Notes under the pieces: model-generated
Told to the model about the DNA's origin: nothing
What the model saw: the letters and a program-made list of their open reading frames with translations, nothing else
Database searches by the model: none
Source: Lachnospiraceae bacterium
GTDB taxonomy: Bacteria > Bacillota > Clostridia > Lachnospirales > Lachnospiraceae
Length of the DNA: 64,000 bases
Direction: 5' to 3'
Assembly (NCBI GenBank): GCA_017442865.1
Contig: JAFRXK010000023.1
Span: 1 to 64,000, forward strand
Made by a program: the position numbers and the translations under genes
In this document: piece by piece, positions 1 through 64,000 of the stretch
Layout: each line of letters starts with the position of its first letter
How positions within the stretch are numbered: position 1 is the stretch's first letter

Positions 1-63
1 GCTTACGGCTTTCGAAATTTCAAAAATTTTAGGAACAGGATACTTCTTGCCTCAAGGAAAGCT

Positions 64-108
64 TAAAAAGCACATTTATGGACCTGAGTCCACAAATGTG
101 CTTTAAAA
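64..108 (-). terminator. Probable rho-independent terminator of alaS
   Basis: An 11-bp inverted repeat (AAAGCACATTT / AAATGTGCTTT, about 67-104) lies about 85 bases past the alaS stop. Read on the minus strand it is followed by a short run of T. The plus-strand side has fewer T, so minus-strand termination is favoured. Nothing was recognised in bases 1-60. Confidence 0.6.
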
Positions 109-190
109 ATTGGGTTACCCCCACTCTTGACAAAGAGCCAATATAATGTCTATTGCATCATCATATCTTCAGAATACCCTTTAATAAATT

Positions 191-2839
191 CTATTTTATC
201 TGTACTGAAACTTCCTCTACAGCCTTCTCAAGCGCAGCCTCAATTCCTGCAGGATTTTTTCCTCCAGCCTGAGCCATATTCGGACGGCCGCCGCCGCCAC
301 CGCCTACAAGACCGGCTATAGCCTTTATAAGGTTGCCTGCGTGAGCTCCCTTCTTCTGAGCCTCATCTGTTGCCATGGCAATAAGATTAACCTTGCCGTC
401 AAGCTCTGACGCAATTGCAACAACACCCTCACCAAGCTTCTCCTTTAACTGGTCGCCAAGATTTCTAAGGCCGTTCATATCAACGCCCGGCACCTTCACT
501 GCAAGTACCTTTACGCCCTTAACCTCTTTTACCTGATTCATTACATCGCCAAGAGAATTATTTGCAAGCTTTGACTTCAATGACTCATTTTCAGCAGTCA
601 GGCCCTTTACCTCTGCAAGAAGATGTGAAATCTTCTCAACAAGATTTGCAGGAGTCGATTTTGCAGCAGCTGCAGCAAGCTTTAAATTCTCTTCAATTGC
701 ACGATAATAATCAAGCACATTTGCAGCAGTCAGAGCCTCTATTCTTCTTACTCCGGCAGCTACTCCGCTCTCTGAAAGAATCTTGAAGGATGCGATATCT
801 CCCGTCCTCTTAACATGTGTACCACCGCATAATTCCTTTGAAAAATCGCCCATTGAAACGACACGTACCGTCTCACCGTATTTCTCGCCGAAAAGTGCCA
901 TCGCGCCGCTCTGCTTTGCTTCATCTATACTCATAACGTTTGTAACTACAGGCATATCCTCAGCAATCTTCTGATTTACGATTGCTTCAACCTTTGCAAT
1001 TTCTTCATCAGTCATTGCGCGTGAGAAGCTGAAGTCAAAACGTGTTCTTGCACCGTCCTGGTATGAGCCCTGCTGGTGTACCTGGTCGCCAAGCACCTCC
1101 TGCAAAGCAGCCTGCATAAGATGAGTTGCCGAATGGTTCTTACATGTGTTTGCACGGTTGACTGCATCAACCTCCATTGATACACTGTCACCTACTGAAA
1201 TCTTACCTGAAACGACCTTACCGACATGTCCGACAAGTCCGCCTGACAGCTTAACCGTGTCCTCAACCTCGAACACTCCTTCTGCGCCTCTGATAATGCC
1301 GAAATCGCCCTTCTGACCACCCATAGTTGCATAGAAAGCAGTCTTAGAAACAACAATTGTACCATTCTCGCCTTCTGCAAGAGAATCCTTACGCTCTTTC
1401 TCATCAGCAATTGCAACAACATCTGTATCATTTTTAATATAGTCATAGCCTACAAACTCAGTACTTACTGCTCCAAGGTCTTCAAATAAATCATTATTAA
1501 CATTTAACTTTGCAGAGAAATTCTGATTTTCGCGGGCTTTTTTCTTCTGCTCTTCCATAGCCTGCGTAAAGCCGGCTTCGTCTACCGAAAGGCCTTCCTC
1601 TGCTGCAAGCTCCATAGTAAGCTCAATCGGGAAACCAAATGTATCATATAAATAAAATGCTGATTTTCCGTCAATTCTTTCGCTTTTTTCTGCCTGCTTC
1701 TGCTCAAGAATCTTCTTGAATTCCTTAAGTCCATTCTCTAATGTAGCCTCAAAACGCTCTATTTCCTTACCAAGCTCTCCTAAAACATACTCCTGATTCT
1801 TCTTTAACAGAGGATAGCTCTCTGCATAGACATCAATATATGTCTCAGCAATCTTTAATATATTTTCCTTGTTAAGTCCTAATGTTCTTGCATGTCTTAC
1901 GGCACGTCTTATAAGTCTTCTAAGTACGTATCCTGCACCTGCGTTTGAAGGAAGTAACTTCGCCTCGTCGCCGATAAGCATGACTGCAGTACGTGTGTGG
2001 TCAGCAAGAATACGCATTGATCTTGTCATCTTCTCATCTGAATCATACTTTATACCGCTTGCCTGCTCAATATAAGAAATTGCAGGACTATGAAGGTCAA
2101 TCTTATAAACGTCATCAATACCGTTTAAAAATGCAAGGATTCGCTCAAGTCCCCATCCGGTATCAACATTCTTCTGCTTCAGAGGAGTTAATGTGCCGTC
2201 ATGGTGCTTTTCATACTGCATAAATACATCATTGCCTACCTCTGTGTACTTGCCGCAGTGGCATCCCGGCTTACAGTCAGGACCGCATGGCGGAACGTCC
2301 TTTACATAGAACATCTCGCTGTCAGGACCACATGGACCGTACTCAAGTCCCCACCAGTTATCCTCTGCCGGAAGGTAGAAAATATTCTCCTTCTTAAAGC
2401 CTGATTCTATACGATATCTTGCACCCTCTTCATCTCTCGGCGCATTCTCATCACCTGCAAACACTGTAGCTGCAAGATGATCTGCATCAAAACCGAAAAG
2501 CTGCGTCAAAAGCTCAAAGCTCCACTGGCAGCGCTCCTTCTTGAAATAATCGCCAAGGCTCCAGCTTCCCATCATCTCAAAGAACGTACCATGGCTCTTA
2601 TCACCAACAGAATCAATATCATTTGTTCTGACACAGCCCTGTACATTGCAAAGCCTTGTTCCAAGCGGATGCTTCTCGCCAAGCAGATATGGCATCAATG
2701 GCTGCATACCCGCTACATTGAACATAACTCCTGTCGAACCGTCAGATACTAGCGAAACTGCTCCTACGTCCTTGTGTCCTCTCTCAATATAAAACTGCTT
2801 CCAGGCATTTCTCAGCTCGGTTGAAGTAAAATGCTTCAT
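191..2839 (-). CDS. alaS: Alanyl-tRNA synthetase
   Basis: Class II synthetase that charges tRNA-Ala in the cytoplasm. The 882-residue product has the usual full length. The N-terminal catalytic core starts at TSTELRNAW. The editing domain carries HSATH near residues 569-573 and CGGTH near 670, the zinc/editing residues of the family. The C-Ala domain ends in the glycine-rich GGGGGGRPNMAQAGG near 846-860. The start follows an AGGAGG-like site. A small membrane-protein gene lies 59 bases upstream on the same strand and may share its transcript; the terminator near 64-108 closes the unit. No T-box motif was seen upstream. Identity is essentially certain. Confidence 0.98.
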   Translation of the reverse strand: MKHFTSTELRNAWKQFYIERGHKDVGAVSLVSDGSTGVMFNVAGMQPLMPYLLGEKHPLGTRLCNVQGCVRTNDIDSVGDKSHGTFFEMMGSWSLGDYFKKERCQWSFELLTQLFGFDADHLAATVFAGDENAPRDEEGARYRIESGFKKENIFYLPAEDNWWGLEYGPCGPDSEMFYVKDVPPCGPDCKPGCHCGKYTEVGNDVFMQYEKHHDGTLTPLKQKNVDTGWGLERILAFLNGIDDVYKIDLHSPAISYIEQASGIKYDSDEKMTRSMRILADHTRTAVMLIGDEAKLLPSNAGAGYVLRRLIRRAVRHARTLGLNKENILKIAETYIDVYAESYPLLKKNQEYVLGELGKEIERFEATLENGLKEFKKILEQKQAEKSERIDGKSAFYLYDTFGFPIELTMELAAEEGLSVDEAGFTQAMEEQKKKARENQNFSAKLNVNNDLFEDLGAVSTEFVGYDYIKNDTDVVAIADEKERKDSLAEGENGTIVVSKTAFYATMGGQKGDFGIIRGAEGVFEVEDTVKLSGGLVGHVGKVVSGKISVGDSVSMEVDAVNRANTCKNHSATHLMQAALQEVLGDQVHQQGSYQDGARTRFDFSFSRAMTDEEIAKVEAIVNQKIAEDMPVVTNVMSIDEAKQSGAMALFGEKYGETVRVVSMGDFSKELCGGTHVKRTGDIASFKILSESGVAAGVRRIEALTAANVLDYYRAIEENLKLAAAAAKSTPANLVEKISHLLAEVKGLTAENESLKSKLANNSLGDVMNQVKEVKGVKVLAVKVPGVDMNGLRNLGDQLKEKLGEGVVAIASELDGKVNLIAMATDEAQKKGAHAGNLIKAIAGLVGGGGGGRPNMAQAGGKNPAGIEAALEKAVEEVSVQIK

Positions 2840-2898
2840 AATAGTCCTCCTCTTTATCCAAAAGATGCTTTATCCTTCTTTCAAATTATTAATCTTGA

Positions 2899-3069
2899 TT
2901 ATTCTTCGGCTTTCTTCGCAGCTTTTTCTTCTAAAGCCGCTTTCTCGGCATTTTTCTTATCAACGATTTTCCTAACCTTTATACCGCAAAATACTGCAAG
3001 TGCAACAATTGCAACCAAAATAATAAATTTAATAAGATATTCAATAAGTGTTGCCAATAAAAGTTCCAC
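2899..3069 (-). CDS. Small single-pass membrane protein (56 aa, GTG start)
   Basis: A short gene on the minus strand begins with GTG seven bases after a GGAGG ribosome site and ends with TAA at 2899. The 56-residue product has a hydrophobic stretch at about 3-29 and a charged Lys/Glu/Ala-rich cytoplasmic tail (about 30-56) ending AAKKAEE. No known family is recognised. It lies directly upstream of alaS and could be co-transcribed with it. The strong ribosome site, a membrane segment followed by basic residues, and the clean charged tail argue for a real gene. Its role is unknown. Confidence 0.6.
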   Translation of the reverse strand: MELLLATLIEYLIKFIILVAIVALAVFCGIKVRKIVDKKNAEKAALEEKAAKKAEE

Positions 3070-3220
3070 AGTATACCTCCTTTTGCCGCTAAGGCTAAAA
3101 ATTAACTCATATTATCGTAACACAATCAAACTTAATAATCAAGCAAAAAAATGATATAACCGATTATGAATGATACCGTATATCTGGCGCATATGCATGT
3201 ACATTTCAAAGAACCAAAAT

Positions 3221-3273
3221 AAAGGAAGGCATCCGCTGATTGCTCAACATCAACAATCACAGTGCCTTCCTTT
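3221..3273 (-). terminator. Hairpin terminator after the SGNH hydrolase gene
   Basis: Eleven bases, AAAGGAAGGCA, pair with TGCCTTCCTTT, and the stem continues inward through CTGATTG/CAATCA. It lies about 65 bases beyond the stop of the SGNH hydrolase. T-rich stretches follow on both strands, so it may act in both directions. Confidence 0.6.
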
Positions 3274-3336
3274 TGTTATATTTTACATAATTTTAATAAT
3301 CATTAAATCTTTTCTGTGTCTGCAAAAATATCGGCT

Positions 3337-5064
3337 TTAGTTTTCCTTCTTCTTAAATGAAACAACCACTACCATACCTAAAACTGCAAAGAGTGAAAGT
3401 AATGTGTAGAAGAATACAGGTGAACTGTCGCCTGTAGGAACAACGCTGCCGCCACCCTGTGTAGCCGGCTGTGTCTGTGCCTGACTTTCTGCAGGTGCTT
3501 CTGAGCTTTCCTCTACCGGTGTTTCTGTCGGTTCTTCTGCAGGTGCCTCTGATGACTCCTCCTCTGACTCAACAGGCTCGCTCTCTTCTTCTACCGGCAT
3601 TCTGTCTGAAATCATATCGCCGAACTGTGCCCAGAGCAAATCTGCAATCTCTCTGTGTCCGTTAATTGTCGGATGAGGATCAAGATTGTTTTCATTGCTG
3701 ATGCCGTATACGTCAACAAATGTACAGCCTGTCTCTTCAGCTATAGCCTCAAGCTTTTGATTTAACAGACAAATCTGAGGTGCAATACTCCTTCCGGCAA
3801 TCAGATACTGAAGCGGATATGAGGTCTCTTCGGAAACTATATTTGCAATAGCATTAATTCTTGCTGCAATCTGATTAATAATGTCTTTTACAGCATCTTC
3901 AAAACTTTCTTCTTCATCAGGCTCTTCCTCATACGGATCTTCCTCACCCGGTTCTTCCTCGTACGGATCTTCCTCACCCGGTTCTTCCTCGTATGGATCC
4001 TCATCAGCATACTGATCTCTTAATTCAGCAAGGCGCTGCTTAAGCTCCTCGATTTCCTTCTCAAGCTGTGCAATATAAGCTTCAATCTCTTCAGGTGATG
4101 AAGGGAAATCAATATCAGGTAAATCATATTCAGATGGATCAATATCCTCTATATCAAAGTCAATACCATAAATTTCCTTAGCTGTTCTTGATACAATGTT
4201 CTTAACTACATTCGGTAAATTATAAATCTGTCCATCATACTCTAAAGAGTTGCCATATGGATTGTACATACCAACAAGTGCAATTTCAGCATCGCTGTTT
4301 ACTGACTGAACAGCCTCTACGACCTTTTTAACATTGTTTGCTGAATTTTCAACATATGTATTTAAATTCTTTCTTACATCAACAATATATGCAGCCGCCT
4401 CTTTGTATGTGTCAAGAGTAATCTGATCCTTTGCATTATCAATAATCATGTATGCCGCACCTGCTGCCGATTCAATGTCCATACCAAAAAGAATAAGCAT
4501 ATTAAACATTGCTGTTGCACGGATAAATGGATTCTCATGTATATACATAGGGAATATTATATCCATAAGAATATCATTGCCTCCAAGCTGGATGCTTACA
4601 AGGTCAGCTTCTGTAAGGTACTGGTCATAAAAATCATGATACTTAGCTAAAGGAGCACTTGCGCCCTTTCCTGCAACTCCTTCAAGAATATAAGTTGCAA
4701 GCTGACCCTTATAGCCCTCATTCAGAATTGTCTTTTCAACATCCTGAGCCTGATAAGCTGTCGCAGATAAGTTAGTTGCGTTAACTGTATAGCCTCTTTC
4801 TGCGCCAAGCTGCTTAATATAATCTCCAAACACAGCCGGATATGCGGTATTTATAGGATTGGCAAGAAGTGCCTCAGTTAAAACAAGTGCAGGATCTTTA
4901 AAAAGAGTGCCTGATTCTGACAAACTGTATCCTGCAGCTATACTGTCTCCAAGAGCGACATAGTTGTAGGTTTTTTCTCCCCCATAAGCTTTAGCAAAAG
5001 CAGCAAAGCTGTTTGCAATCAAAGCAACTGCCAGACAAATAACTAATAATTTTTTCAACTTCAT
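3337..5064 (-). CDS. Surface-anchored SGNH/GDSL-family hydrolase
   Basis: A predicted secreted esterase/lipase-like hydrolase of 575 residues. The N-terminus (MKLKKLLVICLAVALIANS) is a signal peptide. The SGNH blocks are VALGDSIAAG (Ser about 41), IQLGGND (about 160) and DPHPTINGH near 450. The Glu-rich coiled-coil-like stretch before about residue 360 is followed by three 10-residue acidic repeats (DPYEEEPGEE type). A Pro/Glu/Ser/Thr-rich stalk follows, then a C-terminal sorting-like signal: VPTGDSSP, a hydrophobic segment and KKKEN. The motif is PTGD rather than canonical LPXTG, so sortase anchoring is an inference. The ATG at 5064 was chosen over an in-frame codon 45 bases upstream because AGGAGG lies just before it. 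The substrate is unknown; cell-wall glycan or host ester bonds are possible. Confidence 0.85.
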   Translation of the reverse strand: MKLKKLLVICLAVALIANSFAAFAKAYGGEKTYNYVALGDSIAAGYSLSESGTLFKDPALVLTEALLANPINTAYPAVFGDYIKQLGAERGYTVNATNLSATAYQAQDVEKTILNEGYKGQLATYILEGVAGKGASAPLAKYHDFYDQYLTEADLVSIQLGGNDILMDIIFPMYIHENPFIRATAMFNMLILFGMDIESAAGAAYMIIDNAKDQITLDTYKEAAAYIVDVRKNLNTYVENSANNVKKVVEAVQSVNSDAEIALVGMYNPYGNSLEYDGQIYNLPNVVKNIVSRTAKEIYGIDFDIEDIDPSEYDLPDIDFPSSPEEIEAYIAQLEKEIEELKQRLAELRDQYADEDPYEEEPGEEDPYEEEPGEEDPYEEEPDEEESFEDAVKDIINQIAARINAIANIVSEETSYPLQYLIAGRSIAPQICLLNQKLEAIAEETGCTFVDVYGISNENNLDPHPTINGHREIADLLWAQFGDMISDRMPVEEESEPVESEEESSEAPAEEPTETPVEESSEAPAESQAQTQPATQGGGSVVPTGDSSPVFFYTLLSLFAVLGMVVVVSFKKKEN

Positions 5065-5164
5065 TGTAAAACCTCCTAGCATTTTGTTTATTTTTTTTAA
5101 TTGTAACATAAATATTACAATAATTCAACAATAAATCGTATAATTATTATACAAATTATTATAG

Positions 5165-5635
5165 TTATATTACATCTGTTAAAACCGCATTCGTATCTGC
5201 AGCAGTTGTTGCCAGCCTGTCGCATCTTTCATTCTCAGGATGTCCGGCATGCCCCTTTACCCATACAAATGAAAGGTTATGCGGCTTTGCCGCTTTAAGC
5301 AGTCTCTGCCACAAATCCACATTCTTAACAGGATCATTTTTACCACGCTTCCAGTCCTTTTTAATCCATCCGTCAAGCCAATGCTCGGTAAATGCCTTTA
5401 CAACATATGCAGAATCCGAATAAACAGTGACATTGCAGGGTTTAATTAATGCCTCAAGTCCTGCAATAACCGCCATAAGCTCCATTCTGTTATTTGTAGT
5501 CTTAACATATCCGGCCGATAGTTCTTTCTCATGAAGTACACCTTTGCTGTCAATATATTGTAAAATTGCACCGTAGCCGCCCGGTCCGTCAGGATTGCCG
5601 CGCGCAGCACCATCAGTAAAAAGCTTTACGTCCAA
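5165..5635 (-). CDS. rnhA: Ribonuclease HI
   Basis: Cleaves the RNA strand of RNA-DNA hybrids in the cytoplasm. At 156 residues it is the normal length for RNase HI. The four catalytic acidic residues are visible: D8 in [11 protein letters not shown]52 in RMELMAVI, D74 in YSDSAYVV and D139 in ERCDRLA. The Trp/Lys-rich handle ([15 protein letters not shown]) is present. It is a single gene between the SGNH hydrolase and a decayed hydrolase remnant; no operon partner is evident. Confidence 0.97.
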
Positions 5636-5704
5636 ATTCCAATCCTCCCTTCACCAAAATCATGCTGAATATGATAACATATTCTAGATATATGGGTCAA
5701 TTTA

Positions 5705-5773
5705 TTATTCTTTTAGAAATGCCTCAATCACTTTATTAAACTCGTCCGGATTTTTGTTTGCAACAAAATGATT
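5705..5773 (-). pseudogene. C-terminal remnant of an alpha/beta hydrolase
   Basis: The minus strand reads ENHFANKNPDEFNKVIEAFL plus KE and stop. This matches the usual end of alpha/beta-hydrolase proteins, where GHxxxxENPxxFNxxxxxFL carries the catalytic His. An in-frame stop lies immediately upstream (5774-5776) and no start or body is present, so only the last 22 codons survive. The call rests on this pattern alone. Confidence 0.5.
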
Positions 5774-5827
5774 TTCTTAAATAATTATCCTACAATATCG
5801 TCAATAACACAATAATATTTTTATGAA

Positions 5828-5860
5828 ATAAAAACAGACAATCCACTACGAACTGTCTGC
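5828..5860 (-). terminator. Terminator of spoIVA
   Basis: Just past the spoIVA stop, CAGACA (5835-5840) pairs with TGTCTG (5854-5859). On the minus strand the stem is followed by TTTTTATTT. Confidence 0.6.
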
Positions 5861-5868
5861 TTTCCAAA

Positions 5869-7344
5869 TCATATAATTATGCAAATCATTCCGCCGTTGC
5901 TGTCGTTGATTATCTTCTGGAGCGTATCCTGCAGCTTAAGCTGACAGTCATCCGTCATCTGTGCGATTTTAGCCTGTATGCCATCCATAACAATCTGTTC
6001 TATTGATTTGCCGAATATATTTGTGTCCCAGATTCCGTTATCTGTATTCTGACTGTTCTCCTTAATATATTTTATTAAATCCTCAGCCTGCTGCTCACTT
6101 CCTACAATAGGCGCAATCTCTGTTTCAATCGTTGCCCTTATAAGATTGATTGACGGGGCTTCTGCCTTCATCTTGACGCCGAACTTGTTGCCGTGCTTTA
6201 TAAGAGAAGGCTCATCAAGCATAATTTCTTCCTTTGAAGGCATAACCACTCCATAGCCCTTTTGTTTTACCTGGCCGACCGCCTCCTCCATCTGCGAATA
6301 GTTATATTTCATTTCAGAGTATTCCTTAAGGCAGTTCATAAGCCTGTATTCGCAGTCGATATCCAGTCCCGAATACTCGCTTAAAATCTGATAATAATAA
6401 CCGTTATTGATTATCATATCAAGATTAACTGTTCCATCCGACAATTCAAAGGAAGAAATCCTAAGCTTATCAATCGCATCATCATCCGGAACTGAAATAT
6501 TATCTTCTATATCCTTCATTAATGCTGCATTATTCAAAATATTTCTGGCAGTTTCAATCGCTGCAGCCTTCAGCCAGTGATTTGAAGGCAGTATTTCCAG
6601 CCATTTAGGTATATTAAAGCTAATCTCCGATACAGGAAATTCCATAAGAACATTCTCAAGGATGTTCAAAATATCTTCCTTTCTAAGCTGCTCGCAGTTT
6701 ACCGGCAATGTAATAACATTGTGCTTCTTGCCAATCGAATCTGCAAGCTCCTTAGCCTCCTGTGAATAAGGCTTCTGCGTATTCAAAAGAATTATGTATG
6801 GCTTGCCGATTTTCCTCAGTTCTTCTACCGTTCTGTCCTCAGCCGATATATAAGCCTCCCTCGGCAGCTCGCCAAAGCTTCCGTCTGTTGTAACCACAAT
6901 ACCGATGGTAGAATGGTCCTTTATAACCTTCTGTGTGCCTATTTCTGCCGCCTGCGTAAAAGGAATTTCATAATCAAACCACGGCGTTTTAACAAGCCTT
7001 TCTTCGTCATTTTCAATATGACCGACTGCGCCGTCCACCATAAATCCCACGCAGTCAATAAGCCGCACATCAGCCTCCACCTCATTATCCAGAGAAATCT
7101 TAACAGCCTCTTTTGGTATAAACTTAGGCTCTGTAGTCATTATTGTACGTCCCGCAGCCGACTGCGGCATCTCATCCCTTGCACGCGTTCTGCTGTGCTC
7201 ATCATCAATATTCGGAAGCACCATAAGATTCATAAATCTTTTAATAAATGTCGATTTTCCGGTGCGCACGGGACCGACCACTCCAATATAAATATCCCCG
7301 CCGGTTCTTGCTTCAATATCTTTGTACAAATGGAAATTGTCCAT
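5869..7344 (-). CDS. spoIVA: Stage IV sporulation protein A (spore-coat morphogenetic ATPase)
   Basis: ATP-hydrolysing protein that polymerises on the forespore outer membrane to form the base layer of the spore coat. At 491 residues it is full length for the family. The P-loop is GPVRTGKST (24-32). A threonine-rich switch-like stretch (SAAGRTIMTTEP) and DCVGFMVDGAVGH follow. The extreme C-terminus, GGMICIII, is the hydrophobic membrane-binding tail typical of SpoIVA. AGGGAGG precedes the ATG. In Bacillus the gene is under mother-cell sigma-E, and a candidate sigma-E promoter is visible upstream. Its presence with sigK marks this organism as a genuine spore former. Confidence 0.97.
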   Translation of the reverse strand: MDNFHLYKDIEARTGGDIYIGVVGPVRTGKSTFIKRFMNLMVLPNIDDEHSRTRARDEMPQSAAGRTIMTTEPKFIPKEAVKISLDNEVEADVRLIDCVGFMVDGAVGHIENDEERLVKTPWFDYEIPFTQAAEIGTQKVIKDHSTIGIVVTTDGSFGELPREAYISAEDRTVEELRKIGKPYIILLNTQKPYSQEAKELADSIGKKHNVITLPVNCEQLRKEDILNILENVLMEFPVSEISFNIPKWLEILPSNHWLKAAAIETARNILNNAALMKDIEDNISVPDDDAIDKLRISSFELSDGTVNLDMIINNGYYYQILSEYSGLDIDCEYRLMNCLKEYSEMKYNYSQMEEAVGQVKQKGYGVVMPSKEEIMLDEPSLIKHGNKFGVKMKAEAPSINLIRATIETEIAPIVGSEQQAEDLIKYIKENSQNTDNGIWDTNIFGKSIEQIVMDGIQAKIAQMTDDCQLKLQDTLQKIINDSNGGMICIII

Positions 7345-7390
7345 AAAAACCTCCCTGATTCAAAGTAATAAAAACATCTGTTAATGCTAA

Positions 7391-7418
7391 ATTATATGGG
7401 TGGGAGAATTTTATTATG
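7391..7418 (-). promoter_or_regulatory. Candidate sigma-E promoter of spoIVA
   Basis: On the minus strand, CATAAT (7418-7413) and CATATAAT (7398-7391) are separated by 14 bases, resembling the sigma-E pattern (ATA-rich -35, CATACANT -10). They lie about 50 bases upstream of the spoIVA start. This is judged by eye only. Confidence 0.3.
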
Positions 7419-7535
7419 ACAGAATATATTTTATATGTGCCCAATATATTTCTTTTTAATATTCGGGGGATTAAAATGATTTAAATGAAAAACACCAGAT
7501 AATAATATACCAGATAAAATTATATAAAAGAAAAA

Positions 7536-7608
7536 AGCTTCCTATCAGATTCGAACTGACGACCCCTTCATTACGAGTGAAGTGCACTACCTGCTGTGCT
7601 AAGGAAGC
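7536..7608 (-). tRNA. tRNA-Thr (anticodon CGU)
   Basis: A complete cloverleaf is readable on the minus strand. The acceptor GCTTCCT pairs with AGGAAGC. The D arm is GCAC/GTGC. The anticodon stem CTTCA/TGAAG encloses loop CTCGTAA, giving anticodon CGU, which decodes ACG. The T arm contains TTCGAAT. The discriminator base is U and no CCA is encoded. A T-run follows the gene directly and serves as terminator. Confidence 0.93.
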
Positions 7609-7660
7609 TTAAAACAACATTAATACTATACTATAATCCTTCAGCAATGTCAAACATTTT

Positions 7661-7837
7661 TTACTGTACAATTCTGTATTGCAGAAGCTCGTATGCCACG
7701 CGGCTGCCCTCCATGATTTCCTCAGGGAGCAGTGCCCTTGCCACACATTTTAATTCTTCATCAGGGTTTTCAACCTTTTTCAGGTATGCATAGTCCCCGT
7801 CAATCCTTTCAATAATATAATCTACTCTTTCAAACAT
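7661..7837 (-). CDS. DUF3006 family small protein
   Basis: A 58-residue protein whose MFERVDYIIERIDGDYAYL and ARALLPEEIMEGSRV match DUF3006, short soluble beta-rich proteins of unknown function often encoded beside secreted hydrolases. The ATG at 7837 was preferred because GGAG lies five bases before it; an in-frame ATG at 7852 is the alternative. It follows the membrane-anchored protein gene with almost no gap and is very probably in the same operon. Confidence 0.8.
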   Translation of the reverse strand: MFERVDYIIERIDGDYAYLKKVENPDEELKCVARALLPEEIMEGSRVAYELLQYRIVQ

Positions 7838-7859
7838 AGCTGCTCCATTCATATTCTTT

Positions 7860-8744
7860 CTATGAAAATTTCTCTCTCAGCTCCGTTATAAACTCCCACA
7901 GCTCAGCAAAGCCGTTAGCAGTCTCTTCACTTATAACGGACTCAGGAACCTTTATTTCTTTATCGAGGTCAAAACTGATATTACCATTAAAATTGTCAAT
8001 CTTATCATTTGCTGTGTTGGATTTTCCTGAAAAATCAACAACAGGAAATATCGTCTTATCCTCTTCCTTCGCCACGGCAGCTTCTTTCGCTTTTACTGAA
8101 AATGCAATGTCATAATCAAGCCATGTCGTATCAAATATAACATTGCCATCGTCAGCCTTTGTACTATTTAAGCTGAACAAAAATGCCGCAATCTGTGGCA
8201 GTCCAAGGCTGTTAAGCTTGTCCTGCTTCTTTATAGTGAATAAATTTTCAAAATCAACCTTAAAAATTGTTTCAAGCTGCTCGCTCGTAATATATTCATC
8301 ATACCCCCAGTCAGGCAGCAGCTTGCCCAGAATCGGATGCTTCTGCAAAATGCCCTCCTGCATATGTTCATAAAGCATCTTGACATTTATATACGCCTTA
8401 TTATCAGCGATAAACACCCTCGTAACAGGCTTTTCAAGCGCATCACAGTAAATCAGTCCGGTTGCTGTCTCATCATAAAGGCTTCCCTCTGCCCTAAGCT
8501 TAAGTAAATCCGCAGGATCGACATTCATAACGCCTGAAATATTATTAACAAATTTAAGCTGCTCATCAGTAAGCTCTTTATCATCAATATTAAATTTAAT
8601 ATCAAAATTAAATCTCGTAATATTCTCAGCATTGCTCAAAGTCTTTGCCGCCTTTAAAAGCGGAAGCTTCCAGATTACAATTGCCGCTGCTGCAACCAGT
8701 AATATTCCAAAAATAAAGCCTAATACAGCCAGAAATTTCTTCAT
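7860..8744 (-). CDS. Membrane-anchored protein of unknown function
   Basis: A 294-residue protein with an uncleaved-looking N-terminal membrane segment (about 4-26) and an extracytoplasmic remainder. The motif FNFDIKFNIDDKEL and the alternating charged/aromatic pattern suggest a beta-rich domain resembling lipoprotein-type folds, but no named family is recognised. AGAGGAGG precedes the start. Downstream is the DUF3006 gene; upstream, 80 bases away, is the FtsX-like permease gene. A link to that exporter is possible but not shown. Confidence 0.7.
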   Translation of the reverse strand: MKKFLAVLGFIFGILLVAAAAIVIWKLPLLKAAKTLSNAENITRFNFDIKFNIDDKELTDEQLKFVNNISGVMNVDPADLLKLRAEGSLYDETATGLIYCDALEKPVTRVFIADNKAYINVKMLYEHMQEGILQKHPILGKLLPDWGYDEYITSEQLETIFKVDFENLFTIKKQDKLNSLGLPQIAAFLFSLNSTKADDGNVIFDTTWLDYDIAFSVKAKEAAVAKEEDKTIFPVVDFSGKSNTANDKIDNFNGNISFDLDKEIKVPESVISEETANGFAELWEFITELREKFS

Positions 8745-8826
8745 CTCAGCCGCCTCCTCTCAACATTTTACACATCAATTTTATCATGCGGCATAAGATT
8801 AGTCTATCTGATTTTGCATACATTTT

Positions 8827-11175
8827 TTATTCTGTCACCAGTTCTCTGACATCTACCCTTTTTATCCTTCCTGCAACAATATATGAAAATATAAAGAAGC
8901 AAAAAGAAATAATCGCAATCGGTATAAGAACCGTTAAAAATGTATATTGCACACTTAGCTTTGTTATTCCTATAACACCTAGAATACTTTCAAACAATCT
9001 TGCGGATAATAAACTGCTAAGCAATGTTCCAAGCACTGCTCCAATAAGTGAGACTACAAAGAAACGAAAAGCAAACTGTAATCTTAATTTATTAACAGTA
9101 AAGCCTATGGATTTATAAATTCCGATATCTGTGCATTCTCTTACAAATGTTTTAGAGCATACCATTCTGATAACAATAAGTGCAAAAATTATGGAGAACA
9201 GATAAATCACAACTTTAACTGCTTTAGTTGCTGCTTCTATCGGGGCACCTACTCCGTCTGTCTTTAAATCATATACCCATGCATATATCAAGTCTCCATA
9301 CTTTTCAACTATTGCATCAACAATCTCCTCTTTTTTAGTGCTGTCCTCAATAACAAATCCTATATTGGGAGTATATTTTACACCGAGCTTATTAGCACCC
9401 TCATATGACATTGCAAAGCTCATGCCACTATCATCTATACATTGGTAAATGCCCGAAATTACATATACTGATTCTTTGTCATTATGGGCAACAGTAACGC
9501 TATCCCCCATCTGAACCTCAAGTGTATCTGCTACCATTTCGGTTACAATAATTTCATTATCATAAAGTGGAACCCGTCCTTTAATAATACCGTTAATATA
9601 CTCAGGATATCTATAGCATTTGGAATATAAATTCTCGCCATTTACAGACATGTAACCACTTTTAAAATAATATTTCTTCTCAATATGTGACATTCCCTCA
9701 ACCAAAGCTTCTATGTCATCTAAATATTCTTCAGCGGCTATGTCATCATAATAAAGCTCAATATCGGCAATATTCTCTCCCATTGCTTCCATCGCTGAAC
9801 GTGAGTTAAGAAGATTACCGAGAAGATTGCTTGATAACATAAAAAATGTCAGTATTGCCACTATCATAATAGTGCCGGCGTACTGCTTCTTATTCGATGT
9901 GAACTGCCTTAAAGCCAGACTTGCAGACAATACTTTCTTACTAATTGGCGCGTTTAACCGGCTGTCAAAATAAATTTCCTCATTGCCACCTGAAATCGCC
10001 CTTACCGGAGAGATTCTGCCAATCTTATTAGTTTTTATTAAAATAACAACAGCAGATATCAATAAAATTATAAGTACAAACAAAACACTTTTAGCAAGAG
10101 ACAGTCCTGCATACGGAAGGATACCGGTATTCTGCATAATGATTCTGCTGAGAATACGCTCCATCGGAATTGAAGCAATAAGTCCGACTGCAACGCCAAT
10201 TAATTCCGCAAATATATATTGAATAACTATTATTCCTCTTAGCTTTTCCTTTGTAAAGCCAAATGCCTTCAATACCCCTAAATTCACATAATCTATCTCG
10301 ATTTCTGTAGAGATACTATGACTTATTACAATAAGAACAATTACAAAAAGCAATCCCACAAAAGCCATAAGAATCGATGAAACCACCTCAAACAGCAGCC
10401 CTGTGTATCTGATGGATTGTGATTTTGTAAGCGAACCGATTGCATTTGCCACAATTTTAGTATCAAGATTTAACTGTCGCTGAAACTTAGCATCAGAAAG
10501 CGTACAGTCATCGGCCTTATAAATCATCATCATTGTTGCTTCAACAATAAACTTATTTCTGTCTATATCTTTACAATCCACAAGAATTTTTTCAAAATCT
10601 TCATTGCTTATAAATACTTGCTTCCAGCCTATTGTTCCTGCTCCCTGTGACGGCTCCTGTACAAAACCTTTGATTGTAAATTCTCGAACAGCATCCGGAC
10701 AATCATAATATATTGTATCGCCAACACTGCAGCTAAGAATATATTTCATGCCTAGCGAAAGATAGATTTCTCCTCCTTTAAGTTCAGGAATACTGTCCTC
10801 AAAGCCATCAAGCTTATCATTATATAAAAGTATTCCATCCCTCATTTTCATCAGGAACTGGCTGTTGCCATCTCTATTATCTCTCACCCATGAACCGCCT
10901 GTACAGATTGCATCAAAGCACCTTACATCCCCGACCAGTTCACTATTTTCAACACTATGTCTTAGGTCCTCCGTCAACACCTCAGCTCTCAAATAAACCA
11001 TCATATCTCCCGAATCAGCAGTTTCAAATGCTTTTTTCATTGCATTGTTACAATTGTCTCTTACGCTGAGAATTGCGGTCATTGAAGTAATAATGATTAT
11101 GCTAAGAAGAATTACACTGATAAATGACCCCTTTTTCTTATTTATATTGGCTTTTAAAAGAGTTAATATTTCCAT
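8827..11175 (-). CDS. FtsX/MacB-type ABC transporter permease (two FtsX domains)
   Basis: Membrane subunit of an ABC system of the MacB/Bce class, which moves or senses peptides and lipids rather than importing nutrients. The 782-residue protein starts with a membrane helix after MEILTLLKANINKKK. It has a long extracellular region, three helices (about 270-390), a second FtsX unit with an extracellular domain (about 460-660), and three more helices near the C-terminus. The ATG at 11175 lies eight bases past the ATPase stop; an upstream in-frame start at 11208 would overlap it. Together with the ATPase it forms the output of the neighbouring two-component system. Substrate unknown; antimicrobial peptide resistance is typical of the class. 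Confidence 0.88.
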   Translation of the reverse strand: MEILTLLKANINKKKGSFISVILLSIIIITSMTAILSVRDNCNNAMKKAFETADSGDMMVYLRAEVLTEDLRHSVENSELVGDVRCFDAICTGGSWVRDNRDGNSQFLMKMRDGILLYNDKLDGFEDSIPELKGGEIYLSLGMKYILSCSVGDTIYYDCPDAVREFTIKGFVQEPSQGAGTIGWKQVFISNEDFEKILVDCKDIDRNKFIVEATMMMIYKADDCTLSDAKFQRQLNLDTKIVANAIGSLTKSQSIRYTGLLFEVVSSILMAFVGLLFVIVLIVISHSISTEIEIDYVNLGVLKAFGFTKEKLRGIIVIQYIFAELIGVAVGLIASIPMERILSRIIMQNTGILPYAGLSLAKSVLFVLIILLISAVVILIKTNKIGRISPVRAISGGNEEIYFDSRLNAPISKKVLSASLALRQFTSNKKQYAGTIMIVAILTFFMLSSNLLGNLLNSRSAMEAMGENIADIELYYDDIAAEEYLDDIEALVEGMSHIEKKYYFKSGYMSVNGENLYSKCYRYPEYINGIIKGRVPLYDNEIIVTEMVADTLEVQMGDSVTVAHNDKESVYVISGIYQCIDDSGMSFAMSYEGANKLGVKYTPNIGFVIEDSTKKEEIVDAIVEKYGDLIYAWVYDLKTDGVGAPIEAATKAVKVVIYLFSIIFALIVIRMVCSKTFVRECTDIGIYKSIGFTVNKLRLQFAFRFFVVSLIGAVLGTLLSSLLSARLFESILGVIGITKLSVQYTFLTVLIPIAIISFCFFIFSYIVAGRIKRVDVRELVTE

Positions 11176-11183
11176 GACCGCAC

Positions 11184-11945
11184 CTACCATTCCATAGAAG
11201 ACAGCCATGCATTTACCTGCGTTTCACGGCTTCTTTCATCTTCAGCTTTATACGGCGGCAGTGTAAGCTCACCGACTATATTTCCATCTTCAATGTACAA
11301 AATCCTTGTTGCCCTTAATGCAGCCCTTAAATCATGCGTTACCATCAGAATACTCTGACCATCCTTGTTCAGGTCAGTAAGCAGGTTAAGCACCTCTGTA
11401 GTATTTCTTCTGTTAAGCGCACCTGTCGGTTCATCCGCAAACAGAAGCTTCGGAGAATTGATGACTGCTCTTGCAATCGCACACCTTTGCTGCTCGCCGC
11501 CCGATACCTGTGACGGAAGGTGTGTCTTTACATCTGAAATGCCCATCTTTTTAATTAATTCTTCTGTGCGTGCTTTGACCTCGGAAGCACTTCTATTTTT
11601 ATTTAAATATCCCGGGACAGCAATATTTTCAAAAAGTGACAGATTGCTCACAAGGTGCATTTGTTGAAATATAAAACCAAAATCAGTATGACGCAGCTTT
11701 GCAAGTTTATTCTCGCTCATAGTCACCAGATTTTCACCATTGTAAATCACTTCCCCGGCAGTTGCCCTGTCCATGCCGCTTAACGCATAAAGCAGCGTTG
11801 ATTTGCCTGAGCCTGAAGCCCCCATAATTACAGTAAAGTCGCCCTCATAAAGGTCAAAATCCACATGTGAAAGTATGTGATTCTGTCCGCCATTGTGGGC
11901 GAAACTTTTACATAATCCTTTTGCTGACAGAATTATTTTCTTCAT
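11184..11945 (-). CDS. ABC transporter ATP-binding protein (MacB/BceA class)
   Basis: ATPase subunit of 253 residues for the adjacent FtsX-type permease. Visible motifs are Walker A GASGSGKST (41-49), Q-loop FIFQQMH, signature VSGGEQQR, Walker B LLFADEPTGAL and the switch His in VTHD. The LFADEPTGAL wording is typical of the LolD/MacB/BceA group. The start has an AAAGGA site. Three 11-bp direct repeats lie 43-75 bases upstream and probably bind the response regulator encoded at 15501. In related operons the kinase gene would abut this gene; here about 750 bases with an Uma2 pseudogene intervene. Confidence 0.95.
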   Translation of the reverse strand: MKKIILSAKGLCKSFAHNGGQNHILSHVDFDLYEGDFTVIMGASGSGKSTLLYALSGMDRATAGEVIYNGENLVTMSENKLAKLRHTDFGFIFQQMHLVSNLSLFENIAVPGYLNKNRSASEVKARTEELIKKMGISDVKTHLPSQVSGGEQQRCAIARAVINSPKLLFADEPTGALNRRNTTEVLNLLTDLNKDGQSILMVTHDLRAALRATRILYIEDGNIVGELTLPPYKAEDERSRETQVNAWLSSMEW

Positions 11946-11987
11946 ATTTTTGTTCCTTTCATATCTTGATATACATACTCTATCAGA

Positions 11988-12020
11988 AAAGTTATTAAGG
12001 AGTCCTTAAGAACTCCTTAA
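11988..12020 (-). promoter_or_regulatory. Direct-repeat operator for an OmpR-family regulator
   Basis: On the minus strand three 11-base units follow each other exactly: TTAAGGAGTTC, TTAAGGACTCC and TTAATAACTTT. Direct repeats with an 11-base period upstream of a -35 region are the usual target of OmpR-type regulators. They sit 43-75 bases before the ATPase start and would allow the regulator at 15501 to control the ABC genes separately from the kinase. Confidence 0.55.
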
Positions 12021-12229
12021 ATGCTCATTGTTTATCTTATTTTATCTGCTTTCATCTATTATATCAAGAAATCGCTTATTTGCTATATTTTTTTAATAAT
12101 AAGTATGTCAATGGATCTTTCTTATTTACATCTACCATTACTTAAAATTTTATGTTATAATACATGATATAAATATATCATCTTTAAATAATTTATCTTT
12201 TTATCAGGAAGACACATATGCAATAATAA

Positions 12230-12537
12230 TATAACCAGTCTGCACCATCAAGAGTTCATCAGTCAATATTAGGCGAATTATACACAGTTATAAACAACTA
12301 CATCAAATTAAAAAACGGTTCTTGTCGTGTTTATCCTGCTCCATTTGCTGTCAAACTTAATGAGGATAGAAGAACCATTGTTGAACCGGATATAAGTGTT
12401 ATATGTGACCGTAACAAACTTACAGACCAAGGCTGCACAGGAGCACCGGATTGGATAATAGAAATAGTCTCTCCGGCTAATTCAAGGTCAATATTTACGA
12501 TGACTTATATGTAGATTTTGCAGAACTTGATTTGTAA
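12230..12537 (+). pseudogene. Uma2-family (PD-(D/E)XK) endonuclease pseudogene
   Basis: The plus strand encodes SAPSRVHQSILGELY, VYPAPFAVKLNEDR, VEPDISVICD and GAPDWIIEIVSPAN, the hallmark blocks of Uma2/DUF820 nucleases, including the PD and E-x-V active-site strands. There is no start codon in frame. The frame runs into a stop at 12512 after an internal deletion, and the expected C-terminal block (VNIYDDLYVDFAELDL) appears in another frame up to 12537. So the 5' end and roughly 50-60 internal codons are missing. It lies on the opposite strand inside the regulator-kinase-ABC module and is inactive. Confidence 0.8.
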
Positions 12538-12611
12538 CCAATTCTATAAGTTGTTCAAAAAACCTTAAATTGATTATAATAAAATCAAAATTGAGTTAAA
12601 TCTAAAAGCAC

Positions 12612-12656
12612 AACCACAGAAATCCTTTGTTTTAAAGCATTTCTGTGGTTTTTTAT
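12612..12656 (+). terminator. Strong hairpin terminator
   Basis: AACCACAGAAAT (12612-12623) pairs perfectly with ATTTCTGTGGTT (12639-12650), followed by TTTTTA on the plus strand. It ends the Uma2 remnant. On the minus strand it also lies just beyond the kinase stop and could terminate that transcript, separating kinase from ABC genes. Confidence 0.75.
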
Positions 12657-12697
12657 TTAAGCAGTACTTAATAATTAAAAAATTATCGGCAGACCTA

Positions 12698-13834
12698 TTA
12701 TCTTATTATAGGTAAGCTTATTATCGCTTCAAGTCCCTCCGGATGGTTATACAGCAGAATATTTCCGTGCATCTGCTCAGTAAGGTACTTTACAATATAA
12801 AGTCCCAGTCCCGAGCCCTGCTCATTCCCGCAGTTTCCTCCACGATAAAACTTTTCAAAAATAAAAGGCATGTCCTCATCAGGAATACCAAAACCGTAAT
12901 CACGAAAATGCACTTCTATACTGCCGTCTGACTTAACCATGAACACATCAATATCCGACTTTGCATACTTTCTCGCATTATTGATAAGATTCTCTATAAT
13001 CTGCACTACTCTGTTTTTATCTGCCGAAACAAACGCTGTAAAATCCGGCATTTTAAAATGTACATCATTCTGCTCTGCCGCAATTTCATTTACGGTATTC
13101 TTAATAAAGTCACAAAGCTCAAAATCCTCGGAATTAATTTTCAGCTTGTCCAAATCCGACAGTGAGTGAAGGAACAAATCATTTGTAAGCTTCGAAACCT
13201 CATCACACTTTTTCATTATCACACTTAAATATTTTTCACGTTTTTCTATGGTGCTGTCCATATTTGCCTCTAAGCCCTCTGCATAGGCACGAATTGACGA
13301 TACAGGTGTTTTAATGTCGTGGGAAAGCGTTGCAATGACAGTTTTATTATTTTCAATTGCCTCTTTTTCACATGAGCGCGCCTTCACTATCTCACGTCTC
13401 ATACTATCAAAAGCCCATGTAAATTCTCCAAAATAATTTGAACGCTCGTAATCAAGCGGTATATCAAAATTGCCCTTTGCAATTTCCTGCGCATACTTCT
13501 CCATCTTATTAAAAGGCTTAAGTATCGCAAAATATATATACCCGAAAACTATTATTACAAATAAAATGCAGACTCCGCACAGCACAAAAAGTCCGGTGCT
13601 ACCACCGGATACAACCTGTGCGCCGCGCAGACTTTCAGTAAGCTCCGCCGATTTTGCAGACATTTTATCGTACTCACCAAGCCTTGCAAGCTGCTCGATT
13701 TCATTTATAGCAACAATTTGTTCTGCCTTGGTATCCGCTGAATTTGCCTGCTTACCTGAAAAATATAATATGCCTGTTATAATAAATATAATTGCCGAAA
13801 ATAAAACTGCTATGGAGATTAATCTTCCCTTCAT
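12698..13834 (-). CDS. Sensor histidine kinase
   Basis: Membrane-bound sensor of 378 residues. The first membrane helix is at about 5-26, a short extracellular loop at about 27-80, and the second helix at about 80-104. A HAMP segment (KPFNKMEKYAQEIAKGNFD) follows. The phosphorylated H172 is in TLSHDIKTPVSS; N box IIENLINNARKYAKSD; G boxes DYGFGIPDED and GSGLGLYIVKYL. The short sensor loop suggests the signal comes through a membrane partner, as in kinases tied to FtsX-type ABC transporters. The cognate regulator is almost certainly the gene at 15501, now separated by an inserted nuclease gene. Confidence 0.93.
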   Translation of the reverse strand: MKGRLISIAVLFSAIIFIITGILYFSGKQANSADTKAEQIVAINEIEQLARLGEYDKMSAKSAELTESLRGAQVVSGGSTGLFVLCGVCILFVIIVFGYIYFAILKPFNKMEKYAQEIAKGNFDIPLDYERSNYFGEFTWAFDSMRREIVKARSCEKEAIENNKTVIATLSHDIKTPVSSIRAYAEGLEANMDSTIEKREKYLSVIMKKCDEVSKLTNDLFLHSLSDLDKLKINSEDFELCDFIKNTVNEIAAEQNDVHFKMPDFTAFVSADKNRVVQIIENLINNARKYAKSDIDVFMVKSDGSIEVHFRDYGFGIPDEDMPFIFEKFYRGGNCGNEQGSGLGLYIVKYLTEQMHGNILLYNHPEGLEAIISLPIIR

Positions 13835-13988
13835 TCACCCACCTATTATGAAGCAACTCACATCATATACTCTTGTAAAATCACTACAAAGCTTACCCTT
13901 TCTAAAAGTTTACACATCAAAACATATACACAAAAGCTTAGATATAATCCATCTCGCTTTTTACATTCTTTTATATATGAATTTATTT

Positions 13989-15260
13989 CTATATAATTTT
14001 GTTCTGTCTTAAAAACGCTTCAACATTCTCATATTTCTTTTCTTTATAAGAAATCTCATATAATGGAATATTGTGTTCCATTGCATAATTTCTTTTTAGT
14101 TTATCATTAAGTTGTTGAATCTCAAATTGAGCATTTCCACCGAACTCTTCAACTGGTTTATAATGTTGTTCACCTTGACACTCTATCAAACATTTAATAG
14201 ATCCATCAGAATTCAGTATAGAAAAATCGTAGCTAAGCAAATTAATATGTCCAACTCCGTACAAATTTGGGAAAGAAACCTCTACCCTATACGAAATATT
14301 ATGTTTAATCAAAATTTTATTCACAATCCACTGAAATGAGGATATTTTATGGCAATCACAATGTGCTTCACTATAATATCCGTCATATGCCCTTTTCCCG
14401 TATTCAGAAGGAGGATTTATACAGAACTCTGAACATTTAATATCCTGTTCTTTTCCACATAAATAGCAACGACATCTATATATTTTATAAACCGTATAAA
14501 ATGCTCCCCCTTTTTTGCGTTTGTCATAATAACCACTCAATTCCTCATAGCTATCATTTATACATTCCAAAATTTCTAATGACTCATGATATGTATTTGA
14601 TAAATTAACATCATAATTCTTTGCTTTGCCTCTCTTATGTGAATTGTATAGCTCCTGTCTATGTTTTGTTTTTAGACCACATTCCTCCATTTTAAAATAT
14701 TCTTCACCAATATCTATTAAATAATGTTTTTCTTTTTCCGTACAATATCTATGTTTTTTCTCTAAGAAATCTTTTTTACTTAAATACTGAATTAAACCAC
14801 ATTTACATTTGCATTTATACTTTTCAGTTTTGTAATATTGTATTTCATTTTCAAAATAATCCAAATTATCTATGTTTAAATCAGGTTTTACAACTCCATT
14901 TATAAAGTCTATTTTCTCTTGTTCAAGACGCATTATTTTTTCTGCAACTACACGCTTGTATTCATCATATCCCGCCACAATCGTAATGCAACCATATTTC
15001 GTTCCAACAGGTAGTTCCGACATTTCAGGATAACAAATAGGACACTTCATATTAAATATAGTTCTTGCAATAATATATTCTTTCCATGAATGTCCATTAT
15101 TACATTTCCAAAAAACATTTTCACAAGAATTATATTTTTCCTCAAAATAGTTTTTAGATACATTTAACATAGAATTTCTTTCATTATCCCATTCAGATAA
15201 TAATTCTGTTCTTTTTTTATTGATACACCACTCCTGCAAAGTCATTGTTTTTTTTGCCAT
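13989..15260 (-). CDS. Zinc-finger PD-(D/E)XK endonuclease, homing-type
   Basis: A 423-residue protein with treble-clef-type zinc fingers and a C-terminal nuclease fold. The N-terminus holds a DUF4379-like finger: SEWDNERN, then FWKCNNGHSWKE (50-61) and CPIC (73-76). Further Cys clusters (KCKCKCG about 150; CRCYLCGKEQD about 270) suggest two more fingers. The last 120 residues carry RVEVSF, LSYDFSI, CLIECQGEQHYKPVEEFGG, NDKLKRNYAMEHNIPLYEISY, the pattern of phage and intron-linked Vsr-like/PD-(D/E)XK nucleases. It lies in an AT-rich 1.7-kb segment between regulator and kinase genes. A stand-alone homing or mobile nuclease is inferred; an anti-phage role cannot be excluded. Confidence 0.8.
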   Translation of the reverse strand: MAKKTMTLQEWCINKKRTELLSEWDNERNSMLNVSKNYFEEKYNSCENVFWKCNNGHSWKEYIIARTIFNMKCPICYPEMSELPVGTKYGCITIVAGYDEYKRVVAEKIMRLEQEKIDFINGVVKPDLNIDNLDYFENEIQYYKTEKYKCKCKCGLIQYLSKKDFLEKKHRYCTEKEKHYLIDIGEEYFKMEECGLKTKHRQELYNSHKRGKAKNYDVNLSNTYHESLEILECINDSYEELSGYYDKRKKGGAFYTVYKIYRCRCYLCGKEQDIKCSEFCINPPSEYGKRAYDGYYSEAHCDCHKISSFQWIVNKILIKHNISYRVEVSFPNLYGVGHINLLSYDFSILNSDGSIKCLIECQGEQHYKPVEEFGGNAQFEIQQLNDKLKRNYAMEHNIPLYEISYKEKKYENVEAFLRQNKII

Positions 15261-15295
15261 ATTATTCTCCCAAATTTAATATTTAATTATAAATG

Positions 15296-15460
15296 CTAAT
15301 CCATATCTATACCATTATAATTATAAGTTCTATCATTTTCAAATGAATCTATACACTCCGAATATTTTCCATATTTACAATACGAATAATCTAAAAATCC
15401 TCCTAATCTTTTTGATCCACTTAATGTATTTTGTGTTTTCAAAATATTCTCTAAATGCAT
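15296..15460 (-). CDS. Possible 54-aa ORF beside the nuclease gene
   Basis: An open frame starting at ATG 15460 encodes a polar 54-residue peptide containing SGSKRLGGFLDYSYCKYGKY. It ends 35 bases before the nuclease start, on the same strand and in the same AT-rich segment. There is no good ribosome site, and the frame continues upstream for nine more codons, so it may equally be the C-terminal remnant of a longer gene. No family is recognised. Confidence 0.3.
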   Translation of the reverse strand: MHLENILKTQNTLSGSKRLGGFLDYSYCKYGKYSECIDSFENDRTYNYNGIDMD

Positions 15461-15500
15461 TTCTAAATATATCTTATTTATCTTCCGTTATTCGTTTTAA

Positions 15501-16193
15501 TTATATTGTATTTAACATATAACCAACCTTAAATACCGTTTTAATGTACACCGGCTTTGCCGGGTCATCCTCTAGCTTTTCACGTAGCCAGCGAATATGT
15601 ACCGTAAGTGTAGAAGGCTCAACCATCGAAAATGCTCCCCACACCTCAGAAAGAAGCTTTTCCTTTGGTATCGCGGTATTCTTATGCTCACAAAGATATG
15701 CAAGCAAATCAAACTCACGCAACGAAAGCGATACCGCCTCGCCGTTCTTACTAACCGTTCTGGCAGTGATATTCACCTCTATATTTCCAAACCTCACGAC
15801 TTTTTCTTCTTCCGCAAACCCATATGTCCGTCGTATAAGAGCATTTACCCTTGACAGCAGTTCTTTCATTGAATACGGCTTTGGCAGATAATCGTCCCCA
15901 CCGATATCAAAGCCGGTAATGCGGTCATTTTCCATAGTTCTTGCACTTGCAAAAATAACAGGAACCGTCGATACCCGTCTTAATTCCCGGCACAATTCAA
16001 AGCCTGTCATTCCCGGCAGATTAATATCCAGCAAAACAAGGTGGTAAGCATTCTCTGAAAGAAGTCTAAAAGCCTCATCACTATCAGCCGCACATGTAAC
16101 GCCATAGCCATAGCTTTCAAGCATATCCGATATAATAAAAGATAAATCCTCGTCATCATCTATAATCAGTATTTGTCTTATTGTATTTACCAT
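15501..16193 (-). CDS. OmpR-family response regulator
   Basis: A 230-residue DNA-binding regulator. The receiver domain has acidic residues IDDDED (11-16), phospho-acceptor D56 in LLDINLPG, Ser88-region FASA and K in LPKPYSMKEL. The winged-helix output domain (about 130-230) contains LSLREFDLLAYLCEH and PSTLTVHIRWLREKLEDDP. It is encoded two bases after a membrane protein gene. Its natural partner is the kinase at 12698 and its probable targets are the ABC genes, whose promoter has 11-bp direct repeats. The kinase normally follows directly; here an intact nuclease gene lies between. Confidence 0.95.
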   Translation of the reverse strand: MVNTIRQILIIDDDEDLSFIISDMLESYGYGVTCAADSDEAFRLLSENAYHLVLLDINLPGMTGFELCRELRRVSTVPVIFASARTMENDRITGFDIGGDDYLPKPYSMKELLSRVNALIRRTYGFAEEEKVVRFGNIEVNITARTVSKNGEAVSLSLREFDLLAYLCEHKNTAIPKEKLLSEVWGAFSMVEPSTLTVHIRWLREKLEDDPAKPVYIKTVFKVGYMLNTI

Positions 16194-16195
16194 AT

Positions 16196-16717
16196 TTAGA
16201 GCGCCTCGTATGCATTCTTCGTCCTATTAAGCTGCACCAGAAATACAATTGCAAGTACAAATGAAACAATTATGCATATTATTGATATGGCAGGAGCTAC
16301 AATTGTTACATATGTTACTACCTGCATAATAGCCATAGGGATCCATGTAGAGTAAAGGTTTTCGCCGTTAAGATTGGCATTTCTATTTGCCTCAATCTCT
16401 TTAACTCCCATGATTATGTTATACGAAATATAAAGGATTAATATTGTTGCGATAATTCCGAGAATAACGCCTGCCCAGCCTAAATCTGCCGTCAAACCAA
16501 ACAAATCAAGCAGATACAGAATTCCCGAAAACACTGCCATTCCTATTGCATAGGGACGCATCCTGACAAATCGCTCACTTTCATGTGACAGTTCCTGTAA
16601 ACCTTTTGCCAAAAAGGCAAAACCAAGAAAATCAGGAATCAGACCAATCGTGCTGTTTCCAAAGTTCAAATTAAAATCAAGAAAAACAAACAAAAAACCT
16701 AAAAAGATTTTTTTCAT
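16196..16717 (-). CDS. Integral membrane protein of unknown function
   Basis: A 173-residue protein with about five hydrophobic segments and no soluble domain. The start contains KKIFLGFLFVFLDFNLNFG and LIPDFLGFAFLAKGLQEL, a pattern shared by small uncharacterised Firmicutes membrane proteins. The ATG at 16717 was chosen (AAGGAG upstream); a TTG eight codons earlier is possible. Its stop is two bases before the response regulator start, so the two are co-transcribed and it could take part in sensing. Function unknown. Confidence 0.7.
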   Translation of the reverse strand: MKKIFLGFLFVFLDFNLNFGNSTIGLIPDFLGFAFLAKGLQELSHESERFVRMRPYAIGMAVFSGILYLLDLFGLTADLGWAGVILGIIATILILYISYNIIMGVKEIEANRNANLNGENLYSTWIPMAIMQVVTYVTIVAPAISIICIIVSFVLAIVFLVQLNRTKNAYEAL

Positions 16718-16741
16718 AATGCTTACATACTCCTTTTCCAA

Positions 16742-17264
16742 ATTAAACTCTTAATAATTTTACCATGCAATTTATAATTCGTCTATCATTTTACATTTCC
16801 TCAGGACATTCCATTCCTAATAACCCACACGCATCTTTTAAAACCATTTGAACTAAATTTGTAACATACAATCTTGCTTATTTTTATTTCTTAAAGCAAC
16901 ATTTTAACCATGTCTTTGTGCTTGCCACAGGACATTTGGTTTGAAATTTGGATAAAAAAGAACCGCAATTTCATTAGCTTCTGCTAAATCTATTACGATT
17001 CTGCATCTATGACATCTATAAACAGTAACCGCATAGAAACAAGACGTACATCTCCTGCAACCATGCGGAAAGCAATGATTACAAGAGCTTACGTCTATCT
17101 TCTCTGCGTCTTAAGCTGTTTACAAATAATGTGTTCATAAAGTTCATCCTCTCAATTAATTTATAGGATTGTACCATAAACTTACAGTATATGCAATGGG
17201 ATATTTATTCAAAATTTCTACTATTTCTGTCAGAGCCTTGATTTTTTTATATAAAAATAGTATC
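16742..17264. other. Gene-free stretch with decayed coding sequence
   Basis: No intact gene is visible in 520 bases. Open stretches without start codons appear on the minus strand and are described separately. The remainder is AT-rich with no recognised RNA or repeat. Confidence 0.5.
16791..17110 (-). pseudogene. Decayed Cys-rich gene remnant
   Basis: On the minus strand one stop-free stretch of about 65 codons (to the stop at 16904) contains CNHCFPHGCRRCTSCF and YRCHRCRIVIDLAEANE, an arrangement of Cys pairs like a zinc ribbon. A second stretch downstream ends LVQMVLKDACGLLGMECPEEM and stop at 16791. Neither has a usable start and they are in different frames, so they look like pieces of one or two broken genes. 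The family is not recognised. Confidence 0.35.
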
Positions 17265-17477
17265 TTAGTACTCTTTTGTTATAGTTTCAAGCCCATACAT
17301 CTTCATAAATGTATCAAGGTCTTTTTCATCACGGATAAACATAACCTCTTCAAACTGACCGCTATGAGTATTCTTAAAGCCTGCAACCTGTTCTCCATTG
17401 CATATGCTGCACCTTAAAACAGGCTGCAGGTTTTCCTTATCGTAATCTTTTATTTTCGTTTTTTTCTTTCCAAACAT
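17265..17477 (-). CDS. Small conserved protein (MFGKKKTK family)
   Basis: A 70-residue soluble protein with a very basic N-terminus, one Cys pair (RCSICNGEQVAGF) and an acidic C-terminal half (MFIRDEKDLDTFMKMYGLE). Similar short proteins occur widely in Lachnospiraceae and are sometimes labelled aspartate dehydrogenase, which this length cannot support. AGAGAGGGG precedes the ATG. It follows purC on the same strand by about 55 bases. Function unknown. Confidence 0.75.
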   Translation of the reverse strand: MFGKKKTKIKDYDKENLQPVLRCSICNGEQVAGFKNTHSGQFEEVMFIRDEKDLDTFMKMYGLETITKEY

Positions 17478-17533
17478 AATACAACCCCTCTCTTTAATTT
17501 ATAAGCATATTTAAGCACTCACTATATATTTGT

Positions 17534-18376
17534 CTATTTTATGAGCATATTTAAGCACTCGCCATATATTTTCTCTGTTTGCGACAGAACGCCTTCAGGT
17601 ATTTTATCAAACTGAAATTCCCCATCAGCTTTATTATTCATAAGCCAGTCTCTAAGCAATTGCTTATCGTATGATTTTGGCGAAATGCCCACCTTATAAT
17701 CAGAAACGCTCCAGAACCGGCTTGAATCAGGAGTAAATATTTCGTCAGCTAAAACCAATTCGCCTTGCTTGTTAATACCAAATTCAAACTTTGCATCTGC
17801 AATTATCATTCCCTTTGAATATGCATATTTACTGCATCTATCATATAACTTAAAGCAAATATCAATTATCCTATCAGTAAGCTTTACACCGAGCTTTTCT
17901 GTAACAAATTCAATGTCCACATATTCATCATGTCCTACATCACGTTTTATTGCCGGTGTCATAATTACCCGCTCAAGTTTTTGTGCCAGCTTATAATCGC
18001 CTGAAAGAATATTACCACAAAAGCTTTCACCGCTCTTATAAGCCTTCCACATGCTCCCGAACATATATCCGCGAACCACAAATTCAAAAGGCAGGATACC
18101 AAGCTTTTCAACCATTACCGTTCTATCTTTGAAATATTCAGTTCTGAAGAACTCAGGCATATTTTCAATATCATCGTCCACAATATGATTTGCAACAATA
18201 TCTCTTGTATTCCTGAACCAAAAGTTTGACAGAGTATTCAGCACCACTCCCTTATTTTTTATCATAACAGGCAATATGTTGTCAAACGCTGATATCCTGT
18301 CTGTTGTAACAACAACTAAATATTCATCTGAAATGTCATAAAGCTCGCGCACTTTGCCACTATATATTGGTTTCAT
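17534..18376 (-). CDS. purC: Phosphoribosylaminoimidazole-succinocarboxamide synthase (SAICAR synthetase)
   Basis: Joins aspartate to CAIR in purine synthesis, using ATP. The 280-residue product starts MKPIYSGKVRELYD and has VVTTDRISAFD, the ATP-site block KLGILPFEFVVRGYMFGS, and IIADAKFEFGI plus LADEIFTPDSSRFW with the substrate-binding residues. The ATG at 18376 was chosen because GAGGAG lies upstream; an in-frame ATG 18 bases earlier would overlap that site. No other pur gene is nearby. Three palindromic repeats lie upstream. No purine riboswitch motif was seen. Confidence 0.96.
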   Translation of the reverse strand: MKPIYSGKVRELYDISDEYLVVVTTDRISAFDNILPVMIKNKGVVLNTLSNFWFRNTRDIVANHIVDDDIENMPEFFRTEYFKDRTVMVEKLGILPFEFVVRGYMFGSMWKAYKSGESFCGNILSGDYKLAQKLERVIMTPAIKRDVGHDEYVDIEFVTEKLGVKLTDRIIDICFKLYDRCSKYAYSKGMIIADAKFEFGINKQGELVLADEIFTPDSSRFWSVSDYKVGISPKSYDKQLLRDWLMNNKADGEFQFDKIPEGVLSQTEKIYGECLNMLIK

Positions 18377-18499
18377 AAATATAGCTCCTCTCATATGATT
18401 TCTTGTACAAACATTTTATCATCACTGTAACAAGCAGTTAATAACCTGTCGGTTGAAGTTTTCAAAAACATTCTACCTTCAGTAGAATCCACATCAATC

Positions 18500-18710
18500 T
18501 GTATTTAGCAATGGTACATTCCGAATCGAATGAATATTTTCTGTTGCAGGCAAGCGTATTACATCAAAACTGTCACTGGCAGTTTTGATGCATACTAAGG
18601 TACTAAGGCGTTTACGCCTGAGCCTTAGCCTGCGAGGATAAAATATTCATTCTTTTTCATCTCCTCTCAAATCCCTTACCACCCTATACACTTTCCTCCC
18701 GATTTTCATA
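18500..18710. repeat. Palindromic intergenic repeat, copy 1
   Basis: A 211-base unit beginning TGTATTTAGCAATGGTACAT and ending CCTCCCGATTTTCATA. Its core is a nested palindrome: GAATGAATATTTT near 18528 pairs with AAAATATTCATTC near 18640. Inside are ATCAAAACTG/CAGTTTTGAT, GGCGTTTACGCC and AGCCTGCGAGGAT. It is almost identical to copy 2. Confidence 0.85.
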
Positions 18711-18730
18711 TTATATTTATATAACCAATT

Positions 18731-18940
18731 TGTATTTAGCAATGGTACATTCCGAATCGAATGAATATTTCTGTTGCAGGCAAGCGTATTACATCAAAAC
18801 TGTCACTGGCAGTTTTGATGCATACTAAGGCACGAAGGCGTTTACGCCTGAGCCTTAGCCTGCGAGGATAAAATATTCATTCTTTTTCATCTCCTCTCAA
18901 ATCCCTTACCACCCTATAAACTTTCCTCCCGATTTTCATA
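18731..18940. repeat. Palindromic intergenic repeat, copy 2
   Basis: A 210-base direct copy of the unit at 18500, about 20 bases further on. Only a few differences are seen: one T fewer in the left arm, CACG for TACT before the GGCGT stem, and one base near the right end. The spacing and near identity suggest recent duplication. Confidence 0.85.
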
Positions 18941-18981
18941 GTATATTATATAGATTATTGATTTTTGCAAAGTCTTCATAT

Positions 18982-19065
18982 GGAATGAATATTTTTATCC
19001 TCAGGCAGGCGTATCGAAGGCGTTTACGCCTGAGCCTTAGCCTGCGAGGATAAAATATTCATTCC
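18982..19065. repeat. Palindromic intergenic repeat, copy 3 (core only)
   Basis: An 84-base shortened form with nearly perfect ends: GGAATGAATATTTT pairs with AAAATATTCATTCC, continuing through ATCCTC and GAGGAT and GGCAGGC with GCCTGC. The inner hairpin with CAGTTTTGAT is deleted. It shows that the palindromic core can exist without the flanks. Confidence 0.8.
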
Positions 19066-19097
19066 ATTATAAAAAACTCGGCAACAATCAAGTATTG

Positions 19098-19103
19098 TAT
19101 AAT
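19098..19103 (+). promoter_or_regulatory. Possible -10 element before the ABC importer genes
   Basis: A perfect TATAAT lies 20 bases before the ATPase start. No convincing -35 is present 17 bases upstream, and the leader would be very short, so this is tentative. Confidence 0.25.
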
Positions 19104-19122
19104 AAAAATCGGGAGGAAATTT

Positions 19123-19887
19123 ATGCATCCTGCTTTGGAATTTGAAGACGTATCCTTTTCTTATCACACAATTAACGGCGAAGTTCCTGCTATTAATCAT
19201 ATATCATTTACCGTAAAAAAAGGCGAATTTATTTCTATTGTCGGACCGTCCGGCTGCGGAAAATCCACGCTTATGTCCCTTATCTGCGGCCTTATAACGC
19301 CTGAAAGCGGACATATCAGCATAGACGGCATGCCACTTGGCAGTCAGACCTCAAAAATAGGTTATATGCTGCAAAAGGACTATTTGTTTGAGTGGAGAAC
19401 GGTTTATGACAATGTAAAGCTTGGGCTTGAAATCCACAGGCTTGACCCAAAGGAAAGCAATATTGACACAATGCTTGAAAATTATGCATTAAAAGACTTT
19501 ACAGATGCAAAGCCGTCAGAGCTTTCGGGCGGAATGCGTCAGAGAGCCGCACTTATACGCACGCTTGCACTTGAGCCTGAAATACTGCTGTTGGATGAAC
19601 CATTTTCGGCGCTTGATTACCAGACGCGGCTTGAAGTCGGCGGCGATATTGCAAATATTATTAAGCATGAGCACAAAACAGCTATTCTGGTAACACATGA
19701 TATCTCCGAGGCAATAAGCCTTTCAGAGCGTGTGCTTGTATTTTCTGCGCGCCCTGCAACCATCAAGGCATCCATAGACATTACATTTCCTGATGAATGC
19801 AAAACATCAATGGATAAACGAAATTCAGCTAAATTTCAGAACTATTTTAAACTGATATGGGAGGAGCTTACCAATGAAACAAAGTAA
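19123..19887 (+). CDS. ABC importer ATP-binding protein (SsuB/TauB/ThiZ class)
   Basis: A 254-residue ATPase of the nitrate/sulfonate/thiamine-precursor importer class. Motifs: Walker A GPSGCGKST (about 42-50), Q-loop GYMLQKDYLFEWRTV, signature LSGGMRQRAAL, Walker B LLLDEPFSALD and VTHDISEA. GGGAGG stands before the ATG. The 3' end overlaps the permease gene by 14 bases. The matching binding lipoprotein is probably encoded at 26082. The substrate cannot be read from the ATPase; a pyrimidine or alkylsulfonate-like small molecule is typical. No TPP riboswitch was seen upstream. Confidence 0.93.
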   Translation: MHPALEFEDVSFSYHTINGEVPAINHISFTVKKGEFISIVGPSGCGKSTLMSLICGLITPESGHISIDGMPLGSQTSKIGYMLQKDYLFEWRTVYDNVKLGLEIHRLDPKESNIDTMLENYALKDFTDAKPSELSGGMRQRAALIRTLALEPEILLLDEPFSALDYQTRLEVGGDIANIIKHEHKTAILVTHDISEAISLSERVLVFSARPATIKASIDITFPDECKTSMDKRNSAKFQNYFKLIWEELTNETK

Positions 19888-20680
19888 TATTTCAGAAAGG
19901 CAGTTAGAATATATCAATAGTATAAAGCGGCGTAAAATCATCATTTTCATAGCAAGAATCCTGATTTTTGCCGCATTTATGGGACTGTGGGAAGCCGCCG
20001 CAAGAACCAGCGCAATTAACGATTTTATTTTCAGCAGTCCGTCACGAATGCTTGACAGTTTAATTACGCTTGCCGGAGACGGCAGCCTTTTTATACACAT
20101 CGGCGTTACCCTCGCCGAAACAATACTAAGCTTCATAATCACCACAGTATTGGGAATTACTATTGCGCTTGTTTTGTGGGCATTCACCGGTTTTGCAAGA
20201 GTAATAGACGTATATCTCGTAATACTAAACAGTCTTCCGAAGACGGCGCTTGCGCCTGTGCTTATAGTGTGGCTCGGCAACAACCCTAAAACCATTGTTA
20301 TCACCGCAATATCCGTCGCTGTTTTTGGCTCAATTATAACGCTTTACACTGGCTTTAATTCAATGGACCCCGACAAAATCAAGCTCATAACAACTCTTGG
20401 CGGCAGCCGCAGGCATATACTTACAAAAGTGCTTCTGCCAGGCTCGCTGCCCCTTATCGTAAGCAATATGAAGGTGAATATCGGTCTTTGCCTTGTCGGA
20501 GTAATTATAGGTGAATTTCTTGCCGCAGACAAGGGACTCGGTTATCTTATAATTTATTCGAGTCAGGTGTTCAAAATGGATTATGTAATGCTTTCAATAT
20601 TTGTTCTTTGTATTATTGCAATGGGACTGTATCAGATAATAAATTATCTTGAAAAAAGGCTTTGTGTTGAAAATAATTGA
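19874..20680 (+). CDS. ABC importer permease (SsuC/TauC/ThiX class)
   Basis: A 268-residue inner-membrane protein with about six helices. The start is cytoplasmic (KRRKIIIF), followed by a helix with MGLWEAAAR. The BPD_transp_1 EAA loop is seen as TTLGGSRRHILTKVLLPGSLP (about 175-195). GGGAGGAGCTT precedes the ATG, which lies inside the end of the ATPase gene, so the two are translationally coupled. It forms the channel for the ATPase at 19123. Two strong hairpins follow the stop. Confidence 0.92.
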   Translation: MKQSNISERQLEYINSIKRRKIIIFIARILIFAAFMGLWEAAARTSAINDFIFSSPSRMLDSLITLAGDGSLFIHIGVTLAETILSFIITTVLGITIALVLWAFTGFARVIDVYLVILNSLPKTALAPVLIVWLGNNPKTIVITAISVAVFGSIITLYTGFNSMDPDKIKLITTLGGSRRHILTKVLLPGSLPLIVSNMKVNIGLCLVGVIIGEFLAADKGLGYLIIYSSQVFKMDYVMLSIFVLCIIAMGLYQIINYLEKRLCVENN

Positions 20681-20690
20681 TTAAGCTTAT

Positions 20691-20743
20691 GCGGCGGCGC
20701 CACCAAAGCTTATTGCATCCGGCAAACCTTGTGGCGCCGCCGC
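20691..20743 (+). terminator. GC-rich hairpin after the ABC importer genes
   Basis: A perfect 13-bp inverted repeat, GCGGCGGCGCCAC with GTGGCGCCGCCGC, encloses a 27-base loop just after the permease stop and is followed by TTTACTT. It is much richer in G+C than its surroundings. Confidence 0.65.
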
Positions 20744-20755
20744 TTTACTTACAGC

Positions 20756-20795
20756 AAAAGCCCCGACATAACATCCCGCCGGGGCTTTTCATTTT
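20756..20795. terminator. Bidirectional terminator between permease and sigK
   Basis: AAAAGCCCCG pairs with CGGGGCTTTT (20756-20789), followed by CATTTTTA on the plus strand and T-rich on the minus strand. It separates the convergent permease and sigK genes. Confidence 0.8.
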
Positions 20796-20835
20796 TATAC
20801 ATATCCGTGAACTGTCACAGTCAGTTCTTATAATT

Positions 20836-21462
20836 TTACATGTTTTCCATTGCATTTTTCAGCTTTTCCAGAGCACTTTTTTCGATTCTGCTCACATATG
20901 ACCTACTGATATTAAGCCGGCTGCCTATCTCCCTCTGCGTAAACTCCTGACTTCCAAAAAGTCCGTACCGAAGTGCGATTACCTTCTTCTCACGCTCATT
21001 TAACGCTTTGTCAAAGGCAGTATAAACATTCTGTATGTCGCTCTTTAAGGAAACCATGTCAACTGCACTCTCTTCATCGCATTCTATAACATCGACAAGC
21101 GTTATATTGTTGCCTTCCTTGTCTGTCCCTATGGATTCAAACAGCGATACATCCCTGCTTCTCTTCTTCTCTGCTCTAAGATACATAAGAATCTCATTAT
21201 CAATGCACTTCGCCGCATAGGTACTGATTCTGCTGGATTTATCTGCATTAAAAGAATCAACAGCCTTTATAAGTCCGATTGTCCCTATAGATATCAAATC
21301 CTCCGCATCAAGCTCCGGCTGGCTGTACTTTTTCACTATATGAGCAACCAGTCTCAAATTTCTCTCGATAAGCACCTGCCTTGCATCATTGCTTCCATTT
21401 TTAAGTTCTTCAAGATACATTCTCTCTTCAGAAGCCTTCAGCGGTTTTAAAAACGTCTTCAC
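20836..21462 (-). CDS. sigK: Late mother-cell sporulation sigma factor SigK
   Basis: Sigma-70 family factor directing late coat gene expression. The 208-residue product has region 2 (LIERNLRLVAHIVKKY, AEDLISIGTIGLIKAVDSF, ISTYAAKCIDNEILMYLR) and region 4 (REKKVIALRYGLFG, FTQREIGSRLNISRSYVSRIEK). The GTG at 21462 has GGAG at the right distance; a GTG three codons earlier has it too close. The protein begins only about eight residues before the conserved PLKASEE block, so the hydrophobic pro-sequence of Bacillus pro-SigK is absent. The gene is also continuous, not split by a skin element. The SigE alternative is less likely given IVKKY and DKEGNNITLVDV. Confidence 0.93.
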   Translation of the reverse strand: MKTFLKPLKASEERMYLEELKNGSNDARQVLIERNLRLVAHIVKKYSQPELDAEDLISIGTIGLIKAVDSFNADKSSRISTYAAKCIDNEILMYLRAEKKRSRDVSLFESIGTDKEGNNITLVDVIECDEESAVDMVSLKSDIQNVYTAFDKALNEREKKVIALRYGLFGSQEFTQREIGSRLNISRSYVSRIEKSALEKLKNAMENM

Positions 21463-21606
21463 TCGTGCCACTCCGGATTTGTTTATAATATATTATGCCG
21501 GAATGCACCTCCAAGTGCTTTTACACATTTTTATTTATCTGATTATCTCTTAAAAAGGCAATTTGACAAAGCTATCGACAAAACATGAAGTCAAAACATC
21601 TGATTT

Positions 21607-23286
21607 TTACTCTTTATCAGGCAGTCTTCCGAAAAGGTCTGTCATCATATAAAGCTCTCTTGCAAGCTCGTCCGTAAGGCACTCTCTGCGATAACGGAAC
21701 GACCAGTTTCCGCTAGGCGTCGAAGGAGTATTCATCCTGCAGTCATTTCCAAAGCCTAATATGTCCTGTATAGGGAATATCGTATACCTTGCAATGCTTG
21801 CCATAGCAACTCTGATTAAATCCATGTGGATTCTGCCTCCGTCAGAGTTTGTATATCTTCTTAATCTGTCCTTCTGGTTTTCATTTGCCTCTTCGTAATA
21901 CCAGCCCACAATTGTTGAATTATCATGTGTTCCAGTGTAACAGATGCAATTGTCAGTAGTAAAATGATGCGGCAGGGAATCATTGTCCCTTTCATCATCA
22001 AATGCGAACTGCAGTATCTTCATGCCCGGAAGATTATTGCTGTCACGAAGCTCCTCTACAGGTGGTGTAATTACGCCTAAATCCTCTGCCCAGACAGGAA
22101 GTTCGTCGCCAAAATGCTTTTTAAATGCATTAAATAATTCTACACCAGGAGAAGGAACCCACTTGCCGTTTACGGCAGTTTCTTCACCATACGGAATTGC
22201 ATAATATGCTTCAAAGCCTCTGAAATGGTCTATTCTGATAATATCAAACAATTCAAGCTGCTTTTCAACTCTCTTTATCCACCAAGCAAACTTCTCTTTT
22301 TCATGAGCCTTCCAGTCATAAAGAGGATTGCCCCAAAGCTGGCCTGTGGCACTGAAATAATCCGGCGGCACACCTGCTACTACAGTCGGGTATCCGTCAT
22401 CTTCAAGCAAGAATAATTTTCTGTCAGCCCAGACATCAGTGCTGTCCATAGATACGAAAATCGGAATATCACCTACTATCTTTATACCATTGTCATTTGC
22501 ATACTTTCTGAGTTCGCTCCACTGTACGTCAAACACATACTGAATAAACTTGTAATAGCCTATTTCCTCTGAAAGCTTCTCTGTCCATGCCTTCTTTACC
22601 TTCTCGTCACCGTCTCTTAAATCGCACTCCCACTCAAGCCAGCATCTGCCCTCGTTGTAGTCCTTTCCTGCCATAAATAACGCATAATCATCAAGCCAGT
22701 ATGCTTCCTTTTTGCAGAACTTAGCAAAGCCTTTTTTAGAAACAGACCATTCCTTTGGCACATATGACGAAGCTTTTTTTATTAAATCAGCCGCATCGCC
22801 GCATTTTTCATTTAAAGCAGGATCATCAAGCTCCTGCTTGATTTTTTCCTCAAGCTCGGCATAAAATTCAGCCTCAAGCTTTGCGTCAACCGCAGCCCTG
22901 CTTACATCAGCCCTGCCGCTCATGAAATTGTTGTATGCCTTTTTAAGAAGCCTTGTCTTTGCAATAATAACCTCGCCGTATTCAACCGCATATAAATTGA
23001 TGTCAGGATATTCATCCAGATCGCCCGCATCAAGAATACAGTCCTCATAAAGCTTCTGCGGACTGATAAGCAGAGGCTGTCCGGCAAATGCCGAAAATGC
23101 CTGATATGGTGAATCACCAAAGCCTGTGTGTCCAAACGGCAGCACCTGCCATATAGTCTGTCCTGCCTTTTTCATAAAATCAATAAATTCATAAGCTTCT
23201 GTTCCGAAATCACCGATGCCGAATCTTCCCGGCAGTGACGTAGGATGCAGAAGTATTCCTGAACGCCTTTTATTATTTTCCTTCAT
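21607..23286 (-). CDS. malQ: 4-alpha-glucanotransferase (amylomaltase)
   Basis: GH77 enzyme that transfers alpha-1,4-glucan segments in maltodextrin and glycogen metabolism. The 559-residue length is near the bacterial norm. Recognisable blocks are RRSGILLHPTSLPGRFGIGD at the start, GQTIWQVLPFGHTG, VGDIPIFVSMDSTDVWAD, the nucleophile region FDIIRIDHFRGFEAYY, AEDLG, and CYTGTHDNSTIVGWY. AGGAGG precedes the ATG. No other glycogen or maltose gene is adjacent. Confidence 0.97.
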   Translation of the reverse strand: MKENNKRRSGILLHPTSLPGRFGIGDFGTEAYEFIDFMKKAGQTIWQVLPFGHTGFGDSPYQAFSAFAGQPLLISPQKLYEDCILDAGDLDEYPDINLYAVEYGEVIIAKTRLLKKAYNNFMSGRADVSRAAVDAKLEAEFYAELEEKIKQELDDPALNEKCGDAADLIKKASSYVPKEWSVSKKGFAKFCKKEAYWLDDYALFMAGKDYNEGRCWLEWECDLRDGDEKVKKAWTEKLSEEIGYYKFIQYVFDVQWSELRKYANDNGIKIVGDIPIFVSMDSTDVWADRKLFLLEDDGYPTVVAGVPPDYFSATGQLWGNPLYDWKAHEKEKFAWWIKRVEKQLELFDIIRIDHFRGFEAYYAIPYGEETAVNGKWVPSPGVELFNAFKKHFGDELPVWAEDLGVITPPVEELRDSNNLPGMKILQFAFDDERDNDSLPHHFTTDNCICYTGTHDNSTIVGWYYEEANENQKDRLRRYTNSDGGRIHMDLIRVAMASIARYTIFPIQDILGFGNDCRMNTPSTPSGNWSFRYRRECLTDELARELYMMTDLFGRLPDKE

Positions 23287-23375
23287 ATATACCTCCTATA
23301 CCTCATTTTTTTATATTATATATTTAACCCATAATATGCAGACTGTAATCCGTCACATATCATATATGTCCCTTA

Positions 23376-24209
23376 TCAGATTAATTTTTCTCCGCAATAC
23401 GGGCAGTATTTTCTTGTTAACGATTTACTCGTATTTTTCTTTGCTGTCTCCTGCTTCTGGATAATACTTACCTGCTCAACAAATCCCGCTGATAAAATAC
23501 CTGTAGGTATGGCAACCATTCCGACACCAAGAAATGTGATGACTATACCGCACAGCTTTCCGATTATTGTGACAGGATAAATGTCGCCATAGCCGACCGT
23601 CAGAAGCGTTGATACAGACCACCAGAAGCCCGAAAAAGCATTCTGGAACACATCCGGCTGCGCCTTGTGCTCAATATTGTACATAAGCAGCGACGAAGCT
23701 ATCATAAGTACAAGCACAATGAATACCGAGGATAAAAGCTGGTTCTTTTTACGCTTTAAGACATCCGTAATAAGGTTTAAAGCATCATAGTATATATTGA
23801 TTCTGAAAAGTCTCAGTATTCGTACAATTCTGAAGATTCTGAATGCCACAATTCCGTCCGGAATGAAGAACGGAAGATAAAACGGGAAGAATGACAGGAA
23901 ATCAACTATTGCTCCCGCTGAAAATATATATTTTAACGCTGCCTTCCATCTTGGAATCCCCGGGTACAGGTAATCTGATGTCCAGACTCTTAGTATGTAT
24001 TCCAAAGTAAAAAAAATCACTGTACATATCTCGGCAATATCCAGTATAACCTTATATTTTTCAGATATCTCAAAGGTTGAAAAAATAGCAATAAAAATGT
24101 TGACAATTATTGCTGTCATAATCAAAAAATCAAAGCTTCTGCTTGGAAAGTCGGTATCGTTTCCTATCTGGATTATTTCAAATATCCTCTTTCTATCTGC
24201 TTTTTTCAT
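23376..24209 (-). CDS. Voltage-gated-type potassium channel
   Basis: A 277-residue six-helix ion channel. The selectivity filter TVGYGD is at about 205-210, followed by the inner helix VGMVAIPTGILSAGF. Helix S4 carries regularly spaced arginines (RIFRIVRILRLFRI, about 120-133), the voltage-sensor signature. The C-terminus ends in a small zinc-ribbon-like YCPYCGEKLI. The start has a GGAGAAAAG site. It follows the HD-domain gene at 24223 by about 13 bases and may be expressed with it and the GNAT and nitroreductase genes upstream. Role probably in membrane potential or K+ homeostasis. Confidence 0.9.
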   Translation of the reverse strand: MKKADRKRIFEIIQIGNDTDFPSRSFDFLIMTAIIVNIFIAIFSTFEISEKYKVILDIAEICTVIFFTLEYILRVWTSDYLYPGIPRWKAALKYIFSAGAIVDFLSFFPFYLPFFIPDGIVAFRIFRIVRILRLFRINIYYDALNLITDVLKRKKNQLLSSVFIVLVLMIASSLLMYNIEHKAQPDVFQNAFSGFWWSVSTLLTVGYGDIYPVTIIGKLCGIVITFLGVGMVAIPTGILSAGFVEQVSIIQKQETAKKNTSKSLTRKYCPYCGEKLI

Positions 24210-24222
24210 GGCTTTTCTCCAA

Positions 24223-24702
24223 TCAATAATATATTATAGATATTTTACAATGAAGTGTCTCAAGCGTCGAGCATATTTTATCAGCAATACATACAATCCA
24301 TGCCTCGTAATATAACGGAGGTATGGGAGTGAGCGGAAACATGTGTCTGAGTATGATGTTCTGCTCTTTTTTTGACAGCTTAAAATCTCTCATAGCATTA
24401 TTCAACGCCGTCCTCGGATGCTTAAATCCATGCAGCTTATGCGAAGGATCCGGGTCATGCCAGTCATACAGAAAATAATCATGCAACAGCGCACCGCGTA
24501 TCAACGCACGCGTATAAGTCTTAACCTTAAGATGACGCGCAATACTTAAGCTTAGGCAGGTAACGCTATAGCAATGCTTTAACACGCTTGTGTCACCGTG
24601 CTGTATAAATTCAGACTGGCTTTTGTACTGAGTTCCGTCAGAAAGCAGTTCTATCTCATGTTTAATAAGCCTTCTGTCATTTTTAGAAATCTTAATACGC
24701 AT
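24223..24702 (-). CDS. HD-domain phosphohydrolase-like protein
   Basis: A 159-residue protein with a compact HD fold: KHCYSVTCLSLSIAR holds the first His, GALLHDYFLYDWH the HD pair, GFKHPRTAL another metal His and CIADKICS the distal Asp. The family acts on phosphoesters, often nucleotides; the substrate here is not known. AGGAGGCGCGGATA precedes the ATG, which overlaps the end of the GNAT gene by 11 bases, indicating one transcript with it. Confidence 0.85.
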   Translation of the reverse strand: MRIKISKNDRRLIKHEIELLSDGTQYKSQSEFIQHGDTSVLKHCYSVTCLSLSIARHLKVKTYTRALIRGALLHDYFLYDWHDPDPSHKLHGFKHPRTALNNAMRDFKLSKKEQNIILRHMFPLTPIPPLYYEAWIVCIADKICSTLETLHCKISIIYY

Positions 24703-25219
24703 TATCCGCGCCTCCTAACGGAGCATATAATTCAATACACTTCCACTTCCTGCCATATATATTGTACTCTTCTGTCCTGCCGCCTTCATATTCTTTAAAG
24801 CCGGCAGCCTTATAGCAGTACAACGCCGCCGGGTTATTCTCAAACACGCCTAAAGTGGCTTCCTTCACTCTAAGGAAATCCTGTGCATATTTTAAGGCAA
24901 GAGTAATCATCTCCTTGCCGTAGCCCTTGCCCCTTATACTGCCATCCACAATAACAAAGCCAAGACGTATGCTTTCCATGGCATCATCCGTAAAACGCAT
25001 AATAAAATGTCCTACCGGCTTACCGCTCTCATCAATCGCCGTCATCTGCCAGAACTTATCATTATCCGCAGCCTCCGAATAATGTGCATTTAACCTATCC
25101 TCTGTCAAAGGATATTCTCCAAATCTGCCTGCAGACCACTTCAAAAACATATCTTCATCAGTAATCCAGCTTACAACATACTTTGCATCACAAGGCTTAT
25201 ATGGTCTTAATCTTAACAT
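24692..25219 (-). CDS. GNAT family N-acetyltransferase
   Basis: Acetyl-CoA-dependent acetyltransferase of about 175 residues. The start MLRLRPYKPCDAKYVVSW is typical of RimJ/RimL-like enzymes. The acetyl-CoA loop is seen as RGKGYGKEMITLAL, followed by LGVFENNPAALYCYKAAGF. The ATG at 25219 was chosen because GGAG precedes it. A longer in-frame reading to 25345 passes through small GC-rich hairpins (GCCGCC/GGCGGC) that look intergenic. The acceptor substrate is unknown. Confidence 0.85.
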   Translation of the reverse strand: MLRLRPYKPCDAKYVVSWITDEDMFLKWSAGRFGEYPLTEDRLNAHYSEAADNDKFWQMTAIDESGKPVGHFIMRFTDDAMESIRLGFVIVDGSIRGKGYGKEMITLALKYAQDFLRVKEATLGVFENNPAALYCYKAAGFKEYEGGRTEEYNIYGRKWKCIELYAPLGGADNAY

Positions 25220-25351
25220 CTCAAACTCCATTCTGCCGCCTTTGGCGGCATTTGTAAAAGCATTTTCACTCATTTTATTCTTCTGCCCTCGGCAGCATTT
25301 GCAAAAGTTTTTTCTGGTATCTTTTCTGCCGCTTTTGGGCGGCATGATAAT

Positions 25352-25891
25352 TTAATAAAGCTTCAAAATCTCTTCTATTTCTTTTCTGACAGGCTTTTTC
25401 GGCTCAATATCACGGTATCCGACAGCTATAACCGATACGACCTCTTCACTCTCCGGTATGCCAAGAAGCTCCCGAAGCTTTACTTCATCCCTGATTCCCA
25501 TGATAAGAGTATCAAGGCCAAGCTCTCTTGCCTTTAAAATAAGCAGCGAATTCTGAAGTCCGAGGTCATACGCTCCCCACTCATCGCCCAGTTCATTTAC
25601 CGGCGAAGCATCGTTATCAAAACCGGCGATACCCTTAACAAAGGCTGTTACGATAAGCAGCGGTGCGTTGCGGCTATTGCGCTGATTAAACTCAGGAAGG
25701 CACTCAGCCTTGACCCTTGCAAGCATTTCCTTAGAGCTTACAGCGTAATATCTGCCCGTCTGTGAATTCTTCCATGACGGTGCCTGCTGTGCCGCAGCAA
25801 TCAGCTCCTTCACTGTCTCAACACTTATCTGCGTATTTTCTTTATATGCTCTTATGCTTCTTCTGTTTTCTAATAGCTGTGTAAATTCCAT
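25352..25891 (-). CDS. Nitroreductase family flavoprotein
   Basis: A 179-residue FMN-dependent oxidoreductase. It begins with the family hallmark LLENRRSIRAYKE, then QQAPSWKNSQTGRYYAV, the FMN-binding GAYDLGLQNSLLILKARELGLDTLI, and ends PVRKEIEEILKLY. The substrate is not inferable; the family reduces nitroaromatics, quinones or flavins. GGGAGAATGAT precedes the ATG. It lies first in a same-strand row with the GNAT, HD and channel genes. Confidence 0.93.
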   Translation of the reverse strand: MEFTQLLENRRSIRAYKENTQISVETVKELIAAAQQAPSWKNSQTGRYYAVSSKEMLARVKAECLPEFNQRNSRNAPLLIVTAFVKGIAGFDNDASPVNELGDEWGAYDLGLQNSLLILKARELGLDTLIMGIRDEVKLRELLGIPESEEVVSVIAVGYRDIEPKKPVRKEIEEILKLY

Positions 25892-26081
25892 ATCATTCTC
25901 CCATCTATTTAAATCATTATTTTACAGGTCGCCTGACACCATCCCTGCCAAGAAAATTTATATAGTCATTGTATCATTTTTCAATATTTTTGTCATCAGT
26001 TTATTAGCATATCAAGAAATGATATTCACTAATCTTCAAATGCTGACATATAGTAAATAAAATATGTTTTTGAGGTCATAA

Positions 26082-27083
26082 ATGAAAAAATTTATTTCTC
26101 TTGCTTTAATCACTGTATTATTATTCACGCTCCCGCTCGTAGCCGGCTGCGACAAAAAAGGCAGCTCTGAGCTTACAAAAATCACTCTCAGTGAGGTGGC
26201 TCACTCCATCTTTTATGCACCGCAGTATGCAGCGATTGAGCTTGGATATTTTGAAGAAGAAGGCATTGCTCTTACACTTGTAAATGATGCCGGCGCAGAC
26301 AATGTAATGACATCTCTTATATCAAAGGATGCCGACATAGGTTTTATGGGCTCTGAAGCCTCCATCTACGTGTATTCTGAAGGCAATGCAGATTACGCCG
26401 TAAACTTTGCACAGCTTACCCAGCGTGCCGGCAACTTTCTTGTAGCAAGGCAGCCTATAGATAATTTCAGCTGGGATATGCTTAAGGGCAAAAATGTCCT
26501 CGGAGGACGCGACGGTGGTATGCCTGAAATGGTTTTTGAATATATACTGATGCAGAATGGAATTAATCCTGACACTGATGTAAATATTGATAAGAGTATT
26601 AATTTCGGTCTTACCGCTGCGGCATTTACAGGCGGTGACGCAGACTTTACCGTTGAATTTGAACCATTTGCAACCTCTCTCGAAATGGAAAATGAGGGCT
26701 GTATAGTTGCATCCTTAGGCGTGGATTCAGGCTATGTGCCTTACACCTCCTACTGTGCGCTTAAAAGCTATTTTGACAGCCATGAGGATGTTATTTCAGG
26801 CTTTACAAGGGCAATTCAAAAAGGTCTTGACTATGTAAACTCACACACCTCAAAGGAAATTGCCACTGTGATTTCCGCGCAGTTTGCTGAAACCGATATT
26901 GACAAAATAGCCACTATCGTTGAAAGATACAAGAATCAGGATACATGGAAAAAGGATACCGTATTTGAAAAGGACAGTTTTGAACACCTTGAAGACATCC
27001 TTATCGCAAACGACAGCATTTCAAAGAAGGTGCCTTATGAAGACCTCGTAACTACAAAATATTCTAAGGACGCTGCAAAATAA
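26082..27083 (+). CDS. ABC importer substrate-binding lipoprotein (NMT1/THI5-like)
   Basis: A 333-residue exported lipoprotein. The signal peptide ends in lipobox LVAGC (Cys23). The mature part reads ITLSEVAHSIFYAPQYAAIELGYFEEEGIALTL, then GGDADFTVEFEPFATSLE, the pattern of NMT1/SsuA-like proteins that bind sulfonates, thiamine precursors or related small molecules. It is on the plus strand among minus-strand genes, like the ATPase and permease at 19123-20680, and is most probably their binding partner although 5.4 kb and five opposite-strand genes lie between. A terminator follows. Confidence 0.9.
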   Translation: MKKFISLALITVLLFTLPLVAGCDKKGSSELTKITLSEVAHSIFYAPQYAAIELGYFEEEGIALTLVNDAGADNVMTSLISKDADIGFMGSEASIYVYSEGNADYAVNFAQLTQRAGNFLVARQPIDNFSWDMLKGKNVLGGRDGGMPEMVFEYILMQNGINPDTDVNIDKSINFGLTAAAFTGGDADFTVEFEPFATSLEMENEGCIVASLGVDSGYVPYTSYCALKSYFDSHEDVISGFTRAIQKGLDYVNSHTSKEIATVISAQFAETDIDKIATIVERYKNQDTWKKDTVFEKDSFEHLEDILIANDSISKKVPYEDLVTTKYSKDAAK

Positions 27084-27098
27084 AAGCTCACTGCAAAC

Positions 27099-27135
27099 AG
27101 CAGGAGCGGTCTGCCACAAACAGTCCGCTCCTGCT
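27099..27135. terminator. Hairpin between convergent genes
   Basis: AGCAGGAGCGG (27099-27109) pairs perfectly with CCGCTCCTGCT (27125-27135) between the stops of the binding lipoprotein and the DUF4349 gene. T-runs are weak, so either or both directions are possible. Confidence 0.65.
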
Positions 27136-27173
27136 TACATACTAAATCTTAATCTTATATAAAGCTTACTATT

Positions 27174-28157
27174 TTACTCTTCAGTATTTTCGTCCTTATC
27201 TGCTTTCTCTGCTTTCTCTGCTTTCTCCTGACGCTTTCTATTTTTATTTTTTCTGCTAATCTTAAAGATTATAACAAGCACCGCAATAAGCACTGCAAGC
27301 GGAATAAGGAAAGGAATAGCACTTATTATAAAGATAAGAGAATCCTTTGACATCTCTATCATAGTCTTTACATTACCCACAAATTTTCTTGATAATTCTT
27401 CAAAGAATGACTCGTCATCAATGTGCTCGGTGATTTCAATAACCTCATCAAGGCTTAAATTAATTGTGCCAAATGATATCTGCTGGTCAAAGGTTCTTTT
27501 TATAGATTCATAATACTCAAGCTCATATCTTACATCAGTAAGCTCTCTCTGAATTGCCAAAAGTGTCTCTAAATCACCTGACTGCTCAAGCATCTTCATA
27601 AGAGTTTCCTGCTCAACCTTAAGCGCTTCAATACGGCTTTCGGTATCTACATAATCAAGAGTTACATCCTTAACCTCTTCATTGAAGCTTGTAACATTGC
27701 CGGCTGTCTTTACAACTTCAATAAGCATTGACATCTTATCTGCCGGAACACGTATTACTAAATATGCATGTCTGTTTCTGCTGTAAGAATAACTGTTTCC
27801 ATTTATCTCCGAGCTTTCAATATATCCGCCGAAGGCTTCTATCTTCTCATATATAATATCAAGAGTCTTATCAAACTCCTTTGTTTCGGCATCAACATTA
27901 TACTTTTTTATAAGCTTTCTGTTAAACGAATCAGTATCCTTCACAACCGAAGAAGGTGAAGTTGATGCAACGCCTTTGTTTTCATCGACAGCCTCCGGGC
28001 TGTCAATTGCATTATCGTAGCTGTCAGCCATCTCATACTTGCCTTCAGCGGTATAATCAACCCTTGAGTCCTTGCTGTAATTTTTTGAACTTCCACAGCC
28101 TGCCAGCAAAATAATTGCTAATGTTATACATATTAAAATCTTAATTCTATCTCTCAT
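27174..28157 (-). CDS. DUF4349 lipoprotein
   Basis: A 327-residue lipoprotein: signal peptide with LLAGC near residues 20-24, a low-complexity linker, then the DUF4349 core. The core includes YIESSEINGNSYSYSRNR, LVIRVPADKMSMLIEVV and a coiled coil (ESRIEALKVEQETLMKML, about 180-240). A C-terminal membrane helix (about 275-305) is followed by a Lys/Glu-rich tail. The ATG at 28157 has GGGAG upstream; a start 36 bases earlier is less likely. It lies seven bases downstream of the anti-sigma-like gene region, so the three genes to 29607 form an operon. A role in envelope stress is inferred. Confidence 0.9.
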   Translation of the reverse strand: MRDRIKILICITLAIILLAGCGSSKNYSKDSRVDYTAEGKYEMADSYDNAIDSPEAVDENKGVASTSPSSVVKDTDSFNRKLIKKYNVDAETKEFDKTLDIIYEKIEAFGGYIESSEINGNSYSYSRNRHAYLVIRVPADKMSMLIEVVKTAGNVTSFNEEVKDVTLDYVDTESRIEALKVEQETLMKMLEQSGDLETLLAIQRELTDVRYELEYYESIKRTFDQQISFGTINLSLDEVIEITEHIDDESFFEELSRKFVGNVKTMIEMSKDSLIFIISAIPFLIPLAVLIAVLVIIFKISRKNKNRKRQEKAEKAEKADKDENTEE

Positions 28158-28199
28158 ATTATTTTCTCCCTTATTATTAATCAATTTACGCATCCTGTA

Positions 28200-29066
28200 T
28201 TACCAGCTTTCATTGTATACAAATTTACCTTCATCGTTTCTGACAAATAACAACCGATAACTGATGTCACCCGCATCTAAAGTAATTAATGCGGTCGGAA
28301 TTCCCGAAAAACCTCCGTCAGGCAGCTGTCGCTGCTTTACAAGATAATATTTTATCGAATTGTCACCAACTACAATATCATAATCCTCTGACTCATCACC
28401 ATAATTGTAAACCACCTCAATCATATCTATGCTTACTGTCCCGATTGTAGCACTCTTTACTTGAGCAGAAGTTATATCGCCATTATCAAACAATACTTCT
28501 ATAACATCTCTGTCTTCCTCTTCATAAATATAACACTCCATGCCATCGGTAGTAAGCGTACATGCAGCATATTTTTCTTCACCTGTGATATCACCCAATT
28601 GCTCAGCCTGCGCATCTGCATTTTCAGCTTCATTCCCGATATTAGCGCCATAATAAATGTTATCATCTTTTGAATATGTTGCTTCTTTATTTTCATTTGA
28701 AGATGACGCTGCTTTGTTTTCATCAGCCTGAACCTCTTCATTCACTATACCTTCAGCGATTTCATAGCTGCCCTCTGCCATACTGCTGTCCGCCGCCTTT
28801 TTAAAGCTTAAATCGCCTCTGTTAATAATCATAAATGCAGCGCCGGTAAGCACACACACTATTGCAAATCCGGCTGCGTATCTGCCTAGCCTGCTTATTG
28901 TTCCTGATATCTTATTCTTTTTTGTTAAATCATGCATCTTTTTTTCAAAATCCATTGAAAATATATGCTCCTCTTTAAGCTCATCCTCAGCAGGAATATT
29001 CTCAAATTCCTTCTCTCTTGCTTCGAGCAATGCCTTTTTTAATAATTCATTCTTATCAGCTGACAT
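28200..29066 (-). CDS. Anti-sigma-factor-like membrane protein
   Basis: A 288-residue single-pass protein. The N-terminal cytoplasmic 60 residues include EHIFSMDFEKKMHDLTKK, a pattern seen in anti-sigma factors of Clostridia. A membrane helix (about 65-85) follows, then an acidic linker and an extracytoplasmic domain (about 150-288). The start overlaps the end of the sigma factor gene by 11 bases, so the two are coupled. By position it should hold that sigma factor inactive until an envelope signal arrives; this is inference from gene order. Confidence 0.8.
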   Translation of the reverse strand: MSADKNELLKKALLEAREKEFENIPAEDELKEEHIFSMDFEKKMHDLTKKNKISGTISRLGRYAAGFAIVCVLTGAAFMIINRGDLSFKKAADSSMAEGSYEIAEGIVNEEVQADENKAASSSNENKEATYSKDDNIYYGANIGNEAENADAQAEQLGDITGEEKYAACTLTTDGMECYIYEEEDRDVIEVLFDNGDITSAQVKSATIGTVSIDMIEVVYNYGDESEDYDIVVGDNSIKYYLVKQRQLPDGGFSGIPTALITLDAGDISYRLLFVRNDEGKFVYNESW

Positions 29067-29607
29067 AACCTGCCTCCTTCTTTAACATCTCCTGAAGCTT
29101 CTTTCTCGCTCTGTACATTCTAACATTTACATTCTTTGCCGATATTCCGAGTATCTCTCCTGCTTCGCTGTCAGACAGTCCATGTAAATATTTAAGTTCA
29201 AAAACCTCCCTGTATGTATCGTCTAATTTTGATATGCATTTTAAAAGCGCCTGATAATTTTCCTCTGAAATATACTCCTCCAGAATATCATCATTGTCTG
29301 ACAGATAGTCACCAACCTCATCTATACTGATTATTTCAGCCCTGTTCTTCTTTCTTAATATATCAATCGCTCTGCTTTTAACTACTGCTGCCAGAAAACT
29401 CTTCGTCCTTCCCACTTCCTCCTCATTAATTTTGTTAATATAATGCGTAACCGTCAAAAAAGCTTCATGTACTGCGTCCTCTGCTAGATATTCATCCCCA
29501 AGCACACCTTTCGCAATATACCACATAAAATAACGATATTGATTGTAAAGTCTTACAAATTTATTTCGCTCGTCATCCGAATCAAGCATTGCAAAACACA
29601 AAAGCAT
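29056..29607 (-). CDS. ECF-type sigma-70 factor
   Basis: A 183-residue extracytoplasmic-function sigma factor. Region 2 is seen as FVRLYNQYRYFMWYIAKGVLG and YLAEDAVHEAFLTV; region 4 as LDDTYREVFELKYLHGLSDSEAGEILGISAKNVNVRMYRARKKL. GGAGG lies eight bases before the ATG. It starts the three-gene operon with the anti-sigma-like protein and the DUF4349 lipoprotein. Target genes are not visible in the window. Confidence 0.94.
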   Translation of the reverse strand: MLLCFAMLDSDDERNKFVRLYNQYRYFMWYIAKGVLGDEYLAEDAVHEAFLTVTHYINKINEEEVGRTKSFLAAVVKSRAIDILRKKNRAEIISIDEVGDYLSDNDDILEEYISEENYQALLKCISKLDDTYREVFELKYLHGLSDSEAGEILGISAKNVNVRMYRARKKLQEMLKKEAGYVS

Positions 29608-29790
29608 CCTTTGTTCCTCCCTGTTTTTTGCGCAGAAATATTACTCATCTACTTATTAAACGCAAAGCATATATATATTACTACAACAATTTTAAAAATT
29701 TTCTTATTATTTATTTTAAATCAACTATAATAGAAATGGAAGACTAAATATAAGCAATGCTGCAGCAGGTTTTCTGCAAAATAATATTAA

Positions 29791-29835
29791 ACGGCTGTAT
29801 GCAATCTGATACCGATTCAAATAGCATACAGCCGT
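29791..29835 (-). terminator. Terminator of the GH95 gene
   Basis: A perfect 12-bp inverted repeat ACGGCTGTATGC / GCATACAGCCGT lies 29 bases beyond the GH95 stop and on the minus strand is followed by TTTAATATTATTTT. Confidence 0.75.
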
Positions 29836-29863
29836 TATAGCTTTTGATTAATTACTTATTACA

Positions 29864-32800
29864 TCAGTTTACTGCATCAATAATGTTCTGCTTTAACCAC
29901 GCCTTCATTGATGCGCTCGTGTCAGCACTGTTATACAATACATTTGCAACCGCATAAACATTTGTCTTATAGCCTCCGCCTGCATTTGACGCAGCATTTG
30001 TTTCGGTATAATAATATGTCTGCTCGGTATTGTTTACATCCATGTATGTAATGTATGACCTTGCTGATATATCAATTGTATATCTGCCTGAGCCGATACC
30101 TGTAATAACACAGGTGTATATAAGCGAATCGGCTGTTGTGTCAAATATCTTTTCCGCCGGAGAGACAACCATTCCCCTTGCAGCCTGAGCAGCGTTTACA
30201 TCCTTCACCAGCTCTGTGCTGCTTACATTTGCAGCCTTTGTAACAACCGTGCCAAAACCTATACCCTTATCGTCCGGGCTGTCAGGCTTAAGAGGTACAT
30301 TCTGTCCATTAAGTGCCTCAACCTTTGAGATAAGGTCATTTCCTATCTTCGTTAAGAACCTTAAGCCGCTCGGGTTTGTAATTCTAATCTGCGCACCGAT
30401 TATTTCAAGCCGGCTGCCCGCATCAATCCAGCCTGCGTACAGCGTCGTCTCATCAGTAATATCAGAAAGCACTGCCGCATAATTCTTTGCATTATTAATA
30501 TCGCTTACACTGTTTAACTGTACATTTCTCGTAAACCAGCCTGCGAAAAGCCTGTTATTTTCAGCCGGGCAATGATAAAACTGTGCCGGTGATTCGCCCT
30601 TTGCAAGCGTAGCCTGTGCAACAATATTTCCGTTGCTTATATAGGTTATATTGTACTCGTCAGGCGTGACATTTTCAGGGTATGTATTAATGTAATAGGT
30701 CTCTCCCGGCGTTGTGGCAAATGAAATCCTGTTGGCATTAAGTGTGTTGTATGAAACCTGTCTGCCTCTTGAATCGTAAACAGGCTTGCCTGCAATACCG
30801 TTATACGAAACAACGCAATCACTGCCTGAATTTGACTTAATAACTGCATAATTTAAATTCTTACTGCTCCAGTCCATTGACACCTCAAAATTGCCTCTTG
30901 CCTTTATACCGCTCGCATATCCATTGCTCCACATATCAGGAAGCGCCGCAAGCAGGTCAATTGAATCGCCCTGGCTCTGCAAAAGCATCTCCGTCATACC
31001 GGCTGTCGCACCAAAATTACCGTCAATCTGGAATGGAGCATGTGTATCAAAGAGATTCTTTAGGGTTGACTCTAAAAGTATCTGGTTAACCATGACTCCC
31101 GCATGATTTCCATCTCTTAATCTTGCCCACATATTTATCTTCCATGCCTTGCTCCAGCCTGTGCCGCCGTCTCCGCGGACATTAAGTACAGTCTTCATGG
31201 CTTCAACATTTGCATCATCCTGCGCACTTCTTCCCGCAACAACAAGAGTGCCCGGATGAAGTGCAAAGAGCTGGTTTACATGACGATGACCGTAATCACC
31301 GACTATATCCTGAGCAGTTTCATCCTTCCACTCAAGGTATTCTCCCGCAAGTCCTATCCTTGGAAGGTACAGTCTGCTCATCGCAGTCCTGACCTCTGCA
31401 ATCTCAGATGTGTTTATATTCAAAATATCCGCAGCCTCAAGTACCATATTGAAAAGCTCCCAGATGATTTCCTGGTCACAGGATGCGCCGAGCGAATATG
31501 AACCATGTTCAGGTGAATATGAAGGGTTTGAAACAAGTGTGCCGTCTCTTGAATCGAGCCACAGATTATCGACCCAGAAAAGAGCCGCCGAAAGCATAGT
31601 ATTGAAGTTTTGTGCAAGGAACTGCGTGTCCATATTGTACTGATAATATTCCCAGATGTCCTGACACAGCCATGCCGCAGCCGCCGGGAAATAAAATGCA
31701 TCTGAAACAGCCGGTCCCGTGTTGCCCCAGATATTATTTTCGTGGAAGGTTACCCAGCCTCTTACCGGACCGCCGTTCTGCTTTACAAAATAATAATCCG
31801 CCGTCTGGGTTCCCCTTGGAACGAGTGAATTAATATAATCAACAACCGCTGTATGGCATTCTGCAAGGTTACACTGCTGCGCCAGCCAGTAGTTCATCTG
31901 AAGGTTAATGTTTGTATGATAATCAGAATCCCAAGGCGAGCTTAAGCCCTGCGCCCAGATGCCCTGAAGATTTGCCGGAAGCGAACCCTCTCTGGAGCAT
32001 GAAATCAGAAGATATCTTCCGAATTGATAATAAAGCATCTCAAGATATCTGTTTTCAGCATTTGTGTTTGTCTTATTGTAACCGCTTAAAAGCGCATCCG
32101 TAGGCTTTGATGGAAGCGTCGTTGAACCAAAGCTTACATCCACTCTGTTAAACAAAGCCTTATAGTCGGCAAGGTGTGCCGCCAAAAGTGCATTGTAGCC
32201 CTTGCTTACCGCACTGTTTACCCTGTTTGCAACTGCCGTAAGCGGGTTTTCATTTGAGAAATAATTGAATGTTGCATCTGTACACTGAACATAATTTGTG
32301 CCGCAGCTCATAACTATAAGCACCGAATCTGCGCCCGATACCCTTACTCCGTTATAAATCTGTGTTAATGTTCCGTTCTGTGGAATAACCTTAATCTGCT
32401 GGGCAAATTTAAGTCCGTCTGCACGCTGGTCGGCAGGCTGTCCTGTCATGGTAATTGTATTTCCGCTTACAGAGACAGTCTTGTTTGTCTGTTCGGAATT
32501 AACATAAATCTGCCTGTCTATCATGCCGCTTCTATTTGCGGAAAGTCTGATAACCATTACATTGTCAGGATAGCTTATAAAATATTCCTTTGTATATCTT
32601 GTGCCGTTCTGAGTATAAGAAACCGTCTCAACCGCTGTATTTAAATCAAGACTTCTTACATAATCCGTATAATCAGCATTTGTCTTGTTTGTATTTATAA
32701 GCTCAATCTCAGAAAGCTGTGGCGGCATGCCCTCGCGCGTCGCTGTAATTTCAAGCTTATAATATTTATAATTGCAGGTTGATGAGAGCTGGTATGTTTT

Positions 32801-33646
32801 TGTCTGATATCTGGCTGAGAAGGTCTCACCGTTTCTGGTGTCAACAACAGTGTAGTTATTACCGTCATTTGAACCGTAAAGCTTCCAGTTGTAAGGGTCT
32901 CGTCCTTCCATATCATTTGCTGATGATATAGCATATCTGTTAAATTTCTTCTGTCCAGAGTAGTTCCATGAAACAATTATCGGGAAGGTAATGTTGTTGC
33001 CAACGCTGCTGTTACCCGAATACCATTTTGTGCCTGTAGAGCCGTCAAAAAGATTTGTTGACATCTCGCCGCCATTTACAGGCTCAGCATTTGATGTGGC
33101 GTTTTCAAGCATAGGCTCGGTAAACTCAGGGTCGTCAATAAAAATATTGCCAAGCGTCTGATATGTACCGAAATTGTTCTTCTCGCCCTTTAACTGACTG
33201 ATTAATGACAATACAGTCTGGCTGTTTGAATAATTGTTGGCGATAATATCACCGTTTCCGTTACGATACGCAGATTTTGTATTCGTAAAGGTTGTCATTT
33301 CATCCTGAAGCGCCTGCCTTACCTGCTGCAGTGCATTCTTTACACTTGCCGAATCACCTGCCCATCCGCCGTCATATGCCGGATTGGCACCCGGACCTCC
33401 TGACCATATGCTGTGTTCATTAACCTGGATTTTGTCGCTTTCAACCCCGCCGAAAACCATCGCACCTATAAAGCCGTTGCCAAGCGGTGTCGCCTCGCTC
33501 TCCCAGTCGTTTGCCGGAGAAGTGTACCATGTCTTAAGCTGTGTTTCTGACTCTGCCGCCAATGCCGTACTGTCTTTTCCTACAAAGGCAGTTCCCTGAA
33601 GCATCAATGCTGCCGCCAGAAAAATCGAAATTACTTTTCTAATCAT
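29864..33646 (-). CDS. Secreted GH95 alpha-L-fucosidase with inserted CBM32
   Basis: A 1260-residue secreted glycosidase probably removing alpha-1,2-linked fucose from host or plant glycans. Order: signal peptide (1-30); first half of the GH95 beta-sandwich (ATPLGNGFIGAMVFGG, IQVNEHSIWSGGPG); an F5/8-type C (CBM32) domain at about 170-320 (FDGSTGTKWYSG, WKLYGSNDGNNYTVVD, ITATREGMPPQLSEIEL); rest of the sandwich from DYTDYVRSLDLNTAVETVSY; the catalytic barrel with YHTNINLQMNYW and FQIDGNFGATAGMTEML; a Listeria-Bacteroides-type repeat (ITYISNGNIVAQ to TTLYAGW); and a C-terminal domain of about 190 residues. The ATG at 33646 is preceded by AAAGGGG. No wall anchor is visible, so it is free or held by its C-terminal domains. 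Confidence 0.93.
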   Translation of the reverse strand: MIRKVISIFLAAALMLQGTAFVGKDSTALAAESETQLKTWYTSPANDWESEATPLGNGFIGAMVFGGVESDKIQVNEHSIWSGGPGANPAYDGGWAGDSASVKNALQQVRQALQDEMTTFTNTKSAYRNGNGDIIANNYSNSQTVLSLISQLKGEKNNFGTYQTLGNIFIDDPEFTEPMLENATSNAEPVNGGEMSTNLFDGSTGTKWYSGNSSVGNNITFPIIVSWNYSGQKKFNRYAISSANDMEGRDPYNWKLYGSNDGNNYTVVDTRNGETFSARYQTKTYQLSSTCNYKYYKLEITATREGMPPQLSEIELINTNKTNADYTDYVRSLDLNTAVETVSYTQNGTRYTKEYFISYPDNVMVIRLSANRSGMIDRQIYVNSEQTNKTVSVSGNTITMTGQPADQRADGLKFAQQIKVIPQNGTLTQIYNGVRVSGADSVLIVMSCGTNYVQCTDATFNYFSNENPLTAVANRVNSAVSKGYNALLAAHLADYKALFNRVDVSFGSTTLPSKPTDALLSGYNKTNTNAENRYLEMLYYQFGRYLLISCSREGSLPANLQGIWAQGLSSPWDSDYHTNINLQMNYWLAQQCNLAECHTAVVDYINSLVPRGTQTADYYFVKQNGGPVRGWVTFHENNIWGNTGPAVSDAFYFPAAAAWLCQDIWEYYQYNMDTQFLAQNFNTMLSAALFWVDNLWLDSRDGTLVSNPSYSPEHGSYSLGASCDQEIIWELFNMVLEAADILNINTSEIAEVRTAMSRLYLPRIGLAGEYLEWKDETAQDIVGDYGHRHVNQLFALHPGTLVVAGRSAQDDANVEAMKTVLNVRGDGGTGWSKAWKINMWARLRDGNHAGVMVNQILLESTLKNLFDTHAPFQIDGNFGATAGMTEMLLQSQGDSIDLLAALPDMWSNGYASGIKARGNFEVSMDWSSKNLNYAVIKSNSGSDCVVSYNGIAGKPVYDSRGRQVSYNTLNANRISFATTPGETYYINTYPENVTPDEYNITYISNGNIVAQATLAKGESPAQFYHCPAENNRLFAGWFTRNVQLNSVSDINNAKNYAAVLSDITDETTLYAGWIDAGSRLEIIGAQIRITNPSGLRFLTKIGNDLISKVEALNGQNVPLKPDSPDDKGIGFGTVVTKAANVSSTELVKDVNAAQAARGMVVSPAEKIFDTTADSLIYTCVITGIGSGRYTIDISARSYITYMDVNNTEQTYYYTETNAASNAGGGYKTNVYAVANVLYNSADTSASMKAWLKQNIIDAVN

Positions 33647-33756
33647 TTTTACCCCTTTCGTAAATTCATACATTTATACATTACAGTAATTCTCCATATA
33701 ATGAATTTTTACTGTTGTATACATAAATAATAACACACATGTTCAAACGTTTTTTA

Positions 33757-33945
33757 TTCCCGCGAGCAACGAGCCAAGCGGACGAGCTTGCTCGTCCATT
33801 TGGCGACTGCCGCGAGGGGCGATAGCAGCCAGTGGCAGCTATCGCCGACCGTAGTGGAACGTAGACCGAATACCCCGCCCCTTTGGAGCGCACAAATTAA
33901 AAACGAGCCAAATCATGCCCCATAGCTTGCTGCGGGGTATTTAAC
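33757..33945. repeat. GC-rich multi-hairpin intergenic element
   Basis: About 190 bases much richer in G+C than the flanks. It contains consecutive hairpins: GACGAGC/GCTCGTC (33781-33796), a 29-base stem GGCGATAGC...GCTATCGCC (33818-33846) with inner GCC/GGC pairs, and a closing pair ATACCCCGC/GCGGGGTAT (33870-33940). No gene is in it. The last bases (TGCGGGGTATTT-ACTAT) recur at 53433. A dispersed palindromic element is the best reading; a structured RNA is the alternative. Confidence 0.6.
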
Positions 33946-34047
33946 TATTATCTGTATTTCTATAAAACAATTGACCCCTGATGTTACTTATTTTATAATA
34001 AAAATATCCTTTTTAAAATATATTTTTTATCTGATTTCGGAGGAATT

Positions 34048-34806
34048 ATGAAAGAAAAATTATATACTATACCGATTAATGATGCAGTAAACCAGAATGA
34101 TGAATGCCCTTTCTGCTTTATAGAGCGAAAGCTTGAGCATGATGCGCTTGATTTCGTGCTTGGAAGCGCATATATGGAGCCTGATTTCAGAGACATAACC
34201 GACGAACACGGTTTTTGCAAAAATCACTACAAGGAAATGTTCCAATACGGCAATGCGTTAGGCAATGCACTGATGTTAAAGACCTATTATCTTAAGCTAA
34301 ATAAGGAGCTAGATAAACAGCTTAAAAGTTACTCTCCTGCGAAGCTTTCCTTCAAGCAGAAATTAAAATCCTCAAAAGAGACTGTATCCTCACCTCTGAC
34401 CGACTGGATTAAAGCAAAGGATTGCGACTGCTATATCTGCAGCTACATAAACGAATATTATGAGCAGTATATGAACACATTTTTATATCTTTTAAAAAAT
34501 GACAATGAGTTTTTTGAAAAGATTAAAAACAGCAAGGGCTTCTGTCTTCATCACTTCGGCAGTCTGACAGAACACGCAGAGGTAAAGCTTAATGACAAGG
34601 AAAAAGAAAAATATATGCCTGTACTGTTTGATGTCATGAAAAAGAATATGCAAAGAATGTTTGATGATATATCATGGTTTGTAGACAAATTTGATTACCG
34701 CAACAAGGATGCCGACTGGAAGACCTCAAAGGATGCGGTTCAAAGAGGCATGCAGAAGCTTGTCGGAAGCTACATCGCCGACGAGCCATATAAGAAGAAC
34801 CAGTAA
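34048..34806 (+). CDS. DUF6062 family protein
   Basis: A 252-residue soluble protein. Characteristic Cys/His blocks are NDECPFCFIERKLEHD (near 20), GFCKNHYKEMF (about 60), KDCDCYICSYINEYYEQYM (about 130) and GFCLHHFGSLTEH (about 170). The repeated CxxC and CxxH pairs suggest metal binding. The family is common in Clostridia and has no known function. CGGAGG precedes the ATG. It stands alone on the plus strand between the multi-hairpin element and a small perfect hairpin. Confidence 0.88.
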   Translation: MKEKLYTIPINDAVNQNDECPFCFIERKLEHDALDFVLGSAYMEPDFRDITDEHGFCKNHYKEMFQYGNALGNALMLKTYYLKLNKELDKQLKSYSPAKLSFKQKLKSSKETVSSPLTDWIKAKDCDCYICSYINEYYEQYMNTFLYLLKNDNEFFEKIKNSKGFCLHHFGSLTEHAEVKLNDKEKEKYMPVLFDVMKKNMQRMFDDISWFVDKFDYRNKDADWKTSKDAVQRGMQKLVGSYIADEPYKKNQ

Positions 34807-34826
34807 GCATATTTATAAAGCCTTCA

Positions 34827-34851
34827 GGGGCGCTTCGAAACGAAGCGCCCC
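34827..34851. terminator. Perfect hairpin after DUF6062 gene
   Basis: GGGGCGCTTCG pairs with CGAAGCGCCCC around an AAA loop. There is no T-run on either side, so termination is likely but unproven. Confidence 0.45.
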
Positions 34852-34908
34852 ATCATTGTACATAATTATATATTTAATATTGACATTCAGTCTGAAACCA
34901 TCATAAAC

Positions 34909-35586
34909 TTACTTGCCTGTTGGTATAAACTGCTTTAACACTGCTGCAACATTGCTTATAGGCATCGTCTGGATAATAATCTTACCAGGACCGGTTACTA
35001 CCGTATTGAAGAGGCCTTCTCCGCCAAATACAACATTCTTAACACCTGATACAGTCTTGATATCCATTGTACATGAAGCATCCATTGCAACAAGATAGCC
35101 TGTGTCGAGAACCATTGACTGTCCTGCGCCTAATTCATACTCAACAGCACTTCCGTCGATTTCAATAAAAGCTACACCATTTCCCGATAACTTCTGCATA
35201 ATAAAGCCTTCTCCGCCAAAGAAGCCTGCGCCAAGCTTCTTCTGGAATACTACATCAAGGTTTACGCCCGCTTCACTTGCAAGGAATGCCGACTTCTGTG
35301 CAATGATTGGTCTGTCAGGCGTAATCTGGAGCGCTCTTATCTCACCCGGAAAGCTTGATGCAAATGCAATCATGCCATCGCCACCCTGTGCGGTATATCT
35401 GTTCTGGAACATTGATTCTCTTGAGAACATACGTCCGATAGCCTTGCCAATACCGCCTGCAGATGTCTCCATCTTCATATTCGGACTCATCCAGCTCATA
35501 GCTCCTGCTTCACTTACTACTGTTTCATTTACTCCCAGTTCACATACAACAACCGGAAGGTTTCCACCCTTTACCTCATACCTCAT
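34909..35586 (-). CDS. AIM24/TIGR00266 family protein
   Basis: A 225-residue soluble beta-rich protein of the AIM24-like family. Typical blocks are MRYEVKGGNLPVVVCELG, GAMSWMSPNMKMETS, MFSRESMFQNRYTAQGG, IALASS-like MIAFASSFPGEI, GFFGGEGFIMQKLSGNGVAFIEIDG and GLFNTVVTGPGKIIIQTMP. The bacterial function is unsettled. The ATG at 35586 was chosen because GGAG lies nine bases upstream; a TTG two codons earlier is too close to it. It is single, downstream of the MATE gene. Confidence 0.92.
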   Translation of the reverse strand: MRYEVKGGNLPVVVCELGVNETVVSEAGAMSWMSPNMKMETSAGGIGKAIGRMFSRESMFQNRYTAQGGDGMIAFASSFPGEIRALQITPDRPIIAQKSAFLASEAGVNLDVVFQKKLGAGFFGGEGFIMQKLSGNGVAFIEIDGSAVEYELGAGQSMVLDTGYLVAMDASCTMDIKTVSGVKNVVFGGEGLFNTVVTGPGKIIIQTMPISNVAAVLKQFIPTGK

Positions 35587-35740
35587 AATCAAGTTCTCCT
35601 TTTCTTTTTAGTTTTGCACAATGCTTAAATTGCGTTATGATGAATCAGGCTGTCATATGCTGTTTTCCTGCGCTTCATCAAAAGCATCTTATATAATAAT
35701 TATAGCTAAAATGCTTTATCTATGCAATAAAATATATGTA

Positions 35741-37081
35741 TTAAATCATTTTTTTTGCACGTATTAATCGTTTAAGTTTGAATAAAAGATAAACTCCATT
35801 TAGCATAAAGGCGCTTGTCCATGCTCCTGTTTCCGCTATAGCTATAGCCATATATCCAAGCACAGGTGTTAAAAACACGGCAGCGATAATTCTTGCCGCC
35901 AATTCAACAAATCCTGATATCATCGGAACAATTGTAAAGCCCATACCCTGACATGTGTTCCTTACAAGGAACAAAAAGCTTATGGACCACATCATTCCTC
36001 CGCACAGTCTTAAGAAATCCACGCATAAAATAATATTCTCCGGATCCGAAAGCATAAGTCCTGCCAGCTGCCCCGGGAATCCACAGAGAAGTATTGCAGA
36101 AAAGACCGCCAGTCCGACGGACAGCCAGAAGCTGCTCTTTAATCCTTCCCCTATACGTGCGAACTTTTTTGCGCCGTAATTCTGCCCCGCAAATGTACTC
36201 ATTGCCATTCCGGCGGCGGCACACGGCTGCATCATAAATTCAACCAGACGCATACATGCCGAATATGCGGCAGTATAATTTACACCAAGCTTATTAACGA
36301 AATACTGCACTAAAATAGTACCTATCGCAGTAACCGAATTCATAAATCCTACCGGAATACCTATAACAATTTCTTCTTTTATCAATGCCCGGTCAATTTT
36401 CCAGTCCTGTCTTTTAATATGTACAAAAGGTATTTTTCGAAGCTTCATAAAGCAGAAAGCTCCGGCACAGCACTGTGCAATAAGCGTTCCGATTGCTGCG
36501 CCCTCAACGCCCATTTTACATCCAACGATAAAAAACAGATCCAGCAGTATATTGATAACAGACGATATCGCCACGGCTATCATTGATGTCCTGCTGTCAC
36601 CAAGAGCATTTAATATTCCTGCAAACACATTATATAAAAGTGTCAGCGGAATCCCCGCCAGAATAATCACTATGTATAGTACGGCATCATCAATAATAAC
36701 CTCTGATGTGTGCATCAGCACCAGCAGCGGCCTCATTACAATGATTCCGGTAATCATAATGATAAATGCGACGAATCCGGTTGAAACAACTCCCATTGTA
36801 ATTGATTTTCTGAGCCTTGTATAATCAAGCGCACCATACGCCTGTGCAACAAGAATTGATATTCCGCAGCCAAGACCCATTATAAATCCAAATATAAAAA
36901 AGCTTATCGAGCCGGTTGCCCCGACTGCAGCCAGCGCCATATCATTGATTCCCTTGCCAACCACAATCGTATCTACAATGCTGTACAGCTGCTGCAGAAG
37001 CGAGCTGCACAAAATCGGGATGAAATATTTAAAAATTATAGGGAATGGCTTTCCCTCAGTCATATTAATTGTATTAGCCAT
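35741..37081 (-). CDS. MATE family efflux transporter
   Basis: A 446-residue, 12-helix Na+ or H+ driven multidrug exporter of the DinF/NorM-like branch. Typical parts are KPFPIIFKYFIPILCSSLLQQLYSIVDTIVVG near the start, and the repeat QNYGAKKFARIGEGLKSSF in the second half mirroring AQAYGALDYTRLRKSI in the first. AGGAGG precedes the ATG. It starts 17 bases after the ABC-2 permease genes and could be the last gene of that exporter operon. Confidence 0.93.
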   Translation of the reverse strand: MANTINMTEGKPFPIIFKYFIPILCSSLLQQLYSIVDTIVVGKGINDMALAAVGATGSISFFIFGFIMGLGCGISILVAQAYGALDYTRLRKSITMGVVSTGFVAFIIMITGIIVMRPLLVLMHTSEVIIDDAVLYIVIILAGIPLTLLYNVFAGILNALGDSRTSMIAVAISSVINILLDLFFIVGCKMGVEGAAIGTLIAQCCAGAFCFMKLRKIPFVHIKRQDWKIDRALIKEEIVIGIPVGFMNSVTAIGTILVQYFVNKLGVNYTAAYSACMRLVEFMMQPCAAAGMAMSTFAGQNYGAKKFARIGEGLKSSFWLSVGLAVFSAILLCGFPGQLAGLMLSDPENIILCVDFLRLCGGMMWSISFLFLVRNTCQGMGFTIVPMISGFVELAARIIAAVFLTPVLGYMAIAIAETGAWTSAFMLNGVYLLFKLKRLIRAKKMI

Positions 37082-37097
37082 TATTGTTCCTCCTGTT

Positions 37098-37886
37098 TTA
37101 TGAACCGTTTGACTTGTAATGCCTCAGTCCGTATCTCCATACACCATAACAGACAGCCAGGAAAAAGACTGTTCCTAACGGATATATGATGTAATACGGG
37201 CTTTCTGTCCGCCCCAGCAGATACTGTAACGGATAATACTGCACAAGAGTATATGGTACCACAAATGTGCAGAGTCTCAATATGTTTTTGCCATAAACAT
37301 CAAAAGGATATTTGCCATACTCTCTTGCCCCGTCGGTAAAAACATTCATAAATTCAAGTCCCTCCAATGTAAAAAAACAAAGCGCGGCATAAATCATGAA
37401 TATGCCGGTAAAGAGCATTGTTCCGCCGATAAGCATGAATACTACAGTAATAACCCTGCTTAATGTCCAGGTAATCCCGCTTGCAGTAATTCCATATACA
37501 AACATAACAACTGCCTGAAGCATTCTGCCGATTCGGCTAAGCTCAAATCTGCTTCCAAGCACCTGCAGAATCGGGCTTCGCGGTCTTACCATTATCCTGT
37601 CAAACTCACCATTTCGGACTATTGACGAAAAACCGTCAAAGCCTCTGGCAAAGCACTCTGCGAGAGAAAATTCCATCAGCATAATTGAAAAGCATAGCAG
37701 CACCTCGCTATAGGTATAGCCCTTGACCTCATTAAATCTGATAAACATAAAGTAAATACCTAAAAAAACATTAAATGATATGAGAAACTGCCCTATTATG
37801 CTTAGCAGAAATGACATTTTGTACTGCATTGTGCTTCTTATTATAACAGATATGTAATGAAAATATAAGCTTATACCTCTCTTCAT
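37098..37886 (-). CDS. ABC-2 type exporter permease (second subunit)
   Basis: A 262-residue six-helix protein of the ABC-2/DUF990 kind. Recognisable is the cytoplasmic FDRIMVRPRSPILQVLGSR followed by helices, and a C-terminal basic loop. The ATG at 37886 has GGAGGATGACAGG in front; the upstream gene stops at 37891. Its partner permease and ATPase lie directly upstream on the same strand. Cargo unknown. Confidence 0.88.
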   Translation of the reverse strand: MKRGISLYFHYISVIIRSTMQYKMSFLLSIIGQFLISFNVFLGIYFMFIRFNEVKGYTYSEVLLCFSIMLMEFSLAECFARGFDGFSSIVRNGEFDRIMVRPRSPILQVLGSRFELSRIGRMLQAVVMFVYGITASGITWTLSRVITVVFMLIGGTMLFTGIFMIYAALCFFTLEGLEFMNVFTDGAREYGKYPFDVYGKNILRLCTFVVPYTLVQYYPLQYLLGRTESPYYIIYPLGTVFFLAVCYGVWRYGLRHYKSNGS

Positions 37887-37890
37887 CCTG

Positions 37891-38694
37891 TCATCCTCCC
37901 TGCACAACGATTTTCTTTTCTGCAATTTTGCAAAGGCCTCTGCCTATCAGAACAAGCAGCACAAACCAGACTGTCTGAAGTAAAACAGCGCGGGTAAGCT
38001 CTTCTCCGTAAATATCGCCTCCGTAAATTCGAAGCGGAACATTTTGCATTCCCGCAAAAGGAAGCAGCTCCACAATGGATTTTAACGGCTTCGGAAGAAA
38101 TGGTATCGGCACGATGGCTCCGCAAAAAAACTCTACCAGCGACGTAAAAAATATACGGACGCCCTGCGGTGAAACCGTAAAGAAGCTTATTATATACACA
38201 AGCATACAAAATGCTATCGTAACCCCCAGTCCTAAAGCAAGCGTAAACATAAATACGATAAATGTGAGTATGTTTTTTGGGAGCGTCATTTTAAAGGGCT
38301 CCGGAAGTATAAATGCAACTATCAGAATAGGCATACATCGAAGCAGCGCCCTCGAAATTCTTGTTGCAGCATTTTTTGCAAACCACATGTTATATATTGA
38401 AACAGGTCTGCAAAGCTCATAGGCTATGTTTCCGCTTAATATTGAATCAAATATGTCATTATCCATCATCCACGTTGCGAAAAATGCGAGAAACGCCTGC
38501 TGAAGCCAGATGTATGAAACCATTGCCTTAAATTCCATAGGAAAGGCGGCAGGATTTGTTTCGTAGAAAGCTCTGAAAACAAAGCATTCCATAAAGCCCC
38601 ATACAAACTGTGTTACTATGCCGGCTGCAGCCGCCACCCGGTATTGAAGTCCCATATTAAGCCGCAGTCCAAAGAACGAAATATATTTTTTCAT
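37891..38694 (-). CDS. ABC-2 type exporter permease (first subunit)
   Basis: A 267-residue six-helix membrane protein with the start RLNMGLQYRVAAAAGIVTQFVWG and the loop FDSILSGNIAYELCRPVSIYN, the counterpart of FDRIMVRPRSP in the second permease. AAGGAGG stands before the ATG. The two permeases form a heterodimer with the ATPase encoded upstream. Such three-gene sets are common in Firmicutes and are poorly characterised. Confidence 0.88.
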   Translation of the reverse strand: MKKYISFFGLRLNMGLQYRVAAAAGIVTQFVWGFMECFVFRAFYETNPAAFPMEFKAMVSYIWLQQAFLAFFATWMMDNDIFDSILSGNIAYELCRPVSIYNMWFAKNAATRISRALLRCMPILIVAFILPEPFKMTLPKNILTFIVFMFTLALGLGVTIAFCMLVYIISFFTVSPQGVRIFFTSLVEFFCGAIVPIPFLPKPLKSIVELLPFAGMQNVPLRIYGGDIYGEELTRAVLLQTVWFVLLVLIGRGLCKIAEKKIVVQGG

Positions 38695-38767
38695 GGCTGT
38701 ATCCTCCTTGAAAATATTCAGTTTTTACAGTATCAAAAAGCAGTTAAGCTGCACTTAATAATCTATT

Positions 38768-39586
38768 TCACAGAATATTAAGCTGCTGATACAGCGCTGC
38801 AACAATCTTATCAAGACTTTTTTCAGCATCTGAAGCTTCATTAGAGGCTGCCAGTCTTCGCATATCGTCTATTGTACCGTCCATAAGAACACGCCCCTTG
38901 CCGATAAGAATTATACGTCTGGTAAGCGCTTCAATATCCTGCATATCATGTGTTGTAAGTATAATAGTCGTTTTATGCTCTTTGTTCAGATTCATGATAA
39001 AATCGCGCACCGCAAGCTTTGATACAGCATCAAGCCCGATAGTCGGCTCATCCAGAAAGAGAATTTTCGGACTGTGAAGCAATGATGCCGCAATTTCACA
39101 GCGCATACGCTGTCCTAAGGACAACTGACGGACCGGTGTCCTTAACAGTTCATTAAGCTTAAGCTTCCCGGTAAGCTCTTCTAAATTATTGATATACTCG
39201 TTTTTGGGGATTGAATAGATATCCTTTAATAATTCAAAGGAATCAATTACTGGAACATCCCACCAAAGCTGTGAACGCTGTCCGAACACCACACCGATTC
39301 TCTTAACATGCTCGATGCGGTTTTTCCATGGCACTCTGCCATCGACCAGACAGTTTCCGCTTTCCGGTGTCAATATTCCGCTTAGAATTTTAATCGTAGA
39401 ACTCTTTCCTGCTCCGTTAGGTCCGATATAGCCCACCATCTCGCTGTCATTAATGGTAAAGCTTACGTCTGACAACGCCTTAACCGTCTCAGTCTCCCTT
39501 CGAAACAGAGCTTTGCAGGCTTCCTTCATGCCTGCGTTTCTTTTTGCAACTTTGTACGATTTACATACATTCTCCATCGTAATCAT
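38768..39586 (-). CDS. ABC-2 exporter ATP-binding protein
   Basis: A 272-residue ATPase for the two ABC-2 permeases downstream. Walker A GPNGAGKSSTIKIL (about 54-67), Q-loop GVVFGQRSQLWWDVP, signature LSLGQRMRCEIAASLL, Walker B ILFLDEPTIGLD and TTHDM are present. The RSQLWWDVP wording is typical of the YbhF/NatA-like group paired with DUF990-type permeases. AGGAGG precedes the ATG. A leader of about 190 bases with hairpins separates it from the relA stop. Confidence 0.94.
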   Translation of the reverse strand: MITMENVCKSYKVAKRNAGMKEACKALFRRETETVKALSDVSFTINDSEMVGYIGPNGAGKSSTIKILSGILTPESGNCLVDGRVPWKNRIEHVKRIGVVFGQRSQLWWDVPVIDSFELLKDIYSIPKNEYINNLEELTGKLKLNELLRTPVRQLSLGQRMRCEIAASLLHSPKILFLDEPTIGLDAVSKLAVRDFIMNLNKEHKTTIILTTHDMQDIEALTRRIILIGKGRVLMDGTIDDMRRLAASNEASDAEKSLDKIVAALYQQLNIL

Positions 39587-39639
39587 TTTGCTTCCTCCTG
39601 GTAGTAATATTTTTGACTGATGATAAAATATCTTGCCAA

Positions 39640-39722
39640 GTAGGTCTTGTATTTCCGGTGACAGCCGGAAATCACCCTATTCACTTTACAAGCTGTCCCC
39701 GCCTTAAAAGGCAGGGACATAA
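39640..39722 (-). promoter_or_regulatory. Structured leader before the ABC-2 exporter operon
   Basis: Reading the minus strand, TGTCCCTGCCTT pairs with AAGGCGGGGACA (39694-39719 region). Next, CTTGT pairs with ACAAG enclosing ATTTCCGG/CCGGAAAT (39650-39672) with a 15-base internal loop. Neither stem has a T-run. It may terminate relA or be a regulatory RNA of the exporter operon. No known riboswitch class could be matched by eye. Confidence 0.35.
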
Positions 39723-39772
39723 AATATACTATATTATATGTATGATGTCAATAAACAATCTCTACAAATTTA

Positions 39773-42028
39773 TTAACCGGTTACTCTGTCTATACCGACA
39801 ACGCTTTCTATACCGTTTAACTTCTCCATAAGCTTTCTAAGCTCATCCTTACCATGAATCTCAAAGCTCATGGATATAGTTGCAAGTCCCTGCTTGCTTA
39901 CACGGCTGTTCATCGAGCTTACATCAATATTACTTTCGGTAAGAATTCTTGAAACATCAGCAAAGATTCCCGAACGGTTATTTGCATAAATATTAATCTT
40001 TGTAAGATAGCTTCCGCTTGTCATGCTTTCCGAATTCTCCTGCCACTGGGCATCTATTATCCTTGCCTTGTCCGATTCAGGCAGATCTACCATGTTGAGA
40101 CAGTCCTTGCGATGAATTGAAACGCCTCTGCCTCTTGTAATAAAGCCTACTATCTCATCGCCGGGAACAGGATTGCAGCACTTTGAAAAACGCACGGCAA
40201 CATCATCTATGCCCTTTACAAGTATGCCGCCCTTTTGCGACGGCTTATACACCTTTGCCTTGCTGCTTTCAGTAATCGCTTCGATAATCTCCTCGTCGCT
40301 TAATTCCTTCTTGTGCTTCTTATCATATTCCTCTATCGCTTTATTTAATATCTGACCTTCCTTAAGTCCGCCGTGTCCTACAGCGGATAAAATTGAATCC
40401 CAGTCCTTAAAGCCATACTTCTCAAGAATAAGCTCTCTGTATTCCTGCTTTGTTATTTCACTATATGCATAGCCCCTCGCCTTACAGTACTTTTCAAGCA
40501 TCTCGCGGCCTTTTTTGATATTGTCCTCTTTTAACTCCTGCTTGAAGAACTGATTGATTTTATTGCGCGCCTGTGCCGTCTGGACAATCTTTAACCAGTC
40601 GCGGCTTGGACCCTTTGCGTTTGGTGAGGTGATAATCTCTATTCTGTCGCCGTTTTGAATCTTGTAATCGATAGGCACCATCTTGCCGTTTACCTTCGCG
40701 CCTACCATCCTGTTGCCAACGCCGCTGTGAATACTGTATGCAAAGTCAACAGGCGTCGAACCATTGGTAAGGTTCTTAACATCTCCTGATGGCGTAAAGC
40801 AGTATATACTCTCCGTAAAAAGGCTTAAATCGCTCTTTAAGAGGTTCATATACTCCTTGTTATCCGACATCTCATTCTGAAGCTCGAGTATCTGGCGCAG
40901 CCAGCTTAACTTCTGTTCCTCGCTTCTTTCCTTTGAATGAGCCGCCTTTTCAGACATCTCTTCAGCTCCGGTCTTGCCCTCTTTATATTTCCAGTGTGCG
41001 GCAATACCGTATTCTGCCTCCTGATGCATCTGCTCAGTCCTTATCTGAACCTCAAAAGGCTGTCCTTCGCCCATAAGCGTTGTATGAAGCGAACGGTAGC
41101 CATTTACCTTTGGCACCGCAATATAGTCCTTAAATCTGCCCGGTATAGGCGTATAATGCTCATGGAGCACGCCAAGTGCCGCATAGCACTCCTTAATATC
41201 CTTAACAATGATACGCACGGCAAATAAATCATAAATCTGCTCAATGTCCTTATGACCCTTCACCATCTTCTTATAAATGCTGAAGAAATGCTTTGCCCTT
41301 CCGTATATCTTTGCCTCTATTCCTGCCTCCTTAATCATCGCAGAAACATCCTCAACTATTGAATCTACAAATATCTGTCTTGTGGTCCTGGTCTGTGAAA
41401 CCTTCTCTGCAAGCTCATAATATGCCAGCGGCTCAGAATATTTAAGTGACAAATCCTCAAGCTCAATCTTAACTTTGGATATACCGAGTCTTCCTGCAAG
41501 CGGCGCATATATATCAAGCGTCTCCTTTGCCTTTTCGATCTGCTGCTCTATAGGAAGTCCTTTAAGGGTACGCATATCCTGCAGTCTGTCCGCAAGCTTA
41601 ATCATGATAACCCTGATATCCTTTGCCATGGCAAGAAACATCTTCCTTAGGCTTTCTGCCTGAAACTCAATCTTGTCCATTGAATCTGAAATCTGGGTAA
41701 GCCTTGATACTCCGTCTATAAGAAACGCTACATCAGCACCAAACTCCTTTGCAATGCTTTCAGGCTTGATGCTTTCCTCCTCCCTGAGATTGTGAAGGAT
41801 TCCCGCGCATATGGCAGCCTCATCCATGCCAAGCTCCGCAATAATAATCGCAACATTCATTGAATGGCATATCTTTGACTCTCCGCACTTACAAAGCTGT
41901 CCCATGTGAAGATTCTTTGCTGTCATATATGATTTGTTAATAAGCGAAAGGTCCATATCAGGACGGTTCTCTTTTAAAATTGAAACAAGCTTCTCGTATA
42001 AAACCTTTTCATCCTCAGCCAATGCCAT
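39773..42028 (-). CDS. relA: RelA/SpoT-family (p)ppGpp synthetase with degenerate hydrolase site
   Basis: Stringent-response enzyme of 751 residues, the normal Rel length. Order: HD hydrolase domain (about 30-180), synthetase (about 230-350), TGS (about 410-470), and C-terminal ACT (about 670-751). The synthetase motifs are intact: GRAKHFFSIYKKM, YDLFAVRII, RFKDYIAVPKVNGYRSLHTT, EVQIRTEQMHQEAEYGIAAHW. The hydrolase motifs are altered: HMGQLCKCGE (41-50) where HxGQxRxSGE is usual, LHNLREEE (78-85) where LHDVVEDT is usual, and DRLQDMRT where DRLHNMRT is usual. It is probably a synthetase with weak or no hydrolysis. GGGAGG precedes the ATG. Confidence 0.95.
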   Translation of the reverse strand: MALAEDEKVLYEKLVSILKENRPDMDLSLINKSYMTAKNLHMGQLCKCGESKICHSMNVAIIIAELGMDEAAICAGILHNLREEESIKPESIAKEFGADVAFLIDGVSRLTQISDSMDKIEFQAESLRKMFLAMAKDIRVIMIKLADRLQDMRTLKGLPIEQQIEKAKETLDIYAPLAGRLGISKVKIELEDLSLKYSEPLAYYELAEKVSQTRTTRQIFVDSIVEDVSAMIKEAGIEAKIYGRAKHFFSIYKKMVKGHKDIEQIYDLFAVRIIVKDIKECYAALGVLHEHYTPIPGRFKDYIAVPKVNGYRSLHTTLMGEGQPFEVQIRTEQMHQEAEYGIAAHWKYKEGKTGAEEMSEKAAHSKERSEEQKLSWLRQILELQNEMSDNKEYMNLLKSDLSLFTESIYCFTPSGDVKNLTNGSTPVDFAYSIHSGVGNRMVGAKVNGKMVPIDYKIQNGDRIEIITSPNAKGPSRDWLKIVQTAQARNKINQFFKQELKEDNIKKGREMLEKYCKARGYAYSEITKQEYRELILEKYGFKDWDSILSAVGHGGLKEGQILNKAIEEYDKKHKKELSDEEIIEAITESSKAKVYKPSQKGGILVKGIDDVAVRFSKCCNPVPGDEIVGFITRGRGVSIHRKDCLNMVDLPESDKARIIDAQWQENSESMTSGSYLTKINIYANNRSGIFADVSRILTESNIDVSSMNSRVSKQGLATISMSFEIHGKDELRKLMEKLNGIESVVGIDRVTG

Positions 42029-42284
42029 TCACCTCCCTTATAAAATATGCTGCATAATTACAGAGTACCAATCATCATAATTTAGTCAAATAGATGTCGG
42101 GGTTAAAACCCGATATCCTGATTGAACATTTTTATATCTCTTTGCCGGGAATAAAAACCTTGCTTAAAAGATAGATTAAGGCAAATTACAAGAACTGTCA
42201 AATGTGTAACAGCTTTGTAATCTGCCTCATAGTCTGCAATAGCATACATAGCGAACTGCCATTGGCAGTTCATATAATTGAAAC
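42029..42284. other. Intergenic stretch upstream of relA
   Basis: No convincing gene. It contains a small hairpin GAACTGCCA/TGGCAGTTC (42253-42271) just past the lipoprotein stop, possibly its terminator; the rest should hold the relA promoter, which was not resolved. Confidence 0.4.
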
Positions 42285-42839
42285 TCAATTATCAAATATC
42301 AGCTTAACCGGAATCATGATACTTACAGTTCCACGGCTCCCTATATCGTCTTTTATGCCTAAATAAACACAAAACTCAATGTCATTCTTCGCTGTCAAAT
42401 CCTTAACTGTATCTGTATAAAAAGTCATATTACAACTTATACTTTCCAAATTCTCAAGCACACCTTCATATTCAGCGTCGGCTCTTAAATAGTCTCTGTC
42501 ATTGGATATATAATCATGCACTCCGTCAACATAGGTGCTGATATTGACAGCACCATTCTTACCGAACATACGCGTATCGGACCAAACTAATATATCACTG
42601 CCGGTAACATTCTTTGCAGTGGCAATAACTTCAATATCATCGCCCAAAGTATACCAACTCTTATCAAATTCAACTGTAAATTCTATGCCCTCAACGGTCT
42701 GTGTAAAAATAGTCTCTGTCGGCAAATCAATGTATGGTTCTTTTCCCTTAGTATTATTATCTATATCTATATTATCGCTGCACGCTGTAAATAACAAAAG
42801 TAAGCTAAAGAGGAAAGTACGAATCATGTTCTTTTTCAT
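42285..42839 (-). CDS. Lipoprotein of unknown function
   Basis: A 184-residue exported lipoprotein. Signal peptide FLFSLLLLFTAC puts the lipid-bearing Cys at about 20. The mature part looks beta-rich (FTVEFDKSWYTLGDDIEVIATAKNVTG), resembling an Ig-like or intracellular proteinase inhibitor-like fold. No family is assigned. GAGGAAGAGCG precedes the ATG. It is single, with its own upstream space. Confidence 0.75.
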   Translation of the reverse strand: MKKNMIRTFLFSLLLLFTACSDNIDIDNNTKGKEPYIDLPTETIFTQTVEGIEFTVEFDKSWYTLGDDIEVIATAKNVTGSDILVWSDTRMFGKNGAVNISTYVDGVHDYISNDRDYLRADAEYEGVLENLESISCNMTFYTDTVKDLTAKNDIEFCVYLGIKDDIGSRGTVSIMIPVKLIFDN

Positions 42840-43029
42840 AATCGCTCTTCCTCTGTTTATATATATTAATCACAAAAATGTGTTATGGTCATCTTTTATA
42901 CTAGCACTACTTATGTTTAGCGTCAATGATAATTTTTAATATTTTTAAAATCTTATTTTTTAACAATAATATACATATCTGCTGTATGTATGTGTAAAAC
43001 CAAAGGTCAGCAGCAGCTTATTTAACATT

Positions 43030-43060
43030 CGGGGCGTCAAAATGTAATTTTGACGCCCCG
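43030..43060. terminator. Perfect hairpin after the EF-G-like gene
   Basis: CGGGGCGTCAAAAT pairs with ATTTTGACGCCCCG around GTA. It lies 22 bases beyond the EF-G-like stop. The 14-bp stem is perfect but no strong T-run follows. Confidence 0.6.
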
Positions 43061-43082
43061 GTGTATTTAATCTGAATATTAA

Positions 43083-45161
43083 TTATTCTTCTGCTCTTGC
43101 TGCAATTTCCTTAGCCTGAACGTCTGACGGAGCCTGCTCATATCTTGCAAATTCATATTCGAAATCGCCGATACCGCCTGTCATTGAACGAAGGTCTGTA
43201 GAATAACCTATCATCTCAGACATAGGAACGTCTGCCTCTACTATCTGGTTGCCCTTGTGGTCAGGATTCATACCGAGCACACGGCCTCTTCTCTTGTTAA
43301 GGTCACCCATAACATCACCGGTAAACTTGTCCGGTACTGTAACCTTTACAGATACGATAGGCTCAAGGAGAACCGGCTTCGCATCAGGCTCTGAGAATGC
43401 CTTCTTAACAGCAAGGATAGATGCCATCTTGAATGCCATTTCTGATGAGTCTACAGGGTGGTATGAACCGAATACCAATGTAGCCTTAAGTCCTACTACC
43501 GGATATCCTGCCAAAGGTCCCTTAACAACGCATTCCTGAATACCCTTTTCAACTGCAGGGAAGTAATTCTTAGGAACTACGCCGCCGACAATCTTCTCTT
43601 CGAAGATGTATGGTGTCTCAAGGTCGCCTGACGGTTCAAATTCCATAACAACATCACCGTACTGACCGTGACCGCCTGACTGCTTCTTGTGCTTGCCCTG
43701 TACCTTAACCTTGCCTCTGATTGTCTCTCTGAATGCAACCTTCGGCTTGTCAAGGAGAATCTCAACCTTATATCTGTTTAACAGCTTGCTTGTTACTATC
43801 TCAAGGTGCTGGTCGCCGATACCATAAAGCAGAGTCTGTCTGTTTTCCTTATCATTGACAACCTTAAGTGTTAAATCCTCTTCCATAAGCTTTGAAAGTG
43901 CGCCTGCTATCTTGTCCTCATCGCCCTTATTCTTAGCTGTGTAGCTCATATATGTGTAAGGTGTAGGAACCTGTGGTCTTGCATATTCAACATTGTTGCC
44001 CTTAGCAGCAAGTGTATCGCCTGTTGATGTAACCGTAAGCTTAGGAATAGCACCTATATCGCCTGCACGAAGTGCTTCAACCTCGATAGCCTCCTTGCCT
44101 CTTAAGATGAAAAGCTTACCGATCTTTTCTTCTGTCTCCTTTGAAACATTAACTGCCGTTGAGTCAGCTCTTAATACACCCGAGCAAACCTTTACAAATG
44201 AATACTTACCGATGAACGGGTCAACAAGTGTCTTCCATACCTTTGCACTCATAGGCTTCGCATCATCATAATCAGCCTCAAATACTTCGTCTGTATCCTT
44301 GATAATGCCTGAAATCTTAAGCTTTTCAGGTGACGGGAAGTACTTCTCGATGCAGTCAAGAAGCATTCTTGCGCCCTGTCCGTTGATGCCGGCACCCATA
44401 AGTATCGGAACGATGCTTCCATCAATAACGTGAGTTCTTAATGCAATTGAAATCTCATCATATGTAAACTCATCTCCGCCGAAGTATCTGTCCATATACT
44501 CTTCGCTTGTCTCGGCAACTGCCTCCATCAAAGCTTCACGATACTTTTCGAGATTCTCCATAGAATAATCAGGAATATCGCTGTCTACATAATCATTCAG
44601 ATTCATAAAGCGGCGGCCCTTCATCTTAACTACGTTTACAAAGCCGACAAATCTCTCATTCTCTCTGATAGGCATCTGGAAAGGTGCAATCTTGTTGCCG
44701 TAAAGCTCCTGAAGGTCTTCAACTACCTGACGGAAGCTTGCATTGTCATCATCCATGCCTGTTACAAAGAACATTCTTGGAAGGTTGTACTTCTCACATA
44801 AATTCCAAGCCTTCTGCGTACCGACTTCTACGCCTGAGCGTCCGTTTACAACGATAACGGCGGCGTCAGCAACACTTGCAGCTTCCTCTGCCTCACCGAT
44901 AAAATCAAAATAACCAGGTGTGTCTATGAAGTTAATCTTTGTTCCTTCCCTGATAATCGGGATTGTTGTAGCAGAGATAGAGAAAAGTCTCTTAATCTCC
45001 TCTTTATCAAAATCACTTATTGTGTTTCCGTCTGTAATCTTTCCCTGACGATTTGTCACCCCTGTAATATTTGCAATTGATTCGATTAATGTAGTCTTTC
45101 CGCTTCCACCGTGTCCAAGCAGCACAACATTACGAATTTTACCCGTTTCAAATACATTCAT
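43083..45161 (-). CDS. EF-G-like translation GTPase paralogue
   Basis: A 692-residue homologue of elongation factor G with domains I-V in the usual order, including PVPTPYTYMSYTAK near the II/III boundary, GDQHLEIVTSKL in domain III, GGHGQYGDVVMEFEP in IV and RRGRVLGM in V. The G domain differs from canonical EF-G: P-loop GHGGSGKT (16-23), DTPGYFDF (80-87) where DTPGHVDF has the catalytic His, and VTGMDD (133-138) where VNKMDR is usual. So it is not the housekeeping EF-G. Similar paralogues (EF-G2 type) occur in several bacteria. The ATG at 45161 has AGGAGG eight bases before it; the ATG two codons earlier is too close. Confidence 0.9.
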   Translation of the reverse strand: MNVFETGKIRNVVLLGHGGSGKTTLIESIANITGVTNRQGKITDGNTISDFDKEEIKRLFSISATTIPIIREGTKINFIDTPGYFDFIGEAEEAASVADAAVIVVNGRSGVEVGTQKAWNLCEKYNLPRMFFVTGMDDDNASFRQVVEDLQELYGNKIAPFQMPIRENERFVGFVNVVKMKGRRFMNLNDYVDSDIPDYSMENLEKYREALMEAVAETSEEYMDRYFGGDEFTYDEISIALRTHVIDGSIVPILMGAGINGQGARMLLDCIEKYFPSPEKLKISGIIKDTDEVFEADYDDAKPMSAKVWKTLVDPFIGKYSFVKVCSGVLRADSTAVNVSKETEEKIGKLFILRGKEAIEVEALRAGDIGAIPKLTVTSTGDTLAAKGNNVEYARPQVPTPYTYMSYTAKNKGDEDKIAGALSKLMEEDLTLKVVNDKENRQTLLYGIGDQHLEIVTSKLLNRYKVEILLDKPKVAFRETIRGKVKVQGKHKKQSGGHGQYGDVVMEFEPSGDLETPYIFEEKIVGGVVPKNYFPAVEKGIQECVVKGPLAGYPVVGLKATLVFGSYHPVDSSEMAFKMASILAVKKAFSEPDAKPVLLEPIVSVKVTVPDKFTGDVMGDLNKRRGRVLGMNPDHKGNQIVEADVPMSEMIGYSTDLRSMTGGIGDFEYEFARYEQAPSDVQAKEIAARAEE

Positions 45162-45167
45162 TAGCAT

Positions 45168-45392
45168 TTCCTCCTAAATCGCTATATTTTATTGAGAAAT
45201 AAGCATTTTAAAAATGCGTTCTCAAAAAACTAACCATATTACACAAAAATTTTGTCGTATTTTCTTCTCGTTATAACACAGTCGGTTCACTTCATAGTTA
45301 TAATATACTAAATATTCAGAAAAAAAGCAACAATAAGATTAATTTTTAACAAAAATTTTTCAAAGTTATATTCTGTAACATTTCATATACTG
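45168..45392. other. Divergent intergenic region with a leader hairpin
   Basis: Between the EF-G-like gene and tyrA. On the minus strand TTGAGAA and GCATTTT pair with AAAATGC and TTCTCAA (about 45192-45225), a two-part hairpin in the leader of the EF-G-like gene. The rest is AT-rich. No gene is present. Confidence 0.4.
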
Positions 45393-45421
45393 TTGACATG
45401 TTTTTTTTGCAATAATAAAAT
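45393..45421 (+). promoter_or_regulatory. Sigma-A promoter of tyrA-aroA
   Basis: TTGACA (45393-45398) and TAAAAT (45416-45421) are 17 bases apart, about 95 bases before tyrA. The -35 is perfect and the -10 one base off consensus. Confidence 0.65.
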
Positions 45422-45515
45422 ATTAAAGGATACCGGTGACAAGGGGTTTTAAATAACAATCCACAGGTATCTATGTATTATCTTATCAAAATGATTCAAA
45501 ACAGGAGGAAGCATA

Positions 45516-46613
45516 ATGAACAACCTTACTATAGGCTTTATAGGTCTTGGACTTATCGGCGGCTCTATTGCAAAAAGCTTCAAAGCTAAATATCCTGATA
45601 TTAAAATTATGGCATATTCCAGAAGTAAAAACACGCTTGATAAAGCATTTGAAGACAAAACAATTGACATTATTTTAGACGACATAGATGAAAGGCTTGG
45701 AGGCTGCGATTATATATTCCTATGCACCCCTGTAAGCCTGAATGAAATGTTTCTTGAAAAGCTTAGACCGTTTTTACATGAGAACAGCATTGTTACTGAT
45801 GTCGGCAGCGTAAAGGGCAACATTCACAGAAGGGTTGAAGCACTCGGGCTTGAAGCACATTTTATCGGCGGGCATCCAATGGCAGGCTCCGAAAAAAGCG
45901 GTTATGACAATTCAAACGGTCATCTTCTTGAGAATGCATATTATGTCATCACTCCTACCGATGCCTCTCCAAAGGCAAGGGTTGATGAATTAATTGCTCT
46001 TGTTAAAAGCACCGGTGCTATTCCGCTCGTGACAGACTACAATACTCACGATTATATCGTCGCAGGAATCAGCCATCTGCCTCACGTTATCGCTGCATCG
46101 CTCGTAAAGCTTGTAAAGGATAAGGACACCCCTTCAAAACTTATGAAGCAGATAGCCGCGGGAGGCTTTAAGGATATAACCAGAATCGCCTCCTCATCTC
46201 CCGATATGTGGCAGCAGATATGCCTTGAAAATAAGGACAATCTCTCGGCTATACTTGACGATTATATTGATGCTTTAAACAGTATCAATGATGAAATAAA
46301 GGCAGGCAGCCACGACGCTGTGTACAATCTGTTTGAGGAATCCGGAGAATACCGAAATTCACTGCCTGATAAATCATCCGGTCCTATAAAGAAGCGTCAT
46401 GCTATTTACTGCGACATAATTGACAAGGCGGGTGCAATCGCTACCATTGCCACCATTCTGGCAGTACATCAGATAAACATTAAAAACATTGGAATTATTC
46501 ACAACCGCGAATTTGAAAAAGGCGTGTTAAGCATTGAATTTGAGGATGAGGAATCCTCGCTAAATGCTGCTGAATTCCTTAGAAAATTCCAGTACAATGT
46601 TTACGTAAGATAA
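45516..46613 (+). CDS. tyrA: Prephenate dehydrogenase with ACT domain
   Basis: Converts prephenate to 4-hydroxyphenylpyruvate for tyrosine synthesis with NAD+. The 365-residue protein begins with the Rossmann motif GFIGLGLIGGSIA (7-19). It has DVGSVKGNIHRRVE, HFIGGHPMAGSEKSGYDNS with the catalytic His, and ISHLPHVIAASL. The last 70 residues (HAIYCDIIDKAGAIATIATIL) are an ACT domain that likely binds tyrosine as feedback inhibitor. AGGAGG precedes the ATG. It is followed 95 bases later by aroA on the same strand, giving a tyrA-aroA unit. Confidence 0.97.
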   Translation: MNNLTIGFIGLGLIGGSIAKSFKAKYPDIKIMAYSRSKNTLDKAFEDKTIDIILDDIDERLGGCDYIFLCTPVSLNEMFLEKLRPFLHENSIVTDVGSVKGNIHRRVEALGLEAHFIGGHPMAGSEKSGYDNSNGHLLENAYYVITPTDASPKARVDELIALVKSTGAIPLVTDYNTHDYIVAGISHLPHVIAASLVKLVKDKDTPSKLMKQIAAGGFKDITRIASSSPDMWQQICLENKDNLSAILDDYIDALNSINDEIKAGSHDAVYNLFEESGEYRNSLPDKSSGPIKKRHAIYCDIIDKAGAIATIATILAVHQINIKNIGIIHNREFEKGVLSIEFEDEESSLNAAEFLRKFQYNVYVR

Positions 46614-46708
46614 TTATTAGAAATCGCTTTTTAACACAGACTGCATACACGGTGAAAATACCGCCGATTATTATGATAGTCTGCACAAATTATACCTGGA
46701 GGAATTAC

Positions 46709-47986
46709 ATGAAGATATCAAAAGCAGGCTCTCTTAAAGGAGAAATAAACATCCCGGGCGATAAATCAATATCCCACAGAAGCATTATGTTCGGCGCACT
46801 CGCCAAAGGAACCACCGAGGTTCACCATTTTCTGCAGAGTGCCGACTGCCTCTCCACCATCTCATGCTTTGAGAAAATGGGCGTGTCGGTAGAAAACAAA
46901 GGTGAGACCGTACTGGTACACGGTATGGGGCTTCACGGTCTTAAAGCCCCGGCAGAAATTCTTGACTGTGGAAACTCGGGAACTACCACAAGACTTATTT
47001 CAGGCATTTTATCCGCACAGGACTTTGACGTAACTCTTACCGGCGACGCTTCAATACAAAGGCGTCCGATGAGGCGTATTATAGAGCCTCTTTCAATGAT
47101 GGGGGCTGATATTAAAAGCATCAAGGGCAATGACTGCGCCCCTCTGTTCATTCATGGACAGAAGCTTCACGGCATCCATTACATTTCAAGGGTTGCATCC
47201 GCACAGGTTAAATCCTCTGTCCTGCTTGCCGGACTTTACGCCGACGGCGAAACCAGCGTAACTGAGCCTTATGTATCAAGAAATCATTCTGAACTGATGC
47301 TTAACTACTTTGGGGCAAATGTTACCACGCATGGCACTACCGCCACGATAACCCCTGCCAGCGAATTATATGCGAGGAAAGTAACTGTTCCGGGAGATAT
47401 ATCCTCCTCCGCCTACTTCATTGCTGCCGGACTGATAATTCCAGGCTCTGAGATACTTATTAAAAATGTCGGAATTAACCCGACCAGAGACGGCATCATA
47501 AAGGTCTGCGAAAGCATGGGAGCCGATATCACCCTGCTAAACGAAACAAACGCTTCCGGCGAGCCTGTCGCAGACATACTTGTAAAAAGCAGTAATTTAT
47601 GCGGCACTACCATTGAAGGAGCGCTGATTCCGACGCTGATTGACGAGCTGCCGGTTATTGCAGTCATGGCATGCTTTGCAAACGGCACAACCATCATAAA
47701 AGACGCTGCCGAGCTTAAAGTAAAGGAATCAAACCGAATCGCTGTTATGGTTAAGAATCTCTCCCTTATGGGTGCAGACATTACCGAAACCGACGACGGC
47801 ATGATTATAAACGGCGGCAAGCCGCTTCACGGCGCCGTAATCGACAGCTTCCTTGACCACAGGATTGCCATGAGCTTTGCCGTATGCGGCATGGCAAGCG
47901 ACGGTGAAACCGAGATACTTGGAAGTGAGTGCGTGAATATATCGTATCCTGAGTTTTATGAGGATATGGAGAGGCTAAAAAAATAA
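46709..47986 (+). CDS. aroA: 3-phosphoshikimate 1-carboxyvinyltransferase (EPSP synthase)
   Basis: Sixth step of the shikimate pathway, joining shikimate-3-phosphate and PEP. The 425-residue product starts MKISKAGSLKGEINIPGDKS. Substrate-site motifs are GDKSISHRSIM, LDCGNSGTTTRL, GDASIQRRPMRRI, KSSVLLAG, VTVPGDISSSAYF, and DELPVIAVMA and LKVKESNRIAVM near the C-terminus, ending with DHRIAMSFAV. The ATG at 46709 is six bases after GGAGG; a GTG 57 bases upstream is unlikely. Confidence 0.97.
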   Translation: MKISKAGSLKGEINIPGDKSISHRSIMFGALAKGTTEVHHFLQSADCLSTISCFEKMGVSVENKGETVLVHGMGLHGLKAPAEILDCGNSGTTTRLISGILSAQDFDVTLTGDASIQRRPMRRIIEPLSMMGADIKSIKGNDCAPLFIHGQKLHGIHYISRVASAQVKSSVLLAGLYADGETSVTEPYVSRNHSELMLNYFGANVTTHGTTATITPASELYARKVTVPGDISSSAYFIAAGLIIPGSEILIKNVGINPTRDGIIKVCESMGADITLLNETNASGEPVADILVKSSNLCGTTIEGALIPTLIDELPVIAVMACFANGTTIIKDAAELKVKESNRIAVMVKNLSLMGADITETDDGMIINGGKPLHGAVIDSFLDHRIAMSFAVCGMASDGETEILGSECVNISYPEFYEDMERLKK

Positions 47987-48025
47987 ACATTATCCAAAAA
48001 TGTTCAAGTATGCTTATATAGCACA

Positions 48026-48075
48026 GACACGGCGCAGAATCATCTTCTTTAAAACAAGAGAATCTGTGCCGTGTC
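48026..48075. terminator. Hairpin between convergent aroA and lipoprotein genes
   Basis: GACACGGC pairs with GCCGTGTC and the stem continues with a G-T pair and CAGA/TCTG. It lies about 40 bases past the aroA stop and about 27 bases past the lipoprotein stop on the other side. It probably serves both. Confidence 0.6.
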
Positions 48076-48101
48076 CGGATAAATAATTATATATTCTTAT
48101 G

Positions 48102-49334
48102 TTACGATATTTCAATCCAATCAGATTCTTTATCATCTGAAATCATGTAGAAAAAATGTTCACCACTACTATCCACACATCTTATAAAGCAATAGCCATC
48201 TATTATAACTATTTTATCGACAAAGTCCATATCCAAGACTTCTAAATCATATGTCTCTATCTGTTCTCCTTTTAAATTGAATACACATATCCTCTCATTA
48301 CTACCATCAACAGCATATATTTTATCTTTCTCAACAAATAAATCAAACCCATCATCACCAAAATTTTTAACTACTGTTCTTGTCTCACCGCTAATTAAGT
48401 CATACGAGCAAATACCATCTTTATAAAAATAATACAAGATATTGTCCTGAATACAATAATTTCGTACTACGTCTTTCTTCACAAGTGTTAACTCGCCATT
48501 ATTAACATTCATTGCAAACAAACCTGCATTATACTCAGTATAATCCTCGTTTGTAAAATTCATTGATTGAAAAAACAAATAATCTCCATATCCTTTCAAC
48601 CGATATACATTTGCACCATTGCCTGTATTTTCATAAACAACATCTACTTTGTCAGAACCGACTTTGCATCTAAATATCTCCTCAGAATAAGGTGTACCAT
48701 CTAAAAAATACTCATAGCCCCTGTGTATTATAAAATCAGGTATTAAAATGCTATCAATCTCTTTTTCTAAATTAGAATCTGTTTTTAACATAATATTACT
48801 CTGTTCCCTTATAGAGCCATCCTCAGATATCTTAATTAGCAGACTATCCCCTTTTGAATTACTTGCATTAGTATAAATAAAACCATCGTTGTATTTCAAT
48901 CGAAACAAGTGATAAGATATTTCTTCTGAGTCTATAAAGCATGCATTACAGTTTTCATCTTTATGTAGACAATCTGCAATATTACATAATGGAACTGCTT
49001 TCTTGTTTTTTTTATCAAAAAACATAATCCTGTTAATTAAAGATTTAGAATCATCTTCATAATTACAAGAAAAATAATAAAAGCCTTCTTCTCCCTCTGT
49101 TATTGTCGAATAGATAGTCTGAGGCTGGTCATCAGTCTTGAAAACATAATCCAGACTATATTCTTCCAGATTAAGCTTTTCTTCCGTTTTATCCAGTCCA
49201 TTCTGCTGGTTTTCAATATCTATTACCGAAATCTGTGGATCACTTGCATTTTCAGACTTATTACAAGATGTTGTCATAATCAATGAAATCATCAGAATTA
49301 TTAATATCAGGTTCTTTATATAAGGTCTTTTCAT
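48102..49334 (-). CDS. Lipoprotein with Cys-rich motif, beta-propeller-like
   Basis: A 410-residue exported lipoprotein: signal peptide with MTTSC (Cys about 24), an acidic linker, then repeated short beta-strand blocks such as GFYYFSC, GFIYTNAS, YLFFQSM, ILYYFYKDGICSYD and KIYAVDGSNERIC. These resemble blades of a propeller. The motif VPLCNIADCLHKDENCNACF at about 115-134 is shared by many Lachnospiraceae lipoproteins of unknown function. AGGAGAC precedes the ATG. The role is unknown; binding of ligands at the cell surface is possible. Confidence 0.8.
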   Translation of the reverse strand: MKRPYIKNLILIILMISLIMTTSCNKSENASDPQISVIDIENQQNGLDKTEEKLNLEEYSLDYVFKTDDQPQTIYSTITEGEEGFYYFSCNYEDDSKSLINRIMFFDKKNKKAVPLCNIADCLHKDENCNACFIDSEEISYHLFRLKYNDGFIYTNASNSKGDSLLIKISEDGSIREQSNIMLKTDSNLEKEIDSILIPDFIIHRGYEYFLDGTPYSEEIFRCKVGSDKVDVVYENTGNGANVYRLKGYGDYLFFQSMNFTNEDYTEYNAGLFAMNVNNGELTLVKKDVVRNYCIQDNILYYFYKDGICSYDLISGETRTVVKNFGDDGFDLFVEKDKIYAVDGSNERICVFNLKGEQIETYDLEVLDMDFVDKIVIIDGYCFIRCVDSSGEHFFYMISDDKESDWIEIS

Positions 49335-49379
49335 AACAGTCTCCTTGTAGTGTTGTTTTTTAACAAATTATATACGTTT

Positions 49380-50339
49380 TTAAATATTATAATACCACAC
49401 ATTGTCATTCTCCAGCTCCTGCTTATGCATCGGATTTGACGAATCATAATTGTACATAAGCTCCTGACTCTTCACGCTTACCTTTGCGCCCTCAGGGATT
49501 GAAGTGGTGATAAATGCATTACCGCCGATAACTGCATTCTTACCTACAACCGTATCTCCGCCGAGAATTGATGCGCCCGAGTATATTGTAACATTGTCCT
49601 GAATGGTAGGATGACGCTTTTTATTCTTAAGCTTCTGACCGCCTCTGGTTGACAATGCGCCAAGGGTCACACCCTGATATATCTTGACATTATCGCCAAT
49701 CACCGTAGTCTCACCGATAACTATGCCGGTTCCGTGGTCGATGAAAAAATACTTGCCTATTGTAGTGCCCGGGTGAATATCTATTCCGGTCAGACTGTGC
49801 GCATGCTCCGTCATGATTCTCGGAATGAGCGGCACGCCGAGCAGGAAAAGCTCGTGCGCAATGCGGCTCGTAAGAATCGCATAAAGTCCCGGGTAGGTAT
49901 ATATAATCTCGTCCTTGTTGTATGCCGCAGGGTCACCGTCAAAGGTCGCCTGAACATCCGTCTCTATGTACTCTCTTATCTTAGGAATCCTGTCAAGAAA
50001 CTCAAATGTAATGCGCTCAGCTTCTTTTTCAAGCTCCTCTCTACCCGCATTTTCATACTTCGGAGAATATTTAAGCACTATTGTAATCTGCGAAATCAGA
50101 TTATAAATCACATCCTCTAAAAGCATCGAAATATTATTTCTCACGGTATAAATCTTATAAGTGTTGTTCTTATAATATCCAGGATATACAATTCTTCTGA
50201 GCTTTTCCAGAATATCAATTACAATATCCCTGTTCGGATGGTCGAAAGGCTTTATCTCATCAATCGTCCTGTCATTGCTGTAGTCTTCAAGCAGATTATT
50301 AAGAACATTGTTTATCTTTCCGTCAATATTATTCGTCAT
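49380..50339 (-). CDS. cysE: Serine O-acetyltransferase (EpsC/CysE family)
   Basis: Makes O-acetylserine for cysteine synthesis. The 319-residue length matches the long N-terminal-extended Clostridial type. The left-handed beta-helix is seen as GIDIHPGTTIGKYFFIDHGTGIVIGETTVIGDNVKIYQGVTLGALS (about 190-240), including the catalytic HPG...DHG His/Asp pair, and HPTIQDNVTIYSGASILGGDTVVGKNAVIGG. AAGGTGG precedes the ATG. It stands alone with space upstream. A role in polysaccharide O-acetylation is less likely. Confidence 0.9.
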   Translation of the reverse strand: MTNNIDGKINNVLNNLLEDYSNDRTIDEIKPFDHPNRDIVIDILEKLRRIVYPGYYKNNTYKIYTVRNNISMLLEDVIYNLISQITIVLKYSPKYENAGREELEKEAERITFEFLDRIPKIREYIETDVQATFDGDPAAYNKDEIIYTYPGLYAILTSRIAHELFLLGVPLIPRIMTEHAHSLTGIDIHPGTTIGKYFFIDHGTGIVIGETTVIGDNVKIYQGVTLGALSTRGGQKLKNKKRHPTIQDNVTIYSGASILGGDTVVGKNAVIGGNAFITTSIPEGAKVSVKSQELMYNYDSSNPMHKQELENDNVWYYNI

Positions 50340-50527
50340 AATTATACCACCTTATACATTGCATTTTATACGTTACAATACCACAGTCAAAAATAATCTG
50401 ACTCTTATATCATATTATGTCAGGACTTATGATGATATCCATGCATTTCAGCCCCTGACAGTCTTTATAAGTGTACCACATAAAGGTAGATTTTTATATA
50501 GCCTCTTTCAATTTATTCTTTAAATTT

Positions 50528-51457
50528 CTATAAATTTAAAACCATCTGCCCCGAAATATACGACATTTGCTTTGCGTTGGTTATTCTGTCACCCTCCATT
50601 GCTCCTCCTATTAGAAACGGTGATTTTGGGTCATGCTTTTTCATATTTTCAACTACTGTCCTCTTATCATAGTTTGCATAGCAGTATCTGCAAAAATGTC
50701 CGCAGGTGTTATACATGCCTATATCATTTCCAAGCAGACAGCTGCAGCCCTCTCTGGGATTCTTCCTGTTTGGAACGACCAGCTCTGTGCCTATCGCCCT
50801 TTCCAGCACTTCCTTTGTCATGCACCCCGATACATCTATGCCAAAGCCTGCAAGGTCATTTCCTTCAAGGCAGGTGCGTATCGTCATACCATGCTTTTTT
50901 CCGCTTTCCGCAAACGCCTGTCCAATCTTCGCTCTTTCTTCTAAAGCAACTTCTCTCGCCTCCGGGAAATTACGTTTTGTTTTACTGTAAAGGTCAATAA
51001 AGCTTATAACCGCCTGGTCCGTGTAACCGCTTAGGTTTTCAGCCATTTTTTCAAAAGCCTCTTTATGAAAATCCAGACTGTATTTATCAGTAATAAATAT
51101 CGGGTCATATCTCCATCCTACAGCCCTTCTTCCCACAATATCCGAAAGCCTTTTAAAGGAATCCATTACGATTTCTTTATCCGGAACATTGGGCTCAATG
51201 TCCTTGCCATAAGGCGTAATTGTGACAAACCAGAATTGTCTGAAGTCTTTAAGCTCATTCATATATGTAAGCATCGGCTCAGGATTCTTGGTGCAAAATT
51301 CCAGCACATCCACCACATCCGGCGTAAGCGAATATCTTGTAACCTGATTCGGATAGTAAGGATTGCGCACCAGCACAAAGCCTTCTCGTATTCTGTTGAT
51401 AAACCATTTGCTGTAGTATGCAGGGATATCTGTCCGCATGCCGGTGTTTATAATCAT
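50528..51457 (-). CDS. DUF1848 family protein
   Basis: A 309-residue protein starting MIINTGMRTDIPAYYSKWF, with WFVTITPYG, RYDPIFITDKY and the C-terminal Cys cluster CSCLLGNDIGMYNTCGHFCRYCYANYD (about 240-266). The Cys pattern is like an iron-sulfur site, related in appearance to radical-SAM folds (photolyase-like SplB), but the function of DUF1848 is unknown. GGAGACCGGCAGT precedes the ATG. It is single. Confidence 0.88.
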   Translation of the reverse strand: MIINTGMRTDIPAYYSKWFINRIREGFVLVRNPYYPNQVTRYSLTPDVVDVLEFCTKNPEPMLTYMNELKDFRQFWFVTITPYGKDIEPNVPDKEIVMDSFKRLSDIVGRRAVGWRYDPIFITDKYSLDFHKEAFEKMAENLSGYTDQAVISFIDLYSKTKRNFPEAREVALEERAKIGQAFAESGKKHGMTIRTCLEGNDLAGFGIDVSGCMTKEVLERAIGTELVVPNRKNPREGCSCLLGNDIGMYNTCGHFCRYCYANYDKRTVVENMKKHDPKSPFLIGGAMEGDRITNAKQMSYISGQMVLNL

Positions 51458-51636
51458 ACTGCCGGTCTCCTTTCCTTTACAAGTTCAGAGTATCGCAATC
51501 ATCTCATTGTCAATTAGCCTGAACCGTCAGTCAAACTTCTTGTTAATTTACCATCCGCCATCAACTTTTTGCGGCTCAAAATACAAGCTGCACTAAAATC
51601 ATATAACATATCGTCCTGTTTATAATCTATACTATA

Positions 51637-51676
51637 AATGCCACAAGACTGTACCTAAGTACTCTCCTGTGGCATT
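51637..51676 (-). terminator. Terminator of yebC
   Basis: AATGCCACA (51637-51645) pairs with TGTGGCATT (51668-51676), 25 bases beyond the yebC stop. Confidence 0.65.
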
Positions 51677-51700
51677 AATTATTCGTATCATATTTTAAAA

Positions 51701-52429
51701 TTACTCGTCCCAGTTGTGGTATACTGCCTGAACATCATCATCCTCATCAAGCAAATCAAGGATTCTGTTCATCTTCTTGATATCATCCTCTGATGTAAGC
51801 TCTGCCCATGTCTGAGGAATCATAGTTACCTCTGCGCTTGCCATAGGAATGTTCTCAGCCTCAAGAGCCTCTCTTACCGCACTGAAATCCTCAGGTGAAG
51901 TAATAATCTCGTAGCTGTCCTCCTCGTCCGCAAAATCCTCTGCTCCTGCATCAAGTGCCAGCATCATAAGCTCATCAGGGTCTGCCTCGTACTCTTCCTT
52001 ATCAATAATAATCTGACCCTTCTTATCAAACATATATGATACACAGCCTGTTGTGCCGACATTGCCGCCGCCCTTTGTAAATGCATTTCTTACATTTGAC
52101 GCTGTTCTGTTCTTGTTGTCTGTAAGCGTATCAACGATAATAGCCACGCCGCTCGGACCGTAACCCTCGTATGTACAGGTCTCGAAATTAACTGAATTCA
52201 AATCGCCTGCAGCCTTCTTGATACCTCTGTCAATTGTATCATTCGGCATGTTGTTTGCCTTTGCCTTCGCAATAACATCACGAAGCTTGCTGTTGTTGTT
52301 CGGGTCAGCGCCGCCCTCTTTAACCGCTACAGCAATTTCTCTTCCGATAACAGTGAAAATCTTGCCCTTTGCAGCATCATTCTTCTCTTTTTTATGTTTA
52401 ATGTTCGCAAATTTTGAATGTCCTGACAT
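51701..52429 (-). CDS. yebC: YebC/PmpR family protein
   Basis: A 242-residue member of the YebC/TACO1 family, now linked to relief of ribosome stalling at proline stretches and, for some members, DNA binding. The start [25 protein letters not shown] is diagnostic, followed by [32 protein letters not shown] and [39 protein letters not shown]. It ends with an acidic [21 protein letters not shown] precedes the ATG. Confidence 0.96.
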
Positions 52430-52552
52430 GCTAAACTCTCCTTATCTATCAACGTATCTCATTAATCTGACGTTTTATTTTACCATTAATAAATAAATAC
52501 TGCAAGAGCAAATTTATCTTATTTTACATAATTCTTTTTTAGTATCCATTAC

Positions 52553-52853
52553 GCTGCAAATGGCTGTTATTATTTGATTCATTATGCTGCAAATCGTTAT
52601 TATTATTGCCTAATCATGATATCAAAGCTGCCTGTCACCACAACTTTTGTTTACATGTTTTTTTTATTTCTTTACGCTGCAAATGGCTGCTATTATCACT
52701 TAATCATGATATCAAAGCTGCCTGTCACCACAACTTTTGTTTACATGTTTTTTTATTTCTTTACGCTGCAAATGGCTGCTATTATCACTTAATCATGATA
52801 TCAAAGCTGCCTGTCACCACAACTTTTGTTTACATATTTTTTTGATTCATTAT
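52553..52853. repeat. Tandem repeat, about 90-bp unit
   Basis: GCTGCAAAT starts at 52553, 52586, 52676, 52765 and 52854. Three full units of 90, 89 and 89 bases share TAATCATGATATCAAAGCTG, CCTGTCACCACAACTTTTGT and TTACATGTTTTTTT; the first short 33-base unit is partial. Repeated open frames here are artefacts of the repeat. There are no spacers, so this is not CRISPR. Confidence 0.9.
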
Positions 52854-52856
52854 GCT

Positions 52857-52934
52857 GCAAATGGCTGGGATAGTATGCCTGGATGACGATAGCAAAATTT
52901 GCGTGTCATCAGGCATACTATCCCAGCCATTTGC
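52857..52934. repeat. Long perfect inverted repeat (25-bp arms)
   Basis: The 25-base arm starting GCAAATGGCTGGGATAGTAT (52857-52881) is matched exactly by its reverse complement at 52910-52934. A single G bulge and a further five pairs (ATGAC/GTCAT) extend it, with a 17-base loop. The left arm begins in register with the fourth 90-bp unit. It lies 23 bases past the mazF stop. There is no T-run, so it is not a classical terminator. Confidence 0.9.
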
Positions 52935-52956
52935 CTATAATACACCCCAAAAAGAA

Positions 52957-53304
52957 TTATGTAAACAAATCCAGACTCACTTTCAGGGCAGCGTCGACCT
53001 TTATCATCGTATCTTCATTTAAGTGGCAGACCTTCTCCTTTAATCTCTGCTTGTCAATTGTTCTGAGCTGCTCCATAAGTATCACTGAATCCTTTATCAT
53101 ATTACAGCGATTTTTCTCCAGCTCAACATGTGTCGGCAGCTTTGCCTTGTTCATTTTAGATGTAATTGCAGCGCAGATTACTGTCGGGCTGTGGCGGTTG
53201 CCCATTTCATTCTGAATAATAAGCACTGGCCTTATTCCGCCCTGCTCTGAGCCTATTACAGGTCTTAAATCAGCATAATAAATATCTCCTCTTCGGATAA
53301 TCAC
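52957..53304 (-). CDS. mazF: MazF/PemK-type endoribonuclease
   Basis: A 115-residue mRNA interferase-like toxin. It begins [31 protein letters not shown], the diagnostic MazF/NdoA block, and has [18 protein letters not shown] and [17 protein letters not shown]. The start is GTG with GGAG about 11 bases upstream. It lies downstream of the NAD(P)HX repair gene. The usual antitoxin gene is not seen beside it, and no ORF of antitoxin size fits in the 142-base gap. Either a distant antitoxin or a non-toxic housekeeping role is possible. Confidence 0.92.
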
Positions 53305-53446
53305 AAAAATTCACACTCCATTATATTTCTTTCCCCTCAAAGCCTAGTATTTCCATGTATCCGTGAGTTATTCAGTTTATAATAATTATTTTTATTTAAA
53401 GTTCCCTGATATTAAAGCTTATATATTTATCATGCGGGGTATTTGA

Positions 53447-54961
53447 CTATATTAGGTCTTCGGATGTTACCCTTGAAATATTCTCAATAATATCCCCGGC
53501 CATCAAACTGTATGAGCCAAGCTGCTCCTTTGCTTTATCTCCGGCAAGCCCATGAATATACACGCCAAGCGTTGCTGCCCTGTATAATTCCAGCTTCTGT
53601 GCAGCAAGCCCTGCTATAATTCCTGTAAGCACATCACCGCTTCCGCCGGTTGCCATGCCTTCATTTCCACTCAAATTAATATATACATCACCCTCTTTAG
53701 AAGCCACAACCGTACGCGCATCCTTTAACACACATATTGCCCCTGTAATATTGCTGAAGGTTTTTGCGGTATCAACAGGATTATTTTTAATGTCTGATAT
53801 TTTGCTTTCGGTAAGCCGCTCCATCTCCTTTATATGCGGCGTGACGACCATCCTTGTATTAAGCTTTGACAGCAGCTGTCTGTTTGAAGCCATTGTATTT
53901 AAGGCATCCGCGTCAATAATAAGCGGCACCTCAGAGTACTGCATCACATAGCTTACAATGTCCTTCACGTATGCTTTTGTTCCCATACCAGGACCTGTTA
54001 CGATTACATCAGCATTTGTCATCGCAGTGTTTATTCTTTCAATAAAATTTTCTTCCGGAGAGTAACCTGTTACTATTGCTTCCGGCAGCAGGCTTCTTAT
54101 TATCCCCGCATTGTTTTGAGGAATAAGCACCTCCACGAGCCCTGCTCCCATCCGGTAAGCCGCCTTTGCCGAAAGATAAGCCGCACCGCTCATTTCCTCA
54201 CTGCCTGCGATAACAAGCACCCTTCCGAAGCTTCCCTTATGCGTGTTTGGATTTCTTTTCGGAAGCAGGCATAAATCCGCTTTGTCGTATGTGAATACAT
54301 TTGAGCGCTGCTCTGTGGCATTTATTGACACAAAACCGATATCTTTTATGATTATCTCGCCGCAGTACTGTGCTGCAGGATATAATGTCATGCCAAGCTT
54401 ACCATATCCGAATGTAACAGTAATATCTGCCCTGACCGCAACACCATAGAGCATGCCCGTATCTGCCGATATTCCGCTTGGAATGTCTACGGCTGCAACA
54501 AAGCATTCTGACATATTTATATACTCAATCGCATCATAGTATTCACCCATAGGCGTTCTTGAAAGTCCTATTCCGAATATTGCATCCACGCAAATATCAT
54601 ATCTGCCCTTTACAATATATTCTGACAGCTCATTTATGTTGCCATAATGTATGCCCATGTTTTTTATGATATTTAACTGCTGTCTGTATTCTTCTGTTCC
54701 CATGTCGCTGTCCCCAAGCAGCATAATATCTGTTCTGTATCCTCTCTGGAACATAATTCTTGCAATGGCAAGGCCATCTGCACCATTATTACCGGTGCCG
54801 CATACGACAAGTATTCTTTTTCCGTTATCAAATCTGCCTTCAAGCTCGTCTGCTACAGCAAGCGCTGCCCTTTCCATAAGCACCATCGACGGAATTCCAA
54901 TATTGTTTATTGAATAATAATCAACATGCTTCATCTGGCTGCTGTTAAGTAAATATCTCAT
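53447..54961 (-). CDS. nnr: Bifunctional NAD(P)H-hydrate repair enzyme
   Basis: Repairs hydrated NADH and NADPH. A fusion of 504 residues: the N-terminal epimerase (1-210) has SMVLMERAALAV and VVCGTGNNGADGLAIAR, then DAIFGIGLSR; the C-terminal ADP/ATP-dependent dehydratase (220-504) has GRVLVIAGSEEMSGAAYLSAKAA, IVTGPGMGT and GMATGGSGDVLTGIIAGLAAQ. The ATG at 54961 has GGAGG eight bases before it. mazF follows on the same strand. In related bacteria an alanine racemase gene often lies between; it is absent here. Confidence 0.95.
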   Translation of the reverse strand: MRYLLNSSQMKHVDYYSINNIGIPSMVLMERAALAVADELEGRFDNGKRILVVCGTGNNGADGLAIARIMFQRGYRTDIMLLGDSDMGTEEYRQQLNIIKNMGIHYGNINELSEYIVKGRYDICVDAIFGIGLSRTPMGEYYDAIEYINMSECFVAAVDIPSGISADTGMLYGVAVRADITVTFGYGKLGMTLYPAAQYCGEIIIKDIGFVSINATEQRSNVFTYDKADLCLLPKRNPNTHKGSFGRVLVIAGSEEMSGAAYLSAKAAYRMGAGLVEVLIPQNNAGIIRSLLPEAIVTGYSPEENFIERINTAMTNADVIVTGPGMGTKAYVKDIVSYVMQYSEVPLIIDADALNTMASNRQLLSKLNTRMVVTPHIKEMERLTESKISDIKNNPVDTAKTFSNITGAICVLKDARTVVASKEGDVYINLSGNEGMATGGSGDVLTGIIAGLAAQKLELYRAATLGVYIHGLAGDKAKEQLGSYSLMAGDIIENISRVTSEDLI

Positions 54962-55064
54962 AAAGCCCTCCATTTTTCACACACAAATGCATATGCACAA
55001 AAAGATGCTCTCCAGAAAAAGCGAATCTGAAAAACATCTTTTTTAATGCTTATTTATCTTAAGC

Positions 55065-56951
55065 CTATGGCTGTAATTCTCCTGATTCTTCTACAGGTGC
55101 TTCTGTTTCTACCGGTGGCTGCGTCTCCTCTGTAGGTGGCTGCGGTGCCTCTGTAGGCGGCTGTGTCTCCTCCGTAGGCGGCTGCGGTGCCTCTGTAGGC
55201 GGCTGCGTCTCCTCCGTAGGTGGCTGTGGTGCCTCTGTAGGCGGCTGCGGCGCCTGTGTAGGCGGCTGCGGTGCCTGCGTTTCTACAGGAGCAGGTGCAG
55301 TCTCACGTGCCTTTGCCTTTGCTGCCGCAACATCATATGAACCACCGTAAACTATAACATACATTCCCTTGTATGCATACTGGAATACTTTTTCTACTGC
55401 ATCATGCGGCATATTGATACATCCGTGTGAACCGTCTGTAATATAAATATCACCGCCGAATCTGTCTCTCCATGATGCGTCATGCATGCCGATACCGCCA
55501 TTAAAAGGCATCCAGTAGTCTACCGGTGTCTCATAATCCACTCCGTGAAGAATTGCGTTCTTCTTTACATATCTTACAGTAAATACACCGCCCGGAGTAG
55601 CATATCCCTTATCAACGCTTCCCGATACTATCGGACAATCAACAATACGCTGTCCCTGATAATAGAAGAACAAGTGCTGTCCCGTAAGGTCAATCTCTGC
55701 ATAAGTTCCGCCGAAGTTGCTTCCTGCTGCCTGTGTCCTTGTATATGGTATTGAACGCTCTACAGTTGTACAGCTTTTAATATCCTGAACAAGGTATGAG
55801 AACAATGCGTCAACGTCTACCTTCTGTGCTGCAGGAGTCTTAATGTTGATGTATGTTCCGTAGCTTGTTAAGAACTGCGAAGTGCCTGTATACTCTGTAT
55901 ATGCATCGGCAAGCTTTGTCGCATAAATCTGGACTGCATCCTGGTCTACCTGAACATTGTAGTCAGCGTCAACATAGAACCAGTCATGCATCTTGTCTCT
56001 TGTAAGCACCTTGGTCTCTCCGTTAAAATCATATCTTAAAACAGAGTTCATGTATGAATTAAGAGTATTTACCGCATCCTCCATCTTGCCGTTTCCTCCG
56101 GCAGCTGATGCAGTGCTCTCTGTATATGCATCATTCTCGCTTATATCGATATCATCGCTAAAGCCCTTGACTGCGTCTTTAATCTGGCTGCTTACCGCAT
56201 CCTTATTTACATACCTGCCCGGCTGCGGAGAAGAGTAATAAAAGCCGGCTGCGTCTGAATATTCAAGCTTCATATCCTCCGGAATAACTTCATTTACCGA
56301 TAAGGCATCTACAATATTGCCAATCTCTGCATCAAGCTTCTCTTCGTCATATTTCCACAAATCATCTATAGTATAATCATTTGCCTCAGACTGCCCGCCC
56401 AAGGTTCCTGATAAAGCAGTAAATAAATCAAAACTGCTTTCGTCCTCTTCTGACTTAGAAACATTCTTTTTTGCTTTCTTTTTTGCTTTGCTTTCTTCTT
56501 CAGCAGCTGTTTCTGCCTGTGCTTCTATATAATCCTTGAGATTGCATGCATCATTATAAGAAAAATCAATATTCTTACCTTCTATTGTGCCGACCTTCTG
56601 ACCGCCGACCATAACTGAAAGTGAATATTTGTCCGACATATCCTTAAGCATATCTTCAACTTCCTGTAATGACATACCGCTTACATCAATACCATTTATG
56701 GATATTGAAGCATTATTCTTTGCATCCTCAGAAGTACCCTCTGTAGTGTTGCTTTCATCCTCTGCAGAATATGCCGTCGTAGGGTCTACAGACATAGTCT
56801 GTGTTGTCCTGTTCTTCTGCACCAAAAATGCAATCCCGGCAAGAACGCCTGCAAGAACAAGTATTGTCGCAATTGATGTAATAAAAATTGTCTTGAATTT
56901 CTTATCATGCATTTTGTCGGTAAAGCGATACCAAAGCTTCATAAAAAACAT
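55065..56951 (-). CDS. L,D-transpeptidase with proline-rich C-terminal repeats
   Basis: A 628-residue membrane-anchored cell-wall enzyme (YkuD/ErfK fold). N-terminal cytoplasmic stretch and a membrane helix (about 20-45) precede a peptidoglycan-binding-like region (about 80-400). The catalytic domain is near 415-545: [22 protein letters not shown] and [12 protein letters not shown] with the active Cys. About 50 residues of [14 protein letters not shown] heptads follow, ending in VEESGELQP. It cross-links or anchors wall peptides. GAGAGG precedes the ATG. It sits directly downstream of the DUF815 ATPase gene. Confidence 0.93.
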
Positions 56952-56969
56952 ATAGTAAACCTCTCTTCC

Positions 56970-58232
56970 TTATTCCTTTCCCATAAGATATGTTATAAAT
57001 TGTTCTGCTGTTCTGCCTGAAATTCCGCCGTGGCTTAATTCCCACTTGTTAGCTTCAAGTAAAAGCTCATCCTCTGGCATAATAATACCATGTCTTTTTG
57101 CTAATGCAAGTACAATTGCTGCAAATTCCTTTTTATCAGGCTTTCCGAAATAAATAGTTACGCCGAATCTTGCCGCCAGCGACAGCTTCTCCTGAACCGT
57201 GTCCGATTTATGAAGCTCGTCCAGCGATTCTTCCTTGTCGCTGAATTTTTCGCGAATCAGGTGTCGTCTGTTCGAGGTAGCATAAATAAGCACATTCTCC
57301 GGCTTTATCTCCAGCCCACCTTCTATTATAGCCTTTAAATATTTATATTCAATCTCAAATTCCTCAAAAGATAAATCATCCATATATATTATGAATTTAT
57401 AGTTTCTGTTCTTTATCTGAGAAATTACAGATGAAAGGTCTTTAAACTGGTGCTTGTACACCTCTATCATTCTAAGCCCCTGCCCGTAATACTTATGCAG
57501 GATTGCCTTGATGCTTGAAGACTTTCCTGTTCCGCTGTCGCCAAACAGCAGACAGTTGTTTGCCTTTTTACCGTTTATAAATGCTTCCGTATTGTCTATA
57601 AGCTTCTTTTTCTGCAGCTCATAGCCTATAAGGTCGTCAAGATAAACATGCTCAATATTGAGAATAGGCACTATCTGAGCTTTGCCGTCCGTATTTTCTA
57701 TTCGAAATGCCTTATGCAGTCCGAAACGTCCTACTCCATATTTTTTGTAAAAAGCCGCAGTTTCGTCAAGGAATTCATCATCTGAAGCAGTATTGCTAAG
57801 CTTCTCGCTAAGCTCAAGTATATCATTCCTGATACGCTTGTTAAATGCCCTTCCGCCTTCGCCAAAGCACTGATAACCTGTTATGACTTTAAATATATCA
57901 AGTCCCAGCTTTTTGTCAAGCTTATCAAAATCATAATCGAAGAGTTTTCTCATAATATGAAAATCATTTAACACGACATCATTTATACTGCCCTCGACCT
58001 TTCCTCGTATCTCACATGACATGCTGAAGGCATTTTCATGTGTTGCAATGATATATGCCAGAAAGCAGTGCCACAAATTACCCTTAAAGCCGTTAATCTC
58101 AGCAAGATTTACCAGACGGTTTACCACGCTGTATGCAAGCGCAGTCTCATTGCTTTCCTCCATAAGATATATCATATCATCAAGCAGCTGCTGTTCTTCA
58201 ACATCCCTGTAGATTATAAACTGATTCGTCAT
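56970..58232 (-). CDS. DUF815 family AAA-type ATPase
   Basis: A 420-residue protein whose last 260 residues form the DUF815 ATPase. Walker A LLFGDSGTGKSSSIKAIL is at about 230-247, Walker B KFIIYMDDLSFEEFE near 285, sensor ATSNRRHLIRE, and the arginine-rich REKFSDKEESLDELHKSDTVQEKLSLAARFG. The N-terminal 190 residues are a helical extension without assigned function. The family is widespread in Clostridia and has no settled role. It lies between pheA and the L,D-transpeptidase gene. Confidence 0.9.
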   Translation of the reverse strand: MTNQFIIYRDVEEQQLLDDMIYLMEESNETALAYSVVNRLVNLAEINGFKGNLWHCFLAYIIATHENAFSMSCEIRGKVEGSINDVVLNDFHIMRKLFDYDFDKLDKKLGLDIFKVITGYQCFGEGGRAFNKRIRNDILELSEKLSNTASDDEFLDETAAFYKKYGVGRFGLHKAFRIENTDGKAQIVPILNIEHVYLDDLIGYELQKKKLIDNTEAFINGKKANNCLLFGDSGTGKSSSIKAILHKYYGQGLRMIEVYKHQFKDLSSVISQIKNRNYKFIIYMDDLSFEEFEIEYKYLKAIIEGGLEIKPENVLIYATSNRRHLIREKFSDKEESLDELHKSDTVQEKLSLAARFGVTIYFGKPDKKEFAAIVLALAKRHGIIMPEDELLLEANKWELSHGGISGRTAEQFITYLMGKE

Positions 58233-58250
58233 TTTTAAACCTTCTTATCC

Positions 58251-59378
58251 TTAATAATTACCCAGTAATCTAAAATAATTTGATTCTTCTATTACGCCTC
58301 TTAACGCATCTATAACTCTTTCCTCGCCTAAATTTCCCTCAAAATCGAGGAAGAATCTATACTCCCATGAGCGTCCCGGAATCGGTCTGGATTCTATCTT
58401 TGTCATGTTCAGATTGTTAAACATAAAATGCGAAAGCATAGTATATAATGAACCGCTTTCGTGTGAAAGCTCAAAGCAGATGCTTATCTTGTCTGCGTTT
58501 TCAGTATATATCTTTCTGTTAGAAACAATTATGAACCTTGTTATATTTGTATCATTGTCTAATATATCATCTGCAAGCTCTTTAAGTCCGTAAAGCTGTC
58601 CTGCATATCTGCTTGCAATTGCCGCAGACTTCTCATCCTGCATATTGTGTATTCTTTTTGCGCTTACTGCGGTATTCTCGGTTGCTACCTTCTGCCAATG
58701 CTTATGCTCGCTTAAAAATCTGCTGCACTGCATAAAGCCCTGCGGATGTGAATAAACTTTTTCAATTTCAGAAAGGACCGCATTCTCACAGCCTAACAGC
58801 ACATGCTTTACGTCAATATAAACTTCACCGACAATATAATTGTCATAACGTGAAAGCAGGTCATATACATCTGACACAATACCCGCCGAGGAATTTTCAA
58901 TCGGGAGCACCGCATAATCTGCCAGTCCTGCACTTATAGTCTTCATGGCGTCCGCAAATGTAGGCACATGCTTTGCATTTACATCCTCGCCAAAATATTT
59001 TATTGTAGCAGCGTGACTGTAAGCGCCTTCAACTCCCTGATAAACAACTCGTGCATTGTCCTTGTTAATAGCATCAATTCTGTTAAACGGTAAATCAACA
59101 GGCACTCCATACTCTGTCATAAGCTTGTACTGCTTAATCCTGCTGTATGTAATTATCTGCTTGAAAAGCTCCTCAACATATTTTTTCTCGTCATCATCCA
59201 TAATAAACGCCGTTAATGTCTCCAGCTTTTGCATTTCGCGTGTTTTATCAAGCACTTCTTTATTTTTGTCTGCTTTAAATTCTGCAACCTTTGAAATCAG
59301 CTTCATTCTTTCTAAAAAAGCATCCTTTATAGTAAAATCAAGCGAATCAAGCTGGTCTCTTATTTCTGTCAAGTCCAT
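58251..59378 (-). CDS. pheA: Bifunctional chorismate mutase/prephenate dehydratase
   Basis: Converts chorismate to prephenate and then phenylpyruvate. The 375-residue P-protein: chorismate mutase at about 1-85 (LTEIRDQLDSLDFTIKDAFLERMKLISKVAEFK), prephenate dehydratase at about 105-285 (VVYQGVEGAYSHAA, VLPIENSSAGIVSDVYDLL, and NITRFIIVS carrying the TRF motif), and the ACT regulatory domain (SGSLYTMLSHFMFNNLNMTKIESRPIPGRSWEYRFFLDFEG). AGGAGAC precedes the ATG. No T-box or leader peptide was seen. Confidence 0.97.
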   Translation of the reverse strand: MDLTEIRDQLDSLDFTIKDAFLERMKLISKVAEFKADKNKEVLDKTREMQKLETLTAFIMDDDEKKYVEELFKQIITYSRIKQYKLMTEYGVPVDLPFNRIDAINKDNARVVYQGVEGAYSHAATIKYFGEDVNAKHVPTFADAMKTISAGLADYAVLPIENSSAGIVSDVYDLLSRYDNYIVGEVYIDVKHVLLGCENAVLSEIEKVYSHPQGFMQCSRFLSEHKHWQKVATENTAVSAKRIHNMQDEKSAAIASRYAGQLYGLKELADDILDNDTNITRFIIVSNRKIYTENADKISICFELSHESGSLYTMLSHFMFNNLNMTKIESRPIPGRSWEYRFFLDFEGNLGEERVIDALRGVIEESNYFRLLGNY

Positions 59379-59435
59379 AGTTGTCTCCTTTTCGCTGCCC
59401 TGGTCGGCGCAATATTCAGTAATTATTTCTTCAGA

Positions 59436-60245
59436 CTATAATTCTTTGAGCATCTCAAGCATAGTTTTTTTGTACACCGGGTGTACATAATAAGGAGCAA
59501 TCTGTGCCATAGGCTTTAAAACAAACTCCCTGTTTTTCATATCTGCATGAGGAACGGTAAGTCTTTCATTGTATATTATATCATCATCATAAAATATCAG
59601 ATCAAGGTCAAGCGTCCTCGGTCCCCATCTTTTTATTCTTTTACGACCTGCTTCATTCTCAATATTCTGCATTGCATCCAGAAGCTCAAGCGGTTCAAGA
59701 AGCGTCTCAAGCATAATGCAGCCGTTTAGAAAATCAGGCTGGTCCTCTACGCCATAAGGCTTTGTCACTATATAATCAGACACCTTAAGCACCTTGTTTT
59801 GGGCTATGCTGCCAAGCTTTTCAACAGCTTCGTCTATAAGCTGCCTGCTGTCGCCGAGATTTGAACCAAATGCTACATAAGCGGTATGCTTTTTTCTTGT
59901 AATTTCAACAGCTACTGTCTCAAGCGGCATGCCAATAGGCGCCCAGGGCTTTTTGACCTCCACTGTCACCTTTTTTACCGGCTCAAACTGCGTCAAAATC
60001 ATCTCTGCAAGCTTCTCTGCCACAGCTTCAATTAAATTGCAGGTGTTGTCCTGCATCCAGTCAACTATGCTGCGGCACACCCCTGCATAGTTCACAGACT
60101 CATTAATATCATCGCTTACGCCTGCTTTTCTTGTGTCAAGAAAAAGCGCAGCCGATACAACGAACTTCTGTCCGAGCATATTCTCTTCTTCATACACGCC
60201 ATGCTTTGCAAAGCATTCAAGATTAATAATCTTTATCCTGTCCAT
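59436..60245 (-). CDS. folK: Bifunctional dihydroneopterin aldolase / HPPK (FolB-FolK fusion)
   Basis: Two consecutive folate steps in one 269-residue protein. FolB covers about 1-117 (RIKIINLECFAKHGVYEEEN, with VNYAGVCRSIV and EAVAEKLAEMIL). FolK covers about 120-269 (TAYVAFGSNLGDSRQLID, GVEDQPDFLNGCIMLET, RWGPRTLDLDLIFYDD, RLTVPHADMKNREFVL). The ATG at 60245 follows an AAGGG site; a TTG one codon earlier is less likely. Last gene of the folate operon, 70 bases after folP. Confidence 0.96.
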   Translation of the reverse strand: MDRIKIINLECFAKHGVYEEENMLGQKFVVSAALFLDTRKAGVSDDINESVNYAGVCRSIVDWMQDNTCNLIEAVAEKLAEMILTQFEPVKKVTVEVKKPWAPIGMPLETVAVEITRKKHTAYVAFGSNLGDSRQLIDEAVEKLGSIAQNKVLKVSDYIVTKPYGVEDQPDFLNGCIMLETLLEPLELLDAMQNIENEAGRKRIKRWGPRTLDLDLIFYDDDIIYNERLTVPHADMKNREFVLKPMAQIAPYYVHPVYKKTMLEMLKEL

Positions 60246-60314
60246 CAATCATCAACCCTTTTAATAAACTAAAACCTCTTTAATTTAAATTACTTGTCCG
60301 GCTACAGTTCTTTT

Positions 60315-61121
60315 TTAACTCTTAAGCACTGCTTCAGTCATCATAACCGCTCTTTTATTCTGCTTAATATCATGAACCCTTATAAATGAGCAGCCCTTCA
60401 TAACGCCTATGACCGAGGTAGCAATTGTACCTTCAACCCTCTCATCAACAGGCAGGTCAAGTGTTATGCCGATTACCGATTTTCTGCTTGTTCCAAGCAG
60501 CACAGGATAACCGAGCTTCTTAAGCATTTCCAGATGATTAATTATCATAAGATTCTGCTCATAGGTCTTTCCAAAGCCAACGCCCGGGTCAAGTATAAGC
60601 CTGTTATCCGCTATGCCTGCCTTTTTTGCAATATCAACGCACTCTTTTAAATCCTGCAGCACATCATCAAGGTAATCCTCATAAACTGCTTCTTTCCTGT
60701 TGTGCATAAGGCAGCATGCCACACCGCTTTTTGCAGCTTCAACAGCCAGCCTGTCATCATATTTAAGGCCCCAGATATCATTGAGCATATCAGCCCCTTG
60801 AGAAAATGCCGCCTTAAAAACCTCTGATTTGTATGTATCAATCGAAACCGGTATATCAAACCTTGCTTTAATTGCGGCGATAGCAGGCGCAACCCTCTCT
60901 ATCTCCTCGCTGTCTGAAAGCAGCGTATAGCCCGGTCTTGTTGATTCTCCTCCCACATCAATAATGTCTGCGCCATCAGCAATCATCTCTTCAACATGGT
61001 ACAAAATCGAATCCCTGGTATTCCATCTGCCGCCATCCGAAAAAGAATCCGGCGTAACATTTAATATGCCCATGATGTATGTATGATTTCCGGTGTCAAA
61101 ATGCCTTCCGCCAATTATCAT
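60315..61121 (-). CDS. folP: Dihydropteroate synthase
   Basis: Joins p-aminobenzoate and dihydropterin pyrophosphate; the target of sulfonamides. The 268-residue protein has TYIMGILNVTPDSFSDGG (14-31), DIIDVGGESTRPGY (55-68), IPVSIDTYKSEV, DPGVGFGKTYEQN and SRKSVIG. The ATG overlaps the stop of the HD-domain gene by four bases (ATGA), so the two are coupled. The sulfonamide-contact loops look ordinary. Confidence 0.97.
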   Translation of the reverse strand: MIIGGRHFDTGNHTYIMGILNVTPDSFSDGGRWNTRDSILYHVEEMIADGADIIDVGGESTRPGYTLLSDSEEIERVAPAIAAIKARFDIPVSIDTYKSEVFKAAFSQGADMLNDIWGLKYDDRLAVEAAKSGVACCLMHNRKEAVYEDYLDDVLQDLKECVDIAKKAGIADNRLILDPGVGFGKTYEQNLMIINHLEMLKKLGYPVLLGTSRKSVIGITLDLPVDERVEGTIATSVIGVMKGCSFIRVHDIKQNKRAVMMTEAVLKS

Positions 61122-61756
61122 ATCTTTAATTCCTTATTTTTTCTTGCTTCGCTCCACTTGCAGCTGTCCCACGCCCTGCATTTAAAGCAGAGCCTTGATT
61201 CATCATCGGCAAGCTTTATTATCCTTCTAAGTGCTTCCCTGTCCGTTTTACTGTCTGCGCCATTTGCAGAAACTTCTGATGCCTCGGCTCCGCCTGCACC
61301 ATTTGCAGGAACTTCTGATATCTCGGCACCACCTGCACCATTTGCAGAAACTTCTGATGCCTTGGCTGCGCCTGCGCCATTTGCAGAAACTTCTGATGCC
61401 TCGGCTCCGCTCCTGTGTCCGGTAACAGCATATAAAATAACCTCTGCCTCTTCCTCATTAAAGCCGCATACTGCAAGAATATCCGCCGCAATCGCGGCTC
61501 CGGCCCTGTCATGCGGAATGCCTGATTCATACTGCGCCGCCCTGCCTATATCATGCAGCAGTGCCGCCGCATAAATCAGCTCCTTATCAAGCCCGCTATT
61601 CTCCTCAAGCGCATGTATGTAAGCAATACGCGCAACATCTAAGAGATGATTCAAATCATGCCGGCAGTATATTCTGTCAGCCTCGTAATGCCCGATTTTA
61701 TCTAATTCACTGCAAAATCCTTCATCTGAAAGGATATTATCTATTCTTCTCATCAT
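61118..61756 (-). CDS. HD-domain protein with in-frame repeat insertion, folate operon
   Basis: A 212-residue protein with an HD phosphohydrolase fold: [34 protein letters not shown] and [14 protein letters not shown], then GHRSG, with the distal Asp in [12 protein letters not shown]. Inside, after GHRSG, four 13-residue units ([13 protein letters not shown] type) are inserted, corresponding to 39-bp tandem repeats at 61262-61417. Three Cys near the end ([10 protein letters not shown]) may bind metal. It lies between folE and folP with overlaps on both sides, suggesting a nucleotide or pterin phosphohydrolase role in folate synthesis, which is inference. Confidence 0.85.
61262..61417. repeat. 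39-bp coding tandem repeat
   Basis: ATTTGCAGAAACTTCTGAT (or a close variant) begins at 61262, 61301, 61340 and 61379, an exact 39-base period. The reading frame is kept, giving 13 residues per unit. Confidence 0.9.
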
Positions 61757-62307
61757 TTTTTTATCATTCTGAAAACTCTGTCGCAGAGTGTATCATCCTC
61801 TTCAAATACGCCTCTGGCGATATATGTCATGGTCTTCGTACCCGGCTTCTTAATGCCGCGCATGCTCATGCACATATGCTCCGCTTCTATAATGACAAGT
61901 ACTCCCTTCGGCTGTAAATTCTCCATAACAGCATCTGCAATCTGCTCAGTGAGCTTCTCCTGTATCTGCGCCCTCTTTGCAAATGCGTCAACTGTTCTGG
62001 CAAGCTTGCTCAAGCCTACAACCTTGCCGTCAGAAATATATGCTATATGAACCTCGCCAAAAAAAGGAAGCAAGTGATGCTCGCACATAGAATAAAATGG
62101 TATGTCCTTTTCCAAAACCAGCTCACTGCCAGGAGTGCTGAAGGTCTTAGATAAGTGTTCCTTAACCTCTTCGTCATTTCCACCGAATATCTCCTCGCAC
62201 ATTCTGCCGATTCTTCCCGGCGTTGCAACAAGACCTTCCCTGTCCGGGTCTTCACCGATTGCCTCTAAAATCATGCGTACTGCAGCTTCAATTTTTTTCT
62301 TGTCCAT
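61753..62307 (-). CDS. folE: GTP cyclohydrolase I
   Basis: First step of folate synthesis, GTP to dihydroneopterin triphosphate. The 184-residue protein has [25 protein letters not shown], the zinc-binding [14 protein letters not shown] (about 72-85) and [15 protein letters not shown] with the second Cys. Length is typical of the type IA enzyme. AAGGAGATAGTTA precedes the ATG. The gene overlaps the end of folC by about 20 bases and the start of the HD gene by four. Confidence 0.97.
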
Positions 62308-63586
62308 TAACTATCTCCTTAATACTACCAATATAACTTAATGAGCCGAATGCAATAACAACTCCGTCTTTGCCGGCAGCCTCTATCGCATCATCCACAG
62401 CCTGTTTAAATGTATCCTCTGCTTTTACACCCTTACAGTATGCCGATACACACTTTGCAAGCTTAACAGCATCAAGCGCCCTTTTATTATCAGGCGTAAC
62501 GGTATATACCTTATCCGCTAAAGGTACCATAAGCTCTGCCACTTTGTCAAACTCTTTATCGGCTAACACTCCCATTATATATACTAATTTTCTATTTGTA
62601 AAATACATTTTTACTGTCTGTTTAAGCTTTGCGGCTGCATCAGGGTTATGCGCTCCGTCAATAATAAAAAGCGGATTTTGCATAATCGGTTCAAATCTTC
62701 CGCAGATAACACTATTTTTAATGCCTTCCCTGATTGCCCTTGCAGAAATATTCACGCCTTTTTTTCTTAATGCCAATACTGTTTCAACAGCCACCGCTGC
62801 ATTTGCCGCCTGATATGCCCCTAAAAGCCCCGTTGTAAGCCTTTTAAACCGCTTATAGGTAAATATAAGCCTGTTACTGTTTTCGTCGAAATACGCCGAA
62901 TCTACAGCCCTTCTGACATCACATAACGTGAGCGTGGCATTCTTCTCTTCACAAATATCCTTAATAACCTTATTAACCTTCTCATTCTGGTCATAAAGAA
63001 CCACGGCAGAGCCATCCTTAATAATTCCGCCCTTCTGGTAGGCTATTTTTTCAATCGTATCACCGAGATACTGCATATGGTCCATGTCGATTGATGTAAG
63101 CACGCAGACCTTTGTGCCCGAAATAACATTTGTGGCATCCTCCCTGCCGCCCATTCCGGTCTCAATGACCGCAAAATCACAGCAGCCTTCCGCAAAATAA
63201 TAAAATGCAGCGGCAGTCTCCATTTCGAAAATCGTCGGATGACTATGTCCCTGCGCCTTCATATCGCGGCATACCGCTATAATACGTGTCATAAGCCTTT
63301 CATATTCCGCAGCTGTAATCTCTTTTCCCGATATTACATATTTCTCTGTCTCTGAAAAGACACATGGTGAGGTGTATGTCCCGGTCTTGAATCCTGCAGC
63401 ATTTAATATTGAAGAAATGTATGCAATTGTGGAGCCCTTTCCGTTCGTCCCCGCAACGTGGATGAATTTTAGCTTCCTTTCAGGATTGCCCAGCCTGTAT
63501 AAAAGCTCTCTCATAGTATCAAGCCCAAGAACTATCCCCATTTTGGATACATTCTTCAGGTAATTATTAATTTCACTGCAATTCAT
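62288..63586 (-). CDS. folC: Folylpolyglutamate synthase / dihydrofolate synthase
   Basis: Adds glutamate to dihydropteroate and folates. The 432-residue protein has the ATP-binding [15 protein letters not shown] (about 44-58), the omega loop [15 protein letters not shown], and [45 protein letters not shown] with the carbamylated Lys, and [24 protein letters not shown] precedes the ATG. It opens the folate operon. No THF riboswitch was found in the 120 bases upstream. Confidence 0.97.
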
Positions 63587-63640
63587 AAAACATGTTCCTT
63601 TCGCTGCACTTTTAATTTATGCGCAATAAAAGCTTAAAAC

Positions 63641-63658
63641 TGAAAAGGCACCTTTTCA
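63641..63658. promoter_or_regulatory. Short palindrome upstream of folC
   Basis: TGAAAAGG and CCTTTTCA flank two bases, an 18-base symmetric site 55 bases before folC. It could be an operator or a small hairpin in the leader. Confidence 0.3.
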
Positions 63659-63676
63659 TCATTTTTTTCTAAAGTA

Positions 63677-63698
63677 ATACCCTCCTGTCGGAGGGTAT
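63677..63698 (-). terminator. Terminator of codY
   Basis: ATACCCTCC pairs with GGAGGGTAT around TGTC, directly after the codY stop and followed on the minus strand by TACTTTAG. Confidence 0.6.
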
Positions 63699-63705
63699 CA
63701 CCATT

Positions 63706-64000
63706 CTAATTATTCATTTTAATCTTTTTTAACTCGTCAAATACAACGTCATTCAGTACCTTGATATAAGTACCCTTCATGCCTGAGGAGCGGGATTCTA
63801 TAACTCCGGCGCTCTCAAACTTTCTCAGTGCATTCACAATTACCGACCTTGTAATGCCGACCCTGTCTGCAATCTTGCTTGCTACAAGAATGCCCTCGCT
63901 TCCTCCGAGCTCTTCAAATATATGCTGTATTGCCTCAAGCTCAGAAAATGATAATGTGCTGATGGCAGATTTAACAATATGAACCTTTCTGCTCTCTTCC
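63706..64000 (-). CDS. codY: CodY, C-terminal part (runs off the window)
   Basis: The last 97 codons of the GTP- and branched-chain-amino-acid-sensing global repressor. Visible are [40 protein letters not shown] and [20 protein letters not shown], the winged helix-turn-helix of CodY, then [20 protein letters not shown] and the stop at 63706. The N-terminal GAF sensor lies outside. This gene controls nutrient and stationary-phase genes in Firmicutes. Confidence 0.95.

What the first reader, a model, noticed from the sequence alone, without database searches (positions are those of the whole stretch)
18500..19065. Three copies of a palindromic intergenic element, two full and one core-only
Two 210-base direct copies and one 84-base core share nested palindromes with GAATGAATATTTT arms. 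The core-only copy has better-matched arms than the full ones. Such an element resembles a MITE or REP-like unit moved by a transposase in trans, or a family of structured RNAs. Clustering of three in 570 bases is unusual.
Basis: seen in the sequence. Interest (0 to 1): 0.58.

Follow-up and report, generated by a model that had tools for sequence, protein, structure and literature searches.

The report
Dispersed hairpins with host-copied arms
The three look-alike hairpins belong to a small scattered family of short repeats in this bacterium, and most intact copies sit inside a large hairpin whose outer arm is a backwards copy of the neighbouring gene's edge, which looks like a trace of DNA copying that doubled back on itself.

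Summary
The repeats are real: two full copies and one core copy, each a far stronger hairpin than shuffled DNA. They are not a local duplication. A covariance model finds the same ~40-55 nt core at 13 loci (19 places at E<=0.1) in this genome and in none of 396 other genomes of the family. Four of the 13 loci are clusters in which the last copy is the intact one. The arms are locus-specific: two copies with identical cores (39/39) have arms hardly more alike than shuffled ones, yet each pairs perfectly. At 10 of 13 loci the 5' flank is an inverted copy of the 3' flank, and at seven the 3' side is demonstrably native (gene leaders or coding ends). Arm changes are almost all two-sided, without strand bias. 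I read this as an old REP/MITE-like hairpin family whose arms were written and repaired by template switching. An unrelated array at 52.5-53.0 kb in the same window has the same layout. Related Lachnospiraceae carry their own ~166 bp palindromic elements with clean ends.

The parts
18524..18655 (+). full copy 1 (core plus an extra hairpin)
   Evidence: CM E=5.2e-14; fold
18755..18885 (+). full copy 2
   Evidence: CM E=2.3e-13
18979..19067 (+). core-only, intact copy
   Evidence: CM E=3.9e-20; fold z -9.2
18667..18745 (-). inverted, diverged copy of the ABC-gene leader, between full copies 1 and 2
   Evidence: local alignment score 23.5
18897..18976 (-). second inverted copy of the same leader, directly before the core copy
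   Evidence: scores 31.5 and 34.5; z 10.3 against shuffles (first 70 nt)
19073..19145 (+). native 3' flank that was copied: leader with Shine-Dalgarno-like GGGAGGAAA, start codon, about 23 nt of coding sequence (the coding part only weakly similar)
17534..18394 (-). purC (SAICAR synthetase)
19123..19887 (+). ABC transporter ATPase, followed by its permease 19874-20680
52522..52969 (.). second, unrelated array of the same layout: half-palindrome plus inverted copy of the mazF-like gene's end, repeated, then an intact palindrome 52857-52934

Best explanation
An old, low-copy family of extragenic hairpins. The shared part is a ~40-55 nt core that was dispersed (how is not known; REP/MITE-like movement is inferred). 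The arms are not shared: they are locus-specific, and on the 5' side they are an inverted copy of the chromosomal DNA lying 3' of the core. Proposed mechanism: DNA synthesis stalls at the hairpin, the new strand folds back or switches template, and copies the 3' flank into the 5' side. Short events keep the inner stem perfect, longer ones (up to roughly 80-110 nt) copy gene leaders or gene ends, and slippage stacks truncated [inverted flank + hairpin] units on the 5' side, leaving the last copy intact. Shown: the dispersal, the locus-specific well-paired arms, the inverted host copies, the array layout. Inferred: template switching as the cause, and the route of dispersal.
For: 13 loci. C65 and C29 have 39/39 identical cores but arms at 18/28 and 19/27; over 66 pairs, arm identity averages 0.60 (5') and 0.64 (3') against 0.57 for shuffled arms, while within-locus pairing averages 0.97 (n=12). 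Inverted flank similarity outside the core at 10 of 13 loci, z 4.1 to 11.0; 0 of 20000 permutations reach the observed sum. The copied side is native: the alignment runs into rseP coding sequence whose protein end is conserved (42 tblastn hits against 80 relatives' loci, 30 reaching query residue 54 of 58 or beyond), into the pyrF and potD coding ends, and up to or just past the start codons of the ABC, mutS, DMT-type and lysS genes. 38 two-sided against 6 one-sided pair changes; 6 G.T and 6 A.C in 346 cells, against 16 of 229 G.U in 11 tRNAs. Array spacers at C43 and C76 are inverted copies of the native flank. Same layout at an unrelated palindrome in the window. Template switching is a published way to make and repair hairpin stems (PMC8794818, abstract, part of the introduction and discussion read).
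Against: Three of 13 loci (C16p, C15, C80) show no significant flank copy. Outer arms are diverged (about 70-90% alike by eye), so events are old and no before-state is visible; no genome of the same genus turned up in the searches. Arms do share a weak AT-rich consensus (TGAATAT..TATCC), so part of them may be element-borne. The constant polarity (3' flank the template at 7 of 7 readable loci) is not predicted by plain template switching. Eleven copies of the A. hallii palindrome and five of G421 show no flank copying.
Confidence: 0.55

Rival explanations
1. A classical MITE: the whole palindrome (core plus arms) is the mobile unit, moved by a transposase in trans; arms diverged after insertion.
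For: Such elements exist in relatives: 165-167 bp palindromes bounded by CTAG in G421 and 166 bp copies with CTAG-like ends in A. hallii. Weak shared arm consensus.
Against: No common ends seen in this family; identical cores with different, well-paired arms; arms contain copies of host coding sequence.
Confidence: 0.22
2. A structured RNA or cis-regulatory leader family, e.g. one hiding the ribosome site of the downstream gene.
For: Strong covariation; at C76 the Shine-Dalgarno-like region is paired; several loci lie before aminoacyl-tRNA synthetase and nucleotide-synthesis genes (gene names are my reading of the translations).
Against: Orientation to genes is mixed: 7 upstream in sense, 4 antisense, 2 at gene ends (my reading); G.T and A.C equally rare; no Rfam family; + strand more stable in 10 of 13, mostly by small margins.
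Confidence: 0.12
3. Elements landed inside pre-existing palindromes.
For: Nested inner (perfect) and outer (imperfect) stems at 10 loci.
Against: Gene ends and leaders are not normally palindromic over 70 nt (general knowledge); outer arms differ from locus to locus.
Confidence: 0.06
4. Assembly or amplification artefact (inverted chimeras).
For: The genome is an 85-contig draft.
Against: The inverted copies are diverged from their source, and unrelated loci show the same layout.
Confidence: 0.03

Closest known systems
REP / REPIN elements (PMC3733652 abstract read; PMC3116915 and PMC8266576 seen in search listings)
   Same: Short dispersed extragenic hairpins, species-specific, often clustered.
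   Different: No GTAG or CGTC tag seen; low copy number; long locus-specific arms; no linked tyrosine transposase found.
Palindromic MITE-like repeats such as RUP and the Yersinia palindromic sequence (PMC2229807, passages read), and the ~166 bp CTAG-bounded palindromes of relatives found here
   Same: Small, intergenic, multi-copy, non-coding palindromic units.
   Different: Those have fixed ends; here only the centre is clearly shared and the 5' arm copies the host flank.
Template-switch-made hairpins (PMC8794818, abstract and discussion read) and self-perfecting coding palindromes of Nematomorpha mitochondria (PMC6649704, passages read)
   Same: Well-matched arms with two-sided changes; reverse-complement copy of adjacent DNA.
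   Different: Those are not a dispersed family with a common core; a fixed direction is only suggested there for intrastrand events, whereas here the 3' side is the source at all readable loci.

Membership tests
REP | GTAG or CGTC tag at the foot of the hairpin | tested here: not met
   By inspection of the 12-row alignment and consensus
REP | dispersed extragenic hairpin | tested here: met
   13 loci, intergenic by the ORF map
REP | linked RAYT (Y1 transposase) | tested here: inconclusive
   3 partial Y1_Tnp matches, two at contig ends and one with a stop; no element within their fetched flanks
MITE | conserved terminal inverted repeats | tested here: not met
   Arms close to shuffled background between loci
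MITE | target-site duplication | not tested
   No common end to anchor a test; none noticed by eye
Template-switch palindrome | reverse-complement copy of adjacent sequence | tested here: met
   10 of 13 loci
Template-switch palindrome | two-sided changes with few G.U intermediates | tested here: met
   small tRNA comparison
Template-switch palindrome | ancestral state without the copy | not testable with these tools
   No genome of the same genus among the 61 and 397 searched
Rfam RNA families | match at gathering score | tested here: not met

The most novel reading that the evidence does not exclude
A mobile hairpin that moves as a ~40-55 nt core only and, on arrival, writes an inverted copy of the DNA on one fixed side of its landing site, so that each insertion builds its own tailor-made giant palindrome with constant polarity.
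Probability: 0.2. Interest if true: 0.8.

Novelty: new variant of a known kind. Interest (0 to 1): 0.55.

Why it matters
Compensatory changes are usually taken as strong evidence of a functional RNA. Here strong covariation comes with signs of DNA-level copying instead, in a setting where the copied source (a gene edge) can be read. If confirmed, it gives a natural bacterial case for testing how hairpins are made, perfected and multiplied, and warns against calling such families RNAs.

Tried and rejected
Local duplication only: rejected, 12 further loci. Rfam: no gathering match in the region; 11 weak matches at E<=5 look like chance. Copies in relatives: a DNA search of 61 genomes and a model search of 397 found only the own genome (the latter with stricter filters); no model match in 80 relatives' ispG loci nor in 400 kb of own sample; one exact-pattern scan of genome contigs gave nothing. 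A pattern hit at C54 is glycerol-kinase-like coding sequence, not a copy. Palindrome scan: the two hits in the 400 kb sample look low-complexity, and one shuffled block also passed. Promoter scan: 7 found against 3.0 (sd 2.0) in shuffles, no terminator; not pursued. Literature: searches returned no paper, no relevant one among the 8 listed of 163; so I cannot say that the phenomenon is unpublished. In the covariation alignment (A4) the full-type locus C16p was left out (12 of 13 intact loci). In one search L222 was dropped because its ends were not matched (11 of 12 used). In one search five intact copies were used of the eight G421 places folded. The first tRNA parse failed and was redone.

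Full report
What is there. The window holds two full copies and one core copy of a strongly folding repeat between purC (minus strand) and an ABC-transporter gene (plus strand). A covariance model built from seven copies finds it at 13 loci of this 2.77 Mb draft genome, 19 distinct places at E<=0.1 (counting each place once and not per strand), plus two degenerate full copies at C43 seen by their arm sequence. None of the 396 other family genomes searched has it.

Clusters. Four of 13 loci are clusters. The window is full-full-core; C43 and C16 are full-core-full-core; C67 is core-core. In each, the copy with the best model score is the last one, next to the 3' gene boundary; upstream core copies keep the 5' arm but lose the 3' arm.

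Arms. The conserved part is a 39-55 nt core. C65 and C29 share 39/39 core bases but their arms are only 18/28 and 19/27 alike, not far above the shuffled level (0.57). Within each locus the inner arms pair at 0.88 to 1.00. The pair count on 12 loci gives 16 pairs with two-sided changes, 38 two-sided against 6 one-sided cells, far above shuffles and slid controls. G.T and A.C mismatches are equally rare (6 and 6 of 346), so nothing points to one strand as an RNA; 11 tRNAs from the fetched loci give 16 G.U of 229 pairs. The tRNA set is small and the comparison rough.

Flanks. Outside the model match, the 5' flank resembles the reverse complement of the 3' flank of the same locus at 10 of 13 loci (z 4.1-11.0), more than that of any other locus; no permutation of 20000 reaches the observed sum. 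Seven loci show which side is native: the aligned 3' flank runs into the coding ends of rseP, pyrF and potD, or through the leader to the start codon, or a few bases past it, of the ABC, mutS, DMT-type and lysS genes (apart from the Pfam-checked window genes, gene names are my reading of the translations). The rseP protein end is conserved in relatives, so it was not supplied by the element. At C43 three of four units are preceded by such an inverted copy, at C76 two of three; the first unit of each lacks it. The end at the start codon is exact for some and approximate for others; at C76 weak similarity continues into the coding region.

Second instance. A scan for long imperfect palindromes flagged another array in the window, 52522-52969, between yebC and a mazF-like gene. 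Its core is unrelated and was found at one locus only. It too consists of half-palindromes with an inverted copy of the gene end (17 nt exact, 19-20 nt at 84-89%), followed by an intact palindrome.

Relatives. Long palindromes with other cores turned up at 4 places in 80 relatives' loci. In G421 (an uncultured Clostridium MAG) the element is 165-167 bp, bounded by CTAG or close to it, in three subfamilies 62-73% alike, with 98% within the two that have two copies. In Anaerobutyricum hallii DSM 3353 the query matched 46 stretches, 11 checked copies being 166 bp with CTAG-like ends; in Anaerobium acetethylicum 72 stretches, some in tandem. Where tested (five and eleven copies), these show no inverted flank copies, so flank copying is not a feature of every palindromic element.

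Reading. The simplest account is an old REP/MITE-like hairpin family acted on by template switching, the process described for hairpin stems in PMC8794818 (abstract, part of the introduction and discussion read). It explains the well-matched arms, the host copies and the stacked truncated units. It does not by itself explain why the 3' side is the template at all seven readable loci; that leaves room for an element-directed process. Dispersal is inferred from the copies alone. A regulatory effect is possible where the ribosome site lies in the stem (window) but was not tested.

Noticed in passing
window 52522-52969: Second array of half-palindromes plus inverted copies of the mazF-like gene end, then an intact 78-base palindrome; unrelated core, single locus.
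   Followed up: partly
L136, L191-L198 (G421): 165-167 bp palindromic elements bounded by CTAG, in three subfamilies; two copies sit at a TAG stop codon within CTAG.
   Followed up: partly
L222-L233 (A. hallii DSM 3353): High-copy 166 bp palindromic family inserted at CTAG-like sites; same length and similar target as in G421.
   Followed up: partly
L210-L221 (Anaerobium acetethylicum): 72 matching stretches of another giant palindrome, with tandem arrays at about 150-180 bp spacing.
   Followed up: no
L207-L209 (own genome C44, C20, C69): Y1 transposase fragments, two at contig ends, possibly one repeat split by the assembly.
   Followed up: no
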